Assembly: GCF_000423225.1 (NCBI RefSeq)
Contig: NZ_AUHO01000006.1
Span: 372,001-436,000, forward strand
Direction of reading: 5' to 3'
Length of the DNA stretch: 64,000 nt
DNA from: Kaistia adipata DSM 17808
Lineage (GTDB): Bacteria; Pseudomonadota; Alphaproteobacteria; Rhizobiales; Kaistiaceae
Of the stretch, positions 1 through 64,000 are shown in pieces. Each line of letters starts with the position of its first letter. Positions within the stretch are counted from its first letter, which is position 1. A model generated the notes under the pieces. The model worked only from the letters and a program-made list of their open reading frames with translations, had not been told where the DNA came from and did not search any database. A program made the translations under genes and the position numbers.

Positions 1-543
1 GGTCAGCGCCCGGTCATCGTCTTCGACGGAGGATTCGAGCAGTTGCGCCGCGCCACGGATGCCGGAGAGCGGGTTCTTGATCTCGTGCGCCAGCATGGCG
101 GCGAGGCCCGTCACCGAGCGCGCCGCGCCGCGATGCGTCAGCTGGCGGTCGATCTTCTCGGCCATCGTCTTTTCCTGGAGCAGGACGACGACGGAATCGG
201 GCCGTTCCGGCACGGGCGAGGCATAGATGTCGACGATGCGGTCGGCGCCGTTGCGCGGCGTGCCGACATCGACGCGATATTCGTTGACGGCCGCGCCGCG
301 GCTGCGGACCTGCTCGATCAGCGCCAGAAGCGGGCTGCCGAACGGAACGAAATGAGCGATCGGCTGGCGTCGCAGCACGGCAATCGAGGCCTGGAAGAAA
401 TCCTGCGCGGCGCTGTTGGCGTCGCTGACATGCCCCGCCCCGTCGATCATGATGATCGGATGCGGCAGCGCGTCGAGCAGAATCGAAGCCGACCCGCCGC
501 TCCCCGCCGCGATGGCTTCGTTCTGGACGAGCGTCCGGTTCAC
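1..543 (-). CDS. ntrB: Nitrogen regulation sensor histidine kinase NtrB, N-terminal part
   Basis: This is the N-terminal 181 residues of NtrB (GlnL), cut by the window edge; the full protein is usually near 380 residues. NtrB phosphorylates NtrC under nitrogen limitation and is itself controlled by PII. Visible are an N-terminal PAS-like sensor region (about residues 20-125) and the histidine phosphoacceptor box [14 protein letters not shown], with the phosphorylated His at residue 153. The ATPase domain lies outside the window. The start is a GTG whose first bases overlap the dusB stop codon (GTGA), with a GAGGAG ribosome-binding site about 7 bases upstream. Overlap with dusB(nifR3) matches the nifR3-ntrB-ntrC operon known in alphaproteobacteria. 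Confidence 0.92.
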
Positions 544-1604
544 GCGGCTCTCCTCATTTCAGCCTCTCCAAGGTGCTGCCGCAGAAGCAGGATCACCCGA
601 GCGGGATCTTGTTCGGTCATGATGGCGAGGCGGTCCTCGGCCGGCATGGCGTCGGGGCCGAGCGCCTCGATCGTCCAGCTCAGATGTTTTCGCGCGTTGC
701 GCACGCCGAGGATCGGCCCGTAGAGCTCGATCATTTCCTCGAAATGCCCGACGACCAGATCGATCAGGGCGTCGCCGCGCGGTGCCTCGGGCATCGTCCC
801 GGTCGCGGCGAAGCTGGCGAGATGGCCGGGCAGCCAGGGTTGGCCATAGGCGCCCCGCCCGACCATGACGCCGTCGGCGCCCGAGGCCGCAAGCATCGGC
901 GCGAGGCTGTCGACGCTGACGCAGTCGCCGTTGGCAATGAGCGGGATCGAGATCGCCTGCTTGACGGCGGCGATGGCGGCCCAGTCGGCCGTGCCCTTGT
1001 AGAACTGGCAGCGCGTGCGGCCATGCACGGTGATCATCGAAACGCCGGCCGCTTCGGCGCGGCGCGCCAGCTCGGGCGCATTGATCGTCTTGTCGTCCCA
1101 GCCGAGCCGCATCTTCAATGTCACCGGAACCGGGCTCGCCGCGACGGTCGCGTCGACGAGCGTCAGCGCGTGGTCGAGGTCGCGCATCAGCGCCGAGCCG
1201 GAATAGCCCGTCGTCACGCGCTTGGCGGGGCAACCCATGTTGATGTCGATGATGTCGGCGCCGGAATCGGCGGCGGCCTTGGCGCCTTCCGACATCCAAT
1301 GCGCCTCGCGGCCGGCCAACTGCACGACATGCAGACCGTTGCCGGTTGCTTCGGCGCGCATTGCGGTCTCGGCGTTACCGCCGGCCAGTTCCTCGCTCGC
1401 AACCATCTCCGAAATGACGAGCCCGGCGCCGAACGAAGCCGCGACACGGCGGAACGGCCGATCGGACACTCCGGACATCGGCGCGAGCAGAACCCGGTTG
1501 GCAATCGTCACGCCGCCGATGTCGAGAGGGGCAGCGAGGCGGGCAACGGGATTTGGAGCTTCAGACAATATGACTACCGAATAGGCATTGATTTTGATGC
1601 CCAC
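540..1604 (-). CDS. dusB: tRNA-dihydrouridine synthase DusB (NifR3)
   Basis: FMN-dependent enzyme that reduces specific uridines in the tRNA D-loop to dihydrouridine. The 354-residue product has the TIM-barrel FMN motif [10 protein letters not shown] near the N-terminus and the catalytic motif [11 protein letters not shown] with the conserved Cys that protonates the base. Further family motifs are [21 protein letters not shown] and the phosphate-binding IANGD and [13 protein letters not shown]. The reading frame opens with GTG, but the first dozen residues are poorly conserved in the family and a start slightly further in is possible. Its stop overlaps the ntrB start, so translation is probably coupled. 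It is divergent from ispDF across about 120 bases. Confidence 0.95.
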
Positions 1605-1723
1605 ATATTAGTCACGAATGGGCGTGCGGCAAGAGACTTGTTGCGTTGCAGTGTGAAATCTCCGATCCATGCGACCGTATGACGACGGCACGCTCAGGCC
1701 GTACCAGCCGGATTTCCTCACCC

Positions 1724-2932
1724 ATGAATACCAGTGTGCAGTCCAACCATGTCGCCGCCCTCATCGTGGCAGCCGGCCGCGGGGTGCGCGCCGGCGGCGA
1801 GGTGCCGAAGCAGTATCGCGAGGTGGGAGGTCAGGCCATTCTCCGGCGCACGGCGGCGCTGTTCCTCGATCATGCCGGGATCGATCGGGTGCTGGTGGTG
1901 ATCCATCCGGACGATGCCGAACTCTATCGATCGGCGGTCGGCGATCTCGCGCCCCGGCTCGATGTCGTCGCGGGCGGCGCGACGCGACAGGTTTCGGTGC
2001 GCAACGGATTGGAGGCGCTGGCGGAGCGCGGCGTGACACATGTGTTGATCCACGATGCCGTGCGCCCCTTCGCGTCGGCGGCGCTACTCGACCGGGTCAT
2101 CGACGCGCTTGGCGAGAACGACGCGGTGCTGGCCGCCTCGCCGGTCACCGACACACTGAAGCGCGCGGATGCGTCGGGCCGCGTCGACGACACGGTTTCT
2201 CGCGAAAACCTCTTCGCCGCCGAGACGCCGCAGGCGTTCCGCCTTTCCACGATTCTGGCCGCGCATCGCAGCGCTGCCGACAAGGGCACGGCGTTCACCG
2301 ACGACGCCGGCATCGCCGAGTGGGCCGACATTCCCGTCCATATCGTTCTCGGCGAGCGCGCCAACATCAAGCTGACCATGCCGGAGGATATCGAGATGGC
2401 CGATCGACGGCTGCGCCAGGAAGCCCTTCTCCGCGCCGGAGAGACCCGCGTCGGCACCGGCTATGACGTGCACTCCTTCACGGACGGCGACCATGTCTGG
2501 CTGGGCGGCGTCGCGATCCCGCACGACCGCAAGCTGTCCGGCCATTCCGACGCCGACGTCGGACTGCATGCGCTGACCGACGCCGTCCTCGGCGCCATTG
2601 CGGATGGAGATATCGGCGATCACTTCCCGCCCTCCGACCCGCAATGGCGCGGCGCCTCGTCGGACCGCTTCCTCGCCTTCGCGGTCGAGCGGGTCAAGGC
2701 GCGGGGCGGCGTAATCGTCAATCTCGACCTCGCGATCATCGCCGAGGCGCCGAAGATCGGGCCGCATCGCGATGCCATGCGCGCGCGCATCGCCGAGATC
2801 GCCGGCATCGGCGCCGACCGGGTCGGCGTCAAGGCGACGACGAACGAGAAGATGGGCTTCGTCGGCCGTGGCGAAGGCATCGCGGCCATCGCGTCCGCTA
2901 CGGTGCGCCTGCCATTCGAGGAGGAAGCATGA
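1724..2932 (+). CDS. ispDF: Bifunctional IspD/IspF enzyme of the MEP isoprenoid pathway
   Basis: A fusion of 2-C-methyl-D-erythritol 4-phosphate cytidylyltransferase (IspD) and 2-C-methyl-D-erythritol 2,4-cyclodiphosphate synthase (IspF), together 402 residues. The IspD half shows the nucleotide-binding [20 protein letters not shown] and HDAVRPF motifs. The IspF half begins at [11 protein letters not shown] and has the zinc site ([22 protein letters not shown]), the [10 protein letters not shown] loop and [18 protein letters not shown]. The fusion is well known in alpha- and epsilonproteobacteria. The ATG at this position gives the normal short lead before the cytidylyltransferase motif; a longer open frame upstream has no family support. 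Its stop overlaps the start of the next gene (ATGA). Confidence 0.96.
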
Positions 2933-3429
2933 CCGATCTCGGACCGCTCGAAGGCCAGGCGCGCGCGCTGATCGCGCTCTGCATCGAGAAGAGGCTGACG
3001 ATCGCCACGGCTGAATCCTGCACAGGCGGCCTGATCGCCGGGACGCTGACCGAAATCGCCGGCTCCTCGGCCGTCGTCGATCGCGGCTTCGTCACCTATT
3101 CGAACGAAGCCAAGACCGAGATGATCGGCGTGCCGGCGGATCTCATCAAGCGTGTCGGCGCGGTCAGCCAGGAAGTCGCGCTCGCCATGGCCGCCGGAGC
3201 CCTGGCGAAGTCGGGCGCGGATCTCGCGATCGCGGTCACGGGCATCGCCGGCCCGGGCGGCGGCAGCGCGGAAAAGCCGGTCGGGCTCGTTCACTTCGGC
3301 CTGATGCGGCGCGGCTCCCCTGCCCGCCATGCCGCCCATGTCTTCGCCGATCGGGATCGCGCCGGAGTCCGTTTCGCCACCGTGGCCGAAGCGCTGCGCA
3401 TGCTCACGGAAGCGGCGACGGAAGGCTAG
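2929..3429 (+). CDS. cinA: CinA C-terminal-domain protein, nicotinamide-nucleotide amidohydrolase (PncC)
   Basis: Single-domain CinA/PncC protein of 166 residues; the N-terminal MoeA-like domain of full CinA is absent, as in many proteobacteria. The family deamidates nicotinamide mononucleotide to nicotinate mononucleotide, recycling the pyridine nucleotide released by NAD-dependent DNA ligase. Diagnostic motifs are [28 protein letters not shown] and [18 protein letters not shown], covering the conserved Ser/Lys active-site region. The ATG overlaps the ispDF TGA by four bases and lies behind a GAGGAGG-type site inside ispDF, so the two are translationally coupled. Confidence 0.93.
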
Positions 3430-3433
3430 GCCG

Positions 3434-4348
3434 ATGATCGTTCGCGAGCGGCCGAACTGGTTCGGTATGATGCTGGTGTGGCGCGGATCCGTGCTGCCGG
3501 TCATCCTGCCGCAGCTTGTGCTGACCGCCGCCTTCGCGACGCTCGTGACCCTGCTGCACGGAGAACTCTTCTCCTTCAAGGTCACGCTGACCTTCGTGCC
3601 CTTCTCGCTGATCGGCATTGCGATCGCGATCTTCCTCGGCTTCCGCAACAGCGCCAGCTACGACCGCTTCTGGGAAGCTCGCAAGCAATGGGGCGCGCTG
3701 CTGATCCATGCGCGCTCGCTCGCCCGCCAGGCGTTGACGCTGCAGGACGATTCCGTTGCGGCGCGCGAGATCATCCATGCGACGATCGCCTTCGCCCATG
3801 CGCTACGCCATCAGCTGCGCGACACCGATGCCCTGCCCGACCTGCGGAAAACCCTGCCGGCCGATTTCGTCGACGGCACGCTTGCCGCCGCACGGTTCCG
3901 GCCGGCTCTCATCCTGCTGCATATCGGCGAGCAGATCGCGGAGCTTCGTCGCTCGGGAAGGATCGACCCGATCCTGGTCACGGCGATGGAGCGGCACCTC
4001 GACGCCCTCTCGGACGTTCTCGGCGCCTGCGAGCGGCTGGCGGGCACGCCGCTGCCCTTCACCTATTCGGTGATCCTGCACAGGACCATCTATCTCTACT
4101 GCTTCCTGTTGCCGTTCGGGCTGGTCGATTCGATCGGCGTGCTGACGCCGCTGATCGTCGCCTTCCTCGCCTACACCTTCTACGCGCTGGAGGCGCTCAG
4201 CGACCAGCTCGAGGAGCCGTTCGGCACCGAGGCGAACGATCTCGCGCTCGATGCCATGGCGACGACGATCGAGACGACGCTCCGGGAAATGCTGGGCGAG
4301 ACCGACCTGCCCGAGCAGCCCGAGGCGAAGGCCTATCTGCTGACCTGA
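3434..4348 (+). CDS. Bestrophin-family (UPF0187) membrane protein
   Basis: A 304-residue integral membrane protein of the bacterial bestrophin family, pentameric ion channels related to eukaryotic chloride channels; the ion carried here is not known. Visible are hydrophobic helices near the N-terminus (PVILPQLVLTAAFATLVTLL, then the PFSLIGIAIAIFLGFRNSASYDRF segment with the family signature FRNSASYDRFWEARKQWG) and two more near residues 210-250. The start, four bases after the cinA stop, gives the usual short cytosolic leader RERPNWFGM. It forms the end of the ispDF-cinA operon but has no evident functional link with them. Confidence 0.88.
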   Translation: MIVRERPNWFGMMLVWRGSVLPVILPQLVLTAAFATLVTLLHGELFSFKVTLTFVPFSLIGIAIAIFLGFRNSASYDRFWEARKQWGALLIHARSLARQALTLQDDSVAAREIIHATIAFAHALRHQLRDTDALPDLRKTLPADFVDGTLAAARFRPALILLHIGEQIAELRRSGRIDPILVTAMERHLDALSDVLGACERLAGTPLPFTYSVILHRTIYLYCFLLPFGLVDSIGVLTPLIVAFLAYTFYALEALSDQLEEPFGTEANDLALDAMATTIETTLREMLGETDLPEQPEAKAYLLT

Positions 4349-4454
4349 GCCGAGTCAGCCGGCGAGGAAGCCGACCAGCCGGTGGTGACGGTAAGCCGGC
4401 GCTACAGCAGCGCCGCCATGGCCCATGGTCGCCAGCCGCGCTAGATCCGTGCGC

Positions 4455-4488
4455 AAAAAAAAGACGCCCGCGACGAGCCCGTTTCGCG
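4455..4488 (-). terminator. Probable rho-independent terminator after the lipA operon
   Basis: Read on the minus strand, a CGCGA/TCGCG stem around a GC-rich loop is followed by a run of eight T. It lies just past the stop codon of the COQ10-like gene, the last gene of the lipA group. The stem is short, so efficiency is uncertain. Confidence 0.55.
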
Positions 4489-4494
4489 CCATCC

Positions 4495-4962
4495 CTAGGC
4501 GGGCGGCAGCACCACCGTGCCGTAGATCGCGTCGGCGCGCTTTTCGAAGGCGTCGGAGAACTTGCGGAACGCCTTGTCGAATACGGTGCCCATCAGGGCC
4601 GACAGCGTGCGCGAGCGGAACTCGTAGTCGATCGAGAAGCCGATGAGGCTGTGCTTTGCGTCAATCGGCTTGAAGGTCCAGAGATTGTCGAGGTGCTTGA
4701 ACGGGCCGTCGAGATATTCCGCCCGGATGGTGCCCGCCGCCCGGTCGAGCACGACCTTGGTGGTGAAGGTCTCGCGCACGATCTTGTAGGCGACCGTCAT
4801 GTCGGCGATTAGGATCTCGCGGCCGCCGTCCGGCTTGCGGCCGCGGATCACCAGCCGTTCGCACAGCGGCACGAACTGCGGATACTTCTCCACGTCGGCG
4901 ACGAGATCGAACATCTCCGCGGCCGAATGACCGACCTCGTGCTCGGTCGAGAAACTCGGCAT
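4495..4962 (-). CDS. COQ10/RatA-like SRPBCC (START-fold) protein
   Basis: A 155-residue protein of the polyketide cyclase/START superfamily, closest in pattern to mitochondrial COQ10 and bacterial RatA. COQ10 binds ubiquinone and supports its use in respiration; RatA in E. coli was reported to hinder ribosome subunit association, so the role is not settled. Family signs are the N-terminal VGHSAAEMFDLVADVEKYP and the YPQFVPLCERL stretch, the LIADMTVAYKIVRETFTTKV beta-strands and the C-terminal helix VFDKAFRKFSDAFEKRADAI. It starts five bases after lipA ends and is the last gene of the group. In alphaproteobacteria this gene commonly follows lipA. Confidence 0.88.
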   Translation of the reverse strand: MPSFSTEHEVGHSAAEMFDLVADVEKYPQFVPLCERLVIRGRKPDGGREILIADMTVAYKIVRETFTTKVVLDRAAGTIRAEYLDGPFKHLDNLWTFKPIDAKHSLIGFSIDYEFRSRTLSALMGTVFDKAFRKFSDAFEKRADAIYGTVVLPPA

Positions 4963-4967
4963 CGCGA

Positions 4968-5930
4968 TCAGACCTGGTGCTGCGCCTGGCGCGCCGCGCG
5001 CAACCGTGCAAAGTCCTCGCCAGCATGGTGCGACGAGCGCGTCAGCGGGCTCGACGAGACCATCAGGAAGCCCTTGGCATAGGCGATCGTCTCGAACGAC
5101 TTGAACTCGTCCGGGGTGACGAAGCGGATCACCGGATGGTGCTTGCGGCTCGGCTGCAGGTACTGGCCGATGGTCATGAAATCGACCTCGGCGACGCGCA
5201 GGTCGTCCATCAGCTGCAGGATCTCGTTCCGCTCCTCGCCGAGGCCGACCATGATGCCGGACTTGGTGAACATGTTGGGATCGAGCTCCTTCACCCGCTG
5301 CAGCAGGCGGAGCGAATGGAAGTAGCGGGCGCCGGGACGGACCTTCAGGTACTTGGACGGCACCGTCTCGAGATTGTGGTTGAACACGTCGGGGCGCGCC
5401 TCGACGACCACCTCGAGCGCGCCGGGCTTGCGCAGGAAATCGGGCGTCAGGATCTCGATCGTCGTGCCGGGCGCGGCGCGGCGGATCGCATAGATCACGT
5501 CGGCGAAGTGCTGCGCGCCGCCATCGGCGAGATCGTCACGATCGACCGAGGTGATCACGACATGCTCGAGGCCGAGCTTGGCGACGGCCTCCGCGACCTT
5601 CTCCGGCTCGGCGCGATCGAGCGCCTCCGGCATGCCGGTGCGGACGTTGCAGAAGGCACAGGCGCGCGTGCAGGTGTCGCCCATGATCATGAACGTCGCG
5701 TGCTTCTTCGACCAGCACTCGCCGATGTTCGGGCAACCGGCCTCCTCGCACACGGTGACGAGGCCGTTCTTCTTCACGATGTCCTGGGTCTCGCGATAGA
5801 CCGGCGAGCCCGGCGCGCGAACGCGGATCCACTCCGGCTTGCGCAGCAGCGGCGTCTCCGGGCGGTTCGCCTTTTCAGGGTGACGCGGGCGGAGATCCTT
5901 GCCGGGACGCGTGTCGAGAACGACGACCAT
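4968..5930 (-). CDS. lipA: Lipoyl synthase LipA
   Basis: Radical SAM enzyme of 320 residues that inserts two sulfurs into octanoyl groups on lipoyl domains of PDH, OGDH and the glycine cleavage H protein. The auxiliary [4Fe-4S] cluster cysteines are at residues 61, 66 and 72 ([12 protein letters not shown]), and the radical SAM cluster cysteines at 87, 91 and 94 (CTRACAFC). The conserved C-terminal serine motif [15 protein letters not shown], whose Ser ligates the auxiliary cluster, is present. Length and all motifs are intact. The gene shares a strand and neighbourhood with the PDH genes whose E2 and E1-beta subunits need lipoylation. Confidence 0.97.
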
Positions 5931-5947
5931 GATGACTCCGATCTATC

Positions 5948-6196
5948 CTACGAACGGCGCAGGAGACTGAGCAGGAACAGCAGGACGATCGCACCGACGG
6001 TGGAGACGACCAGGCTGCCGACGAAGCCTGCAAAGTGAATGTTGAAGGCGGCGGCGAGCGCCGCGCCGACCCAGGCGCCGACCAGGCCGACAATCAGGTT
6101 GATGATCAATCCGTGCCGTCGTTCCATGACGCGGGAGGCGATCCAGCCCGCCAGAATGCCGATGATGATCGTCGCGAGAATGCCGACACCGTTCAT
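5948..6196 (-). CDS. GlsB/YeaQ/YmgE-family small membrane protein (copy 1)
   Basis: An 82-residue, glycine-rich protein with three predicted membrane helices (GILATIIIGILAGWIASRVM, INLIVGLVGAWVGAALAA and VGSLVVSTVGAIVLLFLLSL). It belongs to the transglycosylase-associated or GlsB/YeaQ/YmgE family, small inner-membrane proteins often induced by stress, whose molecular function is unknown. A very similar gene lies immediately upstream. It sits 17 bases before lipA on the same strand, so it may be cotranscribed with it. Confidence 0.85.
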   Translation of the reverse strand: MNGVGILATIIIGILAGWIASRVMERRHGLIINLIVGLVGAWVGAALAAAFNIHFAGFVGSLVVSTVGAIVLLFLLSLLRRS

Positions 6197-6276
6197 GATG
6201 AGCCCCGATCAGCCTTGTTGAAGCAACATATGGGCGAAGACCGCGCGCAACACCAGCTTTGTGTCGCGCATGGCCG

Positions 6277-6534
6277 TCATGCGATCACGCGGGCCAGGCA
6301 GACGACGATGACCGCGCCTGCGGCGGCGATGACCACCTGGTTCAGGAAATCGTAGCCGAGATCGACCGGAATATTGAAGTAGCTGACCAGGAAGCCGCCG
6401 ACGACGGCGCCAACGAGGCCGGTGATGATGTTGCGGATCAGCCCGCCACCACCGACGACGATGCTGGCGAGCCAACCGGCGACCAGGCCGATGGCGACCC
6501 AGATGAGGATCGCTTGCGTTTCCATGCCGAGCAC
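6277..6534 (-). CDS. GlsB/YeaQ/YmgE-family small membrane protein (copy 2)
   Basis: An 85-residue paralogue of the following gene, with the same three-helix layout (ILIWVAIGLVAGWLASIVVG, NIITGLVGAVVGGFLVSYF and VVIAAAGAVIVVCLARVIA). The GWLAS and GLVGA(V/W)VGG motifs are shared with copy 1, which points to a tandem duplication that has diverged. Function of the family is unknown; members are linked to stress responses. It is separated from copy 1 by 80 bases and lies downstream of a palindromic repeat pair and the GIY-YIG gene. Confidence 0.85.
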   Translation of the reverse strand: MLGMETQAILIWVAIGLVAGWLASIVVGGGGLIRNIITGLVGAVVGGFLVSYFNIPVDLGYDFLNQVVIAAAGAVIVVCLARVIA

Positions 6535-6608
6535 TTGTCTTCCGAGTCCTGATCTCTCTGTGGCGCGCTCGGCTCATGCCCAACGCTGCATTCTATCAAC
6601 CAGCTCGC

Positions 6609-6690
6609 CCGTCACCCCGGCGAAGGCCGGGGTCCATGGCAGGACATCTCCGCCGGTGTTTATGGATCCCGGCCTTCGCCGGGATGACGG
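6609..6690. repeat. REP-like inverted pair (REPIN-like), 82 bp
   Basis: Two near-identical 28-base hairpin units in opposite orientation flank about 26 unrelated bases. Each unit begins CCGTCA and ends TCCA, with a CCCGGC-GAAG-GCCGGG stem-loop between. The arms differ at two positions that pair with each other in the stem (C:G in one, T:A in the other). The element lies 12 bases behind the GIY-YIG stop codon. Related units occur at 15.5, 42.2-42.5 and 48.6-49.0 kb. Confidence 0.85.
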
Positions 6691-6702
6691 CGGCGCATGT
6701 CG

Positions 6703-7002
6703 TCATTCCATCGTCAAACTATAGAGATCGGACCAGTCGGGGTTACTTTCCTCGATGAGGCGGATCTTCCAGTCCCGCCTCCATTCCTTGAGCTGCTTCT
6801 CTCGAAGAATGGCGGCTTCCATCGTGTCGTGCGTCTCGAAGAACACCAGGGTCTTGGTGCCGTAGCGCTTCGAGAAACCCTCGACCAATCCATCCCGATG
6901 CTGCTGCGCCCTCGCCGCGATGTTGCTGGTCACGCCAATATAGAGCGTACCGTGCCTGCGGCTTGCGACGATGTAGACACATGGTCGCAAGCTTCGCGGC
7001 AT
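6703..7002 (-). CDS. GIY-YIG family nuclease, small single-domain
   Basis: A 99-residue protein made of one GIY-YIG domain (UPF0213/YhbQ-like). The two beta-strand motifs appear as CVYIVAS and LYIGVTSN, followed by the helix with the catalytic Arg (NIAARAQQHRDG) and the helix with the metal-binding Glu (EAAILREKQLKEWRRDWK). Proteins of this class are predicted DNA endonucleases; targets and roles of these stand-alone forms are largely unknown. It starts six bases after the lpd stop and so probably rides on the PDH transcript, although no metabolic link is apparent. An inverted REP-like pair lies directly behind it. Confidence 0.9.
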   Translation of the reverse strand: MPRSLRPCVYIVASRRHGTLYIGVTSNIAARAQQHRDGLVEGFSKRYGTKTLVFFETHDTMEAAILREKQLKEWRRDWKIRLIEESNPDWSDLYSLTME

Positions 7003-7008
7003 CGAGCC

Positions 7009-8424
<1,416 letters not shown>

Positions 8425-8499
8425 GTTCGTCTCGCTGCGCTTTGATGGTCTTGCGGCCCCCGCCTCGCGAAGAGACGGGAGCCGGAACGACGGTGTTGG

Positions 8500-9855
8500 C
8501 TAGACCAGCATCGCCATGGGCTTCTCGATGTAGCCCTTGAAGGCCTGCAGGAGCTCGGCCCCGAGCGCGCCGTCGACGACGCGGTGGTCGGTCGAGAGCG
8601 TGACCGACATGATGGTCGCGATCTTGATCTCGCCGTTGCGGACGACCGGCTGCTGGATGCCGGCGCCGACGGCCAGGATCGTCGCATGCGGCGGGTTGAT
8701 GATCGCCGCGAAGTCCTTGACGCCGAACATGCCGAGGTTCGACACGGAGGTCGTGCCGCCCTGGTATTCCTCCGGCTTCAGCTTGCGCTCGCGCGCCCGC
8801 TTGGCGAGGTCCTTCATCTCGTTCGAGATGGCCGAGAGCGACTTGGTCTCGGCGTTGCGGACGACCGGCGTGATCAGGCCACCCGGGATCGAGACGGCGA
8901 CGCCGACATCGACCACCTTGTGGACGAGCATGCCGCCATCGGTCCAGGACGCATTGGCGCCCGGCACCTTCTTCAGCGCCAGGGCCATCGCCTTGATGAC
9001 CATGTCGTTGACCGAGACCTTGTAGCCCGGCTTGCCCTCGGCATCCTTCGGCGCGGCGCCGTTGATCTGCTCACGCAGCGCCAGCAGCGCGTCGAGCTCG
9101 CAATCGACGGTGACGTAGAAGTGCGGGACGTTCTGCTTCGATTCCGTCAGGCGGCGCGCGATCGTCTTGCGCATGTTGTCATGCGGCACGAGATCGTAGG
9201 AGCCTTCGGCGAACAGCTTGAGCGTCTGCGCGTCGGTCGGGCCGGCATGAACCGGAGCGGACGGCGCGGCCGCGGGTGCTGCTGCCGGAGCAGCCTTGGC
9301 GACGCCGCCCTTCTTGGCAGCCTCGATGTCGGCCTGCACGATGCGGCCATGCGGGCCGGAACCGGCCACCTTGGCGATGTCGATGCCGGCGTCCTTGGCG
9401 AGACGACGCGCGAGCGGCGACGCGAAGACGCGGTCGCCGGAGGCGGCGGCGGCCGGTGCAGCCGCCGGAGCCTGGGCTGCGGGAGCCTGGGCGGGCGCTG
9501 CCGGCGCGGGGGCCGCAGCGGCAGCGGCCGGAGCCGGCTTCGCCTCGGGCGCGGCAGCCGCCGCGGGAGCCGGTGCGGCGGCCTCGGTCGAACCGATCGC
9601 GCTCTTGTCCTCGCCCTCGGCGAGCAGCACGGCGATCAGCGCGTTGACCTTGACGCCCTGCGATCCCTCGGGAACCACGATCTTGCCGACCGTGCCCTCA
9701 TCGATGGATTCGACTTCCATCGTCGCCTTGTCGGTCTCGATCTCGGCGATCACGTCGCCAGCCTTGACCTTGTCGCCCTCTTTCACGTTCCACTTGGCGA
9801 GGTTGCCCTCTTCCATGGTCGGCGAAAGTGCGGGCATCAGGATATTGATCGGCAT
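8500..9855 (-). CDS. pdhC: Dihydrolipoamide acetyltransferase (E2 of the PDH complex)
   Basis: E2 core enzyme of 451 residues. It has one lipoyl domain with the lipoylated Lys43 in [13 protein letters not shown], a long Ala/Pro-rich flexible linker (about residues 80-130), a peripheral subunit-binding domain (FASPLARRLAKDAGIDIAKV) and the C-terminal acyltransferase with catalytic DHRVVDGALGAELLQAF. The ATG used here gives the standard [17 protein letters not shown] lipoyl start; the open frame continues 60 codons upstream without family support. It lies seven bases after the DUF5076 gene, within the operon pdhA-pdhB-DUF5076-pdhC-lpd. Confidence 0.96.
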   Translation of the reverse strand: MPINILMPALSPTMEEGNLAKWNVKEGDKVKAGDVIAEIETDKATMEVESIDEGTVGKIVVPEGSQGVKVNALIAVLLAEGEDKSAIGSTEAAAPAPAAAAAPEAKPAPAAAAAAPAPAAPAQAPAAQAPAAAPAAAASGDRVFASPLARRLAKDAGIDIAKVAGSGPHGRIVQADIEAAKKGGVAKAAPAAAPAAAPSAPVHAGPTDAQTLKLFAEGSYDLVPHDNMRKTIARRLTESKQNVPHFYVTVDCELDALLALREQINGAAPKDAEGKPGYKVSVNDMVIKAMALALKKVPGANASWTDGGMLVHKVVDVGVAVSIPGGLITPVVRNAETKSLSAISNEMKDLAKRARERKLKPEEYQGGTTSVSNLGMFGVKDFAAIINPPHATILAVGAGIQQPVVRNGEIKIATIMSVTLSTDHRVVDGALGAELLQAFKGYIEKPMAMLV

Positions 9856-9862
9856 AAAGCAC

Positions 9863-10159
9863 CTATTGGCGTGATTCTGGCGTGCCCGGATCGTTCGGAC
9901 GGTCCCATTCGGCGTCGAACATGGACTTGATCGCGTCCAGCGCCTGCTCTTCCGAGCAGACGCCGTCCGTTTCGAATCCACGCGCAACCTGACGTGCGAT
10001 GTCGGCGAGCAGGATACCCCAGGTCGCAGGATCATCGAACGCCGTCCGGAAGCTGACGTCCAGCCCCCGGTCTACGATCCAGGCGCGGAACACCTCCGCG
10101 GCATCATCCGAGGCGAGAGCGCCCGGCGGAATTTCAAGCTCGCGTTTGTGTCCGGCCAT
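9863..10159 (-). CDS. DUF5076-family protein inside the PDH operon
   Basis: A 98-residue acidic soluble protein without a signal peptide or membrane segment. The pattern (LEIPPGALASDDAAEVFRAW, then SFRTAFDDPATWGILLADIA and a C-terminal ARGFETDG stretch) matches the DUF5076 proteins that alphaproteobacteria carry between the PDH E1-beta and E2 genes. No activity is known. It is separated from pdhB by four bases and from pdhC by seven, so it is certainly made with the complex. A regulatory or assembly role is an inference from position only. Confidence 0.88.
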   Translation of the reverse strand: MAGHKRELEIPPGALASDDAAEVFRAWIVDRGLDVSFRTAFDDPATWGILLADIARQVARGFETDGVCSEEQALDAIKSMFDAEWDRPNDPGTPESRQ

Positions 10160-10163
10160 GGCG

Positions 10164-11561
10164 TCACCGATACGTTACGGCTTTGACGGCCGCGACCACT
10201 TCGCCGACGTTCGGCAGAGCGAGCTTCTCGAGGTTCGCGGCGTACGGCATCGGCACGTCCTTGCCCGTCACCTTGAGAACCGGCGCGTCGAGATAGTCGA
10301 ACGCCTTTTCCATCAGCTCGGACGCGATGTGCGAACCGATCGAGTTCTGCGGCCAGCCCTCTTCGACGGTGACGCAGCGGCCGGTCTTCTTGACCGACTC
10401 GATGACCGTGTCGATGTCGAGCGGACGCAGCGTGCGCAGGTCGATCAGCTCGGCGTCGATGCCCTGCTCGGCCAGCTCCGCGACGGCCTTGGTCGCATAG
10501 GTCATGCCGATGCCGAACGAGACGATCGTCACGTCCTTGCCCGGCTTGTGGATGCGGGCCTTGCCGATCGGGAGCACGAAATCATCGAGCTGCGGCACAT
10601 CGAAATGCTGGCCGTAGAGGATCTCGTTCTCGAGGAAGATCACCGGGTTCGGATCGCGGATCGCGGCCTTGAGCAGGCCCTTGGCGTCGGCCGCCGTGTA
10701 GGGAACGACGACCTTGAGGCCCGGGATGTGGCTGTACCAGGACGAGAAGTCCTGGCTGTGCTGGGCCGCGACGCGGGCTGCCGCGCCGTTCGGGCCACGG
10801 AACACCATCGGAGCGCCGAGCTGGCCACCGGACATGTAGAGCGTCTTGGCGGCGGAGTTGATGATCTGGTCGATCGCCTGCATGGCGAAGTTGAACGTCA
10901 TGAACTCGACAATCGGCTTCAGGCCGGCGAGCGCGGCGCCCGTGGCGAGGCCGGCAAAGCCGTGCTCGGTGATCGGGGTGTCGATCACGCGATCGGCGCC
11001 GAACTCCTGCAGCAGACCCTGCGTGACCTTGTAGGCGCCCTGGTACTCGGCAACTTCCTCGCCCATGACGAAGACGTCGCCGTCGCGGCGCATTTCCTCG
11101 GCCATTGCGTCGCGCAGTGCTTCGCGGACCGTGGTTGACACGAAGGTCGTGCCGGCCGGAATGTCGGGATCGGCGGCGACCTGGACGGCGATCGGCGCGG
11201 CGGCGACCGGAGCGGGCGCGGCCTCCGCGGGCTTCTCGGCAGCGGCCGGCGCGTCAGCCTTGGGAGCCTCCGCCTTCGGGGCCTCGGCCGGGGCGCTCGA
11301 CACGGCCGACGCGTCCTCGCCTTCGGCAGCGAGCACGGCGATCTTGGTGTTCACCTTCACGTTCTCGGTGCCTTCCGGCACGAGAAGCTTGGCGATCGTG
11401 CCCTCGTCGACGGCTTCGACTTCCATCGTCGCCTTGTCGGTCTCGATCTCGGCGATCACGTCACCGGACTTGACCTGGTCGCCTTCTTTCTTGAGCCATT
11501 TGGAGAGCGTGCCCTCCTCCATGGTCGGCGAGAGGGCCGGCATCAGAATATCGATCGGCAT
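10164..11561 (-). CDS. pdhB: Pyruvate dehydrogenase E1 component, beta subunit with N-terminal lipoyl domain
   Basis: A 465-residue E1-beta subunit whose N-terminus is a lipoyl domain ([17 protein letters not shown], lipoylated Lys43 in [13 protein letters not shown]) joined by an Ala/Pro/Glu-rich linker (about residues 80-135) to the transketolase-like catalytic domain. That domain shows [33 protein letters not shown], the QNSIGSHIA region and the C-terminal [16 protein letters not shown]. Fusion of a lipoyl domain to E1-beta is known in Hyphomicrobiales. The start is set by homology to E2 lipoyl domains; a longer open frame upstream overlaps pdhA and is not credible. Confidence 0.96.
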
Positions 11562-11575
11562 CGTGGTCTCCCGCC

Positions 11576-12634
11576 TTACTTCACAATGTCCGTCCAGAGC
11601 TCGGACACATCCGGCTCGGGATCGTTCTGGGCGAATTCCGCCGCATTGTTCACGACTTCGCGCACCTCGGCGTCGATCTTCTTGAGATCGTCCTCGGTGG
11701 CCCAGCCCTTCTCCATCAGACGGGCGCGGACCTGCTCGATCGGATCGTGCTCGGTGCGCATCTTCTGGACTTCGTCCTTCGACCGGTACTTGGCCGGGTC
11801 GGACATGGAGTGGCCGCGATAGCGGTAGGTTTCCATCTCGAGGATGTAGGGACCCTTGCCGGCGCGGCACCAGGCGACAGCCTTGTCGCCGGCGGCCTTC
11901 ACGGCGCGGATATCCATGCCGTCGACCTTCTCACCGGGAATGCCGAAGGACAGGCCGCGACGCGAGAAGTCGGTCTGCGCGGAGGAGCGCGACACGGACG
12001 TGCCCATGGCGTAGCGGTTGTTCTCGATGATGTAGACCACGGGCAGCTTCCAGAGCTGCGCCATGTTGAAGCTCTCGTAGACCTGGCCCTGGTTGGCCGC
12101 GCCGTCGCCGAAATAGGTCAGGCAGACATTGTCGTTCTTGCGGTAGCGGTTGGCGAAGGCGAGGCCGGTGCCGAGCGAGACCTGGCCGCCGACGATGCCG
12201 TGGCCGCCGAAGAACTGCTTCTCGCGGGAGAACATGTGCATCGAGCCGCCCTTGCCGCGGGAATACCCGCCGCGACGACCCGTGAGTTCCGCCATCACGC
12301 CATTTGCATCCATGCCCGCGACGAGCATGTGGCCGTGATCGCGATAGCCGGTGATGGTCTGGTCTTCACCGGTGCGGATCGCCATCTGCATGCCGACGAC
12401 GACCGCTTCCTGTCCGATATAGAGGTGGCAGAAGCCGCCGATCAGGCCCATGCCATACATCTGGCCGGCCTTTTCCTCGAAGCGGCGGATCAGGAGCATC
12501 TCGCGATAGCCGTAGAGTTCCTGTTCCTTGGAGAAATTCTCCGCGGCGGTCGGCTTGGCCGATTTCACCGCTGCAGTCTTTCGTCCGGCGGCCGGCGCGG
12601 ATTTGCTGCCGACTTTCGCTTTGGCTACAGCCAT
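11576..12634 (-). CDS. pdhA: Pyruvate dehydrogenase E1 component, alpha subunit
   Basis: Thiamine diphosphate-dependent E1-alpha of 352 residues, which together with E1-beta decarboxylates pyruvate and acetylates the lipoyl group. The ThDP/Mg motif [17 protein letters not shown] followed by YIIENN, the [20 protein letters not shown] start of the catalytic domain and the phosphorylation-loop-like [15 protein letters not shown] are clear. An Ala/Lys-rich leader of about 30 residues precedes the domain. It is the first gene of the pdhA-pdhB-DUF5076-pdhC-lpd operon, with 14 bases to pdhB. The promoter must lie in the 167 bases between it and ftsB or further upstream. Confidence 0.97.
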
Positions 12635-12752
12635 GCCTTGTTCTCCGGGGCGTTTCCCAAACTGATGCGCGGGACGTTATCCGAAGCCGAGAGGCATTCC
12701 AAGATGCGCGGGGAGCATCGGAGCCATGCGCCAACTACATGACTTGACTACC

Positions 12753-12785
12753 AAAAACCACGATGAACCAGAATCCGGTTCATCG
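12753..12785 (-). terminator. Rho-independent terminator after ftsB
   Basis: On the minus strand a CGATGAACC/GGTTCATCG stem with a short loop is followed by TGGTTTTTGG. It stands 16 bases past the ftsB stop and separates ftsB from the pdh operon. Confidence 0.75.
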
Positions 12786-12801
12786 CGATTTTCTTCGGCT
12801 C

Positions 12802-13137
12802 TCAATGCTGGAGGGTCTGTTGCACCGCAGCAACGGAGATGACCAATTCATCCGAGAGCGCGAGGTTGAGCTTGTCGCGCGCCCGCTCGTCGATCATGTC
12901 CGGATCGAGACTTTCGGGCCGTAGCAGCTGGGCGCGGGCCGCCAAGGCCTGTCGCTCGCCCTTCAATCTCGCCAGTTCCTTCTCGAGCGTGATCGCCTCG
13001 CGCTCCATCCGCTCGCGCGACCAGATACCGTAATCGCCATTGAAGGAATGATAGGCGAAGTACCCCATCACGGCGAGCGAGCCGAGCGGGAGGATAAGCC
13101 ACCGAAGTTTGGAATGCTTGCGCTGACGTGTGGTCAT
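12802..13137 (-). CDS. ftsB: FtsB/DivIC-type septum formation initiator
   Basis: A 111-residue bitopic membrane protein with a basic cytoplasmic start (MTTRQRKHSKLRW), one membrane helix (about residues 13-30), the GDYGIWS motif and a periplasmic coiled coil (EREAITLEKELARLKGERQA), ending in a conserved ERARDKLNLALSDELVI. FtsB joins FtsL and FtsQ in the divisome and signals septal wall synthesis. In Hyphomicrobiales this gene lies between eno and pdhA, matching the position here just upstream of pdhA. No eno is seen; the next gene upstream is the divergent helicase. Confidence 0.85.
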   Translation of the reverse strand: MTTRQRKHSKLRWLILPLGSLAVMGYFAYHSFNGDYGIWSRERMEREAITLEKELARLKGERQALAARAQLLRPESLDPDMIDERARDKLNLALSDELVISVAAVQQTLQH

Positions 13138-13459
13138 GAGGGACTTTGAACGCGGTGCAACATGATGAACAAATCATCGCCCAAGACGATTAACGCGGGG
13201 TTTCCAGACCGCCCTCCAAGACCCCGCGCCGTGTTGATCACAGCTTTGTGGCCAGGCCGATCGCCTGACGACGGTGCCGCCGGAGGCCGTTTTGGCCATA
13301 TCACCTCTGTGCGACGGCATGGACCATAGAGAATCCTTGGCTATCGCTCGCGTCCGGGGTATGGGAGACACAACTCGCATTCCGCATGAACCATTCACCG
13401 CTCGCGATCTACCCGTTCGCGACCCGGAGTGCTTCTCCAGTTTCAGGCTTCGCCCCTCC
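13138..13459. other. Intergenic region between divergent ftsB and helicase genes
   Basis: A 322-base stretch that must hold the promoters of ftsB (minus) and the helicase gene (plus). An open frame runs into the helicase from here but lacks family support. I see no convincing sigma-70 boxes, hairpin or repeat. Confidence 0.5.
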
Positions 13460-15319
13460 ATGGCATCACTCGTCCAGAATCCCGCCCTCGCCCGCGCCAT
13501 CGCGGACAAGGGCTATGACTCGCTCACCCCCGTCCAGGCCGCCGTCGTCGCTCCCGAGGTCGGCGAGCGTGACCTGCTCGTCTCGGCCCAGACCGGCTCC
13601 GGCAAGACCGTCGCTTACGGCCTCGCCTTCTCGACCACGCTTCTCGGCATGGAAGAGCAGTTCGGCCCGGCGACCGAGCCGCTGGCGCTCGTCATCGCGC
13701 CGACCCGCGAACTGGCTCTCCAGGTCCAGCGCGAGCTCACCTGGCTCTACGGTCCGACCGGCGTGAAGATCGCGTCCTGCGTCGGCGGCATGGACGTGCG
13801 CCGCGAGGCGCGCGCGCTCGACATGGGCGCCCATATCGTTGTCGGCACGCCCGGCCGCCTGCGCGATCACCTCGAGCGTGGCCGCCTCGACATCTCCAAG
13901 CTCAAGGTCGTCGTGCTCGACGAGGCCGACGAGATGCTCGACCTCGGTTTCCGCGAGGATCTCGAGCTCATCCTCGACGCCGCCCCGCAGGAGCGCCGCA
14001 CGCTGCTGTTCTCGGCAACGCTGCCGCGCGAGATCGTCCGCCTGGCCAAGCAGTATCAGCGCGATGCCATGCGCATCGACACGATCGACCAGAGCCAGCC
14101 GCATGGCGACATCGAGTACCGTGCGTTCCGCGTCGCGCCGAACGAGATCGACCTCGCCGTCGTCAACGTGCTGCGCTTCTATGACCAGCCGGCGGCGCTC
14201 GTCTTCTGCTCGACGCGCGAATCGGTGAAGCGCGTCCATGCCGGCCTGCAGGAGCGTGGCTTCCAGGTGGTGGCGCTTTCCGGCGAACTCAGCCAGACCG
14301 AGCGCATGCATGCGCTGCAGGCGCTGCGTGACGGCCGTGCCCGCGTCTGCGTCGCCACCGACGTCGCCGCCCGCGGCCTCGACCTGCCCGACCTCGGCCT
14401 CGTCATCCACGCCGAGCTGCCGACCGGCCCCGCCGTGCTGCTGCACCGTTCCGGCCGTACGGGCCGCGCCGGCCGCAAGGGCGTCTCGGCCATGCTCGTG
14501 CCCTACACGAATCGCGCCAAGGCGCTTCGCCTGATCAACGCCGCCGGCGTCGACGCCTATTGGACCGCAGCCCCGTCCGCCGACGAGGTTCGCGCCAAGG
14601 ACCAGGAGCGGCTCCTCGAGGCGCTGCTGCGCGTCGAGCCCGCATCCGAGGAAGATGCTGTGCTGGTCCGCGAGCTGGTTGGCCAGCGCTCCGCCGAGGA
14701 GATCGCGGCGGCGCTGATCCGGATGCATCGCGCCCGCCTGCCCTCGCCCGAGGATCTGTTCGATCCCGGCCCGCAGCAGGACCGCCGCGCGCCGCGTGAC
14801 GGCAAGCCCAGCCGCCATGAGCGCGGCGAGCGCAATGATCGTTACGGCGACGCGCCGCGGGAGCGCGGCCCCCGCGCCCCGCGCGATCGCGACGGCCAGT
14901 GGCCGGAGGGCGGTCCGGGCGACCGTCCCGAGCGGCCGCAGCAGGACATGGTCTGGTTCCGCATGAGCGTCGGGCACTCGAAGAATGCCGACCCGAAATG
15001 GCTGCTGCCGCTGATCTGCCGGCGCGGCCATGTCACCAAGAACGAGATCGGCGCGATCAAGATCTTCGAGCGCGACACCCGCTTCGAGATCGCCGCCGAC
15101 GCGGCAGAGCGATTCACGGTGGCGCTGCGCCGCGGCGGCGAGGAAGAGATCCGCATCGAGCCGGCCGATGGCGCGCCGGCCGGTGGCGGCGGCAAGCGTG
15201 GTCCGCGTCCGGAAGGCGCCGGCAAGAAGCCGTTCCGCCCCGGCTTCAAGCCAGGCGGCAAGCCCGGTTTCAAGGGCGGCAAGCCCGGCTTCAAGAAGCG
15301 CGACCGCTCGGAAGGCTGA
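13460..15319 (+). CDS. DEAD-box RNA helicase with DbpA-type RNA-binding domain
   Basis: ATP-dependent RNA helicase of 619 residues. The core carries the Q-motif region (LTPVQAAVV), motif I AQTGSGKT, Ia PTRELA, II DEAD, III SAT, V ATDVAARGLDLPDL and VI HRSGRTGRAGRKG. A DbpA/CsdA-like RNA-binding domain follows (WFRMSVGHSKNADPKWLLPL to about residue 560), and the tail is a Lys/Gly/Phe-rich repeat (FKPGGKPGFKGGKPGFKK) that should bind RNA nonspecifically. This suggests a role in ribosome assembly or cold-shock RNA remodelling rather than mRNA decay alone. The ATG chosen starts the conserved N-terminus; 62 upstream open codons look noncoding. A strong terminator follows. Confidence 0.93.
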   Translation: MASLVQNPALARAIADKGYDSLTPVQAAVVAPEVGERDLLVSAQTGSGKTVAYGLAFSTTLLGMEEQFGPATEPLALVIAPTRELALQVQRELTWLYGPTGVKIASCVGGMDVRREARALDMGAHIVVGTPGRLRDHLERGRLDISKLKVVVLDEADEMLDLGFREDLELILDAAPQERRTLLFSATLPREIVRLAKQYQRDAMRIDTIDQSQPHGDIEYRAFRVAPNEIDLAVVNVLRFYDQPAALVFCSTRESVKRVHAGLQERGFQVVALSGELSQTERMHALQALRDGRARVCVATDVAARGLDLPDLGLVIHAELPTGPAVLLHRSGRTGRAGRKGVSAMLVPYTNRAKALRLINAAGVDAYWTAAPSADEVRAKDQERLLEALLRVEPASEEDAVLVRELVGQRSAEEIAAALIRMHRARLPSPEDLFDPGPQQDRRAPRDGKPSRHERGERNDRYGDAPRERGPRAPRDRDGQWPEGGPGDRPERPQQDMVWFRMSVGHSKNADPKWLLPLICRRGHVTKNEIGAIKIFERDTRFEIAADAAERFTVALRRGGEEEIRIEPADGAPAGGGGKRGPRPEGAGKKPFRPGFKPGGKPGFKGGKPGFKKRDRSEG

Positions 15320-15342
15320 GCCTTTCCCAATCAGCGAGAATC

Positions 15343-15374
15343 AAAAGGCCCGCGACACTGTCGCGGGCCTTTTT
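15343..15374 (+). terminator. Rho-independent terminator after the helicase gene
   Basis: A perfect stem of AAAAGGCCCGCGACA with its complement, flanked by A and T runs (TTTTT after it on the plus strand). It starts 24 bases after the helicase stop. Confidence 0.92.
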
Positions 15375-15703
15375 CGTTTGCCTTCGATCCCAGGCCTTCT
15401 TCACCTCTCGGGCGCGGTCAGACCTCCGGAGAGCTTAGGGACCTCTCAGAATAAGGCCGTCGCCCCGGCGAAGGCCGGGGCCCATAAACATAGGCCAAGA
15501 AAGCTTAGTCCACCCAATCGACCGAGGGCCTGTGCGTCTGGTTTCCGGCCTTCGCCGGGATGACGGCGGAGGCCGGCACGGCCTGATCAGCATATCCTCG
15601 CAGCATCTGAACATCGTGGGATTGGCACTTTGCAAGGGTCTCCTCGGGGAGAGGTGTAGGAGACACCCTCTTCCTCTTACGCTTGATGACGTGGCCCAAT
15701 AAA
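15375..15703. other. Convergent intergenic region with repeat pair
   Basis: The gap between the helicase and valS terminators. It holds one REP-like inverted pair (listed separately). The remaining sequence, including short open frames on the minus strand, shows no family motif and no ribosome-binding site, so I see no gene here. Confidence 0.6.
15457..15566. repeat. REP-like inverted pair, 110 bp
   Basis: Same design as the pair at 6.6 kb: a CCGTC-headed unit with a CCCCGGC-GAAG-GCCGGGG hairpin, about 56 bases of spacer, then the inverted partner ending in GATGACGG. The hairpin of the left unit has gained an extra G:C pair and the right unit has decayed at its TCCA end (reads as AAACC). Confidence 0.8.
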
Positions 15704-15733
15704 CAAAAGGGCCCGCGACGATGTCGCGGGCCC
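15704..15733 (-). terminator. Rho-independent terminator after valS
   Basis: On the minus strand an 11-base GGGCCCGCGAC/GTCGCGGGCCC stem is followed by TTTTGTTT, about 30 bases past the valS stop. It resembles the helicase terminator in stem sequence. Confidence 0.88.
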
Positions 15734-15764
15734 TCCTCAATCCAGCCGTCGGAAAAGACGTGCC

Positions 15765-18515
15765 TCAGTCCTTCAGGCGCTCGAGCGCGGCCTTGATCTT
15801 GCTCGTCAGCTCCTGCGCCTCGGCAAGACGCTCGCGCTGCTCCTCGATGACCTCTTCCGGCGCGCGAGAGACGAAGTTCTCGTTGCCGAGCTTGGCCTCG
15901 ATCTTGCCGATTTCCTTCGCCGCCTTGTCGAGCTCCTTGCCAAGGCGGGCGCGCTCGGCATCGAGGTCGATGACGCCGGCGAGCGGCAGGGCAATCGTCG
16001 CCTCGCCGAGCACCGTCTGCACGGCGCCCTTCGGCGGCGCGTCGGCGCTCGTGATCTCGGAAGCACGCGCGAGGCGCTTGATCAGCGTGTCATGCGTCGC
16101 GAGCCGCGCCGAGGTCTCGGCCGAGGCGCCGACGATGACGAGCGGCACCATGGCGCCGGGCGGCACGTTGATCTCCGAGCGCACCGACCGAACTGACGAG
16201 ATCAGGTCGACGAGCCAGTTGATCTCGGCGGCCGCGGCCTCGTCCTCGAAATCGAGCACCGGCCAGTCGGTCAGGACCAGCAGGCTGTCGCGGCTCGATC
16301 CCTCGTCGGCGGTGCGGTCCCACAGCTCTTCGGTGATGAAGGGCATGAAGGGGTGCAGCAGCGTGACGATGCGGTCGAGCGTCCAGCCGATCGTGGCGCG
16401 GGTCTCGGCCTTGGCGGCCTCGTCCTCGCCGTTCAGAACCGGCTTCACGAGCTCGAGATACCAGTCGCAGAACGAGTTCCAGACGAACCTGTAGAGCGCG
16501 TTGGCGGCATCGTTGAAGCGATAGGCCTCCAGCGCCTCCGTCACGGCGCGCGCCGTGCGCGTCGTCTCGGTGACGATCCAGCGGTTGAGCCGCTCCTTGG
16601 CCGTCGTCGGGTCGAAATCCCCGTTGCGCGTGGCGCCGTTCATCTCGGCGAAGCGCGAGGCGTTCCAGAGCTTGGTCGCGAAGTTGCGATAGCCCTCGAC
16701 GCGGCTCGTCGCCAGCTTGATGTCGCGGCCCTGCGCGGCCATGGCCGTCAGCGTGAAACGCAGCGCGTCGGCGCCGTACTCGTCGATGAGGCTGAGCGGA
16801 TCGATGACGTTGCCCTTCGACTTCGACATCTTGGCGCCCTTCTCGTCACGGACGAGGGCGTGGATGTAGACGTCCTTGAAGGGCTCGACCGGCGTGCCGT
16901 TCTCGTCCTTCATGAAATAGAGGCCCATCATCATCATCCGGGCGACCCAGAAGAAGATGATGTCGAAACCGGTGATCAGCACGCTGGTCGGATAGTAGCG
17001 CGCGAGCTCGTTGGTGCGGTCGGGCCAGCCGAGCGTCGAGAACGGCCACAGCGCCGACGAGAACCACGTGTCGAGCACGTCCTCGTCGCGCGTCAGCTTC
17101 GTCGCCGCGCCATAATGCTCCGCCGCGAGCTGCTCGGCCTCGTCCTCGTCATAGGCGACGAACACCTTGCCGTCCGGGCCGTACCAGGCCGGGATCTGAT
17201 GACCCCACCACAGCTGGCGCGAGATGCACCAGGGCTGGATGTTCTCCATCCACTCGAAATAGGTCTTTTCCCAGTTCTTCGGGACGAAGTCGGTCCGACC
17301 TTCGCGCACCGAGGCGATCGCCGGCTGCGCCAGCGTATGCGCGTCGACATACCACTGTTCGGTCAGGAACGGCTCGATCGGCACGCCGCCGCGATCGCCA
17401 TGCGGCACGGTGTGGCCGTGATCCTCGATCTCGGCGAGATAGCCCTGCTCCTCCAGCATCGCGACGACGGCGTTGCGGGCGGCGAAGCGATCGAGGCCGT
17501 CGAGCGCGGTGATGGTGTCGGAGAGCGCGGCGGTCGTCGCCAGCCCCTCGAGGAACTCGGCATTGCCGGCGATGGTGATGTTGGCCTGGCGGTCGAGCAC
17601 CGAGATCATCGGCAACGTGTGCCGCTTGCCGACCTCGAAATCGTTGAAGTCGTGCGCCGGCGTGATCTTGACCGCGCCGGAACCCTTCTCGGGATCGGAG
17701 TATTCGTCGGCGACGATCGGGATGCGCCGGCCGACGAGCGGCAGGATCGCATGCGCCCCCGCGGCGACGAAGGCCTGGTAGCGCTCATCTTCCGGATGGA
17801 CCGCGACGGCCGTGTCGCCCAGCATCGTCTCCGGTCGCGTCGTCGCGACGGTGATGTAGGTCGTCGCGTCGTCCGGATCGAAGGTCTTGCCCTCGATCGG
17901 ATAGCGGAAGTGATACAGCTTGCCCTTGGTCTCGACCTGCAGAACCTCGAGGTCCGAGATCGCGGTCTCGAGCTTCGGGTCCCAGTTGACGAGGCGCTTG
18001 TCCTTGTAGATCAGGCCGCCGCGATAGAGCTCGACGAACACCTTGAGGACGGCCTTCGACAGGCCCTCGTCCATGGTGAAGCGCTCGCGCGACCAGTCGG
18101 CCGAGGCGCCGAGGCGCTTCAGCTGACCGATGATCGTGCCACCGGATTCGCCCTTCCACTTCCAGACCTTCTCGACGAAGGCGTCGCGGCCGATATCGCG
18201 GCGGTTCGGCTCCTGGCGCTCGGCCATCTGCCGCTCGACCACCATCTGCGTCGCGATGCCGGCATGGTCGAGACCGACCTGCCAGAGAACGTCCTTGCCG
18301 CGCATGCGCTCGAAGCGGACGAGAACGTCCTGCAGCGTGTTGTTGAGCGCGTGGCCCATATGCAGCGAGCCGGTCACGTTCGGCGGCGGAATCACGATCG
18401 AGAATGGCGCCGCGCCGGGCTTCGCGCCAGCGCCGGCCTTGAAGGCACCCTTGCCTTCCCAAGTTTCATAGATGCGCGGCTCGACCGCGGCCGCGTCGTA
18501 ATTCTTGTCGAGCAT
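15765..18515 (-). CDS. valS: Valyl-tRNA synthetase
   Basis: Class I aminoacyl-tRNA synthetase of 916 residues that charges tRNA-Val. The HIGH signature appears as HMGHALN, the KMSKS loop as [12 protein letters not shown]. The CP1 editing domain is present ([19 protein letters not shown], then the FEVGKRH region), as are [17 protein letters not shown] and the C-terminal coiled coil ([20 protein letters not shown]). The start is set at [20 protein letters not shown], standard for the family; the frame is open further upstream but overlaps the PopZ-like gene. It is the last gene of a minus-strand block pcm-tolC-popZ-valS and has its own terminator. Confidence 0.97.
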
Positions 18516-18670
18516 GACCGTTTCCGGATGAGGAATGTGAACTGCTGTAAATCGGATGGCCGGGAATGAGTCAACCGCGCCACCTGACACAGTGGCCCAG
18601 GTCGGCGCGGCATCGTCGCGATTGTCGGCCGAGATATGGCGTCGCGCGGCGGCGATTGCCAGCCGAGCGA

Positions 18671-19330
18671 TCAGCGGCGGCGCGAGAGCCGTTCGATTTC
18701 CTCGCGCACCAGACGCTCCACCAGCGGCGGCAGGTTGGTGTCGAGCCAAGTCTTCAGCATCGGCCGCAACATCTCGCGGACGAGATCGTCGATGGTGCGC
18801 GCGTTGTTGGAGAGAACCGTGTTGGCGAGATCGCCGAAGGCCGCGCTCACCACGGCGTCCGTCGCGGCCGAAACCAGCGGTGCGGCAGGCGCAGCATCTT
18901 CAACGCTGCGCTGCGGCGCAGGCTTCTCGACCGGGGACGTCGCGCGGCGCGGTTCGGGGATCGGCGGCAGCGAAGCCCGCAGCATGCGCGGCTCCGCCAG
19001 GGCCGGAGCGGCTGGCGGCGGCGCTACCTCCGAACGCGCAGGCTCGATGCGGGGCTGTTCGCTGCGTACCGGCTCGGGCCGCACCGGCTCGATCACCGGC
19101 GGGGGCGCCTGCACCTTCGGCTCCAGGGCGGAAATTTCCTGGACGCGGGCGCTGAACAGCGCGTCGATGTCGGCGGCGGAAACGGAAACGCTCGGCAGCT
19201 TGGCGGCCGGCGCTTCGGGCTCCACGGGCTTGATCGGCGTGATGCCGGCCTCATCCTCGGAGATGATTCGGCGAATCGAGGCGAGAATCTCTTCCATCGA
19301 AGGCTCTTGCGCCGCACTGACCTTGGCCAT
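18671..19330 (-). CDS. PopZ-like polar organising protein (DUF2497)
   Basis: A 219-residue protein with the PopZ/DUF2497 layout. A short N-terminal helix ([17 protein letters not shown]) binds partner proteins in PopZ, a Pro/Glu/Ala-rich disordered middle spans about residues 35-130, and a conserved C-terminal multimerisation region reads [18 protein letters not shown] then [16 protein letters not shown]. In Caulobacter PopZ forms polar condensates that tether chromosome origins and cell-cycle kinases. The start is set at [15 protein letters not shown]; an ATG eight codons earlier is possible. Position between tolC and valS is typical of Hyphomicrobiales. Confidence 0.87.
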
Positions 19331-19456
19331 CGCCACCCCACACCCCGCAGACATTACCGAATCGCCTTGATACGCATGCGATTTCGGCGGTCAGGCTAGC
19401 GAAATCGGCGACCGGCCGGAACAAGGTCGGTCGCTTTTCCCCCGGCGGGTGCTCGC

Positions 19457-20842
19457 TTACCGACCGTCCGGCGTGCGCAGGCCGATCCACTTGTCGCGGA
19501 CCGCCTGGTAGTGCTGCTTCGGCTCGTAGCGCTGGACGGCCAGGCCAAGATTCTCGGCCGAGAGGCCGCCGGCCGTCGCCAGCAGCGTGAAGGAGGCGAA
19601 CACCTGCGCGCGCTGGGCGAGCAGCAGCGTCTCGCGCGCCTGCAGCAGCGACTGCTGCTGGTTCAGCACGTCGAGCGTCGTGCGCTGGCCGACCTTCTGC
19701 TCCTCGATGACGCCTTCGAGCGCGAGCTGCGAGGCGCGGATCTGCTCCTGGGCCGAGGTAATCGACGCGCGCGCCGCCTCGAGCTGGCCATAGGCGGACA
19801 CCGCGGCGGCGCGCACCTGGTCACGGGCCGAATCGAGTTCGATGCGGCGCTGGCCGAGCGTTTCCTTGGCCTGGCGGGTCTGCGAGTAGACGACGCCACC
19901 CTCGTAGATCGGGACGCTCAGATTGGCGACGATCGAGGCGGAGTTGCCCCAGGATCCGGTCACCGACGAATCGTCTTGATGCGCAAGGTTGCCCTGCAGC
20001 GACACGGTCGGCAGCAGCTGGCCCTCGATCACCTTCACGTTGAAGGCGGCGGTATCGACATTGTAGCTCGCCGCGCGGATCGCGGGATGGCGCGACTGGC
20101 CGGCCGAAACGGCCGCCTGCGGCGACTTCGGCAGCAGGCGCACATTGACCGGCGGCGACGACAGGTTCTTCGGCGCGACGCCGATGATCTGGAGATAGGT
20201 CGCCTTGGCGGAGTTCAGGTCCGCGACCGCGACGTCATAGGCCGTCTGGCCCTGGCTCAGCGCCGCCTCGGTCTGGGCGAGGTCGGTGCGCGTGCCCTCG
20301 CCGACCTTCAGCCGGTCGGCCGCCGCGCGCTGTTGTTCCTGCAGGAAGGCGATGTTCTGCTGGCGCAGACTGACGATGCCCATCTGCTCGATGACGTTGG
20401 TATAGGCCGCGACCGCGTCGAGCAGCACGTCCTGTTCCGTCGAGCGCAGGAGCTCGCGGCCGGCCAGAACCGACGATTCCGCCTGCTTCACCGCGTTCTG
20501 CGTGCGAAAGCCGCGGAACAGCGGCTGTTCGATGGTGAGGCCGACGCCGCGTCCCCATGTCGTCGACGATGCGACCGGCGACAGGGGCGATGTGCGTCCA
20601 CGGGTATAGGACGGCCCGATGAACGCGTTCGCCGTCAGCACCGGACGGTAGCCCGACAGGGCCTGCGGCACGTTTTCGTCGGTAGCGCGCAGCTGGGCGC
20701 GCATCGCGTTCAGCGTCGGATTGTTGTTGTAGGTCTGCGACAGCGCAGACGTCAGGGTATCAGCCTGGACTGAGGGGGCAGCTACGATAACCGCAGCCAG
20801 AGCTACGGTTGCCAGATAGACCCGGGAAAACACCACGTTCAA
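19457..20842 (-). CDS. tolC: TolC-family outer membrane channel protein
   Basis: A 461-residue outer-membrane efflux protein that forms the exit duct for RND or ABC exporters and type I secretion. A signal peptide ends near residue 27 (VQA). Two repeated halves each show the alpha-hairpin pattern, for instance DTLTSALSQTYNNNPTLNA at the start, LAQTEAALSQGQTAYD, and in the second half GQRRIELDSARDQVRAAAV and QKVGQRTTLDVLNQQQSLL. No inner-membrane exporter is encoded in the neighbourhood, so it is probably a shared channel. It lies about 200 bases downstream of pcm and 126 before the PopZ-like gene. Confidence 0.93.
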   Translation of the reverse strand: MNVVFSRVYLATVALAAVIVAAPSVQADTLTSALSQTYNNNPTLNAMRAQLRATDENVPQALSGYRPVLTANAFIGPSYTRGRTSPLSPVASSTTWGRGVGLTIEQPLFRGFRTQNAVKQAESSVLAGRELLRSTEQDVLLDAVAAYTNVIEQMGIVSLRQQNIAFLQEQQRAAADRLKVGEGTRTDLAQTEAALSQGQTAYDVAVADLNSAKATYLQIIGVAPKNLSSPPVNVRLLPKSPQAAVSAGQSRHPAIRAASYNVDTAAFNVKVIEGQLLPTVSLQGNLAHQDDSSVTGSWGNSASIVANLSVPIYEGGVVYSQTRQAKETLGQRRIELDSARDQVRAAAVSAYGQLEAARASITSAQEQIRASQLALEGVIEEQKVGQRTTLDVLNQQQSLLQARETLLLAQRAQVFASFTLLATAGGLSAENLGLAVQRYEPKQHYQAVRDKWIGLRTPDGR

Positions 20843-21047
20843 GACCTCGGCGTTGCGAGGCGACGCCCCCCTACCGGACGTCCACCGTCGGACAATTCAT
20901 CGTCAATCTACGCCAGGCGGGGTGACCGTCAAATGGCGCCGCCGCCAATCGAGGTCATTAAGGCGTCCCGTGCGACCGGAAAGTCACAGGGGACGTTGCG
21001 GGCGGATTGACGAGCGTTTCCTCTAATTCCTTGAAATCAAAGGAAAA

Positions 21048-21716
21048 TCAGAAAACGAAGGTCTTGGGCCGGCTGAAGCCGGGCAGCGGACGGACATGGG
21101 TGTTGAAGGCCGGCCGGCCGCTGACGGAACCGCCGGAACGCGTGTAGACGGTCGCCCGATCGGACAGGCCGTGAGCGCCCATGACGGCAATGATTCGACC
21201 GCCCTCGCCGATCTGCGCCAGCAGCGCCTCCGGAATCACCTCGACGGCGCCCTGGATGAGAATGACGTCGAAGGGCGCCTTGGCGGGGCATCCTTCGGTC
21301 AGCGGGCCGACGACGACCTCGACATTGTCGATGCCGAGCCCGGCGAGGTTGGCCTTGGCGGCCGCGGCCAGCGCCTCGTCCGATTCGAGCGCGACAACCG
21401 ATCCGGCGAGGCGGGCGAGCAGCGCCGACGAATAGCCCGTGGCGGCGCCGATATCGAGAACGCGGTCGGTCGCGGTCACTTCGGCGAGCTGGATCAGCTT
21501 GGCCAGCGGGCCCGCTTCCATCACGTAGCGCGCCGCGGCGCCATCGGCGGAAACCAGGATGTCTTCATCGATATAGGCGAGCGGCTTCAGATGCTCGGGC
21601 ACGAAGGCCTCGCGCGGCACCGCGCCGAACGCGTCGAGCACGTCGTACTCGGTCACGTCGATGGTGCGAATCTGGCAGTCCACCATCGTGGTTCGCGCCT
21701 TGGCGTAATCGACCAT
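21048..21716 (-). CDS. Protein-L-isoaspartate O-methyltransferase family protein
   Basis: A 222-residue SAM-dependent methyltransferase of the PCMT family, which repairs isoaspartyl residues in aged proteins. The SAM-binding motif reads VLDIGAATGYSSALLARL, and the N-terminal VDCQIRTIDVTEYDVLDAFG and PREAFVP motifs fit the family. The C-terminal part is shortened compared with E. coli Pcm, as in the alphaproteobacterial branch, so substrate specificity is not certain. The chosen ATG gives the family's MVDYAKARTTMVD start; 99 open codons upstream would overlap the tRNA-Cys gene. It sits upstream of tolC on the same strand. Confidence 0.88.
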   Translation of the reverse strand: MVDYAKARTTMVDCQIRTIDVTEYDVLDAFGAVPREAFVPEHLKPLAYIDEDILVSADGAAARYVMEAGPLAKLIQLAEVTATDRVLDIGAATGYSSALLARLAGSVVALESDEALAAAAKANLAGLGIDNVEVVVGPLTEGCPAKAPFDVILIQGAVEVIPEALLAQIGEGGRIIAVMGAHGLSDRATVYTRSGGSVSGRPAFNTHVRPLPGFSRPKTFVF

Positions 21717-21919
21717 GATCCGGGACCCTTCATCATCATGTGGCAATGAGCCATCCAATACCGGGGGTTCGTTGAGGTGACAAGCCGTCCCGGCGGGGCG
21801 CGGCGCCGCAGGAGGCCAGGGGCGGCGCGGCATCTTGGCAGCGGCTGTGCTTAAGTCGTGGATGCGGAGGAATAGCGCTTGCCTAACCCCCGCCCTTACC
21901 GCTACATCCCCAACCCGAG

Positions 21920-21993
21920 GGCCTCGTGGCGGAATGGTTACGCAGAGGACTGCAAATCCTTGCATCCCGGTTCGATTCCGGGCGAGGCCTCCA
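21920..21993 (+). tRNA. tRNA-Cys (anticodon GCA)
   Basis: A complete cloverleaf with the acceptor stem GGCCTCG/CGAGGCC, D-loop GGTTACGC, anticodon loop CTGCAAA (anticodon GCA), T-loop GGTTCGATTCC and an encoded 3' CCA. It stands alone between the divergent pcm gene and the cobalamin region. Confidence 0.97.
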
Positions 21994-22177
21994 CTCTTCT
22001 TAGTCCGGCGCATGGCGCCTCCTGGTCACAAATCAGGATTGATCGATCGGAATCAAGGACTTGAATGGTGTTCTTCAACACCTCCCCCCAGCACAATGCG
22101 GAACGTCCCGGGCCTTCGGCCGCGGGCGCTGATGGCTGTTGATTGCATCCCGGGGCGGGTGGCCCGATAAGACAGAC

Positions 22178-23188
22178 ATGTTGGATGATCCGATCCTCTT
22201 TCCCCGTCACGGTGGCGCGCTTGCGGCAGCGTCGGAGCGCCATGGAGTGGCGGTCGGCGGCTGGCTCGATCTCTCCACCGGCATCAACTCGCATCCCTAT
22301 CCCGTCCTCGACGGTCTGGAGACCGAGCTTCACCGCCTGCCGGACCCCGCCGAGCTGGCGACCCTGACCGAGGTGGCGCGCGACGCCTATGGCGCGCAGC
22401 GGAACGTGGCCGTCACGGCGGTGCCGGGCACCGATCTGGCGCTCCGCCTGCTTCCCCTGCTGGCTCCACCAGGCCCCGTCACCATCCTCGGCCCCACCTA
22501 TTCGGGTCATGCCGAGGCGTGGCGCGACGGCGGCCGCGATGTCCGCGTCGCGAAAGCGCTGGACGCCATTTCGGCCGATAGCCGGGTCGTCGTCGTCGTC
22601 AATCCGAACAATCCGGACGGCCGGCGCCTTACGCCGGGCGCGCTGCTCGCGATGGCCGCGCGGCTCGCGACCGTGGGCGGCCTGCTCGTCGTCGACGAGG
22701 CCTTCGCCGATCTCGAGCCCGAGGGGAGCGTCCTTCCCCATCTCGCGGGCGAGCCGATCGTCGTGCTGCGCTCGTTCGGCAAGTTCTACGGACTGGCCGG
22801 GCTCCGCCTCGGGTTTGCCCTCGGCGACGCGGACGTCATCGCGCGGCTTGGGCGACTGGTTGGCGACTGGCCTGTCTCGGGAACGGCGATCCGTCTCGGT
22901 CGCCGGGCCCTGGCGGACACCGACTGGCAGGCAACCGCTCGCGCGCGGCTCCGCAGCGGGCGCGAGCGGCTGGTCGGGATTCTCACGGCGGCGGGGCTCG
23001 GGATCGCGGGCGGCACCGATCTGTTCCAGCTCGCCGTCGCCCCCGATGCCGTCAGCCTGCATGAATCCCTGGCGCGGCAGGGCGTCTGGACCCGAATCTT
23101 CGACGACCAGCCGGGCCGCATCCGCTTCGGCCTACCGGCGGACGACCAGTTCGATCGCCTCGCGGCCGCGCTCCCGGAAGCGCGCTAG
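22178..23188 (+). CDS. cobC: Threonine-phosphate decarboxylase of cobalamin synthesis
   Basis: PLP-dependent class I/II aminotransferase-fold enzyme of 336 residues that makes (R)-1-amino-2-propanol phosphate, the linker between corrin ring and nucleotide loop; it is called CobC in the aerobic pathway and CobD in Salmonella. The family start HGGAL, DLSTGINSHPYPV, the PLP-site VNPNNPDGRRL, LLVVDEAFADLEPEGSVLPH and the lysine motif RSFGKFYGLAGLRLGFALG are present. The ATG used here precedes the conserved FPRHGGAL. It is the only plus-strand gene at this end of the region and its stop codon shares the CTAG tetramer with the stop of the convergent ATPase gene. Confidence 0.93.
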   Translation: MLDDPILFPRHGGALAAASERHGVAVGGWLDLSTGINSHPYPVLDGLETELHRLPDPAELATLTEVARDAYGAQRNVAVTAVPGTDLALRLLPLLAPPGPVTILGPTYSGHAEAWRDGGRDVRVAKALDAISADSRVVVVVNPNNPDGRRLTPGALLAMAARLATVGGLLVVDEAFADLEPEGSVLPHLAGEPIVVLRSFGKFYGLAGLRLGFALGDADVIARLGRLVGDWPVSGTAIRLGRRALADTDWQATARARLRSGRERLVGILTAAGLGIAGGTDLFQLAVAPDAVSLHESLARQGVWTRIFDDQPGRIRFGLPADDQFDRLAAALPEAR

Positions 23189-23958
23189 TTCGCGCCCAGC
23201 GGCGTGACCACCAGATGACCGTCGCGTGCCTCGATCTCGGCGTGGATGCCGAAGGTCGCGGCGAGGTTCTCGTGCGTGATGACGGCGGTCGGCGCGCCTT
23301 CGGCCACGATGCGGCCGTCATCGACCAGCAGGACGCGGTCGGCATAGCGCGCCGCGAGCGAAAGATCGTGCAGCACGGCGATGACGGCGGCGCCCGCCCT
23401 CGCCCGCTCGCGCAAAAGGTCGAGGACGACGAACTGGTAACGGACGTCGAGCGCCGCGACCGGCTCGTCGGCCAGGATCAGGTCCGGCGCACCGGCCAGA
23501 ACGCGCGCCAGCGCGACGCGGGCCCGCTCGCCGCCAGAAAGCGTCGTGACGGTGCGTTCGGCGAGCGGCAGGGTTCCGGTCGCTTCCAAGGCTTGCAGCA
23601 CCGCCTCGCGGTCGCTCTCGCCGAGCTCCGAGGCGCCGCTCGCATGCGGGATGCGGCCGAGCGCCACGACGTCGGCGACGGCGAGCGGCCAGTGAAAGAC
23701 ATGGCCCTGCGGCAGGTAGCCGACGCGCTTGGCGCGGAGACGCGGTGCAATCGTCTCGACTCGGTGTTCGTCGAGATAGATCGCGCCGGCGCCGTCCAGC
23801 AGGCCAGCGAGGCGCCGCACCAGCGTCGTCTTGCCGGCGCCATTCGGACCGATCACCACGACCAGCTCGCCAGCCGCGACGGCGAGATCGACGCCCTCCA
23901 GGATGGTGCGACGGCCGAGCGTCGCGCCGACCTTTTCCGCGCGAAGGAGCGGCGCCAT
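23185..23958 (-). CDS. btuD: Vitamin B12/siderophore ABC transporter ATP-binding protein
   Basis: A 257-residue ATPase of the FecCD/BtuCD type. It shows Walker A GPNGAGKTTLVR, the signature LSGGERARVALARVLAG, Walker B LILADEPVAALD and the switch His in AVLHDLSLAARYADRVL. Its ATG overlaps the permease stop by one base (TGATG), so the two are coupled. Location beside BtuB-like receptor and BtuF-like binding protein genes, inside a cobalamin cluster, argues for corrinoid import. The fold alone would also fit haem or siderophore uptake. Confidence 0.9.
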   Translation of the reverse strand: MAPLLRAEKVGATLGRRTILEGVDLAVAAGELVVVIGPNGAGKTTLVRRLAGLLDGAGAIYLDEHRVETIAPRLRAKRVGYLPQGHVFHWPLAVADVVALGRIPHASGASELGESDREAVLQALEATGTLPLAERTVTTLSGGERARVALARVLAGAPDLILADEPVAALDVRYQFVVLDLLRERARAGAAVIAVLHDLSLAARYADRVLLVDDGRIVAEGAPTAVITHENLAATFGIHAEIEARDGHLVVTPLGAN

Positions 23959-25004
23959 CAGCCCACCTCCCCGGTCAGGCCGCGGCGGTGGCGGAACACC
24001 AGCACGATGAAGAGCGGCGCACCGATCAGCGCCGTGACGACGCCGACCTTGATCTCGTTCTGCGCCGGGATGATGCGGACGAGGATATCTGCCGCCGTGA
24101 GCAGCGCCGCGCCAGCCAGCGCCGCAGGCCACATCAGCCGGGCCGGATCGTGCCGCACGAAGGGCCGCACCAGATGCGGCGCCACCAGGCCGACGAAGCC
24201 GATCGTGCCAGCGACCGCGACGCCGCCGCCGACCGCGAGCGCCACGCCGAGGACGACGCGCAGGCGCACTCGGTTCAGGCGGATGCCGAGGCTCGCGGCG
24301 GCGTCCTCGCCGAGCGTCAGCGCCCGGAAGGCGGCGCCGTCGACGAAGAGTAGCACCGAGCCGGCGACGATGAACGGCAGCGCGATCATCACGTGCTGCA
24401 TGCTGCGGTCTTCCAGCGAGCCGAGCAGCCAGAAGGCGATCTCCAGCGCTGCGAAGGGATTTGGCGCGAGGTTGAGGGCCAGAGAGGTTGCGGCGCCAGC
24501 AAGGCTCGAAATGGCGAGGCCGGCAAGAATGATCACCAGCAAGCTGGCGCGCGGCCCGGCGATGAGCAGTAGCAACCCTACTGAGAGCAGCGCCCCGAGC
24601 ATGGCGGCGATCGGCAGGAAATAGGACAGCGCATCGAACACGCCGAAGGCGATGACGAGCACGGCGCCGAAGGCGGCGGCCGACGGCGCGCCGAACAGCG
24701 AGGGCGACGCGAGCGGATTGCGCAGCAGCCCCTGCAGCGACGCGCCGGCGAGCCCGAGCGAGAAGCCGATTGCCACCGCCAGGATGGCGCGCGGCAGCCG
24801 GATCTCGCGAACGATGAGCCGCGCCGCCTCGTCGCCGGTGCCGAACAAGCCATCGATGACGGCTCGGAGCGGCAGCACGACGGGGCCGACGCCGAGCGAC
24901 AGCAGGAACAGGACGACGACGAGCGCAGCGAGGCCGGGCACGAGGAGGCGGCTCGCCGCCCCTCGCTTCAACAAGTCCGGCCGTGCTGCGGTCAATGCGT
25001 CCAT
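23958..25004 (-). CDS. btuC: Vitamin B12/siderophore ABC transporter permease
   Basis: A 348-residue FecCD/BtuC-family permease with about ten hydrophobic helices. Recognisable segments are LRLPRAILAVAIGFSLGLAG with the family's GxxLQGLLRNPLASP motif (AGASLQGLLRNPLASPSLFG), GRASLLVIILAGLAISSL and GTIGFVGLVAPHLVRPFV, the last being the coupling region that touches the ATPase. Its start overlaps the end of the upstream btuB gene by 13 bases. With the ATPase behind it and a separate binding protein across the divergent promoter region it completes an importer. Confidence 0.9.
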   Translation of the reverse strand: MDALTAARPDLLKRGAASRLLVPGLAALVVVLFLLSLGVGPVVLPLRAVIDGLFGTGDEAARLIVREIRLPRAILAVAIGFSLGLAGASLQGLLRNPLASPSLFGAPSAAAFGAVLVIAFGVFDALSYFLPIAAMLGALLSVGLLLLIAGPRASLLVIILAGLAISSLAGAATSLALNLAPNPFAALEIAFWLLGSLEDRSMQHVMIALPFIVAGSVLLFVDGAAFRALTLGEDAAASLGIRLNRVRLRVVLGVALAVGGGVAVAGTIGFVGLVAPHLVRPFVRHDPARLMWPAALAGAALLTAADILVRIIPAQNEIKVGVVTALIGAPLFIVLVFRHRRGLTGEVG

Positions 25005-26881
25005 CTCAATCCGGCATAGGCGGAAAGGCCCGCATTGTTGTAGCCGAAGGCGTCCTCATAGACGACGTCGGTCAGGTTTTCGATCCGGCCGTAGAGCGTC
25101 GTCTGCGGATTGAGCCGGTAGGACGCGTTCAGGTCGATCTTGGTGTAGCCCTCGAGCGGCGTGCCGGCCGCGGCCGTCTTGGCGTCGTTGAAACGCTCGC
25201 CGACAAAGAGCGCCGTTACGCCGAACTCGAAGTTCTCGATGCCCGTATAGGTCAGCGTGGCCGAGCCGCTGTTCTCCGGCCGCCGCGCGAGCGGAAGGTC
25301 GGTTTCGAGATTGGTCGCGTCGAGATAGGTGTAGGTGACCGTCGCCCTCAGCACCGAGGGCACGAGCACCGCCTCGGCGGAGAATTCCAGGCCGCTCGTC
25401 TCGGCGCTGGAGACGTTGAAGTATTTCGAGAACGCCAGCGAATAATCGATCAGATTGGTGAAGCGGTTGTAGAAACCGGTGGCCGAGAAGATCAGCCGGC
25501 CGTCCAACAGTTCCTGATCGATGCCGATATCGCCGCCCCAGCTCTCTTCGTCGACGAGATCCGGATTGCCGTATTGCGCGTCGAAGAGCTGGAACATGGT
25601 CGGCCGCTTGGCGGCGTTGCCGAAGCTGCCGCGCAGCTTGGTGCCGGTCTGGTCGATCAGGTAGGCGGCCGTCGCCCGCCCGGTCAGGAAGCCCTGCCCG
25701 TCGACGTCCTCGTCATAGCGGCCGCCGAAGGAGAGGTTCAGCCGGTCGAACAGGGTGAACTGCTGCAGCGCGAACAGGGCCAGCAGCGTGCGCTCGTCGT
25801 CGAAGCTCGTCTTGTCGGTGGTGGCGGTGTGGACGCTCTGGACACCCGCCTCCTTCTCGGCGCGCGCACCCCAGATCAGCGTGCCCGCCTGGTCCATGTC
25901 GAGCGTGCTCTGATACTCGACGCCGTAGTTCGTGCCACGGGAATCCGTCGTGCGCGGCAGCGCCTCCATATAGGCGCTCGTCGTCTCCGCGCCGAAGAAG
26001 TTGATCTGGTTGGCGAGCTTGCCGTCGAACGCCTCGAAGTCGAAGCGGCCGAAGCCGGAGACGACGTCGCGGTCCCGCTCGTAGCCGGGCAGGTCGTCGG
26101 TCGGCTTGGAGCCCTTGTCGACCTCCGATTCCTGGCGATAGGCGGTGACGCCGAAGCTGAAGCCCTGCCCTTCGCCGGATTCATAGCTGCCGCGCGCGGT
26201 GCCGGCGAATTTCCGCGTCGAATCGGCCTCGCCATGGTCGCGGTCGCCGACGCGCGAAAAGCCGTCGGAATGGAAGGCCGTGCCGCTGACCGAGAGGCTG
26301 ACGGGGCCGACGCTGCCACCTGCCGCGGCGTTGCCGGCCACCGTGCCGTAGCTGCCGGCCTCGGCGCCGACGGTCGCGGAAAAGGTTCCGGTCCGCTTGC
26401 GGGTGATGATGTTGACAACGCCGCCCATCGCGTCGGAACCGTAGAGCGCGCTCTGCGGGCCGCGCAGCACCTCGATGCGCTCGATATCAGTCGGCGAGAA
26501 GACGGCGAAATCGAAGATGTTGCGGGAGCTGGCGGGATCGTTGACCCGGACGCCGTCGATCAGCACCAGCGTGTGACCGGCTTCGGCGCCGCGAATGCTG
26601 ACCTCGGTGGTGCCGCCGGGTCCGCCGGACTGGACCACCGTCAGGCCCGGCACCTGGCGCAGCACATCGGCCAGCGACCCCGGCGAGGCGTTGTTGATCT
26701 TGTCACCCGGGATGACCGTGATCGCGCTGCCGGATTTCTCGATGTCGGTCGCGCCGCGATAGGCCGTGACGACGATGTCGTCGAGCTGCTCCGCGCGCGG
26801 CGCGGTTGCGCTCAAAATGACGGGAAAGGACGCGAGGAGGGAAAGAGCGGCGCGCCCCCGGCGCCGTCCGGAAAACTTCAT
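24992..26881 (-). CDS. btuB: TonB-dependent outer membrane receptor, BtuB-like
   Basis: A 629-residue TonB-dependent receptor with signal peptide (about residues 1-30), a TonB box (LDDIVVTAYRG), a plug domain (GSLADVLRQVPGLTV, VSIRGAEAGHTLVLIDGVRV, VLRGPQSALYGSDAMGGVVN) and a 22-strand barrel ending in GLRWTH. The length near 600 and the plug sequence fit BtuB better than the longer siderophore receptors. It is first in a btuB-btuC-btuD unit and divergent from the binding protein gene. No B12 riboswitch is visible in the 134 bases between the two starts, so control of this unit is unclear. The ATG chosen gives a proper signal peptide. Confidence 0.9.
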   Translation of the reverse strand: MKFSGRRRGRAALSLLASFPVILSATAPRAEQLDDIVVTAYRGATDIEKSGSAITVIPGDKINNASPGSLADVLRQVPGLTVVQSGGPGGTTEVSIRGAEAGHTLVLIDGVRVNDPASSRNIFDFAVFSPTDIERIEVLRGPQSALYGSDAMGGVVNIITRKRTGTFSATVGAEAGSYGTVAGNAAAGGSVGPVSLSVSGTAFHSDGFSRVGDRDHGEADSTRKFAGTARGSYESGEGQGFSFGVTAYRQESEVDKGSKPTDDLPGYERDRDVVSGFGRFDFEAFDGKLANQINFFGAETTSAYMEALPRTTDSRGTNYGVEYQSTLDMDQAGTLIWGARAEKEAGVQSVHTATTDKTSFDDERTLLALFALQQFTLFDRLNLSFGGRYDEDVDGQGFLTGRATAAYLIDQTGTKLRGSFGNAAKRPTMFQLFDAQYGNPDLVDEESWGGDIGIDQELLDGRLIFSATGFYNRFTNLIDYSLAFSKYFNVSSAETSGLEFSAEAVLVPSVLRATVTYTYLDATNLETDLPLARRPENSGSATLTYTGIENFEFGVTALFVGERFNDAKTAAAGTPLEGYTKIDLNASYRLNPQTTLYGRIENLTDVVYEDAFGYNNAGLSAYAGLRWTH

Positions 26882-27015
26882 CAGGCAGACCTCGTTTGGA
26901 TCGATCTGGTCATCGCACCCGTCACCTTTGTGTACCGGGTCCCGCGAGGCGGCTTTGCCGTTCGCTTCAGAAGCGGTAGACGAGACCTCTGGTCTCCGCA
27001 AGCGGGAGCGCGGGA

Positions 27016-27891
27016 ATGCGCACATGGGTCAACAGGTTGGGAGCTTTTCTGGCGGCGGCGACGCTGGCCGGGCCCATGATGCTGGCGACCTTTGCCCCGC
27101 TTTCCGCCGAGGATTCGGCTCCGCCGCAGCGGATCGTCTCGATCAACGCCTGCGCGGATCAGCTGCTGCTCGCGCTCGCCGATCCCGGCCAGATCGCGGC
27201 GCTCTCGGTCTACGCCACCGATCCCGCCTATTCCTACCTGGCCGAGCGGGCGAAGGCCTATCCGCATGACGCCGGCCCGGCCGAGACCGTCCTCCGCCGA
27301 CAGCCCGACCTCGTCTTCGCCGGCCGTTTCACCAAGCGCGAGACGCGCTCGCTGCTGAAACGGCTCGGCTACAAGGTGGTCGAGCTAGACACGGTGAAGA
27401 CGATCGACGATTCGATCGCCCAGATTCGCGACGTCGCCGCCCTGCTCGGCCATCCCGAACGCGGCGCGGACCTGATCGCGCAGATCGAGGCGGCCCGCGG
27501 CCGTGCTGCCAGTGCGGCCCCTGCCGACCGGCCGACGGCCGCCGTCTATCAGCGGCGCGGCTATGTCACCGGCCAGAACACGCTGACCGCCGAACTGATG
27601 CGCCTCGTCGGCTTCGACGACATGGGTGGCCGGCTCGCCGGCAAGACTGGCGGGTTCGTGCCGCTGGAAAAACTCGTCACCGGCCGTCCGGACTATCTGG
27701 TCATGGCGGACCCGCAGGTCGTCGCGGCCGACCAGGGCAGCGCCCTGCTCGCCCACCCAGCGCTCAACGCGCTCTATCCCGCCGACCGCCGCATCACGCT
27801 ACCCGGACGCCTGACGATCTGCGCCGGGCCGTCGCTTCCCGAGGCGATCGACACGCTGGCGGCCGAGCGCGCCCGCCTCGGGCAATCATGA
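27016..27891 (+). CDS. btuF: Periplasmic corrinoid-binding protein, BtuF-like
   Basis: A 291-residue cluster A-type binding protein of the BtuF/FecB fold with a signal peptide ending near residue 31. Conserved features are RIVSINACADQLLLAL, the RRQPDLVFAG strand, the long bridging helix (about residues 125-165) and YQRRGYVTGQNTLTAELM. It would hand corrinoids from BtuB to the BtuC/BtuD-like permease encoded on the other strand. It is followed after 13 bases by cbiB, suggesting a two-gene transcript combining salvage and synthesis. Confidence 0.88.
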   Translation: MRTWVNRLGAFLAAATLAGPMMLATFAPLSAEDSAPPQRIVSINACADQLLLALADPGQIAALSVYATDPAYSYLAERAKAYPHDAGPAETVLRRQPDLVFAGRFTKRETRSLLKRLGYKVVELDTVKTIDDSIAQIRDVAALLGHPERGADLIAQIEAARGRAASAAPADRPTAAVYQRRGYVTGQNTLTAELMRLVGFDDMGGRLAGKTGGFVPLEKLVTGRPDYLVMADPQVVAADQGSALLAHPALNALYPADRRITLPGRLTICAGPSLPEAIDTLAAERARLGQS

Positions 27892-27904
27892 CCGCCATCG
27901 CCGC

Positions 27905-28888
27905 ATGACCGAATTTCCCTTCGACATCCGCCTGCTCCTGCTCATCGCCGCGATCGGCATCGACGCACTCGTCGGCGACCCCGACTGGATTTGGCGCCGC
28001 CTGCCGCATCCGGTGACGTGGTTCGGCGCGCTGATCGGGTTTCTGGATCGCACGCTCAATCGAGACACGGCCGGCGCCGCCCTGCGTCGGCTGGCCGGCG
28101 TCGGCGTGGTGGTCGCCATCGTTGCCATCGCCTGGTTCGCGGGCGTGCTGATCGAACGGCTGCTCGCCCGGATCCCCTACGGGATCGTGCTGATCCCCGT
28201 CATTGCGTCGGTGTTCCTCGCCAGCCGCAGCCTCTACCAGCATGTGGCGCGCGTGCGAGACGCCTTCCACGGCGAGGACCTGACGGCCCCGCGCCAAGCG
28301 GTTTCGATGATCGTCGGCCGCGATCCGGAGAGCCTCGATCGTGCTGGGATCACCCGCGCCGCGATCGAATCGACGGCCGAGAATTTTTCGGACGGCGTCG
28401 TGGCGCCGGCGTTCTGGTTCGCCGTGCTCGGCCTGCCTGGCCTCTTCGCCTACAAGATGCTCAACACGGCGGATTCGATGATCGGCCACCGCTCGGCCCG
28501 GCACGAGGCGTTCGGCTGGGCGGCGGCGCGGCTCGACGATCTCGTCAATCTGCCGGCCAGCCGGCTCGCCGGGTTCCTCGTCGCCATGGCGGCGCCCTTC
28601 GTCGACGGCACGATCAAGCAATCCTTCATGGTGATGCTGGACGACGCGCGAAAGCATCGCTCGCCTAATGCCGGTTGGCCGGAAGCCGCCATGGCAGGCG
28701 CGCTCGGCATCGCGCTCGCCGGGCCGCGCCGCTATGGCGAGCGCGTCGTCGACGATCCCTATCTGAACGACGCCGGACGGCACGAGGCAGGCCCGGGCGA
28801 CATCGGGCGCGCCCTCAAGATCCTCAAGGTCGCGACGGCAGGCGGCGCCATCCTGACGCTTATCGTCTGGCTATACCTGCATACCTGA
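27905..28888 (+). CDS. cbiB: Adenosylcobinamide-phosphate synthase CbiB (CobD)
   Basis: A 327-residue integral membrane protein that attaches aminopropanol (phosphate) to adenosylcobyric acid. Hallmarks are the N-terminal [20 protein letters not shown], the conserved [32 protein letters not shown] region (given here in part: [18 protein letters not shown]), [15 protein letters not shown] and [16 protein letters not shown]. Several hydrophobic helices are present. Its substrate aminopropanol phosphate comes from CobC in this region. The 3' end overlaps the 3' end of convergent cobQ by 29 bases. Confidence 0.95.
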
Positions 28889-30320
28889 GGATCGCCTCGG
28901 TCTCGACATGCGCCTCGAGGTGATCGGCGAGCCGGTCGAGCGTACGGTCGACTTCCGATTCGTATTGCAGGTCAGAGGGTTGCGCGCCGATCTTCGTCAG
29001 GAATGAGCGGCGGAATCCGTCGTCCGAGAAGAGGCCGTGCACATAGCTGCCGCGCACGCGGCCATCCGTTGAAATGGCGCCCTCGCCGGCGCCGTCGCGC
29101 TCCAGCCAGGGACGCGCGCGATCCGGCCCGTCGGTACGGCCGAGATGGATTTCGTAGCCCGAGACGGCGAGGCCCGTCTCCACGTCGCGGCCGGAGAAAG
29201 GCGCGGTCGTCTTGTCGGGGGCGAGCAACGTCTCGACATCGAGCAGGCCGAGGCCCGGCACGCTGCCCGGCGGGCCTTCGAGCCCCTCGGGATCCGCGAT
29301 GATCCGCCCCAGCATCTGGTAGCCGCCGCAGAGGCCGATGACCCTGCCTCCGCGCCGCCGGTGCGCCAGAATGTCTATGTCCCAGCCCTGCTCGCGCACG
29401 AAGGCGAGGTCGGCGATGGTCGATTTCGAGCCCGGGATCAGCACCACGTCCGAGACGGGGATAGGCTCGCCCGGGCGGACGAGGACGACCGAGACGCCGG
29501 GCTCCTGCGTCAGCGGGTCGAGGTCGTCGAAATTGGCCATGCGCGGCAGCACCGGCACGGCGATGGTCAGCGTGCCGGGCTTTGCCGCGTCGCCGGCGAG
29601 ATCGAGGATGTCCTCTGCCGGCAGGCGGTGCGCCTCAGCGAACCACGGCACGACGCCCAGCGACGGCCAGCCGGTCGCGGCGCGGATCGCGGCGACGCCG
29701 GCGTCGAACAGGCTCGCATCGCCGCGCATCTTGTTGACGAGGAAGGCCTTGATCCGCTCCCGGTCGGCCTGCGGCAGCACGGCGCGCGTTCCGACGAGGC
29801 TGGCGATGACGCCGCCGCGGTCGATGTCGCCGATCAGGATCACCGGCAAATCGGCGGCCTCGGCGAAGCCCATATTGGCGATGTCGCCAGCGCGCAGGTT
29901 GATCTCGGCCGGGCTGCCGGCCCCTTCGACGAGGATCAGGTCAGCTTCGCGCTTCAGCCGCTCGAAACTGTCGAGGATGCTCGGCAGCAGCTCGCCCTTG
30001 CGCTTGCCATATTCGCGCGCCCGCATGGTGCCGAAACGGCGGCCCTGCAGGATGATCTGCGCACCGGTGTCGCTCTCGGGCTTCAACAGCACCGGGTTCA
30101 TGTGCACGCTCGGCGCGAGGCCGGCGGCGCGCGCCTGCAGCGCCTGGGCGCGGCCGATCTCGCCGCCATCCACCGTGACGGCGGCGTTGTTCGACATGTT
30201 CTGCGGCTTGAACGGCGCGACGCGGATGCCGCGCCGGGCGTAGAGTCGCGCCAGTCCGGCGACGAGCACCGACTTGCCGACATTCGAGCCGGTGCCCTGG
30301 AACATGATGGCGGCGGTCAT
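28860..30320 (-). CDS. cobQ: Cobyric acid synthase CobQ (CbiP)
   Basis: Glutamine- and ATP-dependent amidotransferase of 486 residues that amidates four side chains of adenosylcobyrinic acid diamide. The N-terminal DethioBiotin-synthetase-like domain shows [20 protein letters not shown] (P-loop) and [14 protein letters not shown]. The C-terminal class I glutaminase domain has the nucleophile motif [10 protein letters not shown] and the family [11 protein letters not shown] and YVHGLF with the catalytic His. It is last in the riboswitch-led operon, 32 bases after cobO. Confidence 0.96.
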
Positions 30321-30352
30321 GGCGCCTTATCCCGCTGCGCGGCTCGCAAGCC

Positions 30353-30976
30353 TCAGAACTCGATGCCCTGCTGCGCCTTCACGCCGGAGCGGAACGGGTG
30401 CTTGATCAGCTCCATCTCGGTGACGAGATCGGCGATCTCGATCAACGCCTCGGGCGCGTTGCGGCCGGTGATGACCACATGCACGTCGGCCGGCTTCTCC
30501 GTCGTCAGGAACTGGACCACCTCGTCGACCGGCAGATAGTCGTAGCGCAGCACGATGTTGAGCTCGTCGAGCAGCACCAGGTGATAGGCGCCGCTCTTGA
30601 TCAGCTCCTTCGCCGTATCCCAGGCATGGCGGGCGGCGGCGATGTCGCGCTGGCGGTCCTGCGTCTCCCAGGTGAAGCCCTCGCCGAGCCGGTTGATCGA
30701 GACGAGGTCGCCGAAGCGCTCCAGCGCCATGCGCTCGCCCGTGTCGATCGCCCCCTTGACGAACTGGACGACGCCGACCGGCAGGCCGTGGCCGAGCGAG
30801 CGAAACGCCATGCCGAAGGCGGCGGTCGACTTGCCCTTGCCCTTGCCCGTATGGACGATGACGAGCCCCTTCTCGACGTTCTTCGAGGCGAGGATCTTGT
30901 CGCGCACGACCTTCTTCTTGCGCATCTTCTCCGCGTGACGGGCGTTCAGTTCGTCTTCGGTCATCTCGGCGGTCAT
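30353..30976 (-). CDS. cobO: Corrinoid adenosyltransferase CobO (CobA/BtuR type)
   Basis: A 207-residue ATP:corrinoid adenosyltransferase that adds the upper adenosyl ligand to reduced corrinoids. The P-loop is HTGKGKGKSTAAFGMA. Other family segments are VGVVQFVKGAIDTGERMALE, LVLLDELNIVLRYDYLP and ITGRNAPEALIEIADLVTEM. The Lys/Arg-rich N-terminus (EKMRKKKVVRDKILASK) is typical. ATG overlaps the cobN stop by four bases, so it is coupled to the chelatase step that precedes it in the aerobic pathway. Confidence 0.96.
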   Translation of the reverse strand: MTAEMTEDELNARHAEKMRKKKVVRDKILASKNVEKGLVIVHTGKGKGKSTAAFGMAFRSLGHGLPVGVVQFVKGAIDTGERMALERFGDLVSINRLGEGFTWETQDRQRDIAAARHAWDTAKELIKSGAYHLVLLDELNIVLRYDYLPVDEVVQFLTTEKPADVHVVITGRNAPEALIEIADLVTEMELIKHPFRSGVKAQQGIEF

Positions 30977-33900
30977 GCGAATTCCTTTCGGGCGTCGCGG
31001 CGGGCGGCGAGCGCTGCCAGCCGTTCATAGGCGCTGTTGGCACGCGGCGACCAGAGGCCGCGCTCCATGGCTTCGAGAAAACGGTCCGCCATCTCGGCAA
31101 GCGCCGGGGCGTTCACGTCGGCGATGAAGTCGCGAACCTCGTCATCGACCATATAGGCGTCGTAGAGGGCGTCGAAATGGTGGTCGCCGACGGCGTGGGT
31201 CGTCGCGGCGAAGGCAAAGAGATAGTCGAGCGTCGCCGCCATCTCGAAGGCGCCCTTGTAGCCGTGCCGCATGCAGCCGGCGATCCATTTCGGGTTGATG
31301 GCGCGTCCGCGCACGACGCGGCCGATCTCCTCCGCCAGCGGCCGCACGACGGGCGTCTCGGGTCGGGAATGATCGCCGTGATAGAGGCGGGGCGCCGTGC
31401 CCTTCAGCGTCTCGATCGTCGCCGCCAAGCCGCCCTGGAACTGGTAGTAGTCGTCGCTGTCGAGGATGTCGTGCTCGCGATTGTCCTGGTTGTGCAGGAC
31501 GGCGTCGGCAGAAGCGAGCCGTTCGCGTAGGCGATCGCCCGCCGCCTCGCCCTCGGCGCCGCCGCCATAGGCGAAGCTCGACCAGGCGAGGAAGGACTCT
31601 GCAAGATCGCCGCGCGTGTCCCAGACTCTCTCGTCGATCATCGCCTGCAGGCCGGCGCCATAGGAACCGGGCTTCGAGCCGAAGATGCGGGCGAGGTCCT
31701 GGCCCGCGCCATGGGCGGCCGCGATCGGGTTGGCATCGGCCGGCTCTTCGCGTGCGGCGACGGCGCGGATGGCGGAATCGATCAGGTCGATCTGTTCCGG
31801 GAAGGCGTCGCGGAACATGCCGGAGATGCGCAAAGTGACGTCGACGCGCGGCCGCTTCAGCTCGGAGAGGGTCAGGATGCGAAAGCCGGTGACGCGGCCG
31901 GTGCCGGCCTCCCAGACCGGTTCGGCGCCGATCAGCGCCAGCACCTGCGCGATGTCGTCGCCGCCGGTGCGCATGTTGGCCGTGCCCCAGGCGGATATCG
32001 CCACGGAGCGCGGCCACTCTCCCTCGTCCTGCATGTAGCGCAGCACGAGCGCCTCGGCGGCCACCTTGCCGATCCGCCAGGCGGAGGCGGTCGGCACGGC
32101 GCGGGTGTCGACCGAATAGAAGTTCCGGCCCGTCGGCAGCACGTCCGGCCGGCCGCGCGACGGCGCGCCGGAGGGGCCGGGCGCGACAAATCGGCCATCG
32201 AGCGCCGTCAGCACGGCGGCGATCTCTTCCGTCCCGCAGCGGTCGAGCGCCGGCGCGAGTTCGCGGGCGATCCAGTCGAGGACGGGCGCGGCGGCAGGGC
32301 CGGGCTCAAGCGGAGCTCTCTCCCCCCTTGTGGGGGAGAGTTGGAGTGGGGGGAGCCCATCCGAATGGAGCGCCTTGTCGAGCGGAAGTCCCAGGCCCGG
32401 CGCTCCCCCTCCCCAGCCCTCCCCACAAGGGGGAGGGAGAAGGACAATCCCGACCGAACGCTTCGCCAGCATTTCGATCCGCTCGACCGTGTCGCCATTC
32501 GTGCGCCAGGGCGCGTCGGTCAGGCTGGCGAGCGCGCCGGGGCGAACGCCCTCCCAGTCGGCGGAGAGATCGCAGGCGAGCGGGTCAAAGCTGTCGAGAC
32601 CGAGATCGGCAGCGAGCGCGCGATGCAGCGACGCATCTTCGGCGCGGCCGCCGGAGCGCGGCACGCGGGCGATAGCGACGAGCGTGTCGAGGCGGTGCCC
32701 GTCCACCGGGCTGCTGCCGAAGATGTGCAGCCCGTCGCGGATCTGCAGTTCCTTGATCTCGCAGAGATGCGCGTCGATGGCGCGCAGCGCGCTGCCAGAA
32801 TCGGCGTCGCGGCCGATACCAAGGTCGCGGTCGATGCCGTGGCGCACCGCCTGGTCGAAGATCTCGCGTTCGAGATGGTCGCGCCGGCGCGGATCGGCGC
32901 CGAGCGCCAGATGGTATTCGTCGATCAGCGTCTCGATCTCGGCGAAGGCGCCATGCGCCTCGGCGCGTGACAGCGCCGGCATGAGATGGTCGACGACGAC
33001 TGCCGAGGCGCGGCGCTTCGCCTGCGCGCCCTCGCCGGGATCGTTGACGATGAAGGGATAGATCAGCGGCGTCGGCCCGAGCACGACTTCCGGCCAACAG
33101 GAATCCGACAGGCCGAGCGCCTTGCCGGGAAGCCATTCGAGATTGCCGTGCTTGCCGACATGCACGATGGCATCGACGTAGAATTGCGTCCTGAGCCACG
33201 CATGAAACGCGAGATAGTGGTGCGGCGGCACGAGGTCGGGATCGTGATAGGTCGCCTTGGGATCGATGCCGTAGCCGCGCGCCGGCTGGATGCCGACGAC
33301 GACGTTGCCGAAGCGATGAATGGCGAGCCGGAAGGCGCCCTCGGCGAAGAACGGATCGGCCTCCGGCGCGCCCCAGCGTTCGGCGAGCCCGTCGCGCACG
33401 GATGACGGCAGCCCATCGTGAAAAGCGCGGTAATCGGCGAGGGAAAGGGAGGCGCCTTCGATGCTCTGGCTCCCCGCTGGGGAGCCAGCCGCCCCTTCAC
33501 CTCTCCCTGAGGGAGAGGTCGACGGCGCAGCCGGCGGGTGAGGGTTTAGGGAAGGATCCGGAGAGGGCCACATCCCCTCGCCGGTCGCCACACCCGATGT
33601 CGCGTTCGAGCCCTCTTCGGATAGTTCGTAAACCCTCACCCGGCCCTTCGGGCCGACCTCTCCCTCAGGGAGAGGTGAAGGAAGAAAGCCCTCGCCCGCT
33701 TGCGGGAGAGGGTTGGGTGAGGGTTCTTGCTTCAGCTCCGCCCGCTTCGCCAGCGCGTTGGTCGGGCCGGCGAGCAGAAGTTCCATCAGCGCCCTGCCCG
33801 TCTCCGGGAAGCCGGAGAGACTATAGCCGGCCGACTTCATGGCGGCCGCGATCCGCGCCGCGCTTTCCGGCGTGTCGAGGCCGACGCCATTGGCGAGACG

Positions 33901-35070
33901 GCCGTCGCGGTCGGGATAATTGGAAAGGACGAGCGCGATGTTGCGGTCGGCGGGCTCCTTCGCCGCGAGCCGCACCCAGTTCGCCGCCTGCGCCGCGACG
34001 AAAGCGACGCGTTCACAGTCGGCGCGATAGACGAGGATGCGGCTGTCGGCGGGGCCGCCGCCTGCGAGCTCTTCCTTGAAGGAAACGGCGCGCGTGAGAA
34101 TTCGGCCGTCCACCTCGGGGAGGACGACGTTCATGATCAGGTCGCGCGGCCCGAGGCCCCGGCTCGATTCCAGCCACGCCTCGCGGCTGGTGCCGGCGAA
34201 GACGAGTTGCAGAACCGGCCTGCCGGCGCGGTCGAGCACGGTCGGCTCGTGCGGACGGCCGGGACGCGAGATGGCGAAGGCGGTGGCGTTGAGGACGATG
34301 GCGGGCCGAAGGTCTTCGAAAGCCTGCTCGATGAACGATGCCGCTGCCTCGTTCTTGAGGCTGGAGGCGAAGATCGCGACGGTCGAAATCCCCTCCCGGT
34401 CGAGCGCCTCGACCATGGCGTCGATCGGCTCGGTCGAGCCGCCGGGAATGACTGAACGGTAGAAGGTGAGCAACGCGACGGGCCGATCGGCGTCCTCGGG
34501 CCGCAGCGCCTCCGTGACGACGCCCTCGCCCGGCCGGTAGAAGCCGACCTCGGGCAGCACCTGCGGCTCCGGCGGCGCGTCGCCGGCGCCGATGACATGC
34601 CGGAGATAGGCCAGCGCCCGACCGACATTGATCGCGCCGCCCTCGGCGCAATAGCGCCAGAGTTTTTGGGCGATCTCGGGGGCGACGGTCGTGTAGGCCT
34701 CGAGCGCCGGATCCCAGCGATCCTCGCCGGGCACCACGACGATCTCGGGTCCGCCGGCGCGAGAAAGCGCGCGGATCGCCTCCAGCCCGTACGGCCAGTA
34801 GCCGACGCCGCCCATCATGCGGATGAAGACGAGCTTCGCCTGCCCGACCGTCTTCTCGAGATAGAGATCGACCGAATAGGGGTGCGTCAGCTGCATCAGA
34901 TTGGCGAGGCGCAGCGACGGTCCCTCCGGCGCGGAAGCATACGCCGCCGCGAAGGCGGCGAGCTCCGTGTCGGCGGCCGAGAGGATGATGACGTCGCCGG
35001 GCGACTGGTCGAGATCGACGGCGCTGCCGCCGTCGTCGATCCGCTCCATTTCGCCGGCGACGAGATGCAT
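30973..35070 (-). CDS. cobN: Aerobic cobaltochelatase large subunit CobN, lengthened by in-frame repeats
   Basis: The magnesium-chelatase-H-like subunit that binds hydrogenobyrinic acid a,c-diamide and, with CobS and CobT (not in this window), inserts cobalt. The 1365-residue frame shows the family motifs GGVGYWPYGLEAIRAL, LALVLSNYPDRDGRLANGVG-like text (NIALVLSNYPDRDGR), VHVGKHGNLEWLPGKALGLS, RPDVLPTGRNFYSVDTRAVP and KGAFEMAATLDYLFAFAATT. CobN is usually about 1250-1275 residues. The surplus is explained by two Pro/Gly-rich blocks (about residues 448-535 and 877-918) translated from palindromic repeats. The frame stays open through both. Whether the protein is fully active is untested, but the conserved segments on both sides are intact. 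Confidence 0.93.
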   Translation of the reverse strand: MHLVAGEMERIDDGGSAVDLDQSPGDVIILSAADTELAAFAAAYASAPEGPSLRLANLMQLTHPYSVDLYLEKTVGQAKLVFIRMMGGVGYWPYGLEAIRALSRAGGPEIVVVPGEDRWDPALEAYTTVAPEIAQKLWRYCAEGGAINVGRALAYLRHVIGAGDAPPEPQVLPEVGFYRPGEGVVTEALRPEDADRPVALLTFYRSVIPGGSTEPIDAMVEALDREGISTVAIFASSLKNEAAASFIEQAFEDLRPAIVLNATAFAISRPGRPHEPTVLDRAGRPVLQLVFAGTSREAWLESSRGLGPRDLIMNVVLPEVDGRILTRAVSFKEELAGGGPADSRILVYRADCERVAFVAAQAANWVRLAAKEPADRNIALVLSNYPDRDGRLANGVGLDTPESAARIAAAMKSAGYSLSGFPETGRALMELLLAGPTNALAKRAELKQEPSPNPLPQAGEGFLPSPLPEGEVGPKGRVRVYELSEEGSNATSGVATGEGMWPSPDPSLNPHPPAAPSTSPSGRGEGAAGSPAGSQSIEGASLSLADYRAFHDGLPSSVRDGLAERWGAPEADPFFAEGAFRLAIHRFGNVVVGIQPARGYGIDPKATYHDPDLVPPHHYLAFHAWLRTQFYVDAIVHVGKHGNLEWLPGKALGLSDSCWPEVVLGPTPLIYPFIVNDPGEGAQAKRRASAVVVDHLMPALSRAEAHGAFAEIETLIDEYHLALGADPRRRDHLEREIFDQAVRHGIDRDLGIGRDADSGSALRAIDAHLCEIKELQIRDGLHIFGSSPVDGHRLDTLVAIARVPRSGGRAEDASLHRALAADLGLDSFDPLACDLSADWEGVRPGALASLTDAPWRTNGDTVERIEMLAKRSVGIVLLPPPCGEGWGGGAPGLGLPLDKALHSDGLPPLQLSPTRGERAPLEPGPAAAPVLDWIARELAPALDRCGTEEIAAVLTALDGRFVAPGPSGAPSRGRPDVLPTGRNFYSVDTRAVPTASAWRIGKVAAEALVLRYMQDEGEWPRSVAISAWGTANMRTGGDDIAQVLALIGAEPVWEAGTGRVTGFRILTLSELKRPRVDVTLRISGMFRDAFPEQIDLIDSAIRAVAAREEPADANPIAAAHGAGQDLARIFGSKPGSYGAGLQAMIDERVWDTRGDLAESFLAWSSFAYGGGAEGEAAGDRLRERLASADAVLHNQDNREHDILDSDDYYQFQGGLAATIETLKGTAPRLYHGDHSRPETPVVRPLAEEIGRVVRGRAINPKWIAGCMRHGYKGAFEMAATLDYLFAFAATTHAVGDHHFDALYDAYMVDDEVRDFIADVNAPALAEMADRFLEAMERGLWSPRANSAYERLAALAARRDARKEFA
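32318..32440. repeat. REP-like inverted pair inside cobN (block 2)
   Basis: Two related units in opposite orientation lie inside the cobN frame. The left has the hairpin CTCTCCCCCCTTGTGGGGGA and continues GTTGGAGTGGGGGGAGCC; the right, read in reverse, gives CTCCCTCCCCCTTGTGGGGA then GGGCTGGGGAGGGGGAGC. Translated they give the low-complexity LLPPPCGEGWGGG and LQLSPTRGERAP text absent from CobN family motifs. Confidence 0.82.
33466..33729. repeat. REP-like repeat cluster inside cobN (block 1)
   Basis: About 264 bases within cobN contain four palindromic units. They are a perfect CTGGCTCCCC/GGGGAGCCAG hairpin (33466-33488), an ACCTCTCCCTGAGGGAGAGG unit (33494-33547), its inverted homologue with the same ends (33630-33681), and a CTCGCCCGCTTGCGGGAGAG unit (33689-33725). 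The second and third share CCTTCACC and GGGTGAGGGTTT ends in opposite orientation. In protein they read as Pro/Ser/Gly-rich filler such as PSPNPLPQAGEG and STSPSGRGEGA. Confidence 0.85.
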
Positions 35071-35074
35071 GGCG

Positions 35075-36091
35075 TCAGTCCGCGAAGTGCGCGGCGATGG
35101 CGGCGCGGTCGAGCCCGCGCTCGCCGATCACGACGAGACGACCGGCGCTGCCGCCGGGCGCGAAATAGGTGTCGACGCGCGGGCCGACAGCCTGCACGAC
35201 GGCCGGGGCCGCCTTGCCGGCGACCGCCGCCCTGCCCTTGATGCGCAGCACGCCGGCTTCCGCCATCGCGGCGCGCACGCGCTTCGCCAGCGCGTCGATC
35301 GACGCCTGCTCGGACGCCTCGACGACGAACGAGTCGAAATCGTCGTGGTCGTGCTCCTCGCCCTCGAGGTCGTGATGGCTCTTGCGCTCGAAGGCATCTT
35401 CCTCGGCCGCAGCGCCGACGCCGAGCAGGATGCCGGCCGGCAGGCCGGCGACCGTCGCATGGACGATCCGGGCTTCCTTGCGGGCGTCGCGGGCGACGAT
35501 CTCGGCTACCTGCTCGAGCTGGGCGGCATCGACGAGATCCGTCTTGGAGAAGACGATGAGATCGGCGCAGGAAAGCTGGTCCTCGAACAGTTCCTCGATC
35601 GGGTCTTCGTGATCGAGCGAGTCGTCTGCGGCGCGCTGGGCGGCGACGGCGTCTTCGTCATGCGCGAAACGGCCGGCGGCGACCGCCTCGGCGTCGACCA
35701 CGGTGACGACGCCGTCGATGGTGACGCGGTGGCGGACCGAGGGCCAGGTGAAGGCGCGCAGCAGCGGCTGCGGCAGTGCCAAGCCCGAGGTCTCGATGAC
35801 GATGTGGTCCGGCGGGTTGTCGCGCGCCAGCAGCGCCTCGATGGTCGGCAGGAAGTCGTCGGCGACCGTGCAGCAGATGCAGCCATTGGTGAGCTCGACG
35901 ATGCTGTCGGGCTGGCAGTCGTCGATGCCGCAATCGGACAGCAGCGAGCCGTCGAAGCCCATGTCGCCGAACTCGTTGACGATCAGCGCGATGCGGCGGC
36001 CTTCGGCGCCGGCGATCAGGTTGCGGATCAGCGTCGTCTTGCCGGCGCCGAGGAAGCCGGTGACGATGGTGGCGGGAATGCGAGCGCTCAC
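35075..36091 (-). CDS. cobW: CobW, metal-trafficking GTPase (COG0523)
   Basis: A 338-residue G3E-family GTPase, thought to deliver cobalt to the CobNST chelatase. It has Walker A GFLGAGKTTLIRN, the metal-binding CXCC motif in GCICCTVADDFLP, Walker B-type IVIETSGLALPQPLL, a guanine-specificity motif as SKTDLVD and a His/Asp/Glu-rich stretch (EGEEHDHDDFDSF) before the C-terminal domain. It begins with GTG overlapping the cobU stop (GTGA) and ends four bases before cobN. This tight coupling fits a role in cobalt supply to CobN. Confidence 0.95.
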   Translation of the reverse strand: MSARIPATIVTGFLGAGKTTLIRNLIAGAEGRRIALIVNEFGDMGFDGSLLSDCGIDDCQPDSIVELTNGCICCTVADDFLPTIEALLARDNPPDHIVIETSGLALPQPLLRAFTWPSVRHRVTIDGVVTVVDAEAVAAGRFAHDEDAVAAQRAADDSLDHEDPIEELFEDQLSCADLIVFSKTDLVDAAQLEQVAEIVARDARKEARIVHATVAGLPAGILLGVGAAAEEDAFERKSHHDLEGEEHDHDDFDSFVVEASEQASIDALAKRVRAAMAEAGVLRIKGRAAVAGKAAPAVVQAVGPRVDTYFAPGGSAGRLVVIGERGLDRAAIAAHFAD

Positions 36092-36636
36092 AGGGCGAAC
36101 TCCGTGTCGGGATTGGGTTTCAGCCGCAGCGGCAGGCCGGCGGCGACGAGAAAGACGGTTTCGACCGCGGCGGCGATCGTCTGGTTGAGGCGGCCCTGTT
36201 CGTCGGCGAAACGGCGGGCGAGCGCGTTCATCGGCACGATGCCGGAGCCGACCTCGTTGGAGACCAGGACGACCGGCCCGCGCGCTTCGGCGAGGACGGC
36301 GGCGAGGCGCGCCGCCTCCAGCCCGACGTCACGCTCCGCCTCCATCAGGTTGGAGAGCCAGAGCGTCAGGCAGTCGACGAGGACGACCTGGCCGGGCTCG
36401 GCGAGCGTCAGCAGCCGGTCCGGCAGTGCCAGCGGCTCCTCCACCGTCGTCCAGTCCGGTCCACGCCGATCGCGATGGCGGGCGATGCGCTCCGCCATCT
36501 CGTCATCACGGATCTCGGCCGTGGCGATGTAGACCGCCGGCAGTCCCGTCCTGGCGACGATGGCCTCGGCGAAGCGGCTCTTGCCCGAGCGGGCGCCGCC
36601 GAGGATCAGCGCCGTGCGGGGCGCGGGCGCGGTCAC
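36088..36636 (-). CDS. cobU: Bifunctional adenosylcobinamide kinase/guanylyltransferase CobU (CobP)
   Basis: A 182-residue enzyme that phosphorylates adenosylcobinamide and converts the phosphate to the GDP form for nucleotide-loop assembly. The P-loop is LILGGARSGKSRFAE. The active-site His that carries GMP is in RIARHRDRRGPDWTTVEEPL, and VDCLTLWLSNLM and VSNEVGSGIVPMN are strongly conserved. The start is a GTG four bases after the cbtA stop; the frame is open into cbtA but that part is not family-like. It overlaps the cobW start. Confidence 0.94.
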   Translation of the reverse strand: MTAPAPRTALILGGARSGKSRFAEAIVARTGLPAVYIATAEIRDDEMAERIARHRDRRGPDWTTVEEPLALPDRLLTLAEPGQVVLVDCLTLWLSNLMEAERDVGLEAARLAAVLAEARGPVVLVSNEVGSGIVPMNALARRFADEQGRLNQTIAAAVETVFLVAAGLPLRLKPNPDTEFAL

Positions 36637-36640
36637 GGTC

Positions 36641-37387
36641 TCAGGCCGCCCGCGACAGGCGCTGATAGAGCCAGCCGGCGGCGACGCCCGATCCGGCCCA
36701 GAGCAGCGCGCTGACGACGAGCGAGGCGGTGGCGAACTCGGCCGCCAGCACGGCCGGATAGGCCGCTTCCAGGGATGGCGGCACCGGCGCGCCAACTAGA
36801 TGCGGCAGGACGCCGATGACGAGGCCGGCGACCTTGAGCAGCCAGGACTGGCTGAAGACGATCAGCGCGATGCCGATGGCCGAAGCCGCCGCCGTCGCGA
36901 GCCACCAGAGCTGCCGCGCCTCCAGTTCGGCCGCCGGCGTGCCGGGAAGCTCCGGCGTCAGTCCGAGGGAGGGCAGCAGGGCCGCGGCGAAGAAGCCGGC
37001 GACGCCCCAGAGCACGCCGGTGCGCCCGTTGATGGCGCCACCGCGCAGGGTCATCATGCCGAGCAGGATCGCCGAGACGGCGACGCCCATCAGAAGATTG
37101 GCGAGGAAGGTGTAGGCCGTGCGCTCGAAACCGTCGGCCGGGCTCCACTCGTCCGGATCGTGCTCATGGGCGGGTGCAGCGGCGGCCTCGGCCGGCGCGG
37201 CGTCGTGCGCATGCGCCTCGCCATTAGCGTGCTCGTGCGGCGCGGCGGCAGGGGCCGGGGCCTCTGCGCCCTCGAAGGTCTCGGCGTGGAAGAGCAGCGG
37301 CTCGGTGGTGACGGACTGCACGACGGAGAGCGTCGCAGCCACGACCAGGCCCGCGCCGAAGGCGCTGACGATGATGGTCTTGAACAT
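36641..37387 (-). CDS. cbtA: Cobalt transporter subunit CbtA
   Basis: A 248-residue membrane protein of the CbtA family, predicted to form a cobalt importer with CbtB. An N-terminal helix (IIVSAFGAGLVVAATLSV) is followed by a periplasmic His-rich loop (HEHANGEAHAHD and AHEHDPDEWSP) likely to bind cobalt. Four more helices follow, including LLMGVAVSAILLGMM and GVLWGVAGFFAAALLP, with the conserved ELPGTPAAELEARQLWW. It follows cbtB by 16 bases, and the pair opens the riboswitch-controlled operon. Confidence 0.93.
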   Translation of the reverse strand: MFKTIIVSAFGAGLVVAATLSVVQSVTTEPLLFHAETFEGAEAPAPAAAPHEHANGEAHAHDAAPAEAAAAPAHEHDPDEWSPADGFERTAYTFLANLLMGVAVSAILLGMMTLRGGAINGRTGVLWGVAGFFAAALLPSLGLTPELPGTPAAELEARQLWWLATAAASAIGIALIVFSQSWLLKVAGLVIGVLPHLVGAPVPPSLEAAYPAVLAAEFATASLVVSALLWAGSGVAAGWLYQRLSRAA

Positions 37388-37403
37388 GTTGGATCCTACG
37401 GCG

Positions 37404-37595
37404 TCAGTGACAGGGCAGACCGAGCGAATGCCGGGTGTCGTGCGTCGCGTTGTGGATCAGGCTCGGCGCGGCGAAGCCGGTGCCGATGAACAGGAACAGT
37501 CCGAAGCCGATGGCGAACAGCGCCGGAACGAGGCGCGCCTGGGCGCTGGCCTGGGTGTTGCCGGCTGAAATGGATGTCGTGGCAGAGCGAGTCAT
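37404..37595 (-). CDS. cbtB: Cobalt transporter subunit CbtB
   Basis: A 63-residue protein with one membrane helix (LVPALFAIGFGLFLFIGTGF) and the C-terminal histidine motif HNATHDTRHSLGLPCH that defines CbtB and is a probable cobalt ligand. It is the first gene behind the B12 riboswitch, as usual for cbtBA in alphaproteobacteria. The leader between riboswitch and start codon is about 35 bases. Confidence 0.93.
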   Translation of the reverse strand: MTRSATTSISAGNTQASAQARLVPALFAIGFGLFLFIGTGFAAPSLIHNATHDTRHSLGLPCH

Positions 37596-37631
37596 AGCGT
37601 CTCCTTGGCCGTCCCACCGACGGCTGACTGG

Positions 37632-37840
37632 TATGAGGCGCTGGCTGGTCTCCTGGCTCGCGGGTCGCTGCTTCCTCGTCGCCTTCCCGGTTTCCCAGTG
37701 GCCTTCGCGAGGTCGCTCGCCGCTTACAGTTGCGGGGGCAGCTTCGGACTTGGAATCCCGTGAAGGGTCATTCCGTACCGAATTCCCATTTCATCCCCCT
37801 GGACCTTGGGCCCAAAGCGGGGGAACCGACGCGGGCACAC
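37632..37840 (-). promoter_or_regulatory. Cobalamin (AdoCbl) riboswitch upstream of cbtB
   Basis: Read on the minus strand the conserved blocks occur in order: GGTTCCC, GATGAAATGGGAAT, GAAGCTGCCCCCGCAACTGT, GGCCACTGGGAAACCGGGAA and the B12 box GAGCCAGGAGACCAGCC (37643-37659). These match the class-I cobalamin riboswitch core. It lies directly before cbtB and should repress the cbtB-to-cobQ operon when adenosylcobalamin is plentiful. The B12 box lies close to the cbtB translation start (about 48 bases), so control may act on translation or termination. Confidence 0.95.
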
Positions 37841-37874
37841 GCTAGAGTGAATGGGTCGGAAGCGCAAGCACGGC

Positions 37875-38132
37875 TCACTCGGCCGGGGCGGCCGCCTTGC
37901 CGCGGAACCGGGCCCAGCGGCGCAGAACCGCCACTTCCGACTGCCGGCGCAGGCGCCGCACGCGGGGGAAATCGTGGGAAAGGACGATCAGGCCGATCGG
38001 CACCATCCAGAAACCGAGCACGGGCAGGAAGCCGAGCGTGCCGCCGAGCAGGAATCCACCGCCGACGGCGACCCGCGCGGCGCGGTTCCGCGGCAGCGAG
38101 ATCGATTTCTTGCCGAAGCGGATGGATGGCAT
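37875..38132 (-). CDS. Small membrane protein of unknown function
   Basis: An 85-residue protein with a basic N-terminus, one or two hydrophobic segments between about residues 21 and 52 (VAVGGGFLLGGTLGFLP then VLGFWMVPIGLIVLS) and a strongly basic Arg-rich tail (RVRRLRRQSEVAVLRRWARF). The GFLPVLGFWMVP pattern recurs in short hypothetical proteins of Hyphomicrobiales. No function is known to me. The start is the only ATG giving this compact product. It ends about 35 bases before the riboswitch, so the promoter of the cobalamin operon must lie within or very near its 3' end. Confidence 0.7.
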   Translation of the reverse strand: MPSIRFGKKSISLPRNRAARVAVGGGFLLGGTLGFLPVLGFWMVPIGLIVLSHDFPRVRRLRRQSEVAVLRRWARFRGKAAAPAE

Positions 38133-38240
38133 GCGCTCAGTCGTCTCCCATGGTCCGGGCCGGTGGCCCCTCCCCCTTATTTGGACGGATCGCCGGCGAT
38201 TGCAACCACGGGCGGGGCTGGCAGCCGGGCGACAGGCCAC

Positions 38241-38275
38241 AAAGAAAAATCCCCGGCGGAGGGACCGCCGGGGAT
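38241..38275 (-). terminator. Rho-independent terminator after tctA
   Basis: On the minus strand an ATCCCCGGCGG/CCGCCGGGGAT stem with a five-base loop is followed by TTTTTCTTT. It lies 24 bases past the tctA stop and closes the tctC-tctB-tctA transcript. Confidence 0.9.
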
Positions 38276-38299
38276 CGGATCTGGTCGGGCCGGAGCCGT

Positions 38300-39799
38300 T
38301 CAGGCGATGGCCTGGGTCTTCCTGCCCCGGCGCAGCACCAGCATCAGTACCGGCAGGAGCCAGATCAGGATGGTCAGGGCACCCAGCCCGCCTGCGATCG
38401 GCCGCTCGAAGAAGTGGAGGAAGTTGCCGTCGCCCTTGATCATCGAGGTGATGAAATTCTGCTCCAGCATCGGCCCCAGCACCATGCCGAGAATGGCGGG
38501 CGCGATCGGGATGTCGTTCTCCTCCATGAAGAAGCCGATGATGCCGAAGATCAGCATCATGACGATGCCGGCCATCGAGTTGTTGATGGCGAAGGCGCCG
38601 ACGATGCAGAAGATCAGGATCATCGGCATCAGCGTCGAGGGCGGGATCGACAGCAGTGGCCGCGCGCCGCGGATAGCGAGCCAGCCAAGCGGCAGCATGA
38701 TCAGGTTGGCGAGGATGAACACCATGAAGATGGCGTAGATCGACTGCGGGTCGTTGATGAAGATCGTCGGACCGGGGTTGATGCCCTTGATGTAGAGCAC
38801 GCCGATGACGATCGCGGTGATCGAATCGCCGGGAATGCCGAACACGAGCGCCGGGATCCAGGCCCCGCTGACGGCCGAATTGTTCGACGCGCCGGCCTCG
38901 ACCAGTCCCTCGACATGGCCCTTGCCGAACTTGTCCTTCTGCTTGGAGAAGCGCTTGGAGATGGCGTAGGAGATCCACGCCGCGATGTCGGCGCCGGCGC
39001 CGGGCAGGATGCCGAGTGCGGTTCCGGTGATGCTGCCTCGCGCGGTCTGGACGGGGTATTTCTTCAGGTTCTGCCACTGCGTCTTGAAGATGCCGTGCCC
39101 GTCGGAACGCGGGATCTTCTGGCGCGGGATCGTGGCCGTGACGGTGCGCAGCACCTCGGAGACCGCGAACAGGCCGATCATCGCCGGGATGAACTGCACG
39201 CCCGCCAAGAGCTCCAGATTGCCGAAGGAGAAGCGCGCCTCGCCGGCCGGGTTCTCGATGCCGATGGTCGCCACGAACAGGCCGATCAGGAGCGAGATGA
39301 GCCCGCGCGTCGGCGAACCCGGCGTGACGAACACGGCGCAGGAGAGCCCGAGCACGACCAGCCAGAAATACTCCTCCGAGCTGAACTTGAGCGCGACCTC
39401 GGCGAGCGCCGGGGCCAGCGTCATCAGGACGAAGGAGCCGAAGAGGCCGCCGATCGCCGAGAAGACGAGGGCCGCGCCCAGCGCCTCGTCGCTGCGGCCG
39501 GACTGCGTCATCCGGTAGGCGTCCTCGACATAGGCGGCGTTGGCCGGCGTTCCTGGCATGCGCAGCAGCGCGGCCGGAATGTCGCCGGCGAAGATCGCCA
39601 TGGCCGTGGCCGTGACGATGGAGGCGATCGCCGGCACCGGATCCATGAAGAAGGTCATCGGCACCAGCAGCGCCGTCGCCATGGTCGCGGTCAGGCCGGG
39701 AATGGCGCCGACCAGCATGCCGAACGCGGCTGACGCCAGGATGACGCCGAGGACATAGGGTTGAAAGACGAGGGCCGCAGCCTGTTCAAGGATCAGCAT
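38300..39799 (-). CDS. tctA: Tripartite tricarboxylate transporter, large permease TctA
   Basis: A 499-residue membrane protein with about twelve hydrophobic helices. The family motifs GAIPGLTATMATALLVPMTF, FGIPGDSITAIVIGVLYIKG and ALGILPGAGADIAAWISYAI are present. TctA is the main translocating subunit of secondary transporters that take up citrate and other carboxylates with a periplasmic binding protein. It is the last gene of the operon, three bases after tctB. The substrate cannot be read from sequence. Confidence 0.95.
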   Translation of the reverse strand: MLILEQAAALVFQPYVLGVILASAAFGMLVGAIPGLTATMATALLVPMTFFMDPVPAIASIVTATAMAIFAGDIPAALLRMPGTPANAAYVEDAYRMTQSGRSDEALGAALVFSAIGGLFGSFVLMTLAPALAEVALKFSSEEYFWLVVLGLSCAVFVTPGSPTRGLISLLIGLFVATIGIENPAGEARFSFGNLELLAGVQFIPAMIGLFAVSEVLRTVTATIPRQKIPRSDGHGIFKTQWQNLKKYPVQTARGSITGTALGILPGAGADIAAWISYAISKRFSKQKDKFGKGHVEGLVEAGASNNSAVSGAWIPALVFGIPGDSITAIVIGVLYIKGINPGPTIFINDPQSIYAIFMVFILANLIMLPLGWLAIRGARPLLSIPPSTLMPMILIFCIVGAFAINNSMAGIVMMLIFGIIGFFMEENDIPIAPAILGMVLGPMLEQNFITSMIKGDGNFLHFFERPIAGGLGALTILIWLLPVLMLVLRRGRKTQAIA

Positions 39800-39802
39800 G
39801 CG

Positions 39803-40279
39803 TCACCCCAGGAATGAGAGGAACTCGCTGCGCGGCAGCGGCACCATGAGCAGGCGGGAAAAGCCGTAGTAGACGACGAGCGTGCTCACGGCGCTGGCGA
39901 ACAGCGCGGTCAGCGGCCGGGTGCGCAGCACGAGCATCAGAACGAACAGGCTGACGAAGCTGACCGGGATGAAGCCGAGCCAGTCGGCGAAGACGATGTA
40001 GGAGACGATCGTCGCGATGACGGCGAGCGCCGCCAGCGCCAGCCGCGGCTTGTAGACCCAGTCGGACAGATGCGGCTTCAGCATGTCAGGCAGGTGCCGG
40101 AGGCTGGTCGCGACCATGAAGGCGCCGAGGAGGATGGCGCTCCAGCCGATCAGCCGGGGCATGGTGCCGGCCCCATAGGCCTGGCCGGGCATCGGCACGA
40201 AATGCGCCGAGGCGAGAAGGAGGGCAATGCCGCCAAGGGCGGTCAGGACCCCGAGATGAAGTTCACTGAGCTTGATCAT
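39803..40279 (-). CDS. tctB: Tripartite tricarboxylate transporter, small permease TctB
   Basis: A 158-residue protein with four hydrophobic helices (LGVLTALGGIALLLAS, LIGWSAILLGAFMVAT, LALAALAVIATIVSYIVFA and FIPVSFVSLFVLMLVL), the layout of TctB subunits, plus the typical YGAGTMPRLIG motif. The ATG used gives the standard short N-terminus; an open frame of 22 more codons upstream is not family-like. It sits between the binding protein and TctA genes. Confidence 0.88.
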   Translation of the reverse strand: MIKLSELHLGVLTALGGIALLLASAHFVPMPGQAYGAGTMPRLIGWSAILLGAFMVATSLRHLPDMLKPHLSDWVYKPRLALAALAVIATIVSYIVFADWLGFIPVSFVSLFVLMLVLRTRPLTALFASAVSTLVVYYGFSRLLMVPLPRSEFLSFLG

Positions 40280-40368
40280 GGCCGTTCCGTGCAAGACCGG
40301 GAGGCGCGGCCCTGGGGACAAGCCCGAGGGCCGCGCCGCTAGCATGAGATCGGAGGCTGGTCGACCGC

Positions 40369-41346
40369 CTACTTGGCGAGGCCGGCTTCCTTCATGATCT
40401 TGCCGAGCGTGGCGTCGTCCTCGGAAACGATCCGGGTCGTCTCCACGGCGTCCGCCCAGCGCATGCCGTAGCCGCGCTCATTCATGAACTTCTTGTACTC
40501 TTCGCTGTTGTAGGCCTTCTCGAGCGCCGCGCCGAGCTTGGTGGCGACGTCCTCGGGAATGCCCTTCGGCGCCGCGACCGTGCGCCAGACCGCCAGCGTC
40601 CAGTCCGATTCGACGGCTTCCTTGAGCGTCGGAACGTCCGGGAACAGCTCCTGCCGCTCCGGCGACATCGAGCCGAGCGGCAGGACCCGCTTGGCGTCGA
40701 TCATCGAGCGGCCCTCGGCCAGCGAGGTCGGCACGAGGTCGACGCCGCCGGCGACCATGTCGGTGATGCCGGGCGCCGCGCCCTGGCTCGGCACCCAGGT
40801 CACCTGGTCCGGCTTCAGGCCGTGCGACATCATCCATCCGGCGAGGCCGAGATGCCAGATGCCGCCCTGCCCGGTGCCCGACGCCTTGAGGCTGCCGGCG
40901 GGCTTCTCCTTGATGGCGGTCAGCAGCTCGGGCAGCGTCTTGAACGGCGAATCCACCGAAACCATCACGCCGCCCGGATCGGCGTTGACCATGGCGAGGA
41001 AGTCGAAGTCCTTGTAGGTCAGGTCCGTCAGGCCCTGCCAGTGCATCATGTCGATCTCGATCGTCACGACGCCGATCGTGTAGCCGTCCGGCTTGGCCGT
41101 CGCGATCGCGCTGTGGCCGACGACGCCGGAGCCACCGGTGCGGTTGACGACGTTCACCGGAACGCCGAGTTCCTGCTGCAACAGCGTGCCGATGATGCGG
41201 GCGACCGCATCCGTGCCGCCGCCGGCGCCCCACGGCACGATCATCTGGATCGGGCGGTTGGGATAGTCCGACTGCGCCAGGACAGGCGTGGCGACCGCGA
41301 CGGCGGCCAGCGACAGTGCGGAACAAAGAAGCGTGCGTCTCAGCAT
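40369..41346 (-). CDS. tctC: Tripartite tricarboxylate transporter substrate-binding protein (Bug family)
   Basis: A 325-residue periplasmic protein with a signal peptide ending near residue 24 (VLA-Q). The Bug-family motifs YPNRPIQMIVPWGAGGGTD, NVVNRTGGSGVVGHSAIA and the PDGYTIGVV segment are present. It supplies substrate to the TctBA permease encoded behind it. The acidic substrate is unknown. A good sigma-70 promoter lies about 90 bases upstream. Confidence 0.93.
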   Translation of the reverse strand: MLRRTLLCSALSLAAVAVATPVLAQSDYPNRPIQMIVPWGAGGGTDAVARIIGTLLQQELGVPVNVVNRTGGSGVVGHSAIATAKPDGYTIGVVTIEIDMMHWQGLTDLTYKDFDFLAMVNADPGGVMVSVDSPFKTLPELLTAIKEKPAGSLKASGTGQGGIWHLGLAGWMMSHGLKPDQVTWVPSQGAAPGITDMVAGGVDLVPTSLAEGRSMIDAKRVLPLGSMSPERQELFPDVPTLKEAVESDWTLAVWRTVAAPKGIPEDVATKLGAALEKAYNSEEYKKFMNERGYGMRWADAVETTRIVSEDDATLGKIMKEAGLAK

Positions 41347-41681
41347 GGATCCTCCCAGAAAGCTGATGTGCCCGCCAGCGGGCCGGACCTCCCCGTCCGA
41401 GCCGCCGGCTCATTCGATCCCGATGAGGGATTACCTCAACTATTTCGGCCACTAGAATGTATGTCAACGCAAACATCATATGACTACGCGTAAGGCTCCC
41501 GCATTTCCCCCTGATGCTTGGCGAGAGGACATCGCACTGCTGTAATTCATATTATGTTCGCGTCGTGCGGGCCGAACCTCCGATAAGGCAGGCTGATCAT
41601 TGGCGACGGATCGCTCGCAGGACGCGAAAATGGAAGGCGGGGTGTCTTGGCGGCTTCGCCGGGATTCGAGGCCTGAAAGCA
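41347..41681. other. Leader and promoter region upstream of tctC
   Basis: This gap contains the tctC promoter (listed separately) and then featureless sequence up to the first tRNA-Asn terminator. Short open frames here run through the antisense of the tRNA gene and are not genes. Confidence 0.5.
41439..41467 (-). promoter_or_regulatory. Probable sigma-70 promoter of tctC
   Basis: On the minus strand a perfect -35 box TTGACA and a -10-like AATAGT (4 of 6 matches) are 17 bases apart. This would start transcription about 85 bases before the tctC ATG. Confidence 0.55.
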
Positions 41682-41716
41682 ATCAAGGGGCCGGATGCGA
41701 CATCCGACCCCTTGAT
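41682..41716 (-). terminator. Hairpin terminator of tRNA-Asn copy 1
   Basis: A nine-base ATCAAGGGG/CCCCTTGAT stem with a partly paired CCGGATG/CATCCG extension lies just past the 3' end of the tRNA. The T-rich tail is weak. The same outer stem is found behind copy 2. Confidence 0.65.
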
Positions 41717-41723
41717 CAAAATC

Positions 41724-41799
41724 TGGCTCCGCGAGTTGGACTCGAACCAACGACCCGGTGATTAACAGTCACCTGCTCTACCAACTGAGCTATCGCGGA
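41724..41799 (-). tRNA. tRNA-Asn (anticodon GTT), copy 1
   Basis: A full cloverleaf read on the minus strand: acceptor stem TCCGCGA/TCGCGGA, D-arm GCTCAGTTGGTAGAGC, anticodon loop CTGTTAA (anticodon GTT), T-arm GTTGGTTCGAGTCCAAC and encoded CCA. Identical in sequence to copy 2, which lies 93 bases upstream. Confidence 0.97.
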
Positions 41800-41848
41800 A
41801 CAGCGTGCGCGGTTCCTTCCGTCACCCCACCCTCGAGGCTCGGAAACA

Positions 41849-41886
41849 ATCAAGGGGCCAGACGGCTATCCATCTAACCCCTTGAT
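41849..41886 (-). terminator. Hairpin terminator of tRNA-Asn copy 2
   Basis: The same ATCAAGGGG/CCCCTTGAT stem as behind copy 1, but with a diverged inner part. It lies between the two tRNA genes. Confidence 0.65.
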
Positions 41887-41892
41887 CGAATT

Positions 41893-41968
41893 TGGCTCCG
41901 CGAGTTGGACTCGAACCAACGACCCGGTGATTAACAGTCACCTGCTCTACCAACTGAGCTATCGCGGA
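41893..41968 (-). tRNA. tRNA-Asn (anticodon GTT), copy 2
   Basis: Identical to copy 1 across the mature tRNA including CCA. It is the upstream gene of the pair on the minus strand and is preceded by a good promoter. Confidence 0.97.
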
Positions 41969-41994
41969 ACAGCGTCGCCGCTGCTGTGAGCGAG

Positions 41995-42023
41995 GCTATA
42001 GCAAAGCCTGTGTCGGCTTGCAA
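41995..42023 (-). promoter_or_regulatory. Probable promoter of the tRNA-Asn genes
   Basis: On the minus strand TTGCAA and TATAGC are separated by exactly 17 bases and end 27 bases before the mature 5' end of copy 2. Spacing and position fit a strong stable-RNA promoter. Confidence 0.65.
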
Positions 42024-42221
42024 AGTCCTAAAACGCGAGTTTTCCGCCCCGATGCGCCCGCAGCCCCCAAAATGCAGCGTTCCTGCCGGTTTGGCGTGGG
42101 GATAACTCGCGCCGGATGCTCAGCCGGGAAAACGGCGGATGCGGGCTTCGGGCACCGGCCCACGCGGTGGCGGATAGTCGTTCATGTTCCTGAAACACGG
42201 GTGTTCGCCATCTCATCCTCG

Positions 42222-42252
42222 CCGTCGTCCCGGGCTTGATCCGGGGTCCATT
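42222..42252. repeat. REP-like unit
   Basis: CCGTCGTCCCGGG head, a short loop and CCGGGGTCCA end; same ends as the 6.6 kb units with a different hairpin tip. Confidence 0.7.
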
Positions 42253-42335
42253 CAGCCGGATTCCTCGGGGTGTCCACGCCAGCCAAGCATGGGCAGGCGG
42301 AAGGCGAGACAGGGCGACTGCCGACGCTGCGGAAC

Positions 42336-42375
42336 TGGATCCCGGATCTCCGCTCCGCTGCGTCCGGGAGGACGG
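42336..42375. repeat. REP-like unit, long-hairpin variant
   Basis: Starts TGGATCCCGGATCTCCGC and ends CGTCCGGGAGGACGG, the reverse orientation of the family ends, with a CTCCGCTGCG apex. Near-identical variants lie at 48618 and 48927. Confidence 0.75.
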
Positions 42376-42444
42376 CGAGTCTGGCTCGGAGAATGGCGAC
42401 TGCGACCTCGATGACGAGCTGGCTCATGCGCCCGCGCCCCTCCG

Positions 42445-42474
42445 CCGTCATTCCTGCGAAAGCAGGAGTCCATG
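42445..42474. repeat. REP-like unit, short-hairpin variant
   Basis: CCGTCATTCCTGCGAAAGCA then GGAGTCCATG; hairpin CCTGC-GAAA-GCAGG. A second copy lies at 48710. Confidence 0.75.
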
Positions 42475-42512
42475 TCGACACAGGCACGAGCGCAGCGGAC
42501 GGCTCGGTCGGC

Positions 42513-42755
42513 CTATCGCGCCGCCGTCGTCGCGCGAAGGCTTTCGACGGCCTGGCGGACGAGCGGGTCGAGGTCGGCGCCGCCGGATTCGAGATGGGCG
42601 AGGATGCCGGCGCGCATCCTCGGATCCCAGAACTTGCGGAGGTGCTCGGCGATCGCGGCCGGCGCCTGGTCGGCGCCCTGGCTGGCGAAGAACTTGCCGA
42701 TCTGGTTCGCCATGTAGACGAGCTTTTCGGAAGTGGCGGATCCCTCAGACGACAT
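42513..42755 (-). CDS. fdsD: Formate dehydrogenase delta subunit FdsD
   Basis: An 80-residue protein of the FdsD family, which accompanies NAD-dependent molybdenum formate dehydrogenases and is needed for maturation or stability of the enzyme. The family motif SEKLVYMANQIGKFFASQG and IAEHLRKFWDPRMRAGILAH are clear. The ATG used gives the standard N-terminus and overlaps the fdhD stop by 11 bases. It is the last gene of fdsG-fdsB-fdsA-fdhD-fdsD. Confidence 0.93.
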   Translation of the reverse strand: MSSEGSATSEKLVYMANQIGKFFASQGADQAPAAIAEHLRKFWDPRMRAGILAHLESGGADLDPLVRQAVESLRATTAAR

Positions 42756-43563
42756 GGGCGACCGTATCCTGCGTGACGCGATGGGGATGGGTGAAGATCT
42801 CGAAGCTGTCGCCGCGCGCAATCGCGACGAGCGTGATTCCGGCCGCCTCGGCGGTGCGGACGGCGAGCGCGGTCGGCGCCGAGACGGCGACGATCAGCGG
42901 CGCGCCGAGCTGCGCCGTCTTCTGCACCATCTCGACGGAGACGCGGCTGGTCAAAAGCACCATGCCGGTGGAAGCCTCGGCGCCGGCTCGCGCCAGCGCT
43001 CCGCGGAGCTTGTCGAGCGCATTGTGGCGACCGACATCCTCGCGCAGCGCGACGACGCCCGCGCCCGGCACGGCGAAGGCGGCGGCGTGTATGGCCCGCG
43101 TCTCGCGGTTCATCGTCTGCAGGGGCGGCAAGCCGTCGAGCGCAGCACGGATGTCCGCCTCTGAGAAGGTGACACCCCCGGCAACCATCGGAACACCGCG
43201 CATGGCTTCCGTCAGGCTCTCGATGCCGCAGAGGCCGCAGCCGGTAGGGCCGGCGAGATGGCGGCGGCGGCTTGCCAGCGCGTCGGCGCGCGACGTCGCC
43301 AGCCACATGCGCAGCTCGACGCCGATCTCGGCCTCGACGATCTCCAGCCGCTCGATCTCGGACGGATCCGCGACGATGCCCTCCGACAGGCTGAAGCCGA
43401 TGGCAAAGTCCTCGAGGTCGGCCGGCGTCGCCATCATCACGGCCTGGGTGCCGCCGTCATAGGTCAGCGCGACCGCGACCTCCTCGGGAATGGCGCGCTC
43501 GCCCCCGGAGACGCCGTCCGCGCGCCAGAGCGTCCTCGGCACGCGAAGGAAGGGCGGTTGCAT
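42745..43563 (-). CDS. fdhD: Formate dehydrogenase accessory sulfurtransferase FdhD
   Basis: A 272-residue protein that passes sulfur from IscS/NifS to the molybdenum cofactor before insertion into formate dehydrogenase. The conserved Cys pair motif appears as GPTGCGLCGIES. Other family segments are DLEDFAIGFSLSEGIV, EDVGRHNALDKLRGAL and LLTSRVSVEMVQKTAQLG. It starts four bases after fdsA with a GGCGGAGTAGGG region upstream. It serves the FdsA subunit encoded next door. Confidence 0.95.
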   Translation of the reverse strand: MQPPFLRVPRTLWRADGVSGGERAIPEEVAVALTYDGGTQAVMMATPADLEDFAIGFSLSEGIVADPSEIERLEIVEAEIGVELRMWLATSRADALASRRRHLAGPTGCGLCGIESLTEAMRGVPMVAGGVTFSEADIRAALDGLPPLQTMNRETRAIHAAAFAVPGAGVVALREDVGRHNALDKLRGALARAGAEASTGMVLLTSRVSVEMVQKTAQLGAPLIVAVSAPTALAVRTAEAAGITLVAIARGDSFEIFTHPHRVTQDTVAHVV

Positions 43564-43567
43564 CGCC

Positions 43568-46414
43568 CTACTCCGCCGCCTCGACATGTGGCGCGATCCG
43601 CCGGCTGTGGCGCGCCTGTTCGTCATAGTCCTTCTGCCAGGCCGTTGGGCCGTTCGACGCCGAGACCTGCACGGCCGTCACCTTGTATTCCGGGCAGTTG
43701 GTGGCCCAGTCGGAATAGTCCGTCGTGACGACGTTGGCCTGGGTGCCGGGATGGTGGAAGGTCGTGTAGACAACGCCGGGCGCGAGGCGCTCGGTGATCA
43801 GCGCGCGCAGGCTCGTTTCGCCGGAGCGGCTGGCGAGCTTCACCCACTGGCCGTCATGGATGCCGCGCTGCTCGGCATCGTGCGGATGCATCTCGAGCCG
43901 GTCTTCCTCGTGCCAGACGACGTTCTCGGTGCGCCGCGTCTGCGCGCCGACATTGTACTGCGACAGGATGCGGCCGGTGGTGAGGAGGAGCGGGAAGCGC
44001 GGGCCGGTGCGCTCGTCGGTCGCCACATATTCCGTCACCATGAAGCGGCCCTTGCCGCGCACGAAGCCGTCGACATGCATGACGGGCGTGCCATGCGGCG
44101 CCTTCTCGTTGCAGGGCCACTGCACCGAGCCCTCGGCCTCGAGCTTGGCATAGGAGACGCCGGTGAAGGTCGGCGTCAGTTGCGCGATCTCGTCCATGAT
44201 CTCGGACGGGTGCGCGTAGTTCATCGGAAACCCGAGCGCGTTGGCGAGGTCGATGGTGATCTCCCAGTCCGCCTTGCCCGAGCGCGACGGCATCACCTTG
44301 CGCACGCGCTGGATGCGGCGCTCGGCATTGGTGAAGGTGCCGTCCTTCTCCAGGAAGGTCGAGCCCGGCAGAAAGACATGCGCGTAGTTCGCCGTCTCGT
44401 TCAGGAACAGGTCCTGCACGACGACGCATTCCATCGCGGCAAGGCCGGCCGCGACGTGGCGGGTGTCGGGGTCGGACTGCAATATGTCCTCGCCCTGCAC
44501 GTAGAGGCCCTTGAACTGGCCATCGACGGCGGCGTCGAGCATGTTGGGGATGCGCAGGCCCGGCTCGCTGTCCAGCGGCACGCCCCAGAGCGCCTCGAAC
44601 AGCGCCCGCGTCTCGTCGCCCGAGACGTGGCGATAGCCCGAGAACTCGTGCGGGAACGAGCCCATGTCGCAGGAGCCCTGCACGTTGTTCTGGCCGCGGA
44701 GCGGGTTCACGCCGACGCCGGGGCGGCCGATATTGCCCGTCGCCATGGCGAGGTTGGCGATCGCCATCACAGTGGTCGAGCCCTGGCTGTGCTCGGTGAC
44801 TCCGAGGCCGTAATAGATCGCGCCGTTGCCGCCCGTGGCGTAGAGGCGCGCGGCGGCGCGGAGCTCGGCCGCCGGCACGCCGGTGACCGCCTCGATCGCC
44901 TCCGGGCTGTGGCGCGGATCGGCGACGAACGTCGCCCAGTCCTGGAACTCGTCCCAGTCGCAGCGCTCGCGCACGAAGGCCTCGTCGGCGAGCCCCTCGG
45001 TGACGACGACATGCGCCATCGCGGTCAGCACGGCGACATTGGTGCCGGGGCGAAGCGGCAGGTGATGCGCCGCCTCGACATGCGGGGTGCGCACGAGGTC
45101 GATGCGGCGCGGGTCGACGACGATCAGCTTCGCGCCCTCGCGCAGCCGCTTCTTCATGCGCGAGCCGAAGACCGGATGCGCGTCGGTCGGGTTGGCGCCG
45201 ATCAGCAGGATTACGTCGGAATGCTCGACGGAATCAAAATCCTGCGTGCCGGCCGAGGTGCCGTAGGTCTGGCTCAGGCCATAGCCGGTCGGCGAATGGC
45301 AGACGCGGGCGCAGGTATCGACATTGTTGTTGCCGAAGCCGCCGCGGATCAGCTTCTGGACGAGGAAGGTCTCCTCGTTGGTGCAGCGCGACGACGTGAT
45401 GCCGCCGACCGCGAGGCGGCCGTATTTCGCCTGGATCCGCTTGAACTCGGACGCCGTGTGGGCGATCGCCTCTTCCCACGTCACCTCGCGCCACGGCTCG
45501 GAAATGCTGGCGCGGATCATCGGGTTGAGGATGCGCTCCTTGTGGCTGGCATAGCCCCAGGCGAAGCGGCCCTTGACGCAGGAATGGCCGCGGTTCGCCT
45601 TGCCATCCTTCCACGGCACCATGCGCACCAGCTCGTTGCCGCGCATCTCGGCCTTGAACGTGCAGCCGACGCCGCAATAGGCGCAGGTGGTGACGACGGA
45701 ATGCTCCGGCTGGCCGATAGAGATCACGGACTTCTCGGTCAGCGTCGCCGTCGGGCAGGCCTGTACGCAGGCGCCGCAGGAGACGCATTCGGAGCCGAGG
45801 AAGCTCTCTTCCATGCCGGGCGAGACGACACTGTCGAAGCCGCGGCCGGCGATCGTCAGCGCGAACGTGCCCTGCACTTCCTCGCAGGCGCGCACGCAGC
45901 GCGAGCAGACGATGCATTTCGACGGGTCGTAGGTGAAATAGGGGTTCGACTCGTCGAGGCCGGGGTTCGGGTGGTTCTGCCCCTCATGGCCGTAGCGAAC
46001 GTCGCGCAGGCCGACCGCGCCGGCCATGTCCTGCAGCTCGCAATCGCCATTCGCCGCGCAGGTCAGGCAGTCGAGCGGATGGTCGGAGATATAAAGCTCC
46101 ATCACGCCCTTGCGCAGGCGCTTCAGCCGCTCGGTCTGCGTCTTCACCACCATGCCCGGCATCACCGGCGTCGTGCAGGAGGCGGGCGTTCCCGCCCTGC
46201 CCTCGATCTCGACCAGGCAGAGCCGGCACGAGCCATAGGCGTCGACCATGTCGGTGGCGCAGAGCTTCGGGATCTCGGTCCCCATCTCCATCGCGGCGCG
46301 CATGACCGAGGTGCCCTCGGGCACGGTCAGCGTCTCGCCGTCGATGGTGAGGGTCACCATCGTTTCCGATGTCGAGCGCGGCGTGCCGTAGTCGATCTCG
46401 TGGATGAGCGACAT
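43568..46414 (-). CDS. fdsA: NAD-dependent formate dehydrogenase alpha subunit FdsA (Mo-bisMGD)
   Basis: A 948-residue catalytic subunit that oxidises formate to CO2. In order it has an N-terminal [2Fe-2S] domain (DAYGSCRLCLVEIEG), the His/Cys cluster site DHPLDCLTCAANGDCELQ, two [4Fe-4S] motifs (CIVCSRCVRACEEVQ and CVSCGACVQACPTATL), the cluster of the molybdopterin domain (CAYCGVGCTF) and the Mo-bisMGD domains. The molybdenum ligand is a cysteine, Cys372, followed by His373 in RVCHSPTGYGL; there is no selenocysteine. The C-terminal MGD-binding part contains RTGPRFPLLLTTGR. Soluble, with no Tat signal, as expected for the cytoplasmic Fds complex. Confidence 0.96.
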   Translation of the reverse strand: MSLIHEIDYGTPRSTSETMVTLTIDGETLTVPEGTSVMRAAMEMGTEIPKLCATDMVDAYGSCRLCLVEIEGRAGTPASCTTPVMPGMVVKTQTERLKRLRKGVMELYISDHPLDCLTCAANGDCELQDMAGAVGLRDVRYGHEGQNHPNPGLDESNPYFTYDPSKCIVCSRCVRACEEVQGTFALTIAGRGFDSVVSPGMEESFLGSECVSCGACVQACPTATLTEKSVISIGQPEHSVVTTCAYCGVGCTFKAEMRGNELVRMVPWKDGKANRGHSCVKGRFAWGYASHKERILNPMIRASISEPWREVTWEEAIAHTASEFKRIQAKYGRLAVGGITSSRCTNEETFLVQKLIRGGFGNNNVDTCARVCHSPTGYGLSQTYGTSAGTQDFDSVEHSDVILLIGANPTDAHPVFGSRMKKRLREGAKLIVVDPRRIDLVRTPHVEAAHHLPLRPGTNVAVLTAMAHVVVTEGLADEAFVRERCDWDEFQDWATFVADPRHSPEAIEAVTGVPAAELRAAARLYATGGNGAIYYGLGVTEHSQGSTTVMAIANLAMATGNIGRPGVGVNPLRGQNNVQGSCDMGSFPHEFSGYRHVSGDETRALFEALWGVPLDSEPGLRIPNMLDAAVDGQFKGLYVQGEDILQSDPDTRHVAAGLAAMECVVVQDLFLNETANYAHVFLPGSTFLEKDGTFTNAERRIQRVRKVMPSRSGKADWEITIDLANALGFPMNYAHPSEIMDEIAQLTPTFTGVSYAKLEAEGSVQWPCNEKAPHGTPVMHVDGFVRGKGRFMVTEYVATDERTGPRFPLLLTTGRILSQYNVGAQTRRTENVVWHEEDRLEMHPHDAEQRGIHDGQWVKLASRSGETSLRALITERLAPGVVYTTFHHPGTQANVVTTDYSDWATNCPEYKVTAVQVSASNGPTAWQKDYDEQARHSRRIAPHVEAAE

Positions 46415-46423
46415 GGCCGTCTC

Positions 46424-47980
46424 CTAGCGTGCGTCTTCGCGGACCGGCGCGGCAGCGCCAAAGTCCTCGGGGAAATGGTTGAGCGCACTCAAGACAGGAT
46501 AGGGCGTAAAGCCACCGAGTGCACAGAGCGATCCGAATTTCATCGTGTGGCAGAGGTCTTCCAGCACGACGAGGTTCTTCGCGCGGTCCTCGTTCTGGAT
46601 GATCTTGTCGACCGTCTCGACGCCTCGCGTGGACCCGATGCGGCAGGGCGTGCACTTGCCGCAGGATTCGAGCGCGCAGAACTCCATGGCGAAACGCGCC
46701 TGCTTCGCCATGTCGACCGTGTCGTCGAAGACGACGAGGCCGCCATGGCCGATCAGGCCATCCTTCGCGGCGAAGGCCTCGTAGTCGAACGGCGTATCGA
46801 ACAGCGCGCGCGGGAAATAGGCCCCGAGCGGTCCGCCGACCTGCACCGCGCGCACCGGCCGGCCGCTCGCCGTGCCGCCGCCGATGTCATCCACCAGTTC
46901 GCCGAGCGTGATGCCGAACGCCGTCTCGTAGAGGCCGCCATGCTTCACATTGCCGGCGATCTGGATCGGCATCGTGCCGCGCGACCGGCCCATGCCGAAA
47001 TCGCGATAGGCCGCCGCGCCCTCGGCCAGGATCCATGGCACGGTGGCGAGCGAGATCGCGTTGTTGACGACGGTCGGCTTGCCGAACAGGCCCTTGTGCG
47101 CCGGCAACGGCGGTTTCGCGCGCACGATGCCGCGACGGCCTTCCAGGCTTTCGAGCAGCGCCGTTTCCTCGCCGCAGACATAGGCGCCGGCGCCGACCCG
47201 GACCTCGAGGTCGAAGCCGTAGCCGGACCCAGCGATGGCCTCGCCGAGATAGCCGCGCAGGCGGGCGGTCCGGATCGCCTCTTCCATCATGGCGACGGCA
47301 TGCGGATATTCGGAGCGGATATAGAGATAGCCGCGCGTCGCGCCGACGGCGATGCCTGCGATCGCCATGCCCTCGATCATGGCGAAGGGGTCGCCCTCCA
47401 GGATCATCCGATCCGCGAAGGTTCCGCTGTCACCCTCGTCGGCGTTGCAGACGATGTATTTCTGCTCCGCCCCCGTCGCGGCGACGGTGCGCCACTTGAT
47501 GCCGGTCGGGAAGCCGGCGCCGCCGCGCCCGCGCAGGCCCGACTGCACCACTTCCTCGATCACAGCCTCCGGCCCGATCGCCAGCGCCCGTTCCAGCCCC
47601 TTGAAGCCGCCGTGGGCGCGATAGTCGTCGAGCGAACGTGGATCGACGATGCCGCAGCGCGCGAAGGTCAGCCGCGTCTGCCGCTTCAGCCACGGGATCT
47701 CTTCCGTTGGACCGAGCGACAGGGCGTGCGCATCGCCCGCGAGCATCGCGTCGAGCAGAGCCGGCACGTCGCCTTCCGCGACGGGGCCATAGGCCACGCG
47801 CCCCTCAGCCGTTTCGACCTCCACCATTGGTTCCAGCCAGAACAGGCCGCGCGAACCGTTGCGCACGATGTCGAACTTCAGGCCCTTCGACCGCGCCACC
47901 TTCTCGAAGTCGGCTGCGACGTCGTCCGCGCCAACCGCGATGGCCGCGGCGTCGCCGGGAATGTAGAGGCGCGTGCTCAT
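46424..47980 (-). CDS. fdsB: NAD-dependent formate dehydrogenase beta subunit FdsB (NADH/FMN)
   Basis: A 518-residue subunit related to NuoF with a NuoE/thioredoxin-like N-terminal part. FMN and NAD binding are shown by GLRGRGGAGFPTGIKW and VCNADEGDSGTFADR, and by GAGAYVCGEETALLESLEG. The [4Fe-4S] motif is ESCGKCTPCRIGSTRG. It passes electrons from FdsA to NAD. The ATG starts at MSTRLYIPGD and overlaps the fdsG stop by four bases; a longer open frame is not family-like. Confidence 0.95.
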   Translation of the reverse strand: MSTRLYIPGDAAAIAVGADDVAADFEKVARSKGLKFDIVRNGSRGLFWLEPMVEVETAEGRVAYGPVAEGDVPALLDAMLAGDAHALSLGPTEEIPWLKRQTRLTFARCGIVDPRSLDDYRAHGGFKGLERALAIGPEAVIEEVVQSGLRGRGGAGFPTGIKWRTVAATGAEQKYIVCNADEGDSGTFADRMILEGDPFAMIEGMAIAGIAVGATRGYLYIRSEYPHAVAMMEEAIRTARLRGYLGEAIAGSGYGFDLEVRVGAGAYVCGEETALLESLEGRRGIVRAKPPLPAHKGLFGKPTVVNNAISLATVPWILAEGAAAYRDFGMGRSRGTMPIQIAGNVKHGGLYETAFGITLGELVDDIGGGTASGRPVRAVQVGGPLGAYFPRALFDTPFDYEAFAAKDGLIGHGGLVVFDDTVDMAKQARFAMEFCALESCGKCTPCRIGSTRGVETVDKIIQNEDRAKNLVVLEDLCHTMKFGSLCALGGFTPYPVLSALNHFPEDFGAAAPVREDAR

Positions 47981-48462
47981 CGCTGCGTCTCCGCCAGCAG
48001 CTGGTCGAGGCGGGCCGCGTTCAGGCGTCCGGCCAGCTTGCCGTCGAGCATCGCCGACGGCGCCGTGGCGCAGAGGCCGAGGCAATAGGTCGGCTCCAGC
48101 GTCACGCGCCCATCGGCCGTGGTCTCGCCCATCGCGATGCCGAGCGCCGCCTCGGCGCGGGCCGCGAGCGCGTCGCCGCCCATCGACTGGCAGGCCTCGG
48201 CCCGGCAGAGCTTCAGCACATGGCAGCCGCCCGGCTTGCGGCGGAAATCATGGTAGAAGGTCACGACACCGTGGACCTCGGCGCGCGAAAGGTTCAGCGC
48301 GTCGGCGATCATGGGCACGGCAGCCTCCGGCACGAAGCCGAACGCCTCCTGGATCGCATGCAGGATCGGCAAGGTAGGGCCTTCGCGGCCGGCATGGGCG
48401 GCGATGATCTCGGAAGCGCGCGTCGCGCTCCATGGCTCATAGGACGTCACTGCTGCGATCAC
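47977..48462 (-). CDS. fdsG: NAD-dependent formate dehydrogenase gamma subunit FdsG ([2Fe-2S])
   Basis: A 161-residue NuoE-like subunit with a [2Fe-2S] cluster held by cysteines in CHVLKLCRAEACQSMGG and TYCLGLCATAPSAM. The helical N-terminus (LPILHAIQEAFGFVP and LSRAEVHGVVTFYHDF) is typical. It opens the fds operon. The frame starts with a GTG; a second GTG four codons further is also possible. The promoter must be in the repeat-rich gap upstream or close to the start. Confidence 0.93.
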   Translation of the reverse strand: MIAAVTSYEPWSATRASEIIAAHAGREGPTLPILHAIQEAFGFVPEAAVPMIADALNLSRAEVHGVVTFYHDFRRKPGGCHVLKLCRAEACQSMGGDALAARAEAALGIAMGETTADGRVTLEPTYCLGLCATAPSAMLDGKLAGRLNAARLDQLLAETQR

Positions 48463-48617
48463 TCAAAAATTAGAATCGTCGCAAGGTGCCGCTTATCCGA
48501 CGCGCAATCAACCGATGGATGGGATCGCTCCCCGCATCGTGCTGCGTGCTTGGCAGCGGGCGGGAAATTCTGTCGGATATCAATACCCGACCGTCCACGC
48601 GCGCACCGGTGGCTGGA

Positions 48618-48657
48618 TGGATCCCGGATCTCCGCTTCGCTGCGTCCGGAATGACGG
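48618..48657. repeat. REP-like unit, long-hairpin variant
   Basis: TGGATCCCGGATCTCCGCTT to GTCCGGAATGACGG, nearly identical to the units at 42336 and 48927. Confidence 0.75.
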
Positions 48658-48709
48658 CGAGGGTGAGGCCCTGATGACGGGCAGGCGGATGCCCTTTTCA
48701 CGCCCTCCG

Positions 48710-48737
48710 CCGTCATTCCTGCGAAAGCAGGAATCCA
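48710..48737. repeat. REP-like unit, short-hairpin variant
   Basis: CCGTCATTCCTGCGAAAGCA then GGAATCCA; matches the unit at 42445 with one stem change. Confidence 0.75.
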
Positions 48738-48812
48738 GGTCGACGCAGGTACGGCGGATACCGCCCCGTCGAGGCACCGCGCCGCGTTCCGCACCGCCTC
48801 TTCCCACCCTCG

Positions 48813-48843
48813 CCGTCATCCCGGCCTCCGAGCCGGGATCCGT
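48813..48843. repeat. REP-like unit
   Basis: CCGTCATCCCGGCCTCCGAG then CCGGGATCCG; same ends, another hairpin tip. Confidence 0.7.
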
Positions 48844-48926
48844 TTCCGCAGGTTGTCGGGAGGCCCGGCAATCGGCGGTCCCTCGACTTCAGGTGCGAAC
48901 CGCTCATGCCTGAGCGCACGGATAGA

Positions 48927-48966
48927 TGGATCCCGGATCTCCGCTTCGCTGCGTCCGGGATGACGG
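48927..48966. repeat. REP-like unit, long-hairpin variant
   Basis: TGGATCCCGGATCTCCGCTT to GTCCGGGATGACGG; differs from the 48618 unit by one base in the stem (GGGAT against GGAAT). Confidence 0.75.
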
Positions 48967-49058
48967 CGAGGGTGACACGACGGCGAGTGTGGGACAGCGG
49001 GCGGAAAACCATTGTCGAGCGGCAAACACCAATTGCCACGCCTCGACGAACGCTCCCC

Positions 49059-49865
49059 TCACCCGCAGACGACCACCTGCACGCCGGCGTTCTCCAGCGC
49101 CTCGGCGAGATCGGGCGGCGGCGGGGCGTCGGTGACGAGGCACTGGATGGCGTCGAGACGCGCGACGCCGGCGAAGGCGGTGACGCCGAACTTGGACCGG
49201 TCGGCGACGACGATCGTTCGCGCTGCGACCTCGATCATGCCGGCGGTGTGCGCCGCCTCGTCCATCTTGGTCATCGAGATGCCGGAGGCCGAGACGCCGG
49301 TGCAGCCGATCACGGCCGTGTCGGCATGGATGCCGGCCACCGCCGCGAAGCCGACCGGGCCAATCGTCACCTGGAAGTTCGGCCAGTAGGCGCCGCCGAG
49401 GATGTGGATCGACTGCACGCTCGTCTCGGGGAGTACGGCCGGGACACGCAGGTTGTTGGTGACGATGGTCAGGCTGCGACGGGCCCCGAGGGCCGCCGCG
49501 AAGAAGGCTATGGTCGAGCCACCGTTCAGGATCAGCGTTTCGTCGTCACGGATCAGCTCCGCCGCCGCCTGCCCGATCCGGCGCTTGGCATCGACGTGCT
49601 CGTCCATGCGCAGACCCATGGTGGTGTCGACGCGTACCAACCGATCCTTCGTCACCGCTCCGCCATGGGTGCGGACCAGCAATCCGCGCGCCTCCAGCAG
49701 CACGAGATCGCGCCGGATGGTGTCGCGAGACACCTCGAGCAGTGTCACCAGCTCGGCAACCGTCGCCTGGCCGCGCTCCTGCAGGAACTGCAGCAGGCGA
49801 TTGTGCCGGAGCGCCGGCAGGGCGCTGGCGGCGTCGGCTTCAGGGGGAAAGTCGTCGATGCTCAT
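49059..49865 (-). CDS. DeoR-family transcriptional regulator
   Basis: A 268-residue regulator with an N-terminal winged helix-turn-helix (RLLQFLQERGQATVAELVT then VSRDTIRRDLVLLEARGLLV) and the DeoR sensor domain (ETLILNGGSTIAFFAAAL, HILGGAYW and TVIGCTGVSASGISM). Such proteins usually bind a phosphorylated sugar intermediate and repress the neighbouring catabolic operon. It is the last gene of the minus-strand sugar cluster, eight bases after the ROK kinase. A palindrome in the divergent promoter region at 55.2 kb is a possible operator. Confidence 0.92.
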   Translation of the reverse strand: MSIDDFPPEADAASALPALRHNRLLQFLQERGQATVAELVTLLEVSRDTIRRDLVLLEARGLLVRTHGGAVTKDRLVRVDTTMGLRMDEHVDAKRRIGQAAAELIRDDETLILNGGSTIAFFAAALGARRSLTIVTNNLRVPAVLPETSVQSIHILGGAYWPNFQVTIGPVGFAAVAGIHADTAVIGCTGVSASGISMTKMDEAAHTAGMIEVAARTIVVADRSKFGVTAFAGVARLDAIQCLVTDAPPPPDLAEALENAGVQVVVCG

Positions 49866-49873
49866 GGCGGGTC

Positions 49874-50812
49874 CTAGAGCACGAGGCTCGCCGCGCCGAC
49901 GAGCCCGGCATGGCTGCCGAGGGTGGCGGCGACGACGGGCACGTCGCGGAATGGCGGCATGGCGCGCTCGCGGATCGTCTGGGCGATCGTGCCCTGCATC
50001 AGCGGCAGCAGGCTGCCGACGCCGCCGCCGAGGATCAGCCGCTCCGGCGAATAGACATGAAGCAGATTGGTGAGCCCGACCCCGAGCCAACGCGCCTCGT
50101 CATCGAGCAGGGCGAGCGCATCGGCGTCGCCGGCGCGCGCCGCCTCGCCGACATGGCGCGCCGTCACCGGGGCATCGCCGGCGAGCGCCGCGAGGGCTGG
50201 AGCCGTCCCCGACCGCACCCGCTCCGCCGCCTCGCGCGCCAGCGCCGTGCCGGAGGCGAGCGCCTCGAAGCAGCCCGTGCTGCCGCAGGCGCAGCGCACG
50301 GGGCGATCCGAAATCGCCATGTGGCCGATCTCGCCGGCGAGGCCGCGCCGGCCATGCAGCAGACGGCCGTCGACGATGACGCCGCCGCCAATGCCGGTGG
50401 AGACGGTGACGAACACCATCGACGCGGTGCCCCTCCCCGCTCCAAACCGCCATTCGCCGAGCGCCGCCGCGTTGGCGTCGTTCTCCAGCTTCACCGTGAG
50501 GCCCAGGCGTTGCTGGAGGAGCGCGACCAGCGGCACGTTCCGCCAGCCGGATAGCGTCGGCGCATCGACGACGATGCCCGCTTCCGGATCGAGCGGGCCC
50601 GGCGCACCGACGCCGAGGCCGCGCGGCCGCGCCTCGGGCACGGCGCTGCGTACCTTTTCCACCAGCCCGATCATCTGCGCGATGACCGCCTCCGGGCCGC
50701 CACGCGCATCGGTCGGGGTGGCGGCGAAGCCGGCGACCTCGCCCCTTTCGGTCACGAGCGCCGCGCGCAGCTCGGTGCCGCCGAGGTCGATCGCGAGCGC
50801 GGTCTTCGTCAT
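49874..50812 (-). CDS. ROK-family sugar kinase
   Basis: A 312-residue ROK protein with the phosphate-1 motif AIDLGGTELRAAL, the catalytic region LENDANAAALGEWRFGAGRG, VTVSTGIGGGVIVDG and the zinc motif CACGSTGCFEALASG that marks ROK kinases. No helix-turn-helix is present, so it is a kinase, not a repressor. ROK kinases act on glucose, N-acetylmannosamine, allose, fructose and others; specificity is not readable. It overlaps the epimerase gene by four bases. AlsK of the E. coli allose operon is also a ROK kinase beside an Rpe-like epimerase. Confidence 0.9.
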   Translation of the reverse strand: MTKTALAIDLGGTELRAALVTERGEVAGFAATPTDARGGPEAVIAQMIGLVEKVRSAVPEARPRGLGVGAPGPLDPEAGIVVDAPTLSGWRNVPLVALLQQRLGLTVKLENDANAAALGEWRFGAGRGTASMVFVTVSTGIGGGVIVDGRLLHGRRGLAGEIGHMAISDRPVRCACGSTGCFEALASGTALAREAAERVRSGTAPALAALAGDAPVTARHVGEAARAGDADALALLDDEARWLGVGLTNLLHVYSPERLILGGGVGSLLPLMQGTIAQTIRERAMPPFRDVPVVAATLGSHAGLVGAASLVL

Positions 50813-51540
50813 GCCGCGAGGTCCGGCGCCGGGAGGTTGTGCAGCCATTCCATGCGGGCGGCGAGGTCGGGATCGCCGAAAGCGAGCGAGCCGAGCACGA
50901 CCGTCTCGGCGCCGGCGGCGCGAAGGCGCGGCACCGTGTTGTCGCGGATGCCGCCATCGGCGGCGAGCCGCACGGCGTCCTCGCGGCCGGCCTCGCGCAG
51001 CAGGGCGCGGACGGCCAGCAGGCGCGGGCAGGCGTCGTCGGAGAGGCCCTGCCCCTTCACGCCGATCGCCGTGCCGAGCAGGGTGACGAAATCGACCTGG
51101 CCGAGCCACGGGCGCAGGATCTCGACTGGCGTCTCGAGCCGCAGCACGAGGCCGGCGGCGACGCCGAGCCCACGAATCAGAGCCAGCGCCTCCTTGACGA
51201 CCGGACCGTTCTCCGGATGGATCGAGATCAGGTCGGCGCCGGCTTCCGCGAACTGGCGGATCTGCGACAGCACGATGTCACCCTCGACCATCAGGTGCAC
51301 ATGCAGCGGACGATCGGTGATGGCGCGGATGCGGGCGACCTGATCCGGGAAGAACAGGAAGCTCGGCGCGAAGCGGCCGTCGGCGACGTCGATATGGTAG
51401 AGATCGACATGCGGCGCCGTGCGCGCGATGTCGCGCTCCATGTTGCAGAGATCGGCGGACCAGAGCGAGAATTCGCCGAGCATGCGATCGCGGGGCAAGG
51501 CTGCGAGCCAATCGCGGGCGGGCCGGTTCGGGGTAGTCAT
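50809..51540 (-). CDS. Ribulose-phosphate 3-epimerase-family protein (AlsE-like)
   Basis: A 243-residue TIM-barrel epimerase. Metal ligands of the Rpe family are preserved: His and Asp in YHIDVADGRFAPSFLF, His in LHVHLMVEG and Asp in LAADGGIRDNT. The N-terminus is longer than in Rpe (about 20 extra residues before FSLWSADL), and the SLWSADLCNMERDI segment differs from the SADFANLG of canonical Rpe. A housekeeping Rpe role is therefore less likely than epimerisation of another ketose phosphate such as allulose 6-phosphate. The gene overlaps both neighbours by four bases. Confidence 0.85.
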   Translation of the reverse strand: MTTPNRPARDWLAALPRDRMLGEFSLWSADLCNMERDIARTAPHVDLYHIDVADGRFAPSFLFFPDQVARIRAITDRPLHVHLMVEGDIVLSQIRQFAEAGADLISIHPENGPVVKEALALIRGLGVAAGLVLRLETPVEILRPWLGQVDFVTLLGTAIGVKGQGLSDDACPRLLAVRALLREAGREDAVRLAADGGIRDNTVPRLRAAGAETVVLGSLAFGDPDLAARMEWLHNLPAPDLAA

Positions 51541-52364
51541 GGGTTGGTCTCCCGGGTCGGAAGGATAGCGCGCAGGAAGCTCTCCAGCGCGGAGCGGAAT
51601 TCGGTGATGTGGCGCGGCTTGTCGGTCGCCTTCGGCGCGATCTCGACGAGGCGCGCGCCCGGAAGGGTCGCGGCGAGGCGCTGTGCAAAGCCAAGCGGAT
51701 GGGCGTGGTCGACGCCGTGGCCGATGACGAGGGTCGGCACAGACAGCGCCGCCGCCTCCGCCTCGGTGACGCCCGGCCCGTCTGCGGCGATGGCGCCGAG
51801 CAGGTCGGCGGTGACGGCAAGATCCGGCCGGTCGAAGAATTTCAGCAGCGAGGCGAGATTGTCGGGCGCGTCGCGACGGAGCGTTTCAGCCGTCGGGGAT
51901 TGGGAAAAGGCTTCGCGGGCCTCTTCGCGCGGCAGCTCGCGCATCAGGGTGGCTACTTCGCCATAGGGCCGCATGTTGCCCGGGCCCGCGTCGAACAGCC
52001 AGGCTGGCCGCGCCAGCACCAGCCCGGCGACCCGTTCGGGATGGCGCGCGGCGATGCGCAGCGCGATCGCCGCGCCCATCGAGATGCCGCCGACGATAAA
52101 GCGGTCGATGCCGCGCGCGTCGCAGGCGGCGAGGACGTCGTCGGCGAACATCGCGATCGAGAACGGTCGGATGCTGCCCGGCGTCGAACGTCCCTGGGCG
52201 CGGCACTCGACGGTGAGGCGGCGAAACGCCGGATCATCCGGAAAGTTCTCCGCGACCTGCCCGCCATCGCCGCCGAGGCCGTGCTGGAACACGACCGGAA
52301 AACCGGTGCCACTATCGAAAACATGGAGTTCGGCATCATCCCGGCGGAGGGTCAACTCCGTCAT
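51537..52364 (-). CDS. Alpha/beta hydrolase in the sugar cluster
   Basis: A 275-residue alpha/beta-hydrolase. The oxyanion region is VVFQHGLGGDGGQ, the nucleophile elbow FIVGGISMGAAIALRIAARH (Ser in GxSxG), the acid likely the Asp in VIGHGVDHAHPLGFA and the catalytic His in KPRHITEFR. Sequence alone does not separate lactonase, esterase and C-C hydrolase activities. In a sugar cluster with dehydrogenases a lactonase role is reasonable. The gene overlaps its neighbours by four bases on each side. Confidence 0.85.
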   Translation of the reverse strand: MTELTLRRDDAELHVFDSGTGFPVVFQHGLGGDGGQVAENFPDDPAFRRLTVECRAQGRSTPGSIRPFSIAMFADDVLAACDARGIDRFIVGGISMGAAIALRIAARHPERVAGLVLARPAWLFDAGPGNMRPYGEVATLMRELPREEAREAFSQSPTAETLRRDAPDNLASLLKFFDRPDLAVTADLLGAIAADGPGVTEAEAAALSVPTLVIGHGVDHAHPLGFAQRLAATLPGARLVEIAPKATDKPRHITEFRSALESFLRAILPTRETNP

Positions 52365-53185
52365 GGCGCGAGCAATCCGGCGAGATAGCGGGCGACGCCG
52401 GGCGCCTCCTCGGCGGAGAGGCCGTGCGTCACCACCGGGCCGTCGAAGCCCGCCTGGCGCAGGCGCTCGAAGAAATCCGGGAAATCGACGACGCCGGTGC
52501 CGGCGGTGGCGAAGCTGCCATCGGCCTTGCGGTCCTTGGCATGCGCCATGGCGATGCGGCCAGCGAGCCGTTCGACCGCATCGGCGACGACCCTGCGCGC
52601 CGTGTCGCGGTCGGTGATCTCGAACAGGTTGGCGGGATCGAGCACGAAGCGGATCCGCTCCGAGCCGATCGCCGCCACCAGCCGCCTGCCATCCTCGGCC
52701 GAGGTGACGACATTCGCCTGCTCGGGCTCGATGCCGAGATCGACGCCGGCCTTATCCGCCAGCGCGACGGCCTTCTCCATCTCGGTGAGGAGGTCCGCCC
52801 AGGCCTCCGGCGTCGCATTGTCGGGATGGTGCGCCCACTGGTCGACGGGATCGCGCGTACCCGTGCAGAGCGTGACCAGCGGCACGTCGAGCGCCCGCGC
52901 CGCCTCAAGCATGACGCCGAGCCGCCTGAGGCCCGTCTCCCGGACGGCCTTGTCGGGATGGATCATGTTGTAGGTGCCCGACAGCGCCGTGATCGCGACG
53001 TCGGTTTCGGCGACCGCCGCGCGGATCGCCGCGAGGGTGTCGGCCGGGATTTCATCCGGCATGGCCGGCAATCCGGCGCAGGCCATGTTGAACTGCGCCA
53101 CGCCATAGCCGGCGGCCTTCACCGCGCTCAAAACGGTTAACGGAACGCTACCAGGAAACGTCTTGGCGAAGATGCCGAGCTGCAT
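52361..53185 (-). CDS. Sugar phosphate isomerase/epimerase (TIM barrel, AP endonuclease 2 superfamily), first
   Basis: A 274-residue xylose-isomerase-like TIM barrel. Likely metal ligands are the Glu in DLGIEPEQANVV, the Asp in RFVLDPANLFEI and the His in IAMAHAKDRKADG. The start MQLGIFAKTFPG is typical of IolE/IolI and ketose 3-epimerase-like proteins. The stop overlaps the hydrolase ATG, and its start is coupled (TGATG) to the preceding oxidoreductase, so it probably acts on that enzyme's product. Substrate unknown. Confidence 0.85.
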   Translation of the reverse strand: MQLGIFAKTFPGSVPLTVLSAVKAAGYGVAQFNMACAGLPAMPDEIPADTLAAIRAAVAETDVAITALSGTYNMIHPDKAVRETGLRRLGVMLEAARALDVPLVTLCTGTRDPVDQWAHHPDNATPEAWADLLTEMEKAVALADKAGVDLGIEPEQANVVTSAEDGRRLVAAIGSERIRFVLDPANLFEITDRDTARRVVADAVERLAGRIAMAHAKDRKADGSFATAGTGVVDFPDFFERLRQAGFDGPVVTHGLSAEEAPGVARYLAGLLAP

Positions 53186-54261
53186 CAGACCGCTCCCGTC
53201 ATGTCGGGCACGCTGATCGTCTCGCCGGTCCGCGCCGACTCGGCGATCGCCGCCATGGCTCGCACCGAGGCGAGGCCGTCATGAATGTCGGCGCCCCGCT
53301 GCGGCGCGCCGGTGAGGATCGTGTCGGCGAAGCCTTCCAACTGACGACGGAAGAAGTGACCGTCGGCACCGAGCGGCCGACGATAGCTCGCATCCTTCTC
53401 GGAGAAGATCTCGACGTCGCTCGATTTGAAGTACCAGGGGTTATAGGTTTTCGCGATCACGCTGCCGTTCTCGCCATAGAGCTGGAATCCCTCGAACCAG
53501 TCCATGCGCACCGCGACGGTGAGGTCCAGATGGCCGAGCGTGCCGTTGGCGAAGCTCGTCTCGACGAACCAGCTATAGGCGCCGAAGCGCTCGGAAAGGC
53601 GCGCCCGCACCGCGGTGATCTCGCCGCAGAGGAAGCGCGCGGTATCGACGAGATGGCTGCCGTGGGCGAGCATGAAATAGCGCCGGAGATCCGCCTTCGG
53701 ATCGCCGCTCGGCTTCATGGCCAGCTTGCTCGTGATCGGCAGCGGCTGCACGGCGTCGGTCATGGTGTAGCGGTGGGTGCTGTCGCAATACCAGGCCTTG
53801 AGCGCCAGCAACTCGCCGATCTCGTCGCGGACGAAGTCGCGCGCCGCCTCGATGCCGGGATCGAAGCGCTTCATGTGGCCGACCTGAAGCGTCAGCCCGG
53901 TCAGTTCGACCACCTGCTTCAGCGCCTCGACCTCCTCGACCGAGGTGCCGAGCGGCTTCTCGCAGAGCACGTGCTTGCCCGCCTCCAGCGCGCGGATCGC
54001 CATCGAGACATGGAAGCTGTCGGAGATCGCGACGATCACCGCCTCGACCTCGGGGTCGTCCAGCATCGCCTGGTAATCGCTGTAGGCCTTGCTCGGCTCG
54101 TAAGTCGCCGCCATGCGGGCGAGCAGGTCCGGCGCGGCGTCGCAGATCGCATAGAGATCGGCGTTGCGCGCCTTCACGCAGGATTCGAGATGCGCAAACT
54201 GGGCAATCGGGCCGGCGCCCAGAACCCCGACCCGCAGCCTGCGTGCGTCCTTCTTGATCAT
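53185..54261 (-). CDS. Gfo/Idh/MocA-family oxidoreductase, first
   Basis: A 358-residue NAD(P)-dependent sugar dehydrogenase. The Rossmann motif is VGVLGAGPIAQFAHLESC, the catalytic Lys is in CEKPLGTS, and the C-terminal domain has GHMKRFDPGIEAA and YFMLAHGSHLVDTARFL with a conserved His. Members oxidise a hydroxyl of a free or glycosidic sugar, cyclitol or amino sugar. The ATG used gives the normal MIKKDARRLRVGVLG start; the frame upstream would cross the next gene. It lies 19 bases behind the second isomerase gene. Confidence 0.9.
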   Translation of the reverse strand: MIKKDARRLRVGVLGAGPIAQFAHLESCVKARNADLYAICDAAPDLLARMAATYEPSKAYSDYQAMLDDPEVEAVIVAISDSFHVSMAIRALEAGKHVLCEKPLGTSVEEVEALKQVVELTGLTLQVGHMKRFDPGIEAARDFVRDEIGELLALKAWYCDSTHRYTMTDAVQPLPITSKLAMKPSGDPKADLRRYFMLAHGSHLVDTARFLCGEITAVRARLSERFGAYSWFVETSFANGTLGHLDLTVAVRMDWFEGFQLYGENGSVIAKTYNPWYFKSSDVEIFSEKDASYRRPLGADGHFFRRQLEGFADTILTGAPQRGADIHDGLASVRAMAAIAESARTGETISVPDMTGAV

Positions 54262-54280
54262 CGGATGTCCTCTTGTGGTT

Positions 54281-55090
54281 TCAGGCGACGAGCGCCCGGA
54301 GCGTTTCCCGGTTGGCCCGGACGGCGGCGGCCGGGTCGGCGGCGGCCTCCTCGGACTCCTCCTCGAGCACCAGCCAGCCGTTGAAATTCGGGCTCGCCGC
54401 GACGACGTCCACCACGGCGCGGACGTCACACACGCCCTCGTCCAGCATGCGCCAGCGGCCATTCGCGTCGACATCCTTCAGATGCAGGTAGCGGATGCGG
54501 TCGCGATAGGTCCGGATCGTATCGAGGATGTCCATGCCGCCGCGCAGGATGTGCCCCGTATCGGGCACCCAACGGACGAGGTCGGGATCGAGCCGGGAAA
54601 ACAGCGCGTCATAGTCGGCGCGATCGAAGAGCAGCGTGCCGTGATGCGAGCTCGGATGCACGGCGACAGGAACACCGGCCCTGCGGCCGAGCTCGCCGGC
54701 GGCGTTGTAGAGATCCGCGGCCGCGTCGAATTTCACTTCACGCGGTCCGGGCGACATGACAGTCGCGCTGCCGAGCGACAGCGTGGCGCCGGGAAAGGCC
54801 GCGACGAAATCAAGCGTGCGGTCGATCATGGCGAGATCGGACGCCCTGCGGCCGGGCTCGGTGTAGCCGCTGTCGCTGGCGCAGGCGAACGCCACCAGCT
54901 CCAGGCCATGCGATGCGAGGAGCGTCCCGAATTCCGCAGGCCGTCCCGCATAGCCGCCGATCATGTGATCGGTGATCTCGATACCGGCATAGCCGGCCGC
55001 CGCGATTGCCGCGACCAGATCGTCGGGAGTGCCGAACCAGTCATCGCCGAGCATTTCCCAGGTGTAGGTCTGGCAGCCGATCTGCGGCAT
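54281..55090 (-). CDS. Sugar phosphate isomerase/epimerase (TIM barrel), second
   Basis: A 269-residue xylose-isomerase-like protein starting MPQIGCQTYTWEMLG, a beginning seen in IolE and related 2-keto-inositol or ketosugar enzymes. Likely metal ligands are in VAVHPSSHHGTLL, WVPDTGHILRGG, YLHLKDVDANG and LVLEEES. It is the first gene of the minus-strand operon and faces a second oxidoreductase across 141 bases. An ATG 13 codons earlier is possible but less family-like. Confidence 0.85.
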   Translation of the reverse strand: MPQIGCQTYTWEMLGDDWFGTPDDLVAAIAAAGYAGIEITDHMIGGYAGRPAEFGTLLASHGLELVAFACASDSGYTEPGRRASDLAMIDRTLDFVAAFPGATLSLGSATVMSPGPREVKFDAAADLYNAAGELGRRAGVPVAVHPSSHHGTLLFDRADYDALFSRLDPDLVRWVPDTGHILRGGMDILDTIRTYRDRIRYLHLKDVDANGRWRMLDEGVCDVRAVVDVVAASPNFNGWLVLEEESEEAAADPAAAVRANRETLRALVA

Positions 55091-55191
55091 GATGCGCTGT
55101 TCCGAAGCGATTGGTCCGAGGCGAAACACTCGTCGACGCGAAATTCCTCAAAGAGCCTTGCCGCTTTGCCGGGGATCGTCAAGCATGTCGA

Positions 55192-55205
55192 TGCATAAAT
55201 ATGCA
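55192..55205. promoter_or_regulatory. Candidate operator palindrome in the divergent sugar promoter
   Basis: TGCATA-AA-TATGCA, a perfect six-base inverted repeat in AT-rich DNA within a GC-rich genome. It lies between the two divergent halves of the cluster, 27 bases before the plus-strand ATG. Confidence 0.5.
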
Positions 55206-55231
55206 CAAATGCGCGCAACGAGGGGATTGGA

Positions 55232-56365
55232 ATGGCGAAGCTCGGAATCGGCGTCATCGGCTGCGGCAACATCGCGGGCACCTATCTGCGTAACGCCGAA
55301 CTGTTTCCCGGCGTCGAGATCCGCGCCTGTGCCGACATTTCCATCGAGGCAGCCGAACGGCGCGCCGAGGAGTTCGGGATCCGAGCGACCTCCATCAATG
55401 CGCTGCTCGCTGCCGACGACATAGATCTCGTCCTGAACCTCACGGTCCCCAACGCGCATTTCGACGTCTCGATGGCGGCGCTTTCGGCCGGCAAGCATGT
55501 CTTCACCGAGAAGCCGCTGGCGGCAACCGCGGCGCTCGGCCGGCAGCTGGTCGAGGAAGCAGACCGGCGCGGCCTATCAATCGGCTCGGCGCCCGACACC
55601 TTTCTCGGCGCGGCGGGCCGCCTGGCTCGGCGGCTGATGGACGAAGGCGCGATCGGCAAGGTCGTCACCGGCACCGCCTTCATGATGACGCGCGGCATGG
55701 AGCACTGGCACCCGAGCCCGCAATTCTACTACCAGCCCGGCGGCGGCCCGGTGCTGGACATGGGCCCCTACTACATCACCATGCTGGTCAACCTGCTCGG
55801 CCCCGCCCGGCGCGTCATGGCGATGAACGTCACCGGTGAGCCGGAACGCCTGATCACCGCGCCGGGACCGTCTTGTGGCACGCGGTTTTCCGTCGGCACG
55901 CCGACCACCGTCACGGCGCTCCTCGAATTCGCCTCCGGCGCGACCGTCGTCGCCGTCATGAGCTGGGATGTTTTCCGGCATGGCAACCATCCGATCGAGT
56001 TGCACGGCACGGAGGGATCGCTGCGCCTGCCCGACCCCGACACGTTTGGCGGCTCGGTCTCACTCAGTCGCAGTGGCGCGCCGTGGCAGGAGCAGTCGAC
56101 GGCTGCCGACTTGCATGGCCGGCTTAACTGGCCCTACGACGCGCCGGATCGAGCCAACTACCGCATGCTGGGCGTCGCGGAACTGGCCCGGGCGCTGGCG
56201 GAGGGCCGGCCGGCGCGGGCCTCGGGAGCCCTCGCGCTGCATGTGCTCGAAGTCCTCGAGGGCATGCTCGAATCCTCGGTCTCGGGTGTCGCTGTCGATC
56301 TCCTCGAGCGCAACGTGCGTCCCGCGCCGCTCGCCGAAGCGGAGGCCGCCACGCTGGGCGGTTGA
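55232..56365 (+). CDS. Gfo/Idh/MocA-family oxidoreductase, second
   Basis: A 377-residue member with Rossmann motif IGVIGCGNIAGTYLRNAEL, catalytic Lys in FTEKPLAATAA, GSAPDTFLGAAGRLARRLM and DMGPYYITMLVNLLGPARRV with a Tyr-Tyr where many members have a His pair. A GAGGGG ribosome-binding site precedes the ATG. It is divergent from the other seven genes of the cluster and shares their promoter region. It differs clearly from the first oxidoreductase, so the two probably act at different steps or on different substrates. Confidence 0.9.
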   Translation: MAKLGIGVIGCGNIAGTYLRNAELFPGVEIRACADISIEAAERRAEEFGIRATSINALLAADDIDLVLNLTVPNAHFDVSMAALSAGKHVFTEKPLAATAALGRQLVEEADRRGLSIGSAPDTFLGAAGRLARRLMDEGAIGKVVTGTAFMMTRGMEHWHPSPQFYYQPGGGPVLDMGPYYITMLVNLLGPARRVMAMNVTGEPERLITAPGPSCGTRFSVGTPTTVTALLEFASGATVVAVMSWDVFRHGNHPIELHGTEGSLRLPDPDTFGGSVSLSRSGAPWQEQSTAADLHGRLNWPYDAPDRANYRMLGVAELARALAEGRPARASGALALHVLEVLEGMLESSVSGVAVDLLERNVRPAPLAEAEAATLGG

Positions 56366-56496
56366 GTAACCATGTTCACGGGTTTGCCGGCCCTGCGACA
56401 GGGAAGCGCCGTCTGGCCGGCATCGCCGCGATGCAATGCGGACGGCGACGGTCTATAGTCGCTGCAACCGCAGCGCGGCATTGACGACAGGAGAGC

Positions 56497-56847
56497 ATGA
56501 TGAAGCGCAGTCTGATGATCGTTCTGGCCGGACTTGGCCTCATGGCCAGTGCGTCCATCGCCGTCGCCCAGTCGGAGCGCATCGATCCCGTCGATTCCGG
56601 CCAGTTCCGCAAGCTCTCCTGCGACGAGATCGCCTCGCGCATCCAGGCGCTCAACGTCCCGATCTCCAGCAGCAACAACAGCTGGGACGAACTGCGTCGC
56701 AACCCGACGCTGCAGTTCATCCTGCTCGGCATCCGGACGCCCAATCCCTCCTACGACGATTTCATGGCCCGCGTTCGCGGCGAGCGCATCGCGCTGATCG
56801 AAGTCGCCGTCGCGAAGAACTGCGCGGCGCAGCGCGGCCTCAACTAA
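56497..56847 (+). CDS. Secreted protein of unknown function
   Basis: A 116-residue protein with a signal peptide (KRSLMIVLAGLGLMASASIA, cleaved near residue 24 before QSERID). The mature part of about 92 residues has two cysteines (LSCDEI and AVAKNCAAQ), which may form a disulfide, and no family I recognise. A CAGGAGAG site precedes the start; the second Met is an equally good start. Neighbours give no clue to function. Confidence 0.75.
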   Translation: MMKRSLMIVLAGLGLMASASIAVAQSERIDPVDSGQFRKLSCDEIASRIQALNVPISSSNNSWDELRRNPTLQFILLGIRTPNPSYDDFMARVRGERIALIEVAVAKNCAAQRGLN

Positions 56848-56951
56848 TCCGGCATGAGCACGGCGCGCGGGAATCTCTCGCGCGCCCCGAGAATGAGACT
56901 GCTGCGCCCGCCGGCGCAGGATCGGACACGACGGGACTGGAACGGGAGACG

Positions 56952-57971
56952 ATGGCCGGGAGCGCGCGCATCGACTGGGTCGACTACGCCAAGGGCTTCT
57001 GCATCATCATGGTGGTGATGATGCATTCGACCTTGGGCGTCGAAAAGGCGGCCGGCGCGGAGAGCTGGATGGGTTATCTCGTCGCCTTCGCCAAGCCGTT
57101 CCGGATGCCCGACTTCTTCCTCATTTCCGGCCTGTTCCTGTCGCGCGTCATCGATCGCGACTGGCGCAGCTATGCCGACAAGAAGATCGTCCACTTCGCC
57201 TATTTCTACGTGCTCTGGCTCGTCATCCAGTTCGTCTTCAAGGCGCCCGGCATGGCGGCGGAAATGGGCGTCGGCGGCGCGCTCGGCCAGTTCCTGCTCG
57301 CCTTCGTCGAACCGTTCGGAACGCTCTGGTTCATCTATCTGCTGCCGATCTTCTTCGCCGTGGCCAAGCTGCTGCGTCGCGTCCCCGCCTGGATCGTCCT
57401 GCTCGTCGGGGCGGCGCTGGAGATCGCGCCGATCCACACGGGTTGGGTGATCCCGGACGAGTTCGCCGCGCGCTTCGTCTATTTCTATGCGGGCTATGCA
57501 CTCGCGCCGCAGATCTTCCGTCTGGCGGCCGCCGTGATCGCCCGTCCGCTCCCGGCCGCGCTCGGGCTGCTCGCCTGGGCCCTCGTCAACGGGCTCGCCG
57601 TCTTCCACGGCTATTCCGAACTGCCCTTCATCGGGCTTGGCCTCGGCATTCTCGGCGCCTGCGCCGTCATCGCCTTCTCGGCCCTGCTCTCCAAGGCGGA
57701 CCTGATGGCGCCGCTGCGCTATTGCGGCGAGCACTCGATCGCCATCTACCTCGCCTTCTTCCTGCCCATGGCGGCGACCCGCGCAGTATTGCTGAAGACC
57801 GGCCTGATTTCGGATCTCGGTACGATCGCGCTGATCGTCACCGCCGCCGGCGTCATCGCGCCGCTGGTGCTGGAATGGCTCGTGCGTGGGACACGCTTCC
57901 GATTCCTGTTCGAGCGCCCGGCCTGGGCGCGCATCGTGCCGGCGCGGGCACGCCTCGCCCCGGCCGAATAA
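56952..57971 (+). CDS. Acyltransferase-3-family membrane protein
   Basis: A 339-residue membrane protein of the acyltransferase 3 (OpgC/OafA-like) family with about ten helices. The catalytic-type His is in the first helix (GFCIIMVVMMHSTLGV), followed by FRMPDFFLISGLFLSRVID, the conserved cytoplasmic DRDWRSYADKK motif and FGTLWFIYLLPIFF. Such enzymes O-acylate glycans, lipids or osmoregulated periplasmic glucans; the acceptor is unknown. The ATG chosen begins the conserved RIDWVDYAKG. Confidence 0.88.
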   Translation: MAGSARIDWVDYAKGFCIIMVVMMHSTLGVEKAAGAESWMGYLVAFAKPFRMPDFFLISGLFLSRVIDRDWRSYADKKIVHFAYFYVLWLVIQFVFKAPGMAAEMGVGGALGQFLLAFVEPFGTLWFIYLLPIFFAVAKLLRRVPAWIVLLVGAALEIAPIHTGWVIPDEFAARFVYFYAGYALAPQIFRLAAAVIARPLPAALGLLAWALVNGLAVFHGYSELPFIGLGLGILGACAVIAFSALLSKADLMAPLRYCGEHSIAIYLAFFLPMAATRAVLLKTGLISDLGTIALIVTAAGVIAPLVLEWLVRGTRFRFLFERPAWARIVPARARLAPAE

Positions 57972-57977
57972 GCGCTC

Positions 57978-59411
57978 ATGGCGCCGAAACCGGCCCTCGT
58001 CTGGCTTCGCGACGACCTGCGCCTCGCCGACAATCCTGCCCTTGTCGCAGGTTGCCGCGACGCGGCCGAGCGCAGGGCTCCGCTCGTCATCGTCTATACG
58101 CTCGACCAGATCAGCGAGGGCATCCGGCCGCTCGGCGGCGCGGCAAGATGGTGGCTGCACCATTCGCTCGCGGCCCTGTCGCAATCGCTTGCCGACAAGG
58201 GACAGGTTCTGATCCTACGCCATGGCCCGGCCGAGGACGTGATCCCCGCGCTTGTCGCGGAAACCGGCGCGGAAAGCCTCTTCTGGAACCGGCGCTACGG
58301 CGGCGGCGAGCGCGCCGTCGACGCCGCGCTCAAGGCCCGCCTCAAGGCGGCTGACGTTCGCGTCGAAAGCTTCCAGGCCAACCTGCTGTTCGAACCCTGG
58401 ATCGTGCGGACCAAGGCCGGCGATCCGTTCCGCGTCTACACGCCGTTCTGGAAGGCCTGCCGAGAGCTCGGCCCGCCGCGTGCGCCGCTCAATGCGCCGT
58501 CGGACATGCCGCCGCCGATAGACGGCCTCGCCTCGGACGCGCTCGACGACTGGTCGCTGCTGCCGACCAAGCCGGACTGGGCGGCGGGACTGCGTGACAC
58601 CTGGCACCCCGGCGAAGCCAGCGCTCACGAAAGGCTCGCGACGTTCGTCACTTCCCGTCTCCAGCGCTATGCCGCCGAGCGCGACCAGCCCGCCGCGGAA
58701 GCCTCGTCGCGCCTGTCGCCGCATCTGCGCTTCGGCGAAGTGAGCCCGTTCCAGCTCTGGCAGCGCGTCGCGCCCGAGCTCCCGGGGATCGACCTCGCCG
58801 ACATCGACAAGTTCCGCTCGGAGATCGGCTGGCGCGAATTCTCGTGGCACCTGCTGTTCCACCAGCCCGACCTTGCGACCCGCAATTTCCAGCCGCGCTT
58901 CGACGCTTTTCCCTGGCCGCCGGTCGACGACGTGGCGCTTTCGGCGTGGCAGCAGGGCCGTACCGGCATTCCGATCATCGACGCCGGCATGCGCGAACTC
59001 TGGCAGACCGGATGGATGCACAACCGCGTCCGGATGATCGTGGCGTCGTTCCTCGTCAAGAACCTGCTGGTCGACTGGCGGATTGGGGAAGCTTGGTTCT
59101 GGGATACGCTGGTCGATGCCGACCCAGCGAACAATCCGGCCAGCTGGCAGTGGGTCGCGGGTTCCGGCGCCGACGCCGCGCCCTATTTCCGCATCTTCAA
59201 TCCGGTGCTGCAGGGAGAGAAGTTCGATCCGGACGGTCGCTATGTCCGTCGCCATGTGCCCGAGCTGGCCTCGCTTCCGGACAAGCTGATCCATGCGCCC
59301 TGGAAGGCCGGAGGCGCGCCGGGCTACCCCGCCCCGGTCGTCGACCTCGCCGCCACGCGCGAACGCGCGCTCGCAGCCTTCGGGCACATGCGGGCAGACG
59401 ATCTGGACTGA
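57978..59411 (+). CDS. phrB: Deoxyribodipyrimidine photolyase
   Basis: A 477-residue FAD-containing photolyase that uses blue light to split cyclobutane pyrimidine dimers. The N-terminal antenna domain starts PALVWLRDDLRLADNPAL. The FAD domain has LSPHLRFGEVSPFQLW, WREFSWHLLF, GIPIIDAGMRELWQTGWMHN and NPASWQWVAGSGADAAPYFR, including the Trp residues of the electron chain and the Asn that contacts FAD. It starts six bases after the acyltransferase gene. A cryptochrome cannot be excluded but all photolyase residues I can place are present. Confidence 0.95.
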   Translation: MAPKPALVWLRDDLRLADNPALVAGCRDAAERRAPLVIVYTLDQISEGIRPLGGAARWWLHHSLAALSQSLADKGQVLILRHGPAEDVIPALVAETGAESLFWNRRYGGGERAVDAALKARLKAADVRVESFQANLLFEPWIVRTKAGDPFRVYTPFWKACRELGPPRAPLNAPSDMPPPIDGLASDALDDWSLLPTKPDWAAGLRDTWHPGEASAHERLATFVTSRLQRYAAERDQPAAEASSRLSPHLRFGEVSPFQLWQRVAPELPGIDLADIDKFRSEIGWREFSWHLLFHQPDLATRNFQPRFDAFPWPPVDDVALSAWQQGRTGIPIIDAGMRELWQTGWMHNRVRMIVASFLVKNLLVDWRIGEAWFWDTLVDADPANNPASWQWVAGSGADAAPYFRIFNPVLQGEKFDPDGRYVRRHVPELASLPDKLIHAPWKAGGAPGYPAPVVDLAATRERALAAFGHMRADDLD

Positions 59412-59551
59412 TTTTGCAGGGAACGTGACTTCGAGGAAATTCTATTCCGCTCCACATGGGAGCGACGTGGAACGGTGCTTTGCGAAGCGAGTGCCTTGAA
59501 GCCAGTCTCTGGGCCAGCTAGCCTCCTCTTCACACATCCCAGAAAGCAATC

Positions 59552-60589
59552 ATGGCCGTCTTTCCCTCCGTCGTCGAAGCCATCGGCAATACGCCGCTGA
59601 TCCGCCTGCGCCGCGCCTCCGAGGAAACGGGCTGCGAGATTCTGGGCAAGGCCGAATTCATGAATCCGGGCCAGTCGGTCAAGGATCGCGCCGCCCTGTT
59701 CATCATCCAGGACGCGATCGCCAAGGGGCAGCTGCGACCCGGCGGCACGATCGTCGAGGGCACCGCGGGCAACACCGGCATCGGCCTCGCGCTTGTCGCC
59801 AGCGCGCTAGGCTTCAAGACGGTCATCGTCATTCCCGAGACGCAGTCGCAGGAGAAGAAGGATGCTTTGCGCCTTGCCGGCGCGACGCTGATCGAGGTTC
59901 CGGCCGTCCCGTATCGGGATCCGAACAACTACGTGAAGCTCTCCGGTCGCCTCGCCGCGCAGCTGGCGAAGACCGAACCGAACGGCGCGATCTGGGCCAA
60001 CCAGTTCGACAATGTCGCCAATCGCCAGGCCCATATCGACACGACGGGCCCGGAGATCTGGTCACAGACGGACGGCAAGGTCGACGGTTTCGTCTCCGCC
60101 GTCGGCTCTGGCGGCACGCTCGCCGGCGTGGGGATCGCGCTGAAGGAGCGCAATCCCGATATCCAGATAGCGCTCGCCGATCCGCTCGGCGCCGCGCTCT
60201 TCAGCTACTACACGACCGGCGTGCTCAAGGCGGAGGGCTCCTCCATCACCGAGGGCATCGGCCAGGGCCGGATCACGGCCAATCTCGAGGGCGCGCCCGT
60301 CGATCGGGCCTATCAGATCACCGATGCCGAGGCGCTCGAGGTCGTCTTCGAACTCGCCGAACACGAGGGGCTCTGCCTCGGTGGCTCGTCGGGCATCAAC
60401 ATCGCCGGAGCGATCCATCTCGCCAGGGAGCTGGGCCCCGGCCATACGATCGTGACGATCCTTTGCGATTACGGCACGCGCTATCAATCGAAGCTGTTCA
60501 ATCCGGCGTTCCTGCGCGACAAAGGACTTCCGGTGCCTGGCTGGCTGGAACGCCGGACCGAGATCGAGATCCCTTACGAAAAGGCGTGA
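59552..60589 (+). CDS. cysK: Cysteine synthase A
   Basis: A 345-residue PLP enzyme that joins sulfide to O-acetylserine. The PLP Lys is in NPGQSVKDRAALF, the phosphate loop EGTAGNTGIGLALVASALG, substrate loop in GTLAGVGIALKERNP and GGSSGINIAGA near the C-terminus. It is about 25 residues longer than E. coli CysK, with a C-terminal RTEIEIPYEKA tail seen in alphaproteobacteria. It is followed after two bases by the alanyl-tRNA editing gene, so the two are cotranscribed. Confidence 0.93.
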   Translation: MAVFPSVVEAIGNTPLIRLRRASEETGCEILGKAEFMNPGQSVKDRAALFIIQDAIAKGQLRPGGTIVEGTAGNTGIGLALVASALGFKTVIVIPETQSQEKKDALRLAGATLIEVPAVPYRDPNNYVKLSGRLAAQLAKTEPNGAIWANQFDNVANRQAHIDTTGPEIWSQTDGKVDGFVSAVGSGGTLAGVGIALKERNPDIQIALADPLGAALFSYYTTGVLKAEGSSITEGIGQGRITANLEGAPVDRAYQITDAEALEVVFELAEHEGLCLGGSSGINIAGAIHLARELGPGHTIVTILCDYGTRYQSKLFNPAFLRDKGLPVPGWLERRTEIEIPYEKA

Positions 60590-60591
60590 CC

Positions 60592-61308
60592 ATGGCCGAG
60601 ACGACCTTGCTCTTCCGCGACGATCCCTATCTTTCGACCGCTGAAGCCAAGGTCGTCGGCATCAACGAGCGGGGCGGCATCCTCCTCGACCGCACCGTGT
60701 TTTATGCGACGGGCGGCGGCCAGCCCGGCGACATCGGTACGATCGAGCGCTCGGACGGCTCGATGATCAAGATCGCGACTACCGTCTATGGCGACCGCAA
60801 GAGCGAGATCGTGCATGTGCCGGCCGAAGGATCGGCGCTGCCGGTTCCCGGCGAAACGGTCATCCAGCATCTCGACTGGGCGACGCGCCATCGCCACATG
60901 CGCATCCATACCGGGCTTCATCTGCTGACAGTGGCCCTGCCCTTCCCCGTCTCCGGCGGTCGCATCGGCGCCGAGGAGGGCCATCTCGACTTTGACATCG
61001 ACGGCACCGTGCCCGCCAAGGAGGCGATCGAGGAGAGGCTGAATGCGCTTGCCGTCGCGGACCATGCCGTTTCGACGGAGTGGATCTCCGATGAGGAGCT
61101 CCTGGCCAATCCCGGTCTCGTCAAGACGATGAGCGTCATGCCGCCGATGGGCAGCGGCCGCGTCCGTCTCGTCCGCATCGGCAACATCGATTTGCAGCCC
61201 TGCGGCGGCACGCATGTGCAGTCGACGGCCGAGATCGGGCCGCTGGTCGTCGCCAAGATCGAGAACAAGGGCAAGCAGAATCGCCGCGTGCGCATCCGCT
61301 TCGCCTGA
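60592..61308 (+). CDS. Alanyl-tRNA editing protein (AlaX type)
   Basis: A 238-residue stand-alone editing domain homologous to the AlaRS editing region. It hydrolyses Ser- or Gly-tRNA-Ala. Zinc ligands are in MRIHTGLHLL (HxxxH) and LQPCGGTHVQST (Cys and His). The N-terminal beta-barrel motif TVFYATGGGQPGDIG is typical. It is coupled to cysK, a gene consuming activated serine, which gives a plausible link to serine misacylation. Start at MAETTLLFRDD; an upstream open frame overlaps cysK. Confidence 0.92.
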   Translation: MAETTLLFRDDPYLSTAEAKVVGINERGGILLDRTVFYATGGGQPGDIGTIERSDGSMIKIATTVYGDRKSEIVHVPAEGSALPVPGETVIQHLDWATRHRHMRIHTGLHLLTVALPFPVSGGRIGAEEGHLDFDIDGTVPAKEAIEERLNALAVADHAVSTEWISDEELLANPGLVKTMSVMPPMGSGRVRLVRIGNIDLQPCGGTHVQSTAEIGPLVVAKIENKGKQNRRVRIRFA

Positions 61309-61349
61309 AACCAAATCCCGCATTCAGCATACGCATACCGGAGACGGAC

Positions 61350-62204
61350 ATGACCGACCGTTCCACCACCTTCGTTTCGACCGATTGGCTCGCCGTCCAT
61401 CTGGATGATCCGGCCGTCGCCATCATCGACGGGTCGTGGTACCTGCCGACGGAGAACCGCGACGCCGAGGCGGAATACCGCAAGGCGCACATCCCCGGCG
61501 CGGTCTTCTTCAATCTCGACAAGGTCGCCGATACCAGCTCCGGCCTGCCGCACATGCTGCCGGCACCGGAAGAGTTCGCCCGCGCGGTCGGCGCCCTCGG
61601 CATCTCGGACAAGCAAACGATTGTCGTCTATGACGGCGCCGGCCTGTTCTCCGCGCCGCGCGTCCGCTGGACGTTCCGCACCATGGGCGCACCCGACGTC
61701 CGCATCCTGGAGGGCGGTTTCCCGCAATGGATCGCCGACGGTCGGCCGGTCGAATCCGGTGAGCCGAAGCCCGCGCCGAAGATGTTTGCGGCGAAGCTCA
61801 ATGCCGCCGCCGTGCGATCGATCGCCGAGGTCAGGAACATCGTCGCCACCGGCAGCGCGACCGTCGTCGATGCCCGGTCCGGCGAGCGTTTCCGTGGCGA
61901 GGCGCCGGAGCCACGGCCGGGCCTGCGCTCGGGCCATATGCCCGGCAGTCGCAACGTCCCGTCGGGTACGCTCGTCGCCGATGGCCGACTTCGGAGCGAT
62001 GCCGAGATAGAGGCAGCGTTCGCGGCCGCTGGCGTGGATCCGAACAAGCCCATCGTCACCAGTTGCGGCTCCGGCGTGACCGCCGCGATTCTGGCATTGG
62101 GCCTGGAGACCATCGGCGCACGCAATGTCGCGCTCTATGACGGCTCCTGGGCCGAATGGGGTGGCGCGCAGGATGCACCGGTCGCGACGGGACCAGCGGA
62201 GTAG
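61350..62204 (+). CDS. sseA: 3-mercaptopyruvate sulfurtransferase
   Basis: A 284-residue double-rhodanese enzyme that transfers sulfur from 3-mercaptopyruvate to thiols or cyanide. The N-terminal inactive domain has IDGSWYLPTENRDAEAEY and IVVYDGAGLFSAPRVRW; the C-terminal one has the catalytic Cys in VTSCGSGVTAAILAL, the CG(S/T)GVTA signature of mercaptopyruvate rather than thiosulfate transferases. It follows alaX by 41 bases and fits the sulfur-amino-acid theme of cysK. Confidence 0.94.
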   Translation: MTDRSTTFVSTDWLAVHLDDPAVAIIDGSWYLPTENRDAEAEYRKAHIPGAVFFNLDKVADTSSGLPHMLPAPEEFARAVGALGISDKQTIVVYDGAGLFSAPRVRWTFRTMGAPDVRILEGGFPQWIADGRPVESGEPKPAPKMFAAKLNAAAVRSIAEVRNIVATGSATVVDARSGERFRGEAPEPRPGLRSGHMPGSRNVPSGTLVADGRLRSDAEIEAAFAAAGVDPNKPIVTSCGSGVTAAILALGLETIGARNVALYDGSWAEWGGAQDAPVATGPAE

Positions 62205-62332
62205 CCGGAGCCGCCGCGCCAGCGGGCCGCCGTGCTGGTACTCCCGAGCCGATCCCAAGTAGATGTCTCGCTCGGCCGGCGGCACCGTCCGTCGACAGAG
62301 TACGCCTTGTGGGCTGGAGCCTGAACAGCGCA

Positions 62333-62349
62333 TTCAGCCGCCGTTCAGC
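62333..62349. promoter_or_regulatory. Candidate regulator site: TTCAGC direct repeat
   Basis: TTCAGC occurs twice with an 11-base period (62333 and 62344), one helical turn apart, about 125 bases before the OmpA-type gene. The context is ATTCAGCCGCCGTTCAGC. This pattern suggests a response-regulator binding site. Confidence 0.4.
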
Positions 62350-62470
62350 GGCCTTCAAGGCATATGTCCCTCACGGATGCCGCATTTGATCGGCATGCAA
62401 CAGGCGCATTCGGACGCCTACCGGATCCGTCACGGACAATGGCCTGCTGAGGCCCAGCTGCAGGAAGACC

Positions 62471-63766
62471 ATGAAGCTCACCCAGCTCCTTCTGCTTTCA
62501 TCGGTTGCCATCCCGACCCTGTTCGGAAGCGCCCACGTGGCGCTCGCCGAGGCGCGACAGCCCGAGGCTCGGATCGTCGTGGCGCAGGCAGCGGAGGACC
62601 GTGTCCAGCGGGCCCGTGAACTGCTCGAACAGGCGCAGCAGTCGCTGCAACAGGCCGAGGAAACCGGCGGCGACGTCCGCGCGGCTCGCCGTGGTGTCTC
62701 GGAGGCCATGCAGAACCTTCGCGCGGCGGAGGACAATTCCGGTGCTCCGCCAGCCCAGTCCGCCAAGCCTGCTGCGCCTACCGCGCCGAAGGCCGGCCCG
62801 ACCGACAGCCGCCCTGCCCGGTCGCCGGCCGAGGATGGTGTTCAACCGAAGCCGTATCAGCCGCCCGCCGGCGCCAAGAAGCCGGACGACGCGAAGCCCA
62901 CGCCGGAGCGCAAGCCCAGCCCGAGCGAGGCTCCGAAGGCGCAGCCGGCGAAGCCCCAGCCGCCCAAGTCTGAGGCTCCGAAGACGGAACCCGCCAAGCC
63001 GCAGCCTCCCAAGGCACAGCCGGCTCCGGAGCGCCGCCCAGCCGAAACGGGGGCACGCCCGCCGCGTGGCGAGCAGGCCCGGCCGGACGGATCGCGGCCG
63101 CGTCCCGATGCCCGTCCGCCGCGCCCCGACAATCCCGATGGCCGCTACCGTGACTACCGCGACGCTCCCCCGCAGCGCGACATCTACATCGAGGGCCCGG
63201 GCTTCGGCGATCGTGAAGTTCCGCCGCCGCCGGGCTATCGCGATGGCCGTCCATACCGGCCAAACGGCCGCTTCATCGACGGCGGCCGCGCGACCGAGCG
63301 GCAGATCGAGGATACGTTCCGCGCGGCGCCGGTGCAGCGGATCGACCGTGGGTACTCGATGAACGAGATCCGCCGCGATCCGCGGGTTCGCGACATGGTG
63401 CGTCGTGTCGACATCGACACCATCACTTTCGAGTTCGGCTCGGCCCGCGTCCCCGACGACCAGGTTCGTAAGCTCCGGGCCATCGGCCGGGCGATCGGTC
63501 GCGTCGTCGACAGGGATCCCTATGCCGTGTTCCTGATCGAGGGCCATACGGACGCGGTCGGAACCGACCTCGCCAATCTGGAACTCTCCGACCGGCGCGC
63601 CGCCGCGGTCGCGGGCATCCTCGCGGACTATTTCGACATTCCGCGCGACGCGCTCGTCAGCCAGGGCTATGGCGAGCGCTACCTGAAGATCCCGACCGAA
63701 GCGCCGGAACGGCAGAACCGCCGCGTGACGATCCGCAACATCGGCCCGCTCCTGCAGGGTCGCTGA
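62471..63766 (+). CDS. OmpA-family protein with Pro/Lys-rich linker
   Basis: A 431-residue exported protein. A signal peptide ends near residue 26 (ALA), followed by a short coiled coil (RVQRARELLEQAQQSLQQAE), then a long Pro/Lys/Ala/Arg-rich disordered stretch (about residues 95-280). The C-terminal OmpA domain has TFEFGSARVPDDQVRKL, LIEGHTDAVGTDLANLELS and RRAAAVAGILADYF, with the Asp and Arg that bind diaminopimelate of peptidoglycan. It probably tethers the envelope to the wall; the membrane anchor is not obvious, as no lipobox or barrel is seen. A terminator follows. Confidence 0.88.
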   Translation: MKLTQLLLLSSVAIPTLFGSAHVALAEARQPEARIVVAQAAEDRVQRARELLEQAQQSLQQAEETGGDVRAARRGVSEAMQNLRAAEDNSGAPPAQSAKPAAPTAPKAGPTDSRPARSPAEDGVQPKPYQPPAGAKKPDDAKPTPERKPSPSEAPKAQPAKPQPPKSEAPKTEPAKPQPPKAQPAPERRPAETGARPPRGEQARPDGSRPRPDARPPRPDNPDGRYRDYRDAPPQRDIYIEGPGFGDREVPPPPGYRDGRPYRPNGRFIDGGRATERQIEDTFRAAPVQRIDRGYSMNEIRRDPRVRDMVRRVDIDTITFEFGSARVPDDQVRKLRAIGRAIGRVVDRDPYAVFLIEGHTDAVGTDLANLELSDRRAAAVAGILADYFDIPRDALVSQGYGERYLKIPTEAPERQNRRVTIRNIGPLLQGR

Positions 63767-63778
63767 TAGAAACGACAA

Positions 63779-63807
63779 AGCCCGGCAGTCACCTGCCGGG
63801 CTCTTCT
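63779..63807 (+). terminator. Rho-independent terminator between ompA-type gene and ABC gene
   Basis: An AGCCCGGCAG/CTGCCGGGCT stem with a TCAC loop followed by CTTCTT on the plus strand. It also lies 20 bases past the convergent ABC gene stop and may serve both. Confidence 0.8.
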
Positions 63808-63827
63808 TATGCCGGGATGAAAGCCGC

Positions 63828-64000
63828 TCAGTGCAGGATCTGGCTCAGGAAGAGCTTCGTCCGCTCATGCTGCGGATTGGTGAAGAAGCTGACCGGGTCG
63901 TTCTGCTCGATGATCTGGCCGCCATCCATGAAGATCACCCGGTTGGCGACCTGGCGCGCGAAGCCCATTTCGTGCGTCACGCAGATCATGGTCATACCCT
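63828..64000 (-). CDS. Amino-acid ABC transporter ATP-binding protein, C-terminal end
   Basis: The last 57 codons of a GlnQ/AapP-type ATPase, cut by the window edge. Visible are the switch His region MICVTHEMGFARQVANRV, the strand VIFMDGGQIIEQNDP and the typical C-terminal FFTNPQHERTKLFLSQIL ending in His. This ending is characteristic of polar amino-acid importers. Walker motifs lie outside the window. Confidence 0.9.
   Translation of the reverse strand, partial: GMTMICVTHEMGFARQVANRVIFMDGGQIIEQNDPVSFFTNPQHERTKLFLSQILH

Follow-up and report, generated by a model that had tools for sequence, protein, structure and literature searches.

The window, the whole stretch of 64,000 nucleotides from Kaistia adipata that was analysed, carries the gene cobN as a single open reading frame of 1365 codons on the minus strand. 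Kaistia belongs to the Hyphomicrobiales (Kaistiaceae), and the genus grouping of the window genome also includes Kaistia dalseonensis and K. defluvii. The 1365-aa product matches the Pfam family CobN-Mg_chel (PF02514) with 1177.6 bits over aa 138-1345, and the ORFs that adjoin cobN look like cobalamin genes. A CobN sequence from the PDB aligns to this protein in three pieces, aa 1-449, 541-886 and 929-1354, and the gaps between them correspond to two repeat-coded stretches, here called insert 1 and insert 2. The features are as follows.

30973-35070, minus strand: cobN, for the catalytic subunit of cobaltochelatase; contains two repeat-coded inserts (ORF, Pfam, PDB alignment)
33466-33729, minus strand: insert 1 (aa 448-535), a compound hairpin block read in frame; 264 nt = 88 codons, open
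33495-33680, minus strand: copy of element A, 186 nt, with two inverted hairpin arms; its centre is 57 nt longer than in the usual copy
33499-33519, unstranded: arm palindrome of element A, one side
33656-33676, unstranded: arm palindrome of element A, opposite side
33689-33712, unstranded: hairpin B, encodes NPLPQAGEG; missing here in three of six close relatives (L032, L033, L048)
33466-33488, unstranded: fourth palindrome of insert 1, found in this genome only among seven close CobN genes
32296-32442, minus strand: insert 2 (aa 877-925, 49 residues), element C, read in frame; dispersed matches in the genome

An earlier note on this DNA had described cobN as open across 33466-33729, with a stop-free block of 264 nt that adds 88 residues rich in Pro, Ser and Gly and consists of four hairpins, two of them an inverted homologous pair. 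This description holds: Pro, Ser or Gly make up 43 of the 88 residues (49%, against 20% in the remaining CobN), all four hairpins are present, and the inverted pair is perfect over 28 nt (33494-33521 and 33654-33681). The pair proves to form the arms of a single composite element, A, and the second insert, at 32296-32442, had been missed. The strand of insert 1 folds with z = -10.1, and none of 200 shuffles was equally stable. Insert 2 (z = -1.1) folds no better than its shuffles, and because its own fold is unremarkable its status as a repeat rests on its dispersed matches. Neither insert peptide has a Pfam match at E values up to 1. Two Rfam matches to insert 1, mir-4788 (34.5 bits) and whalefall-1 (20.5 bits), lie below the gathering scores of 91 and 37 and were rejected as chance.

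Element A and element C in the genome

Element A has 152 matching pieces in its own genome (40 of 151 candidates scored). Its palindrome, CCTCTCCCNNNGGGAGAGG, searched as a pattern with a 3-base spacer and up to three mismatches, occurs at 217 places in the genome as opposed to 28 for the same pattern read backwards. In the stretches fetched around these copies, palindrome pairs lie 97-101 bp apart in 46 of 49 cases, with overlapping stretches counted twice; in the cobN copy the spacing is 157. With the boundaries that we chose, 26 of 43 distinct copies have a unit length of 129 nt. Covariation was scored on 24 such 129-nt copies that align in a common register, out of 42 distinct copies; another 129-nt copy was excluded. 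In this set 98.6% of the cells in the stems are paired, 8 of 39 pairs are changed on both sides, and the covariation score was reached in none of 500 shuffles. Because its stems covary, we regard element A as a conserved structure, whose hairpin is probably recognised either as DNA or as RNA. It has the two inverted arms and the conserved base-paired structure of a BIME-like composite. For element C, 44 pieces matched with 40 of 55 candidates scored; by our merging they fall into about 25 places besides cobN.

Several features of mobile repeats were sought. Element A gave no match to plasmids, and inspection of the ends of the printed or aligned A copies showed no GTAG tag. The tag CGTC is not at the outer ends of A, occurs beside some of its arms, and stands at the outer ends of a further family, D (L039). 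No clean target-site duplication appears in the alignment of the second insertion site. A Y1/RAYT transposase (PF01797) was found in none of the 13 genomes of the genus, own genome included, in a search that matched 3 of 21 genomes overall and in which controls were positive in 5 of 14; an origin by a REP-RAYT system is therefore not supported. The genome is rich in palindromic repeats, most of them intergenic, although this transposase was not found in it.

Linker lengths and insertion places in relatives

CobN was found in 53 of 61 related genomes. The named comparison set comprised the best 80 of 592 loci, all of which gave a CobN ORF. The earlier note had proposed an alignment with related CobN proteins to see if the block is missing from them, and in most it is: the first linker measures 12-15 residues in 76 of the 80 named loci, compared with 105 in this genome. 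Four loci lie outside this range, from two Kaistia (L076, L080), a Bauldia (L078) and a Novosphingobium (L077); the CobN of L076 (K. dalseonensis), with both linkers filled, is the same as that of genome G009, and that of L080 (K. defluvii), with the first linker filled, the same as that of G002. The second linker has 12-18 residues in 69 of the 80. Both linkers are short in four genomes of the genus (L049, L050, L053, L054).

A wider set of 109 CobN rows contained four duplicates (L076, L078, L079 and L080, L079 being L053). Among the 105 non-duplicate rows the first linker reaches at least 30 residues in 17 and the second at least 28 in 19; as rows were chosen as single ORFs, frames broken by an insert would be under-counted. 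Of the places where the 109 rows carry an insert of at least 20 aa, two stand out, after aa 444 (18 rows) and after aa 879 (16 rows); the minor places are aa 189-194 (4 rows), 825 (2), 850 (1) and 47 (1). The inserts after aa 189-194, in rhizobia and relatives (L125, L137, L146, L091), are repeat-like, as are further inserts after aa 825 in L137 and L146. The CobN of L035 (G015) carries a third repeat-like insert, of 129 residues, after query aa 47, near the N-terminus.

Among the 13 other genomes of the genus, cobN lies in one open frame in 12 and is split between contigs in G007. Repeats are common points of misassembly, and cobN is split in this way in some relatives; an artefact of assembly or sequencing, which the earlier note had named as a possible refutation, is nevertheless scarcely credible. 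The same arrangement, varied by point changes and in-frame indels, occurs in the separately assembled genomes G003, G011, G012, G010, G002 and G007, and related forms of the insert are found in independent assemblies of other species.

Repeat families at the two linkers

In 12 of 16 genomes the inserts match dispersed repeats of their own genome, among the matches listed: the window genome, G005, G009, G015, G016, G004, G018, G060, G020, G024, Novosphingobium G061 and Meinhardsimonia G065. G016 and G018 have few such matches. For the inserts of G062, G063 and G066 (L088, L142, L129) the sole match in the own genome was the insert itself, that of G064 (L108) had two matches, one of which was itself, and these four were not counted as repeats. 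A hairpin test, with the duplicate rows L076, L078 and L080 dropped beforehand, gave z < -3 in 27 of 40 inserts as against 3 of 120 control windows from the same genes; 13 of the 40 fail this threshold. The inserts of L042 and L044, in which the hairpin signal is absent, were not accepted as repeats.

By eye, the inserts belong to at least five families of elements: A, C, D (CGTC-type), E (G060) and Novosphingobium or rhizobial types. Family A, recognised by its translated motif, occupies site 1, the first linker, in seven genomes and site 2, the second linker, in G005 (L041). Two genomes, G015 and G004, have the same family at both sites (86% and 82% identity). On a 38-row tree of the core gene, the smallest number of changes that accounts for the presence of repeat-supported inserts is 7 at site 1 (17 rows) and 5 at site 2 (10 rows, with 7 long site 2 rows lacking repeat support set aside), and linker length alone gives 7 changes at site 1 and 10 at site 2; each change may be a gain or a loss. 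The centre subtype of element A requires 3 changes on the tree. A rhizobial CobN stretch (L146) matched plasmids at 649 places in 166 records, a count that mixes flank and repeat: the first 75 or so bases of the stretch are cobN flank, and one listed plasmid record matched there, in an annotated cobN.

Reading frame and selection

Insert 1 is open and in frame in seven of seven close cobN copies, two of these loci being partial genes. Among 43 distinct dispersed copies of element A, 12 can be read without a stop in the cobN frame as extracted and 6 on the other strand, and the length is a multiple of three in 27 and not in 16. These figures bear on the idea that the hairpins are not translated, being skipped by ribosome bypass or removed by RNA processing. 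The very stable fold of the insert 1 block speaks for such an event, but bypass requires neither multiples of three nor stop-free sequence; the close cobN copies have both, unlike the dispersed copies, which often lack one or the other. We therefore hold bypass or processing to be very improbable.

The CobN core, compared with six relatives, has dS of 0.36-0.57, dN of 0.06-0.10 and dN/dS of 0.15-0.21, and is under purifying selection. Selection on insert 1 is relaxed: its dN/dS against the same relatives is 1.4, 0.8, 1.1, 0.8, 0.6 and 0.5, values that are noisy as they come from 41-83 codons, like those of insert 2 (0.6 and 0.5, against L032 and L033). Insert 2 is present in this genome, L032 and L033 and missing from L036, L037, L046 and L048, all four of which carry insert 1.

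The arms of element A are less diverged than the core at synonymous sites. Against L036 they have no synonymous differences in 38 codons, compared with a pS of 0.379 in the core, and they lie below the core, less extremely, in the other usable pairs as well (in L046 the right arm is mostly deleted, which makes this locus unusable for the comparison). Such identity despite a diverged flanking gene hints at homogenisation between copies. It is quite possible, though short of probable, that exchange with dispersed copies, through gene conversion or repeated replacement, maintains the similarity of the inserts, and that the linkers are cassettes into which repeats are swapped; this could act on top of insertion. 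The three changes required by the A centre subtype and the single family at both sites of G015 and G004 also fit exchange. On the other hand, independent insertions into tolerant linkers would give the same picture, as would a constraint that acts on the palindromes at the DNA or RNA level, and the arms are short and were compared between cobN genes.

Predicted structure and origin of the inserts

An AlphaFold2 model of CobN aa 250-1365, built with 58 sequences, has a mean pLDDT of 82.9 and a pTM of 0.86. It superposes on the CobN structure 7c6o with Z 53.1 (924 residues, rmsd 2.1) and on 9fpc with Z 53.2 (367 residues, rmsd 1.3). Within this range, runs of at least three residues with pLDDT <50 occur only at aa 444-536, 884-916 and 1360-1365, the last being the C-terminus (195-287, 635-667 and 1111-1116 in model numbering). 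Low pLDDT is partly expected at a linker with few aligned residues; with this in mind, the model suggests that the linkers carrying the inserts are disordered. The surmise of the earlier note that the block is tolerated as a loop agrees with the model, in which low predicted confidence falls exactly at the block, as would be expected of such a loop.

The inserts are very probably non-autonomous palindromic elements, selfish DNA of the REP or MITE kind, that landed in linkers of CobN and are translated as tolerated disordered loops. Elements of this kind would land in two flexible linkers; since CobN stayed under selection, only insertions that keep the frame and contain no stop would have survived; and the inserts would then be translated as disordered loops rich in Pro, Ser and Gly that the CobN fold can tolerate. 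The dispersed repeats, the absence of the block from most relatives, the open frame and the conserved flanks were observed and speak for this origin. So do the relaxed selection inside insert 1, the low model confidence, and the repeated occurrence of different families at these two linkers. Beyond these observations, we infer that the peptide is really made, that the insert is neutral and that it arrived by transposition or recombination.

The inserts could instead be functional, forming a loop with a role in regulation or docking (of CobS/CobT or a cobalt chaperone, for example) that is selected for length and disorder, with the repeats merely its raw material. Many genomes of the family do retain long linkers, and several have an insert at each of the two sites. 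Their content, however, is not conserved, the repeat families differ between genera, L049, L050, L053 and L054 of the same genus manage with short linkers at both sites, and selection within insert 1 is relaxed, so that we consider a functional loop unlikely.

Comparison with known elements

In-frame palindromic elements inside genes are already established as a kind by the work on Rickettsia palindromic elements (RPEs) and on intragenic REPs. RPEs and the Wolbachia palindromic elements are palindromic repeats of 100-150 bp that lie in preexisting ORFs and leave the frame intact, and in the biotin ligase genes of Wolbachia and Rickettsia different elements occupy the same region, for which hotspots have been considered, according to the cited parts of PMC3767692 and PMC10969869. 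Intragenic REPs of the GTAG and CGTC types are described in several species as single, grouped or dimeric, sometimes twice per ORF, in the portion of PMC3733652 that is cited here. The same portion reports intragenic REP clusters that encode 43 to 82 residues (BMC Genomics 2013;14:522, PMC3733652), REPs at about the same site of recB in two Xanthomonas, and expression in vivo of some R. conorii proteins that carry RPE-1.

The resemblance to rickettsial elements that the earlier note had pointed out stands as a likeness of kind: RPEs and the Wolbachia elements are the same sort of in-frame palindromic repeat inside an ORF as that of Kaistia cobN. Unlike RPEs, the Kaistia elements are GC-rich, and the linkers are shared by a larger number of families and of lineages. 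The Kaistia inserts also resemble the intragenic REPs of free-living bacteria, published in 2013, in being in-gene and compound, in numbering up to two per ORF and in sharing sites, in so far as the cited portion of PMC3733652 describes these. Neither the GTAG nor the CGTC tag was seen at the outer ends of element A, whereas family D of a relative starts with CGTC, and cobN is not among the genes in the intragenic-REP section of PMC3733652. Like BIME or MITE-like composites (MITEs are reviewed in PMC10969869), element A is short and dispersed and has paired inverted arms; as for the marks of a MITE, no clean target-site duplication was seen in the site 2 alignment and no partner transposase in the search for Y1_Tnp.

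Of the features of the general kind, Kaistia shows dispersed copies in the genome, an in-frame position in a conserved gene, and absence from relatives. The case is less singular than the earlier note implied, as cobN elsewhere, other genes and other genera show the same phenomenon. A full-text literature search, outside which most subscription papers and preprints lie, showed by title no paper on repeats in CobN, and the literature searched gave no case of one protein with the same linkers entered by several families across genera at this scale.

In-frame copies in other proteins

The search for further coding copies in the genome, also proposed in the earlier note, yielded three other conserved proteins with accepted internal in-frame copies, all of family C.

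L215:1587-5000: hydantoinase A/B protein, family C at a linker
L220:1655-3337: tandem ABC ATPase, family C at a linker
L221:2098-3897: ATP-dependent DNA ligase, family C at a linker

For this search 80 stretches around repeats were examined, 57 picked for element A, 22 for element C and 1 other. The coding filter, which combined GC by codon position with Pfam, is crude; GC by codon position was used because a codon-usage model trained on 29 ORFs was too noisy. It passed 14 of 68 candidate pairs of ORF and element, and 8 ORFs from these were scanned. Two of the eight had no family and were not accepted, one ABC ORF and one permease ORF in which the repeat lies ahead of the recognised domain were not counted. 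Stretch L162, which had seemed to be in frame, failed on GC by codon position. Among the copies examined in this genome, element A in frame was accepted only in cobN.

The families in the linkers of the three proteins were read by eye from translations. Two of the 14 other genomes shown, G009 and G006, clearly have a filled hydantoinase linker, whereas the remaining 12 have a shorter one, and a second linker of the same protein is filled in G010, G002 and G005. The linker of the DNA ligase is also occupied in G003 and G009; among the 11 relatives shown it is short in 8 and does not align in one. The ABC ATPase linker holds family C here and in G003 and family A in G010, which is a further point for exchange with dispersed copies.

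We offer tentatively, as something more doubtful than otherwise, that certain inter-domain linkers of conserved proteins serve as permanent landing pads: palindromic repeats would be captured there, exchanged, and homogenised with the many non-coding copies of the same genome. If so, a stretch of a conserved enzyme would evolve in concert with intergenic selfish DNA and not with its own gene. The case extends coding palindromes to the genus Kaistia, shows a route from non-coding DNA to protein, and turns the homogenisation of coding with non-coding copies into a testable question. Different families have repeatedly entered the same two CobN linkers, as well as linkers in three other proteins, with the frame preserved, which amounts to a natural replicated experiment, and the inserts map where a protein tolerates new disordered sequence.

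Another of the eight scanned ORFs, which encodes a GNAT acetyltransferase (L216:1833-2552), reads into a repeat of family C close to its end, and the repeat may supply its C-terminus.
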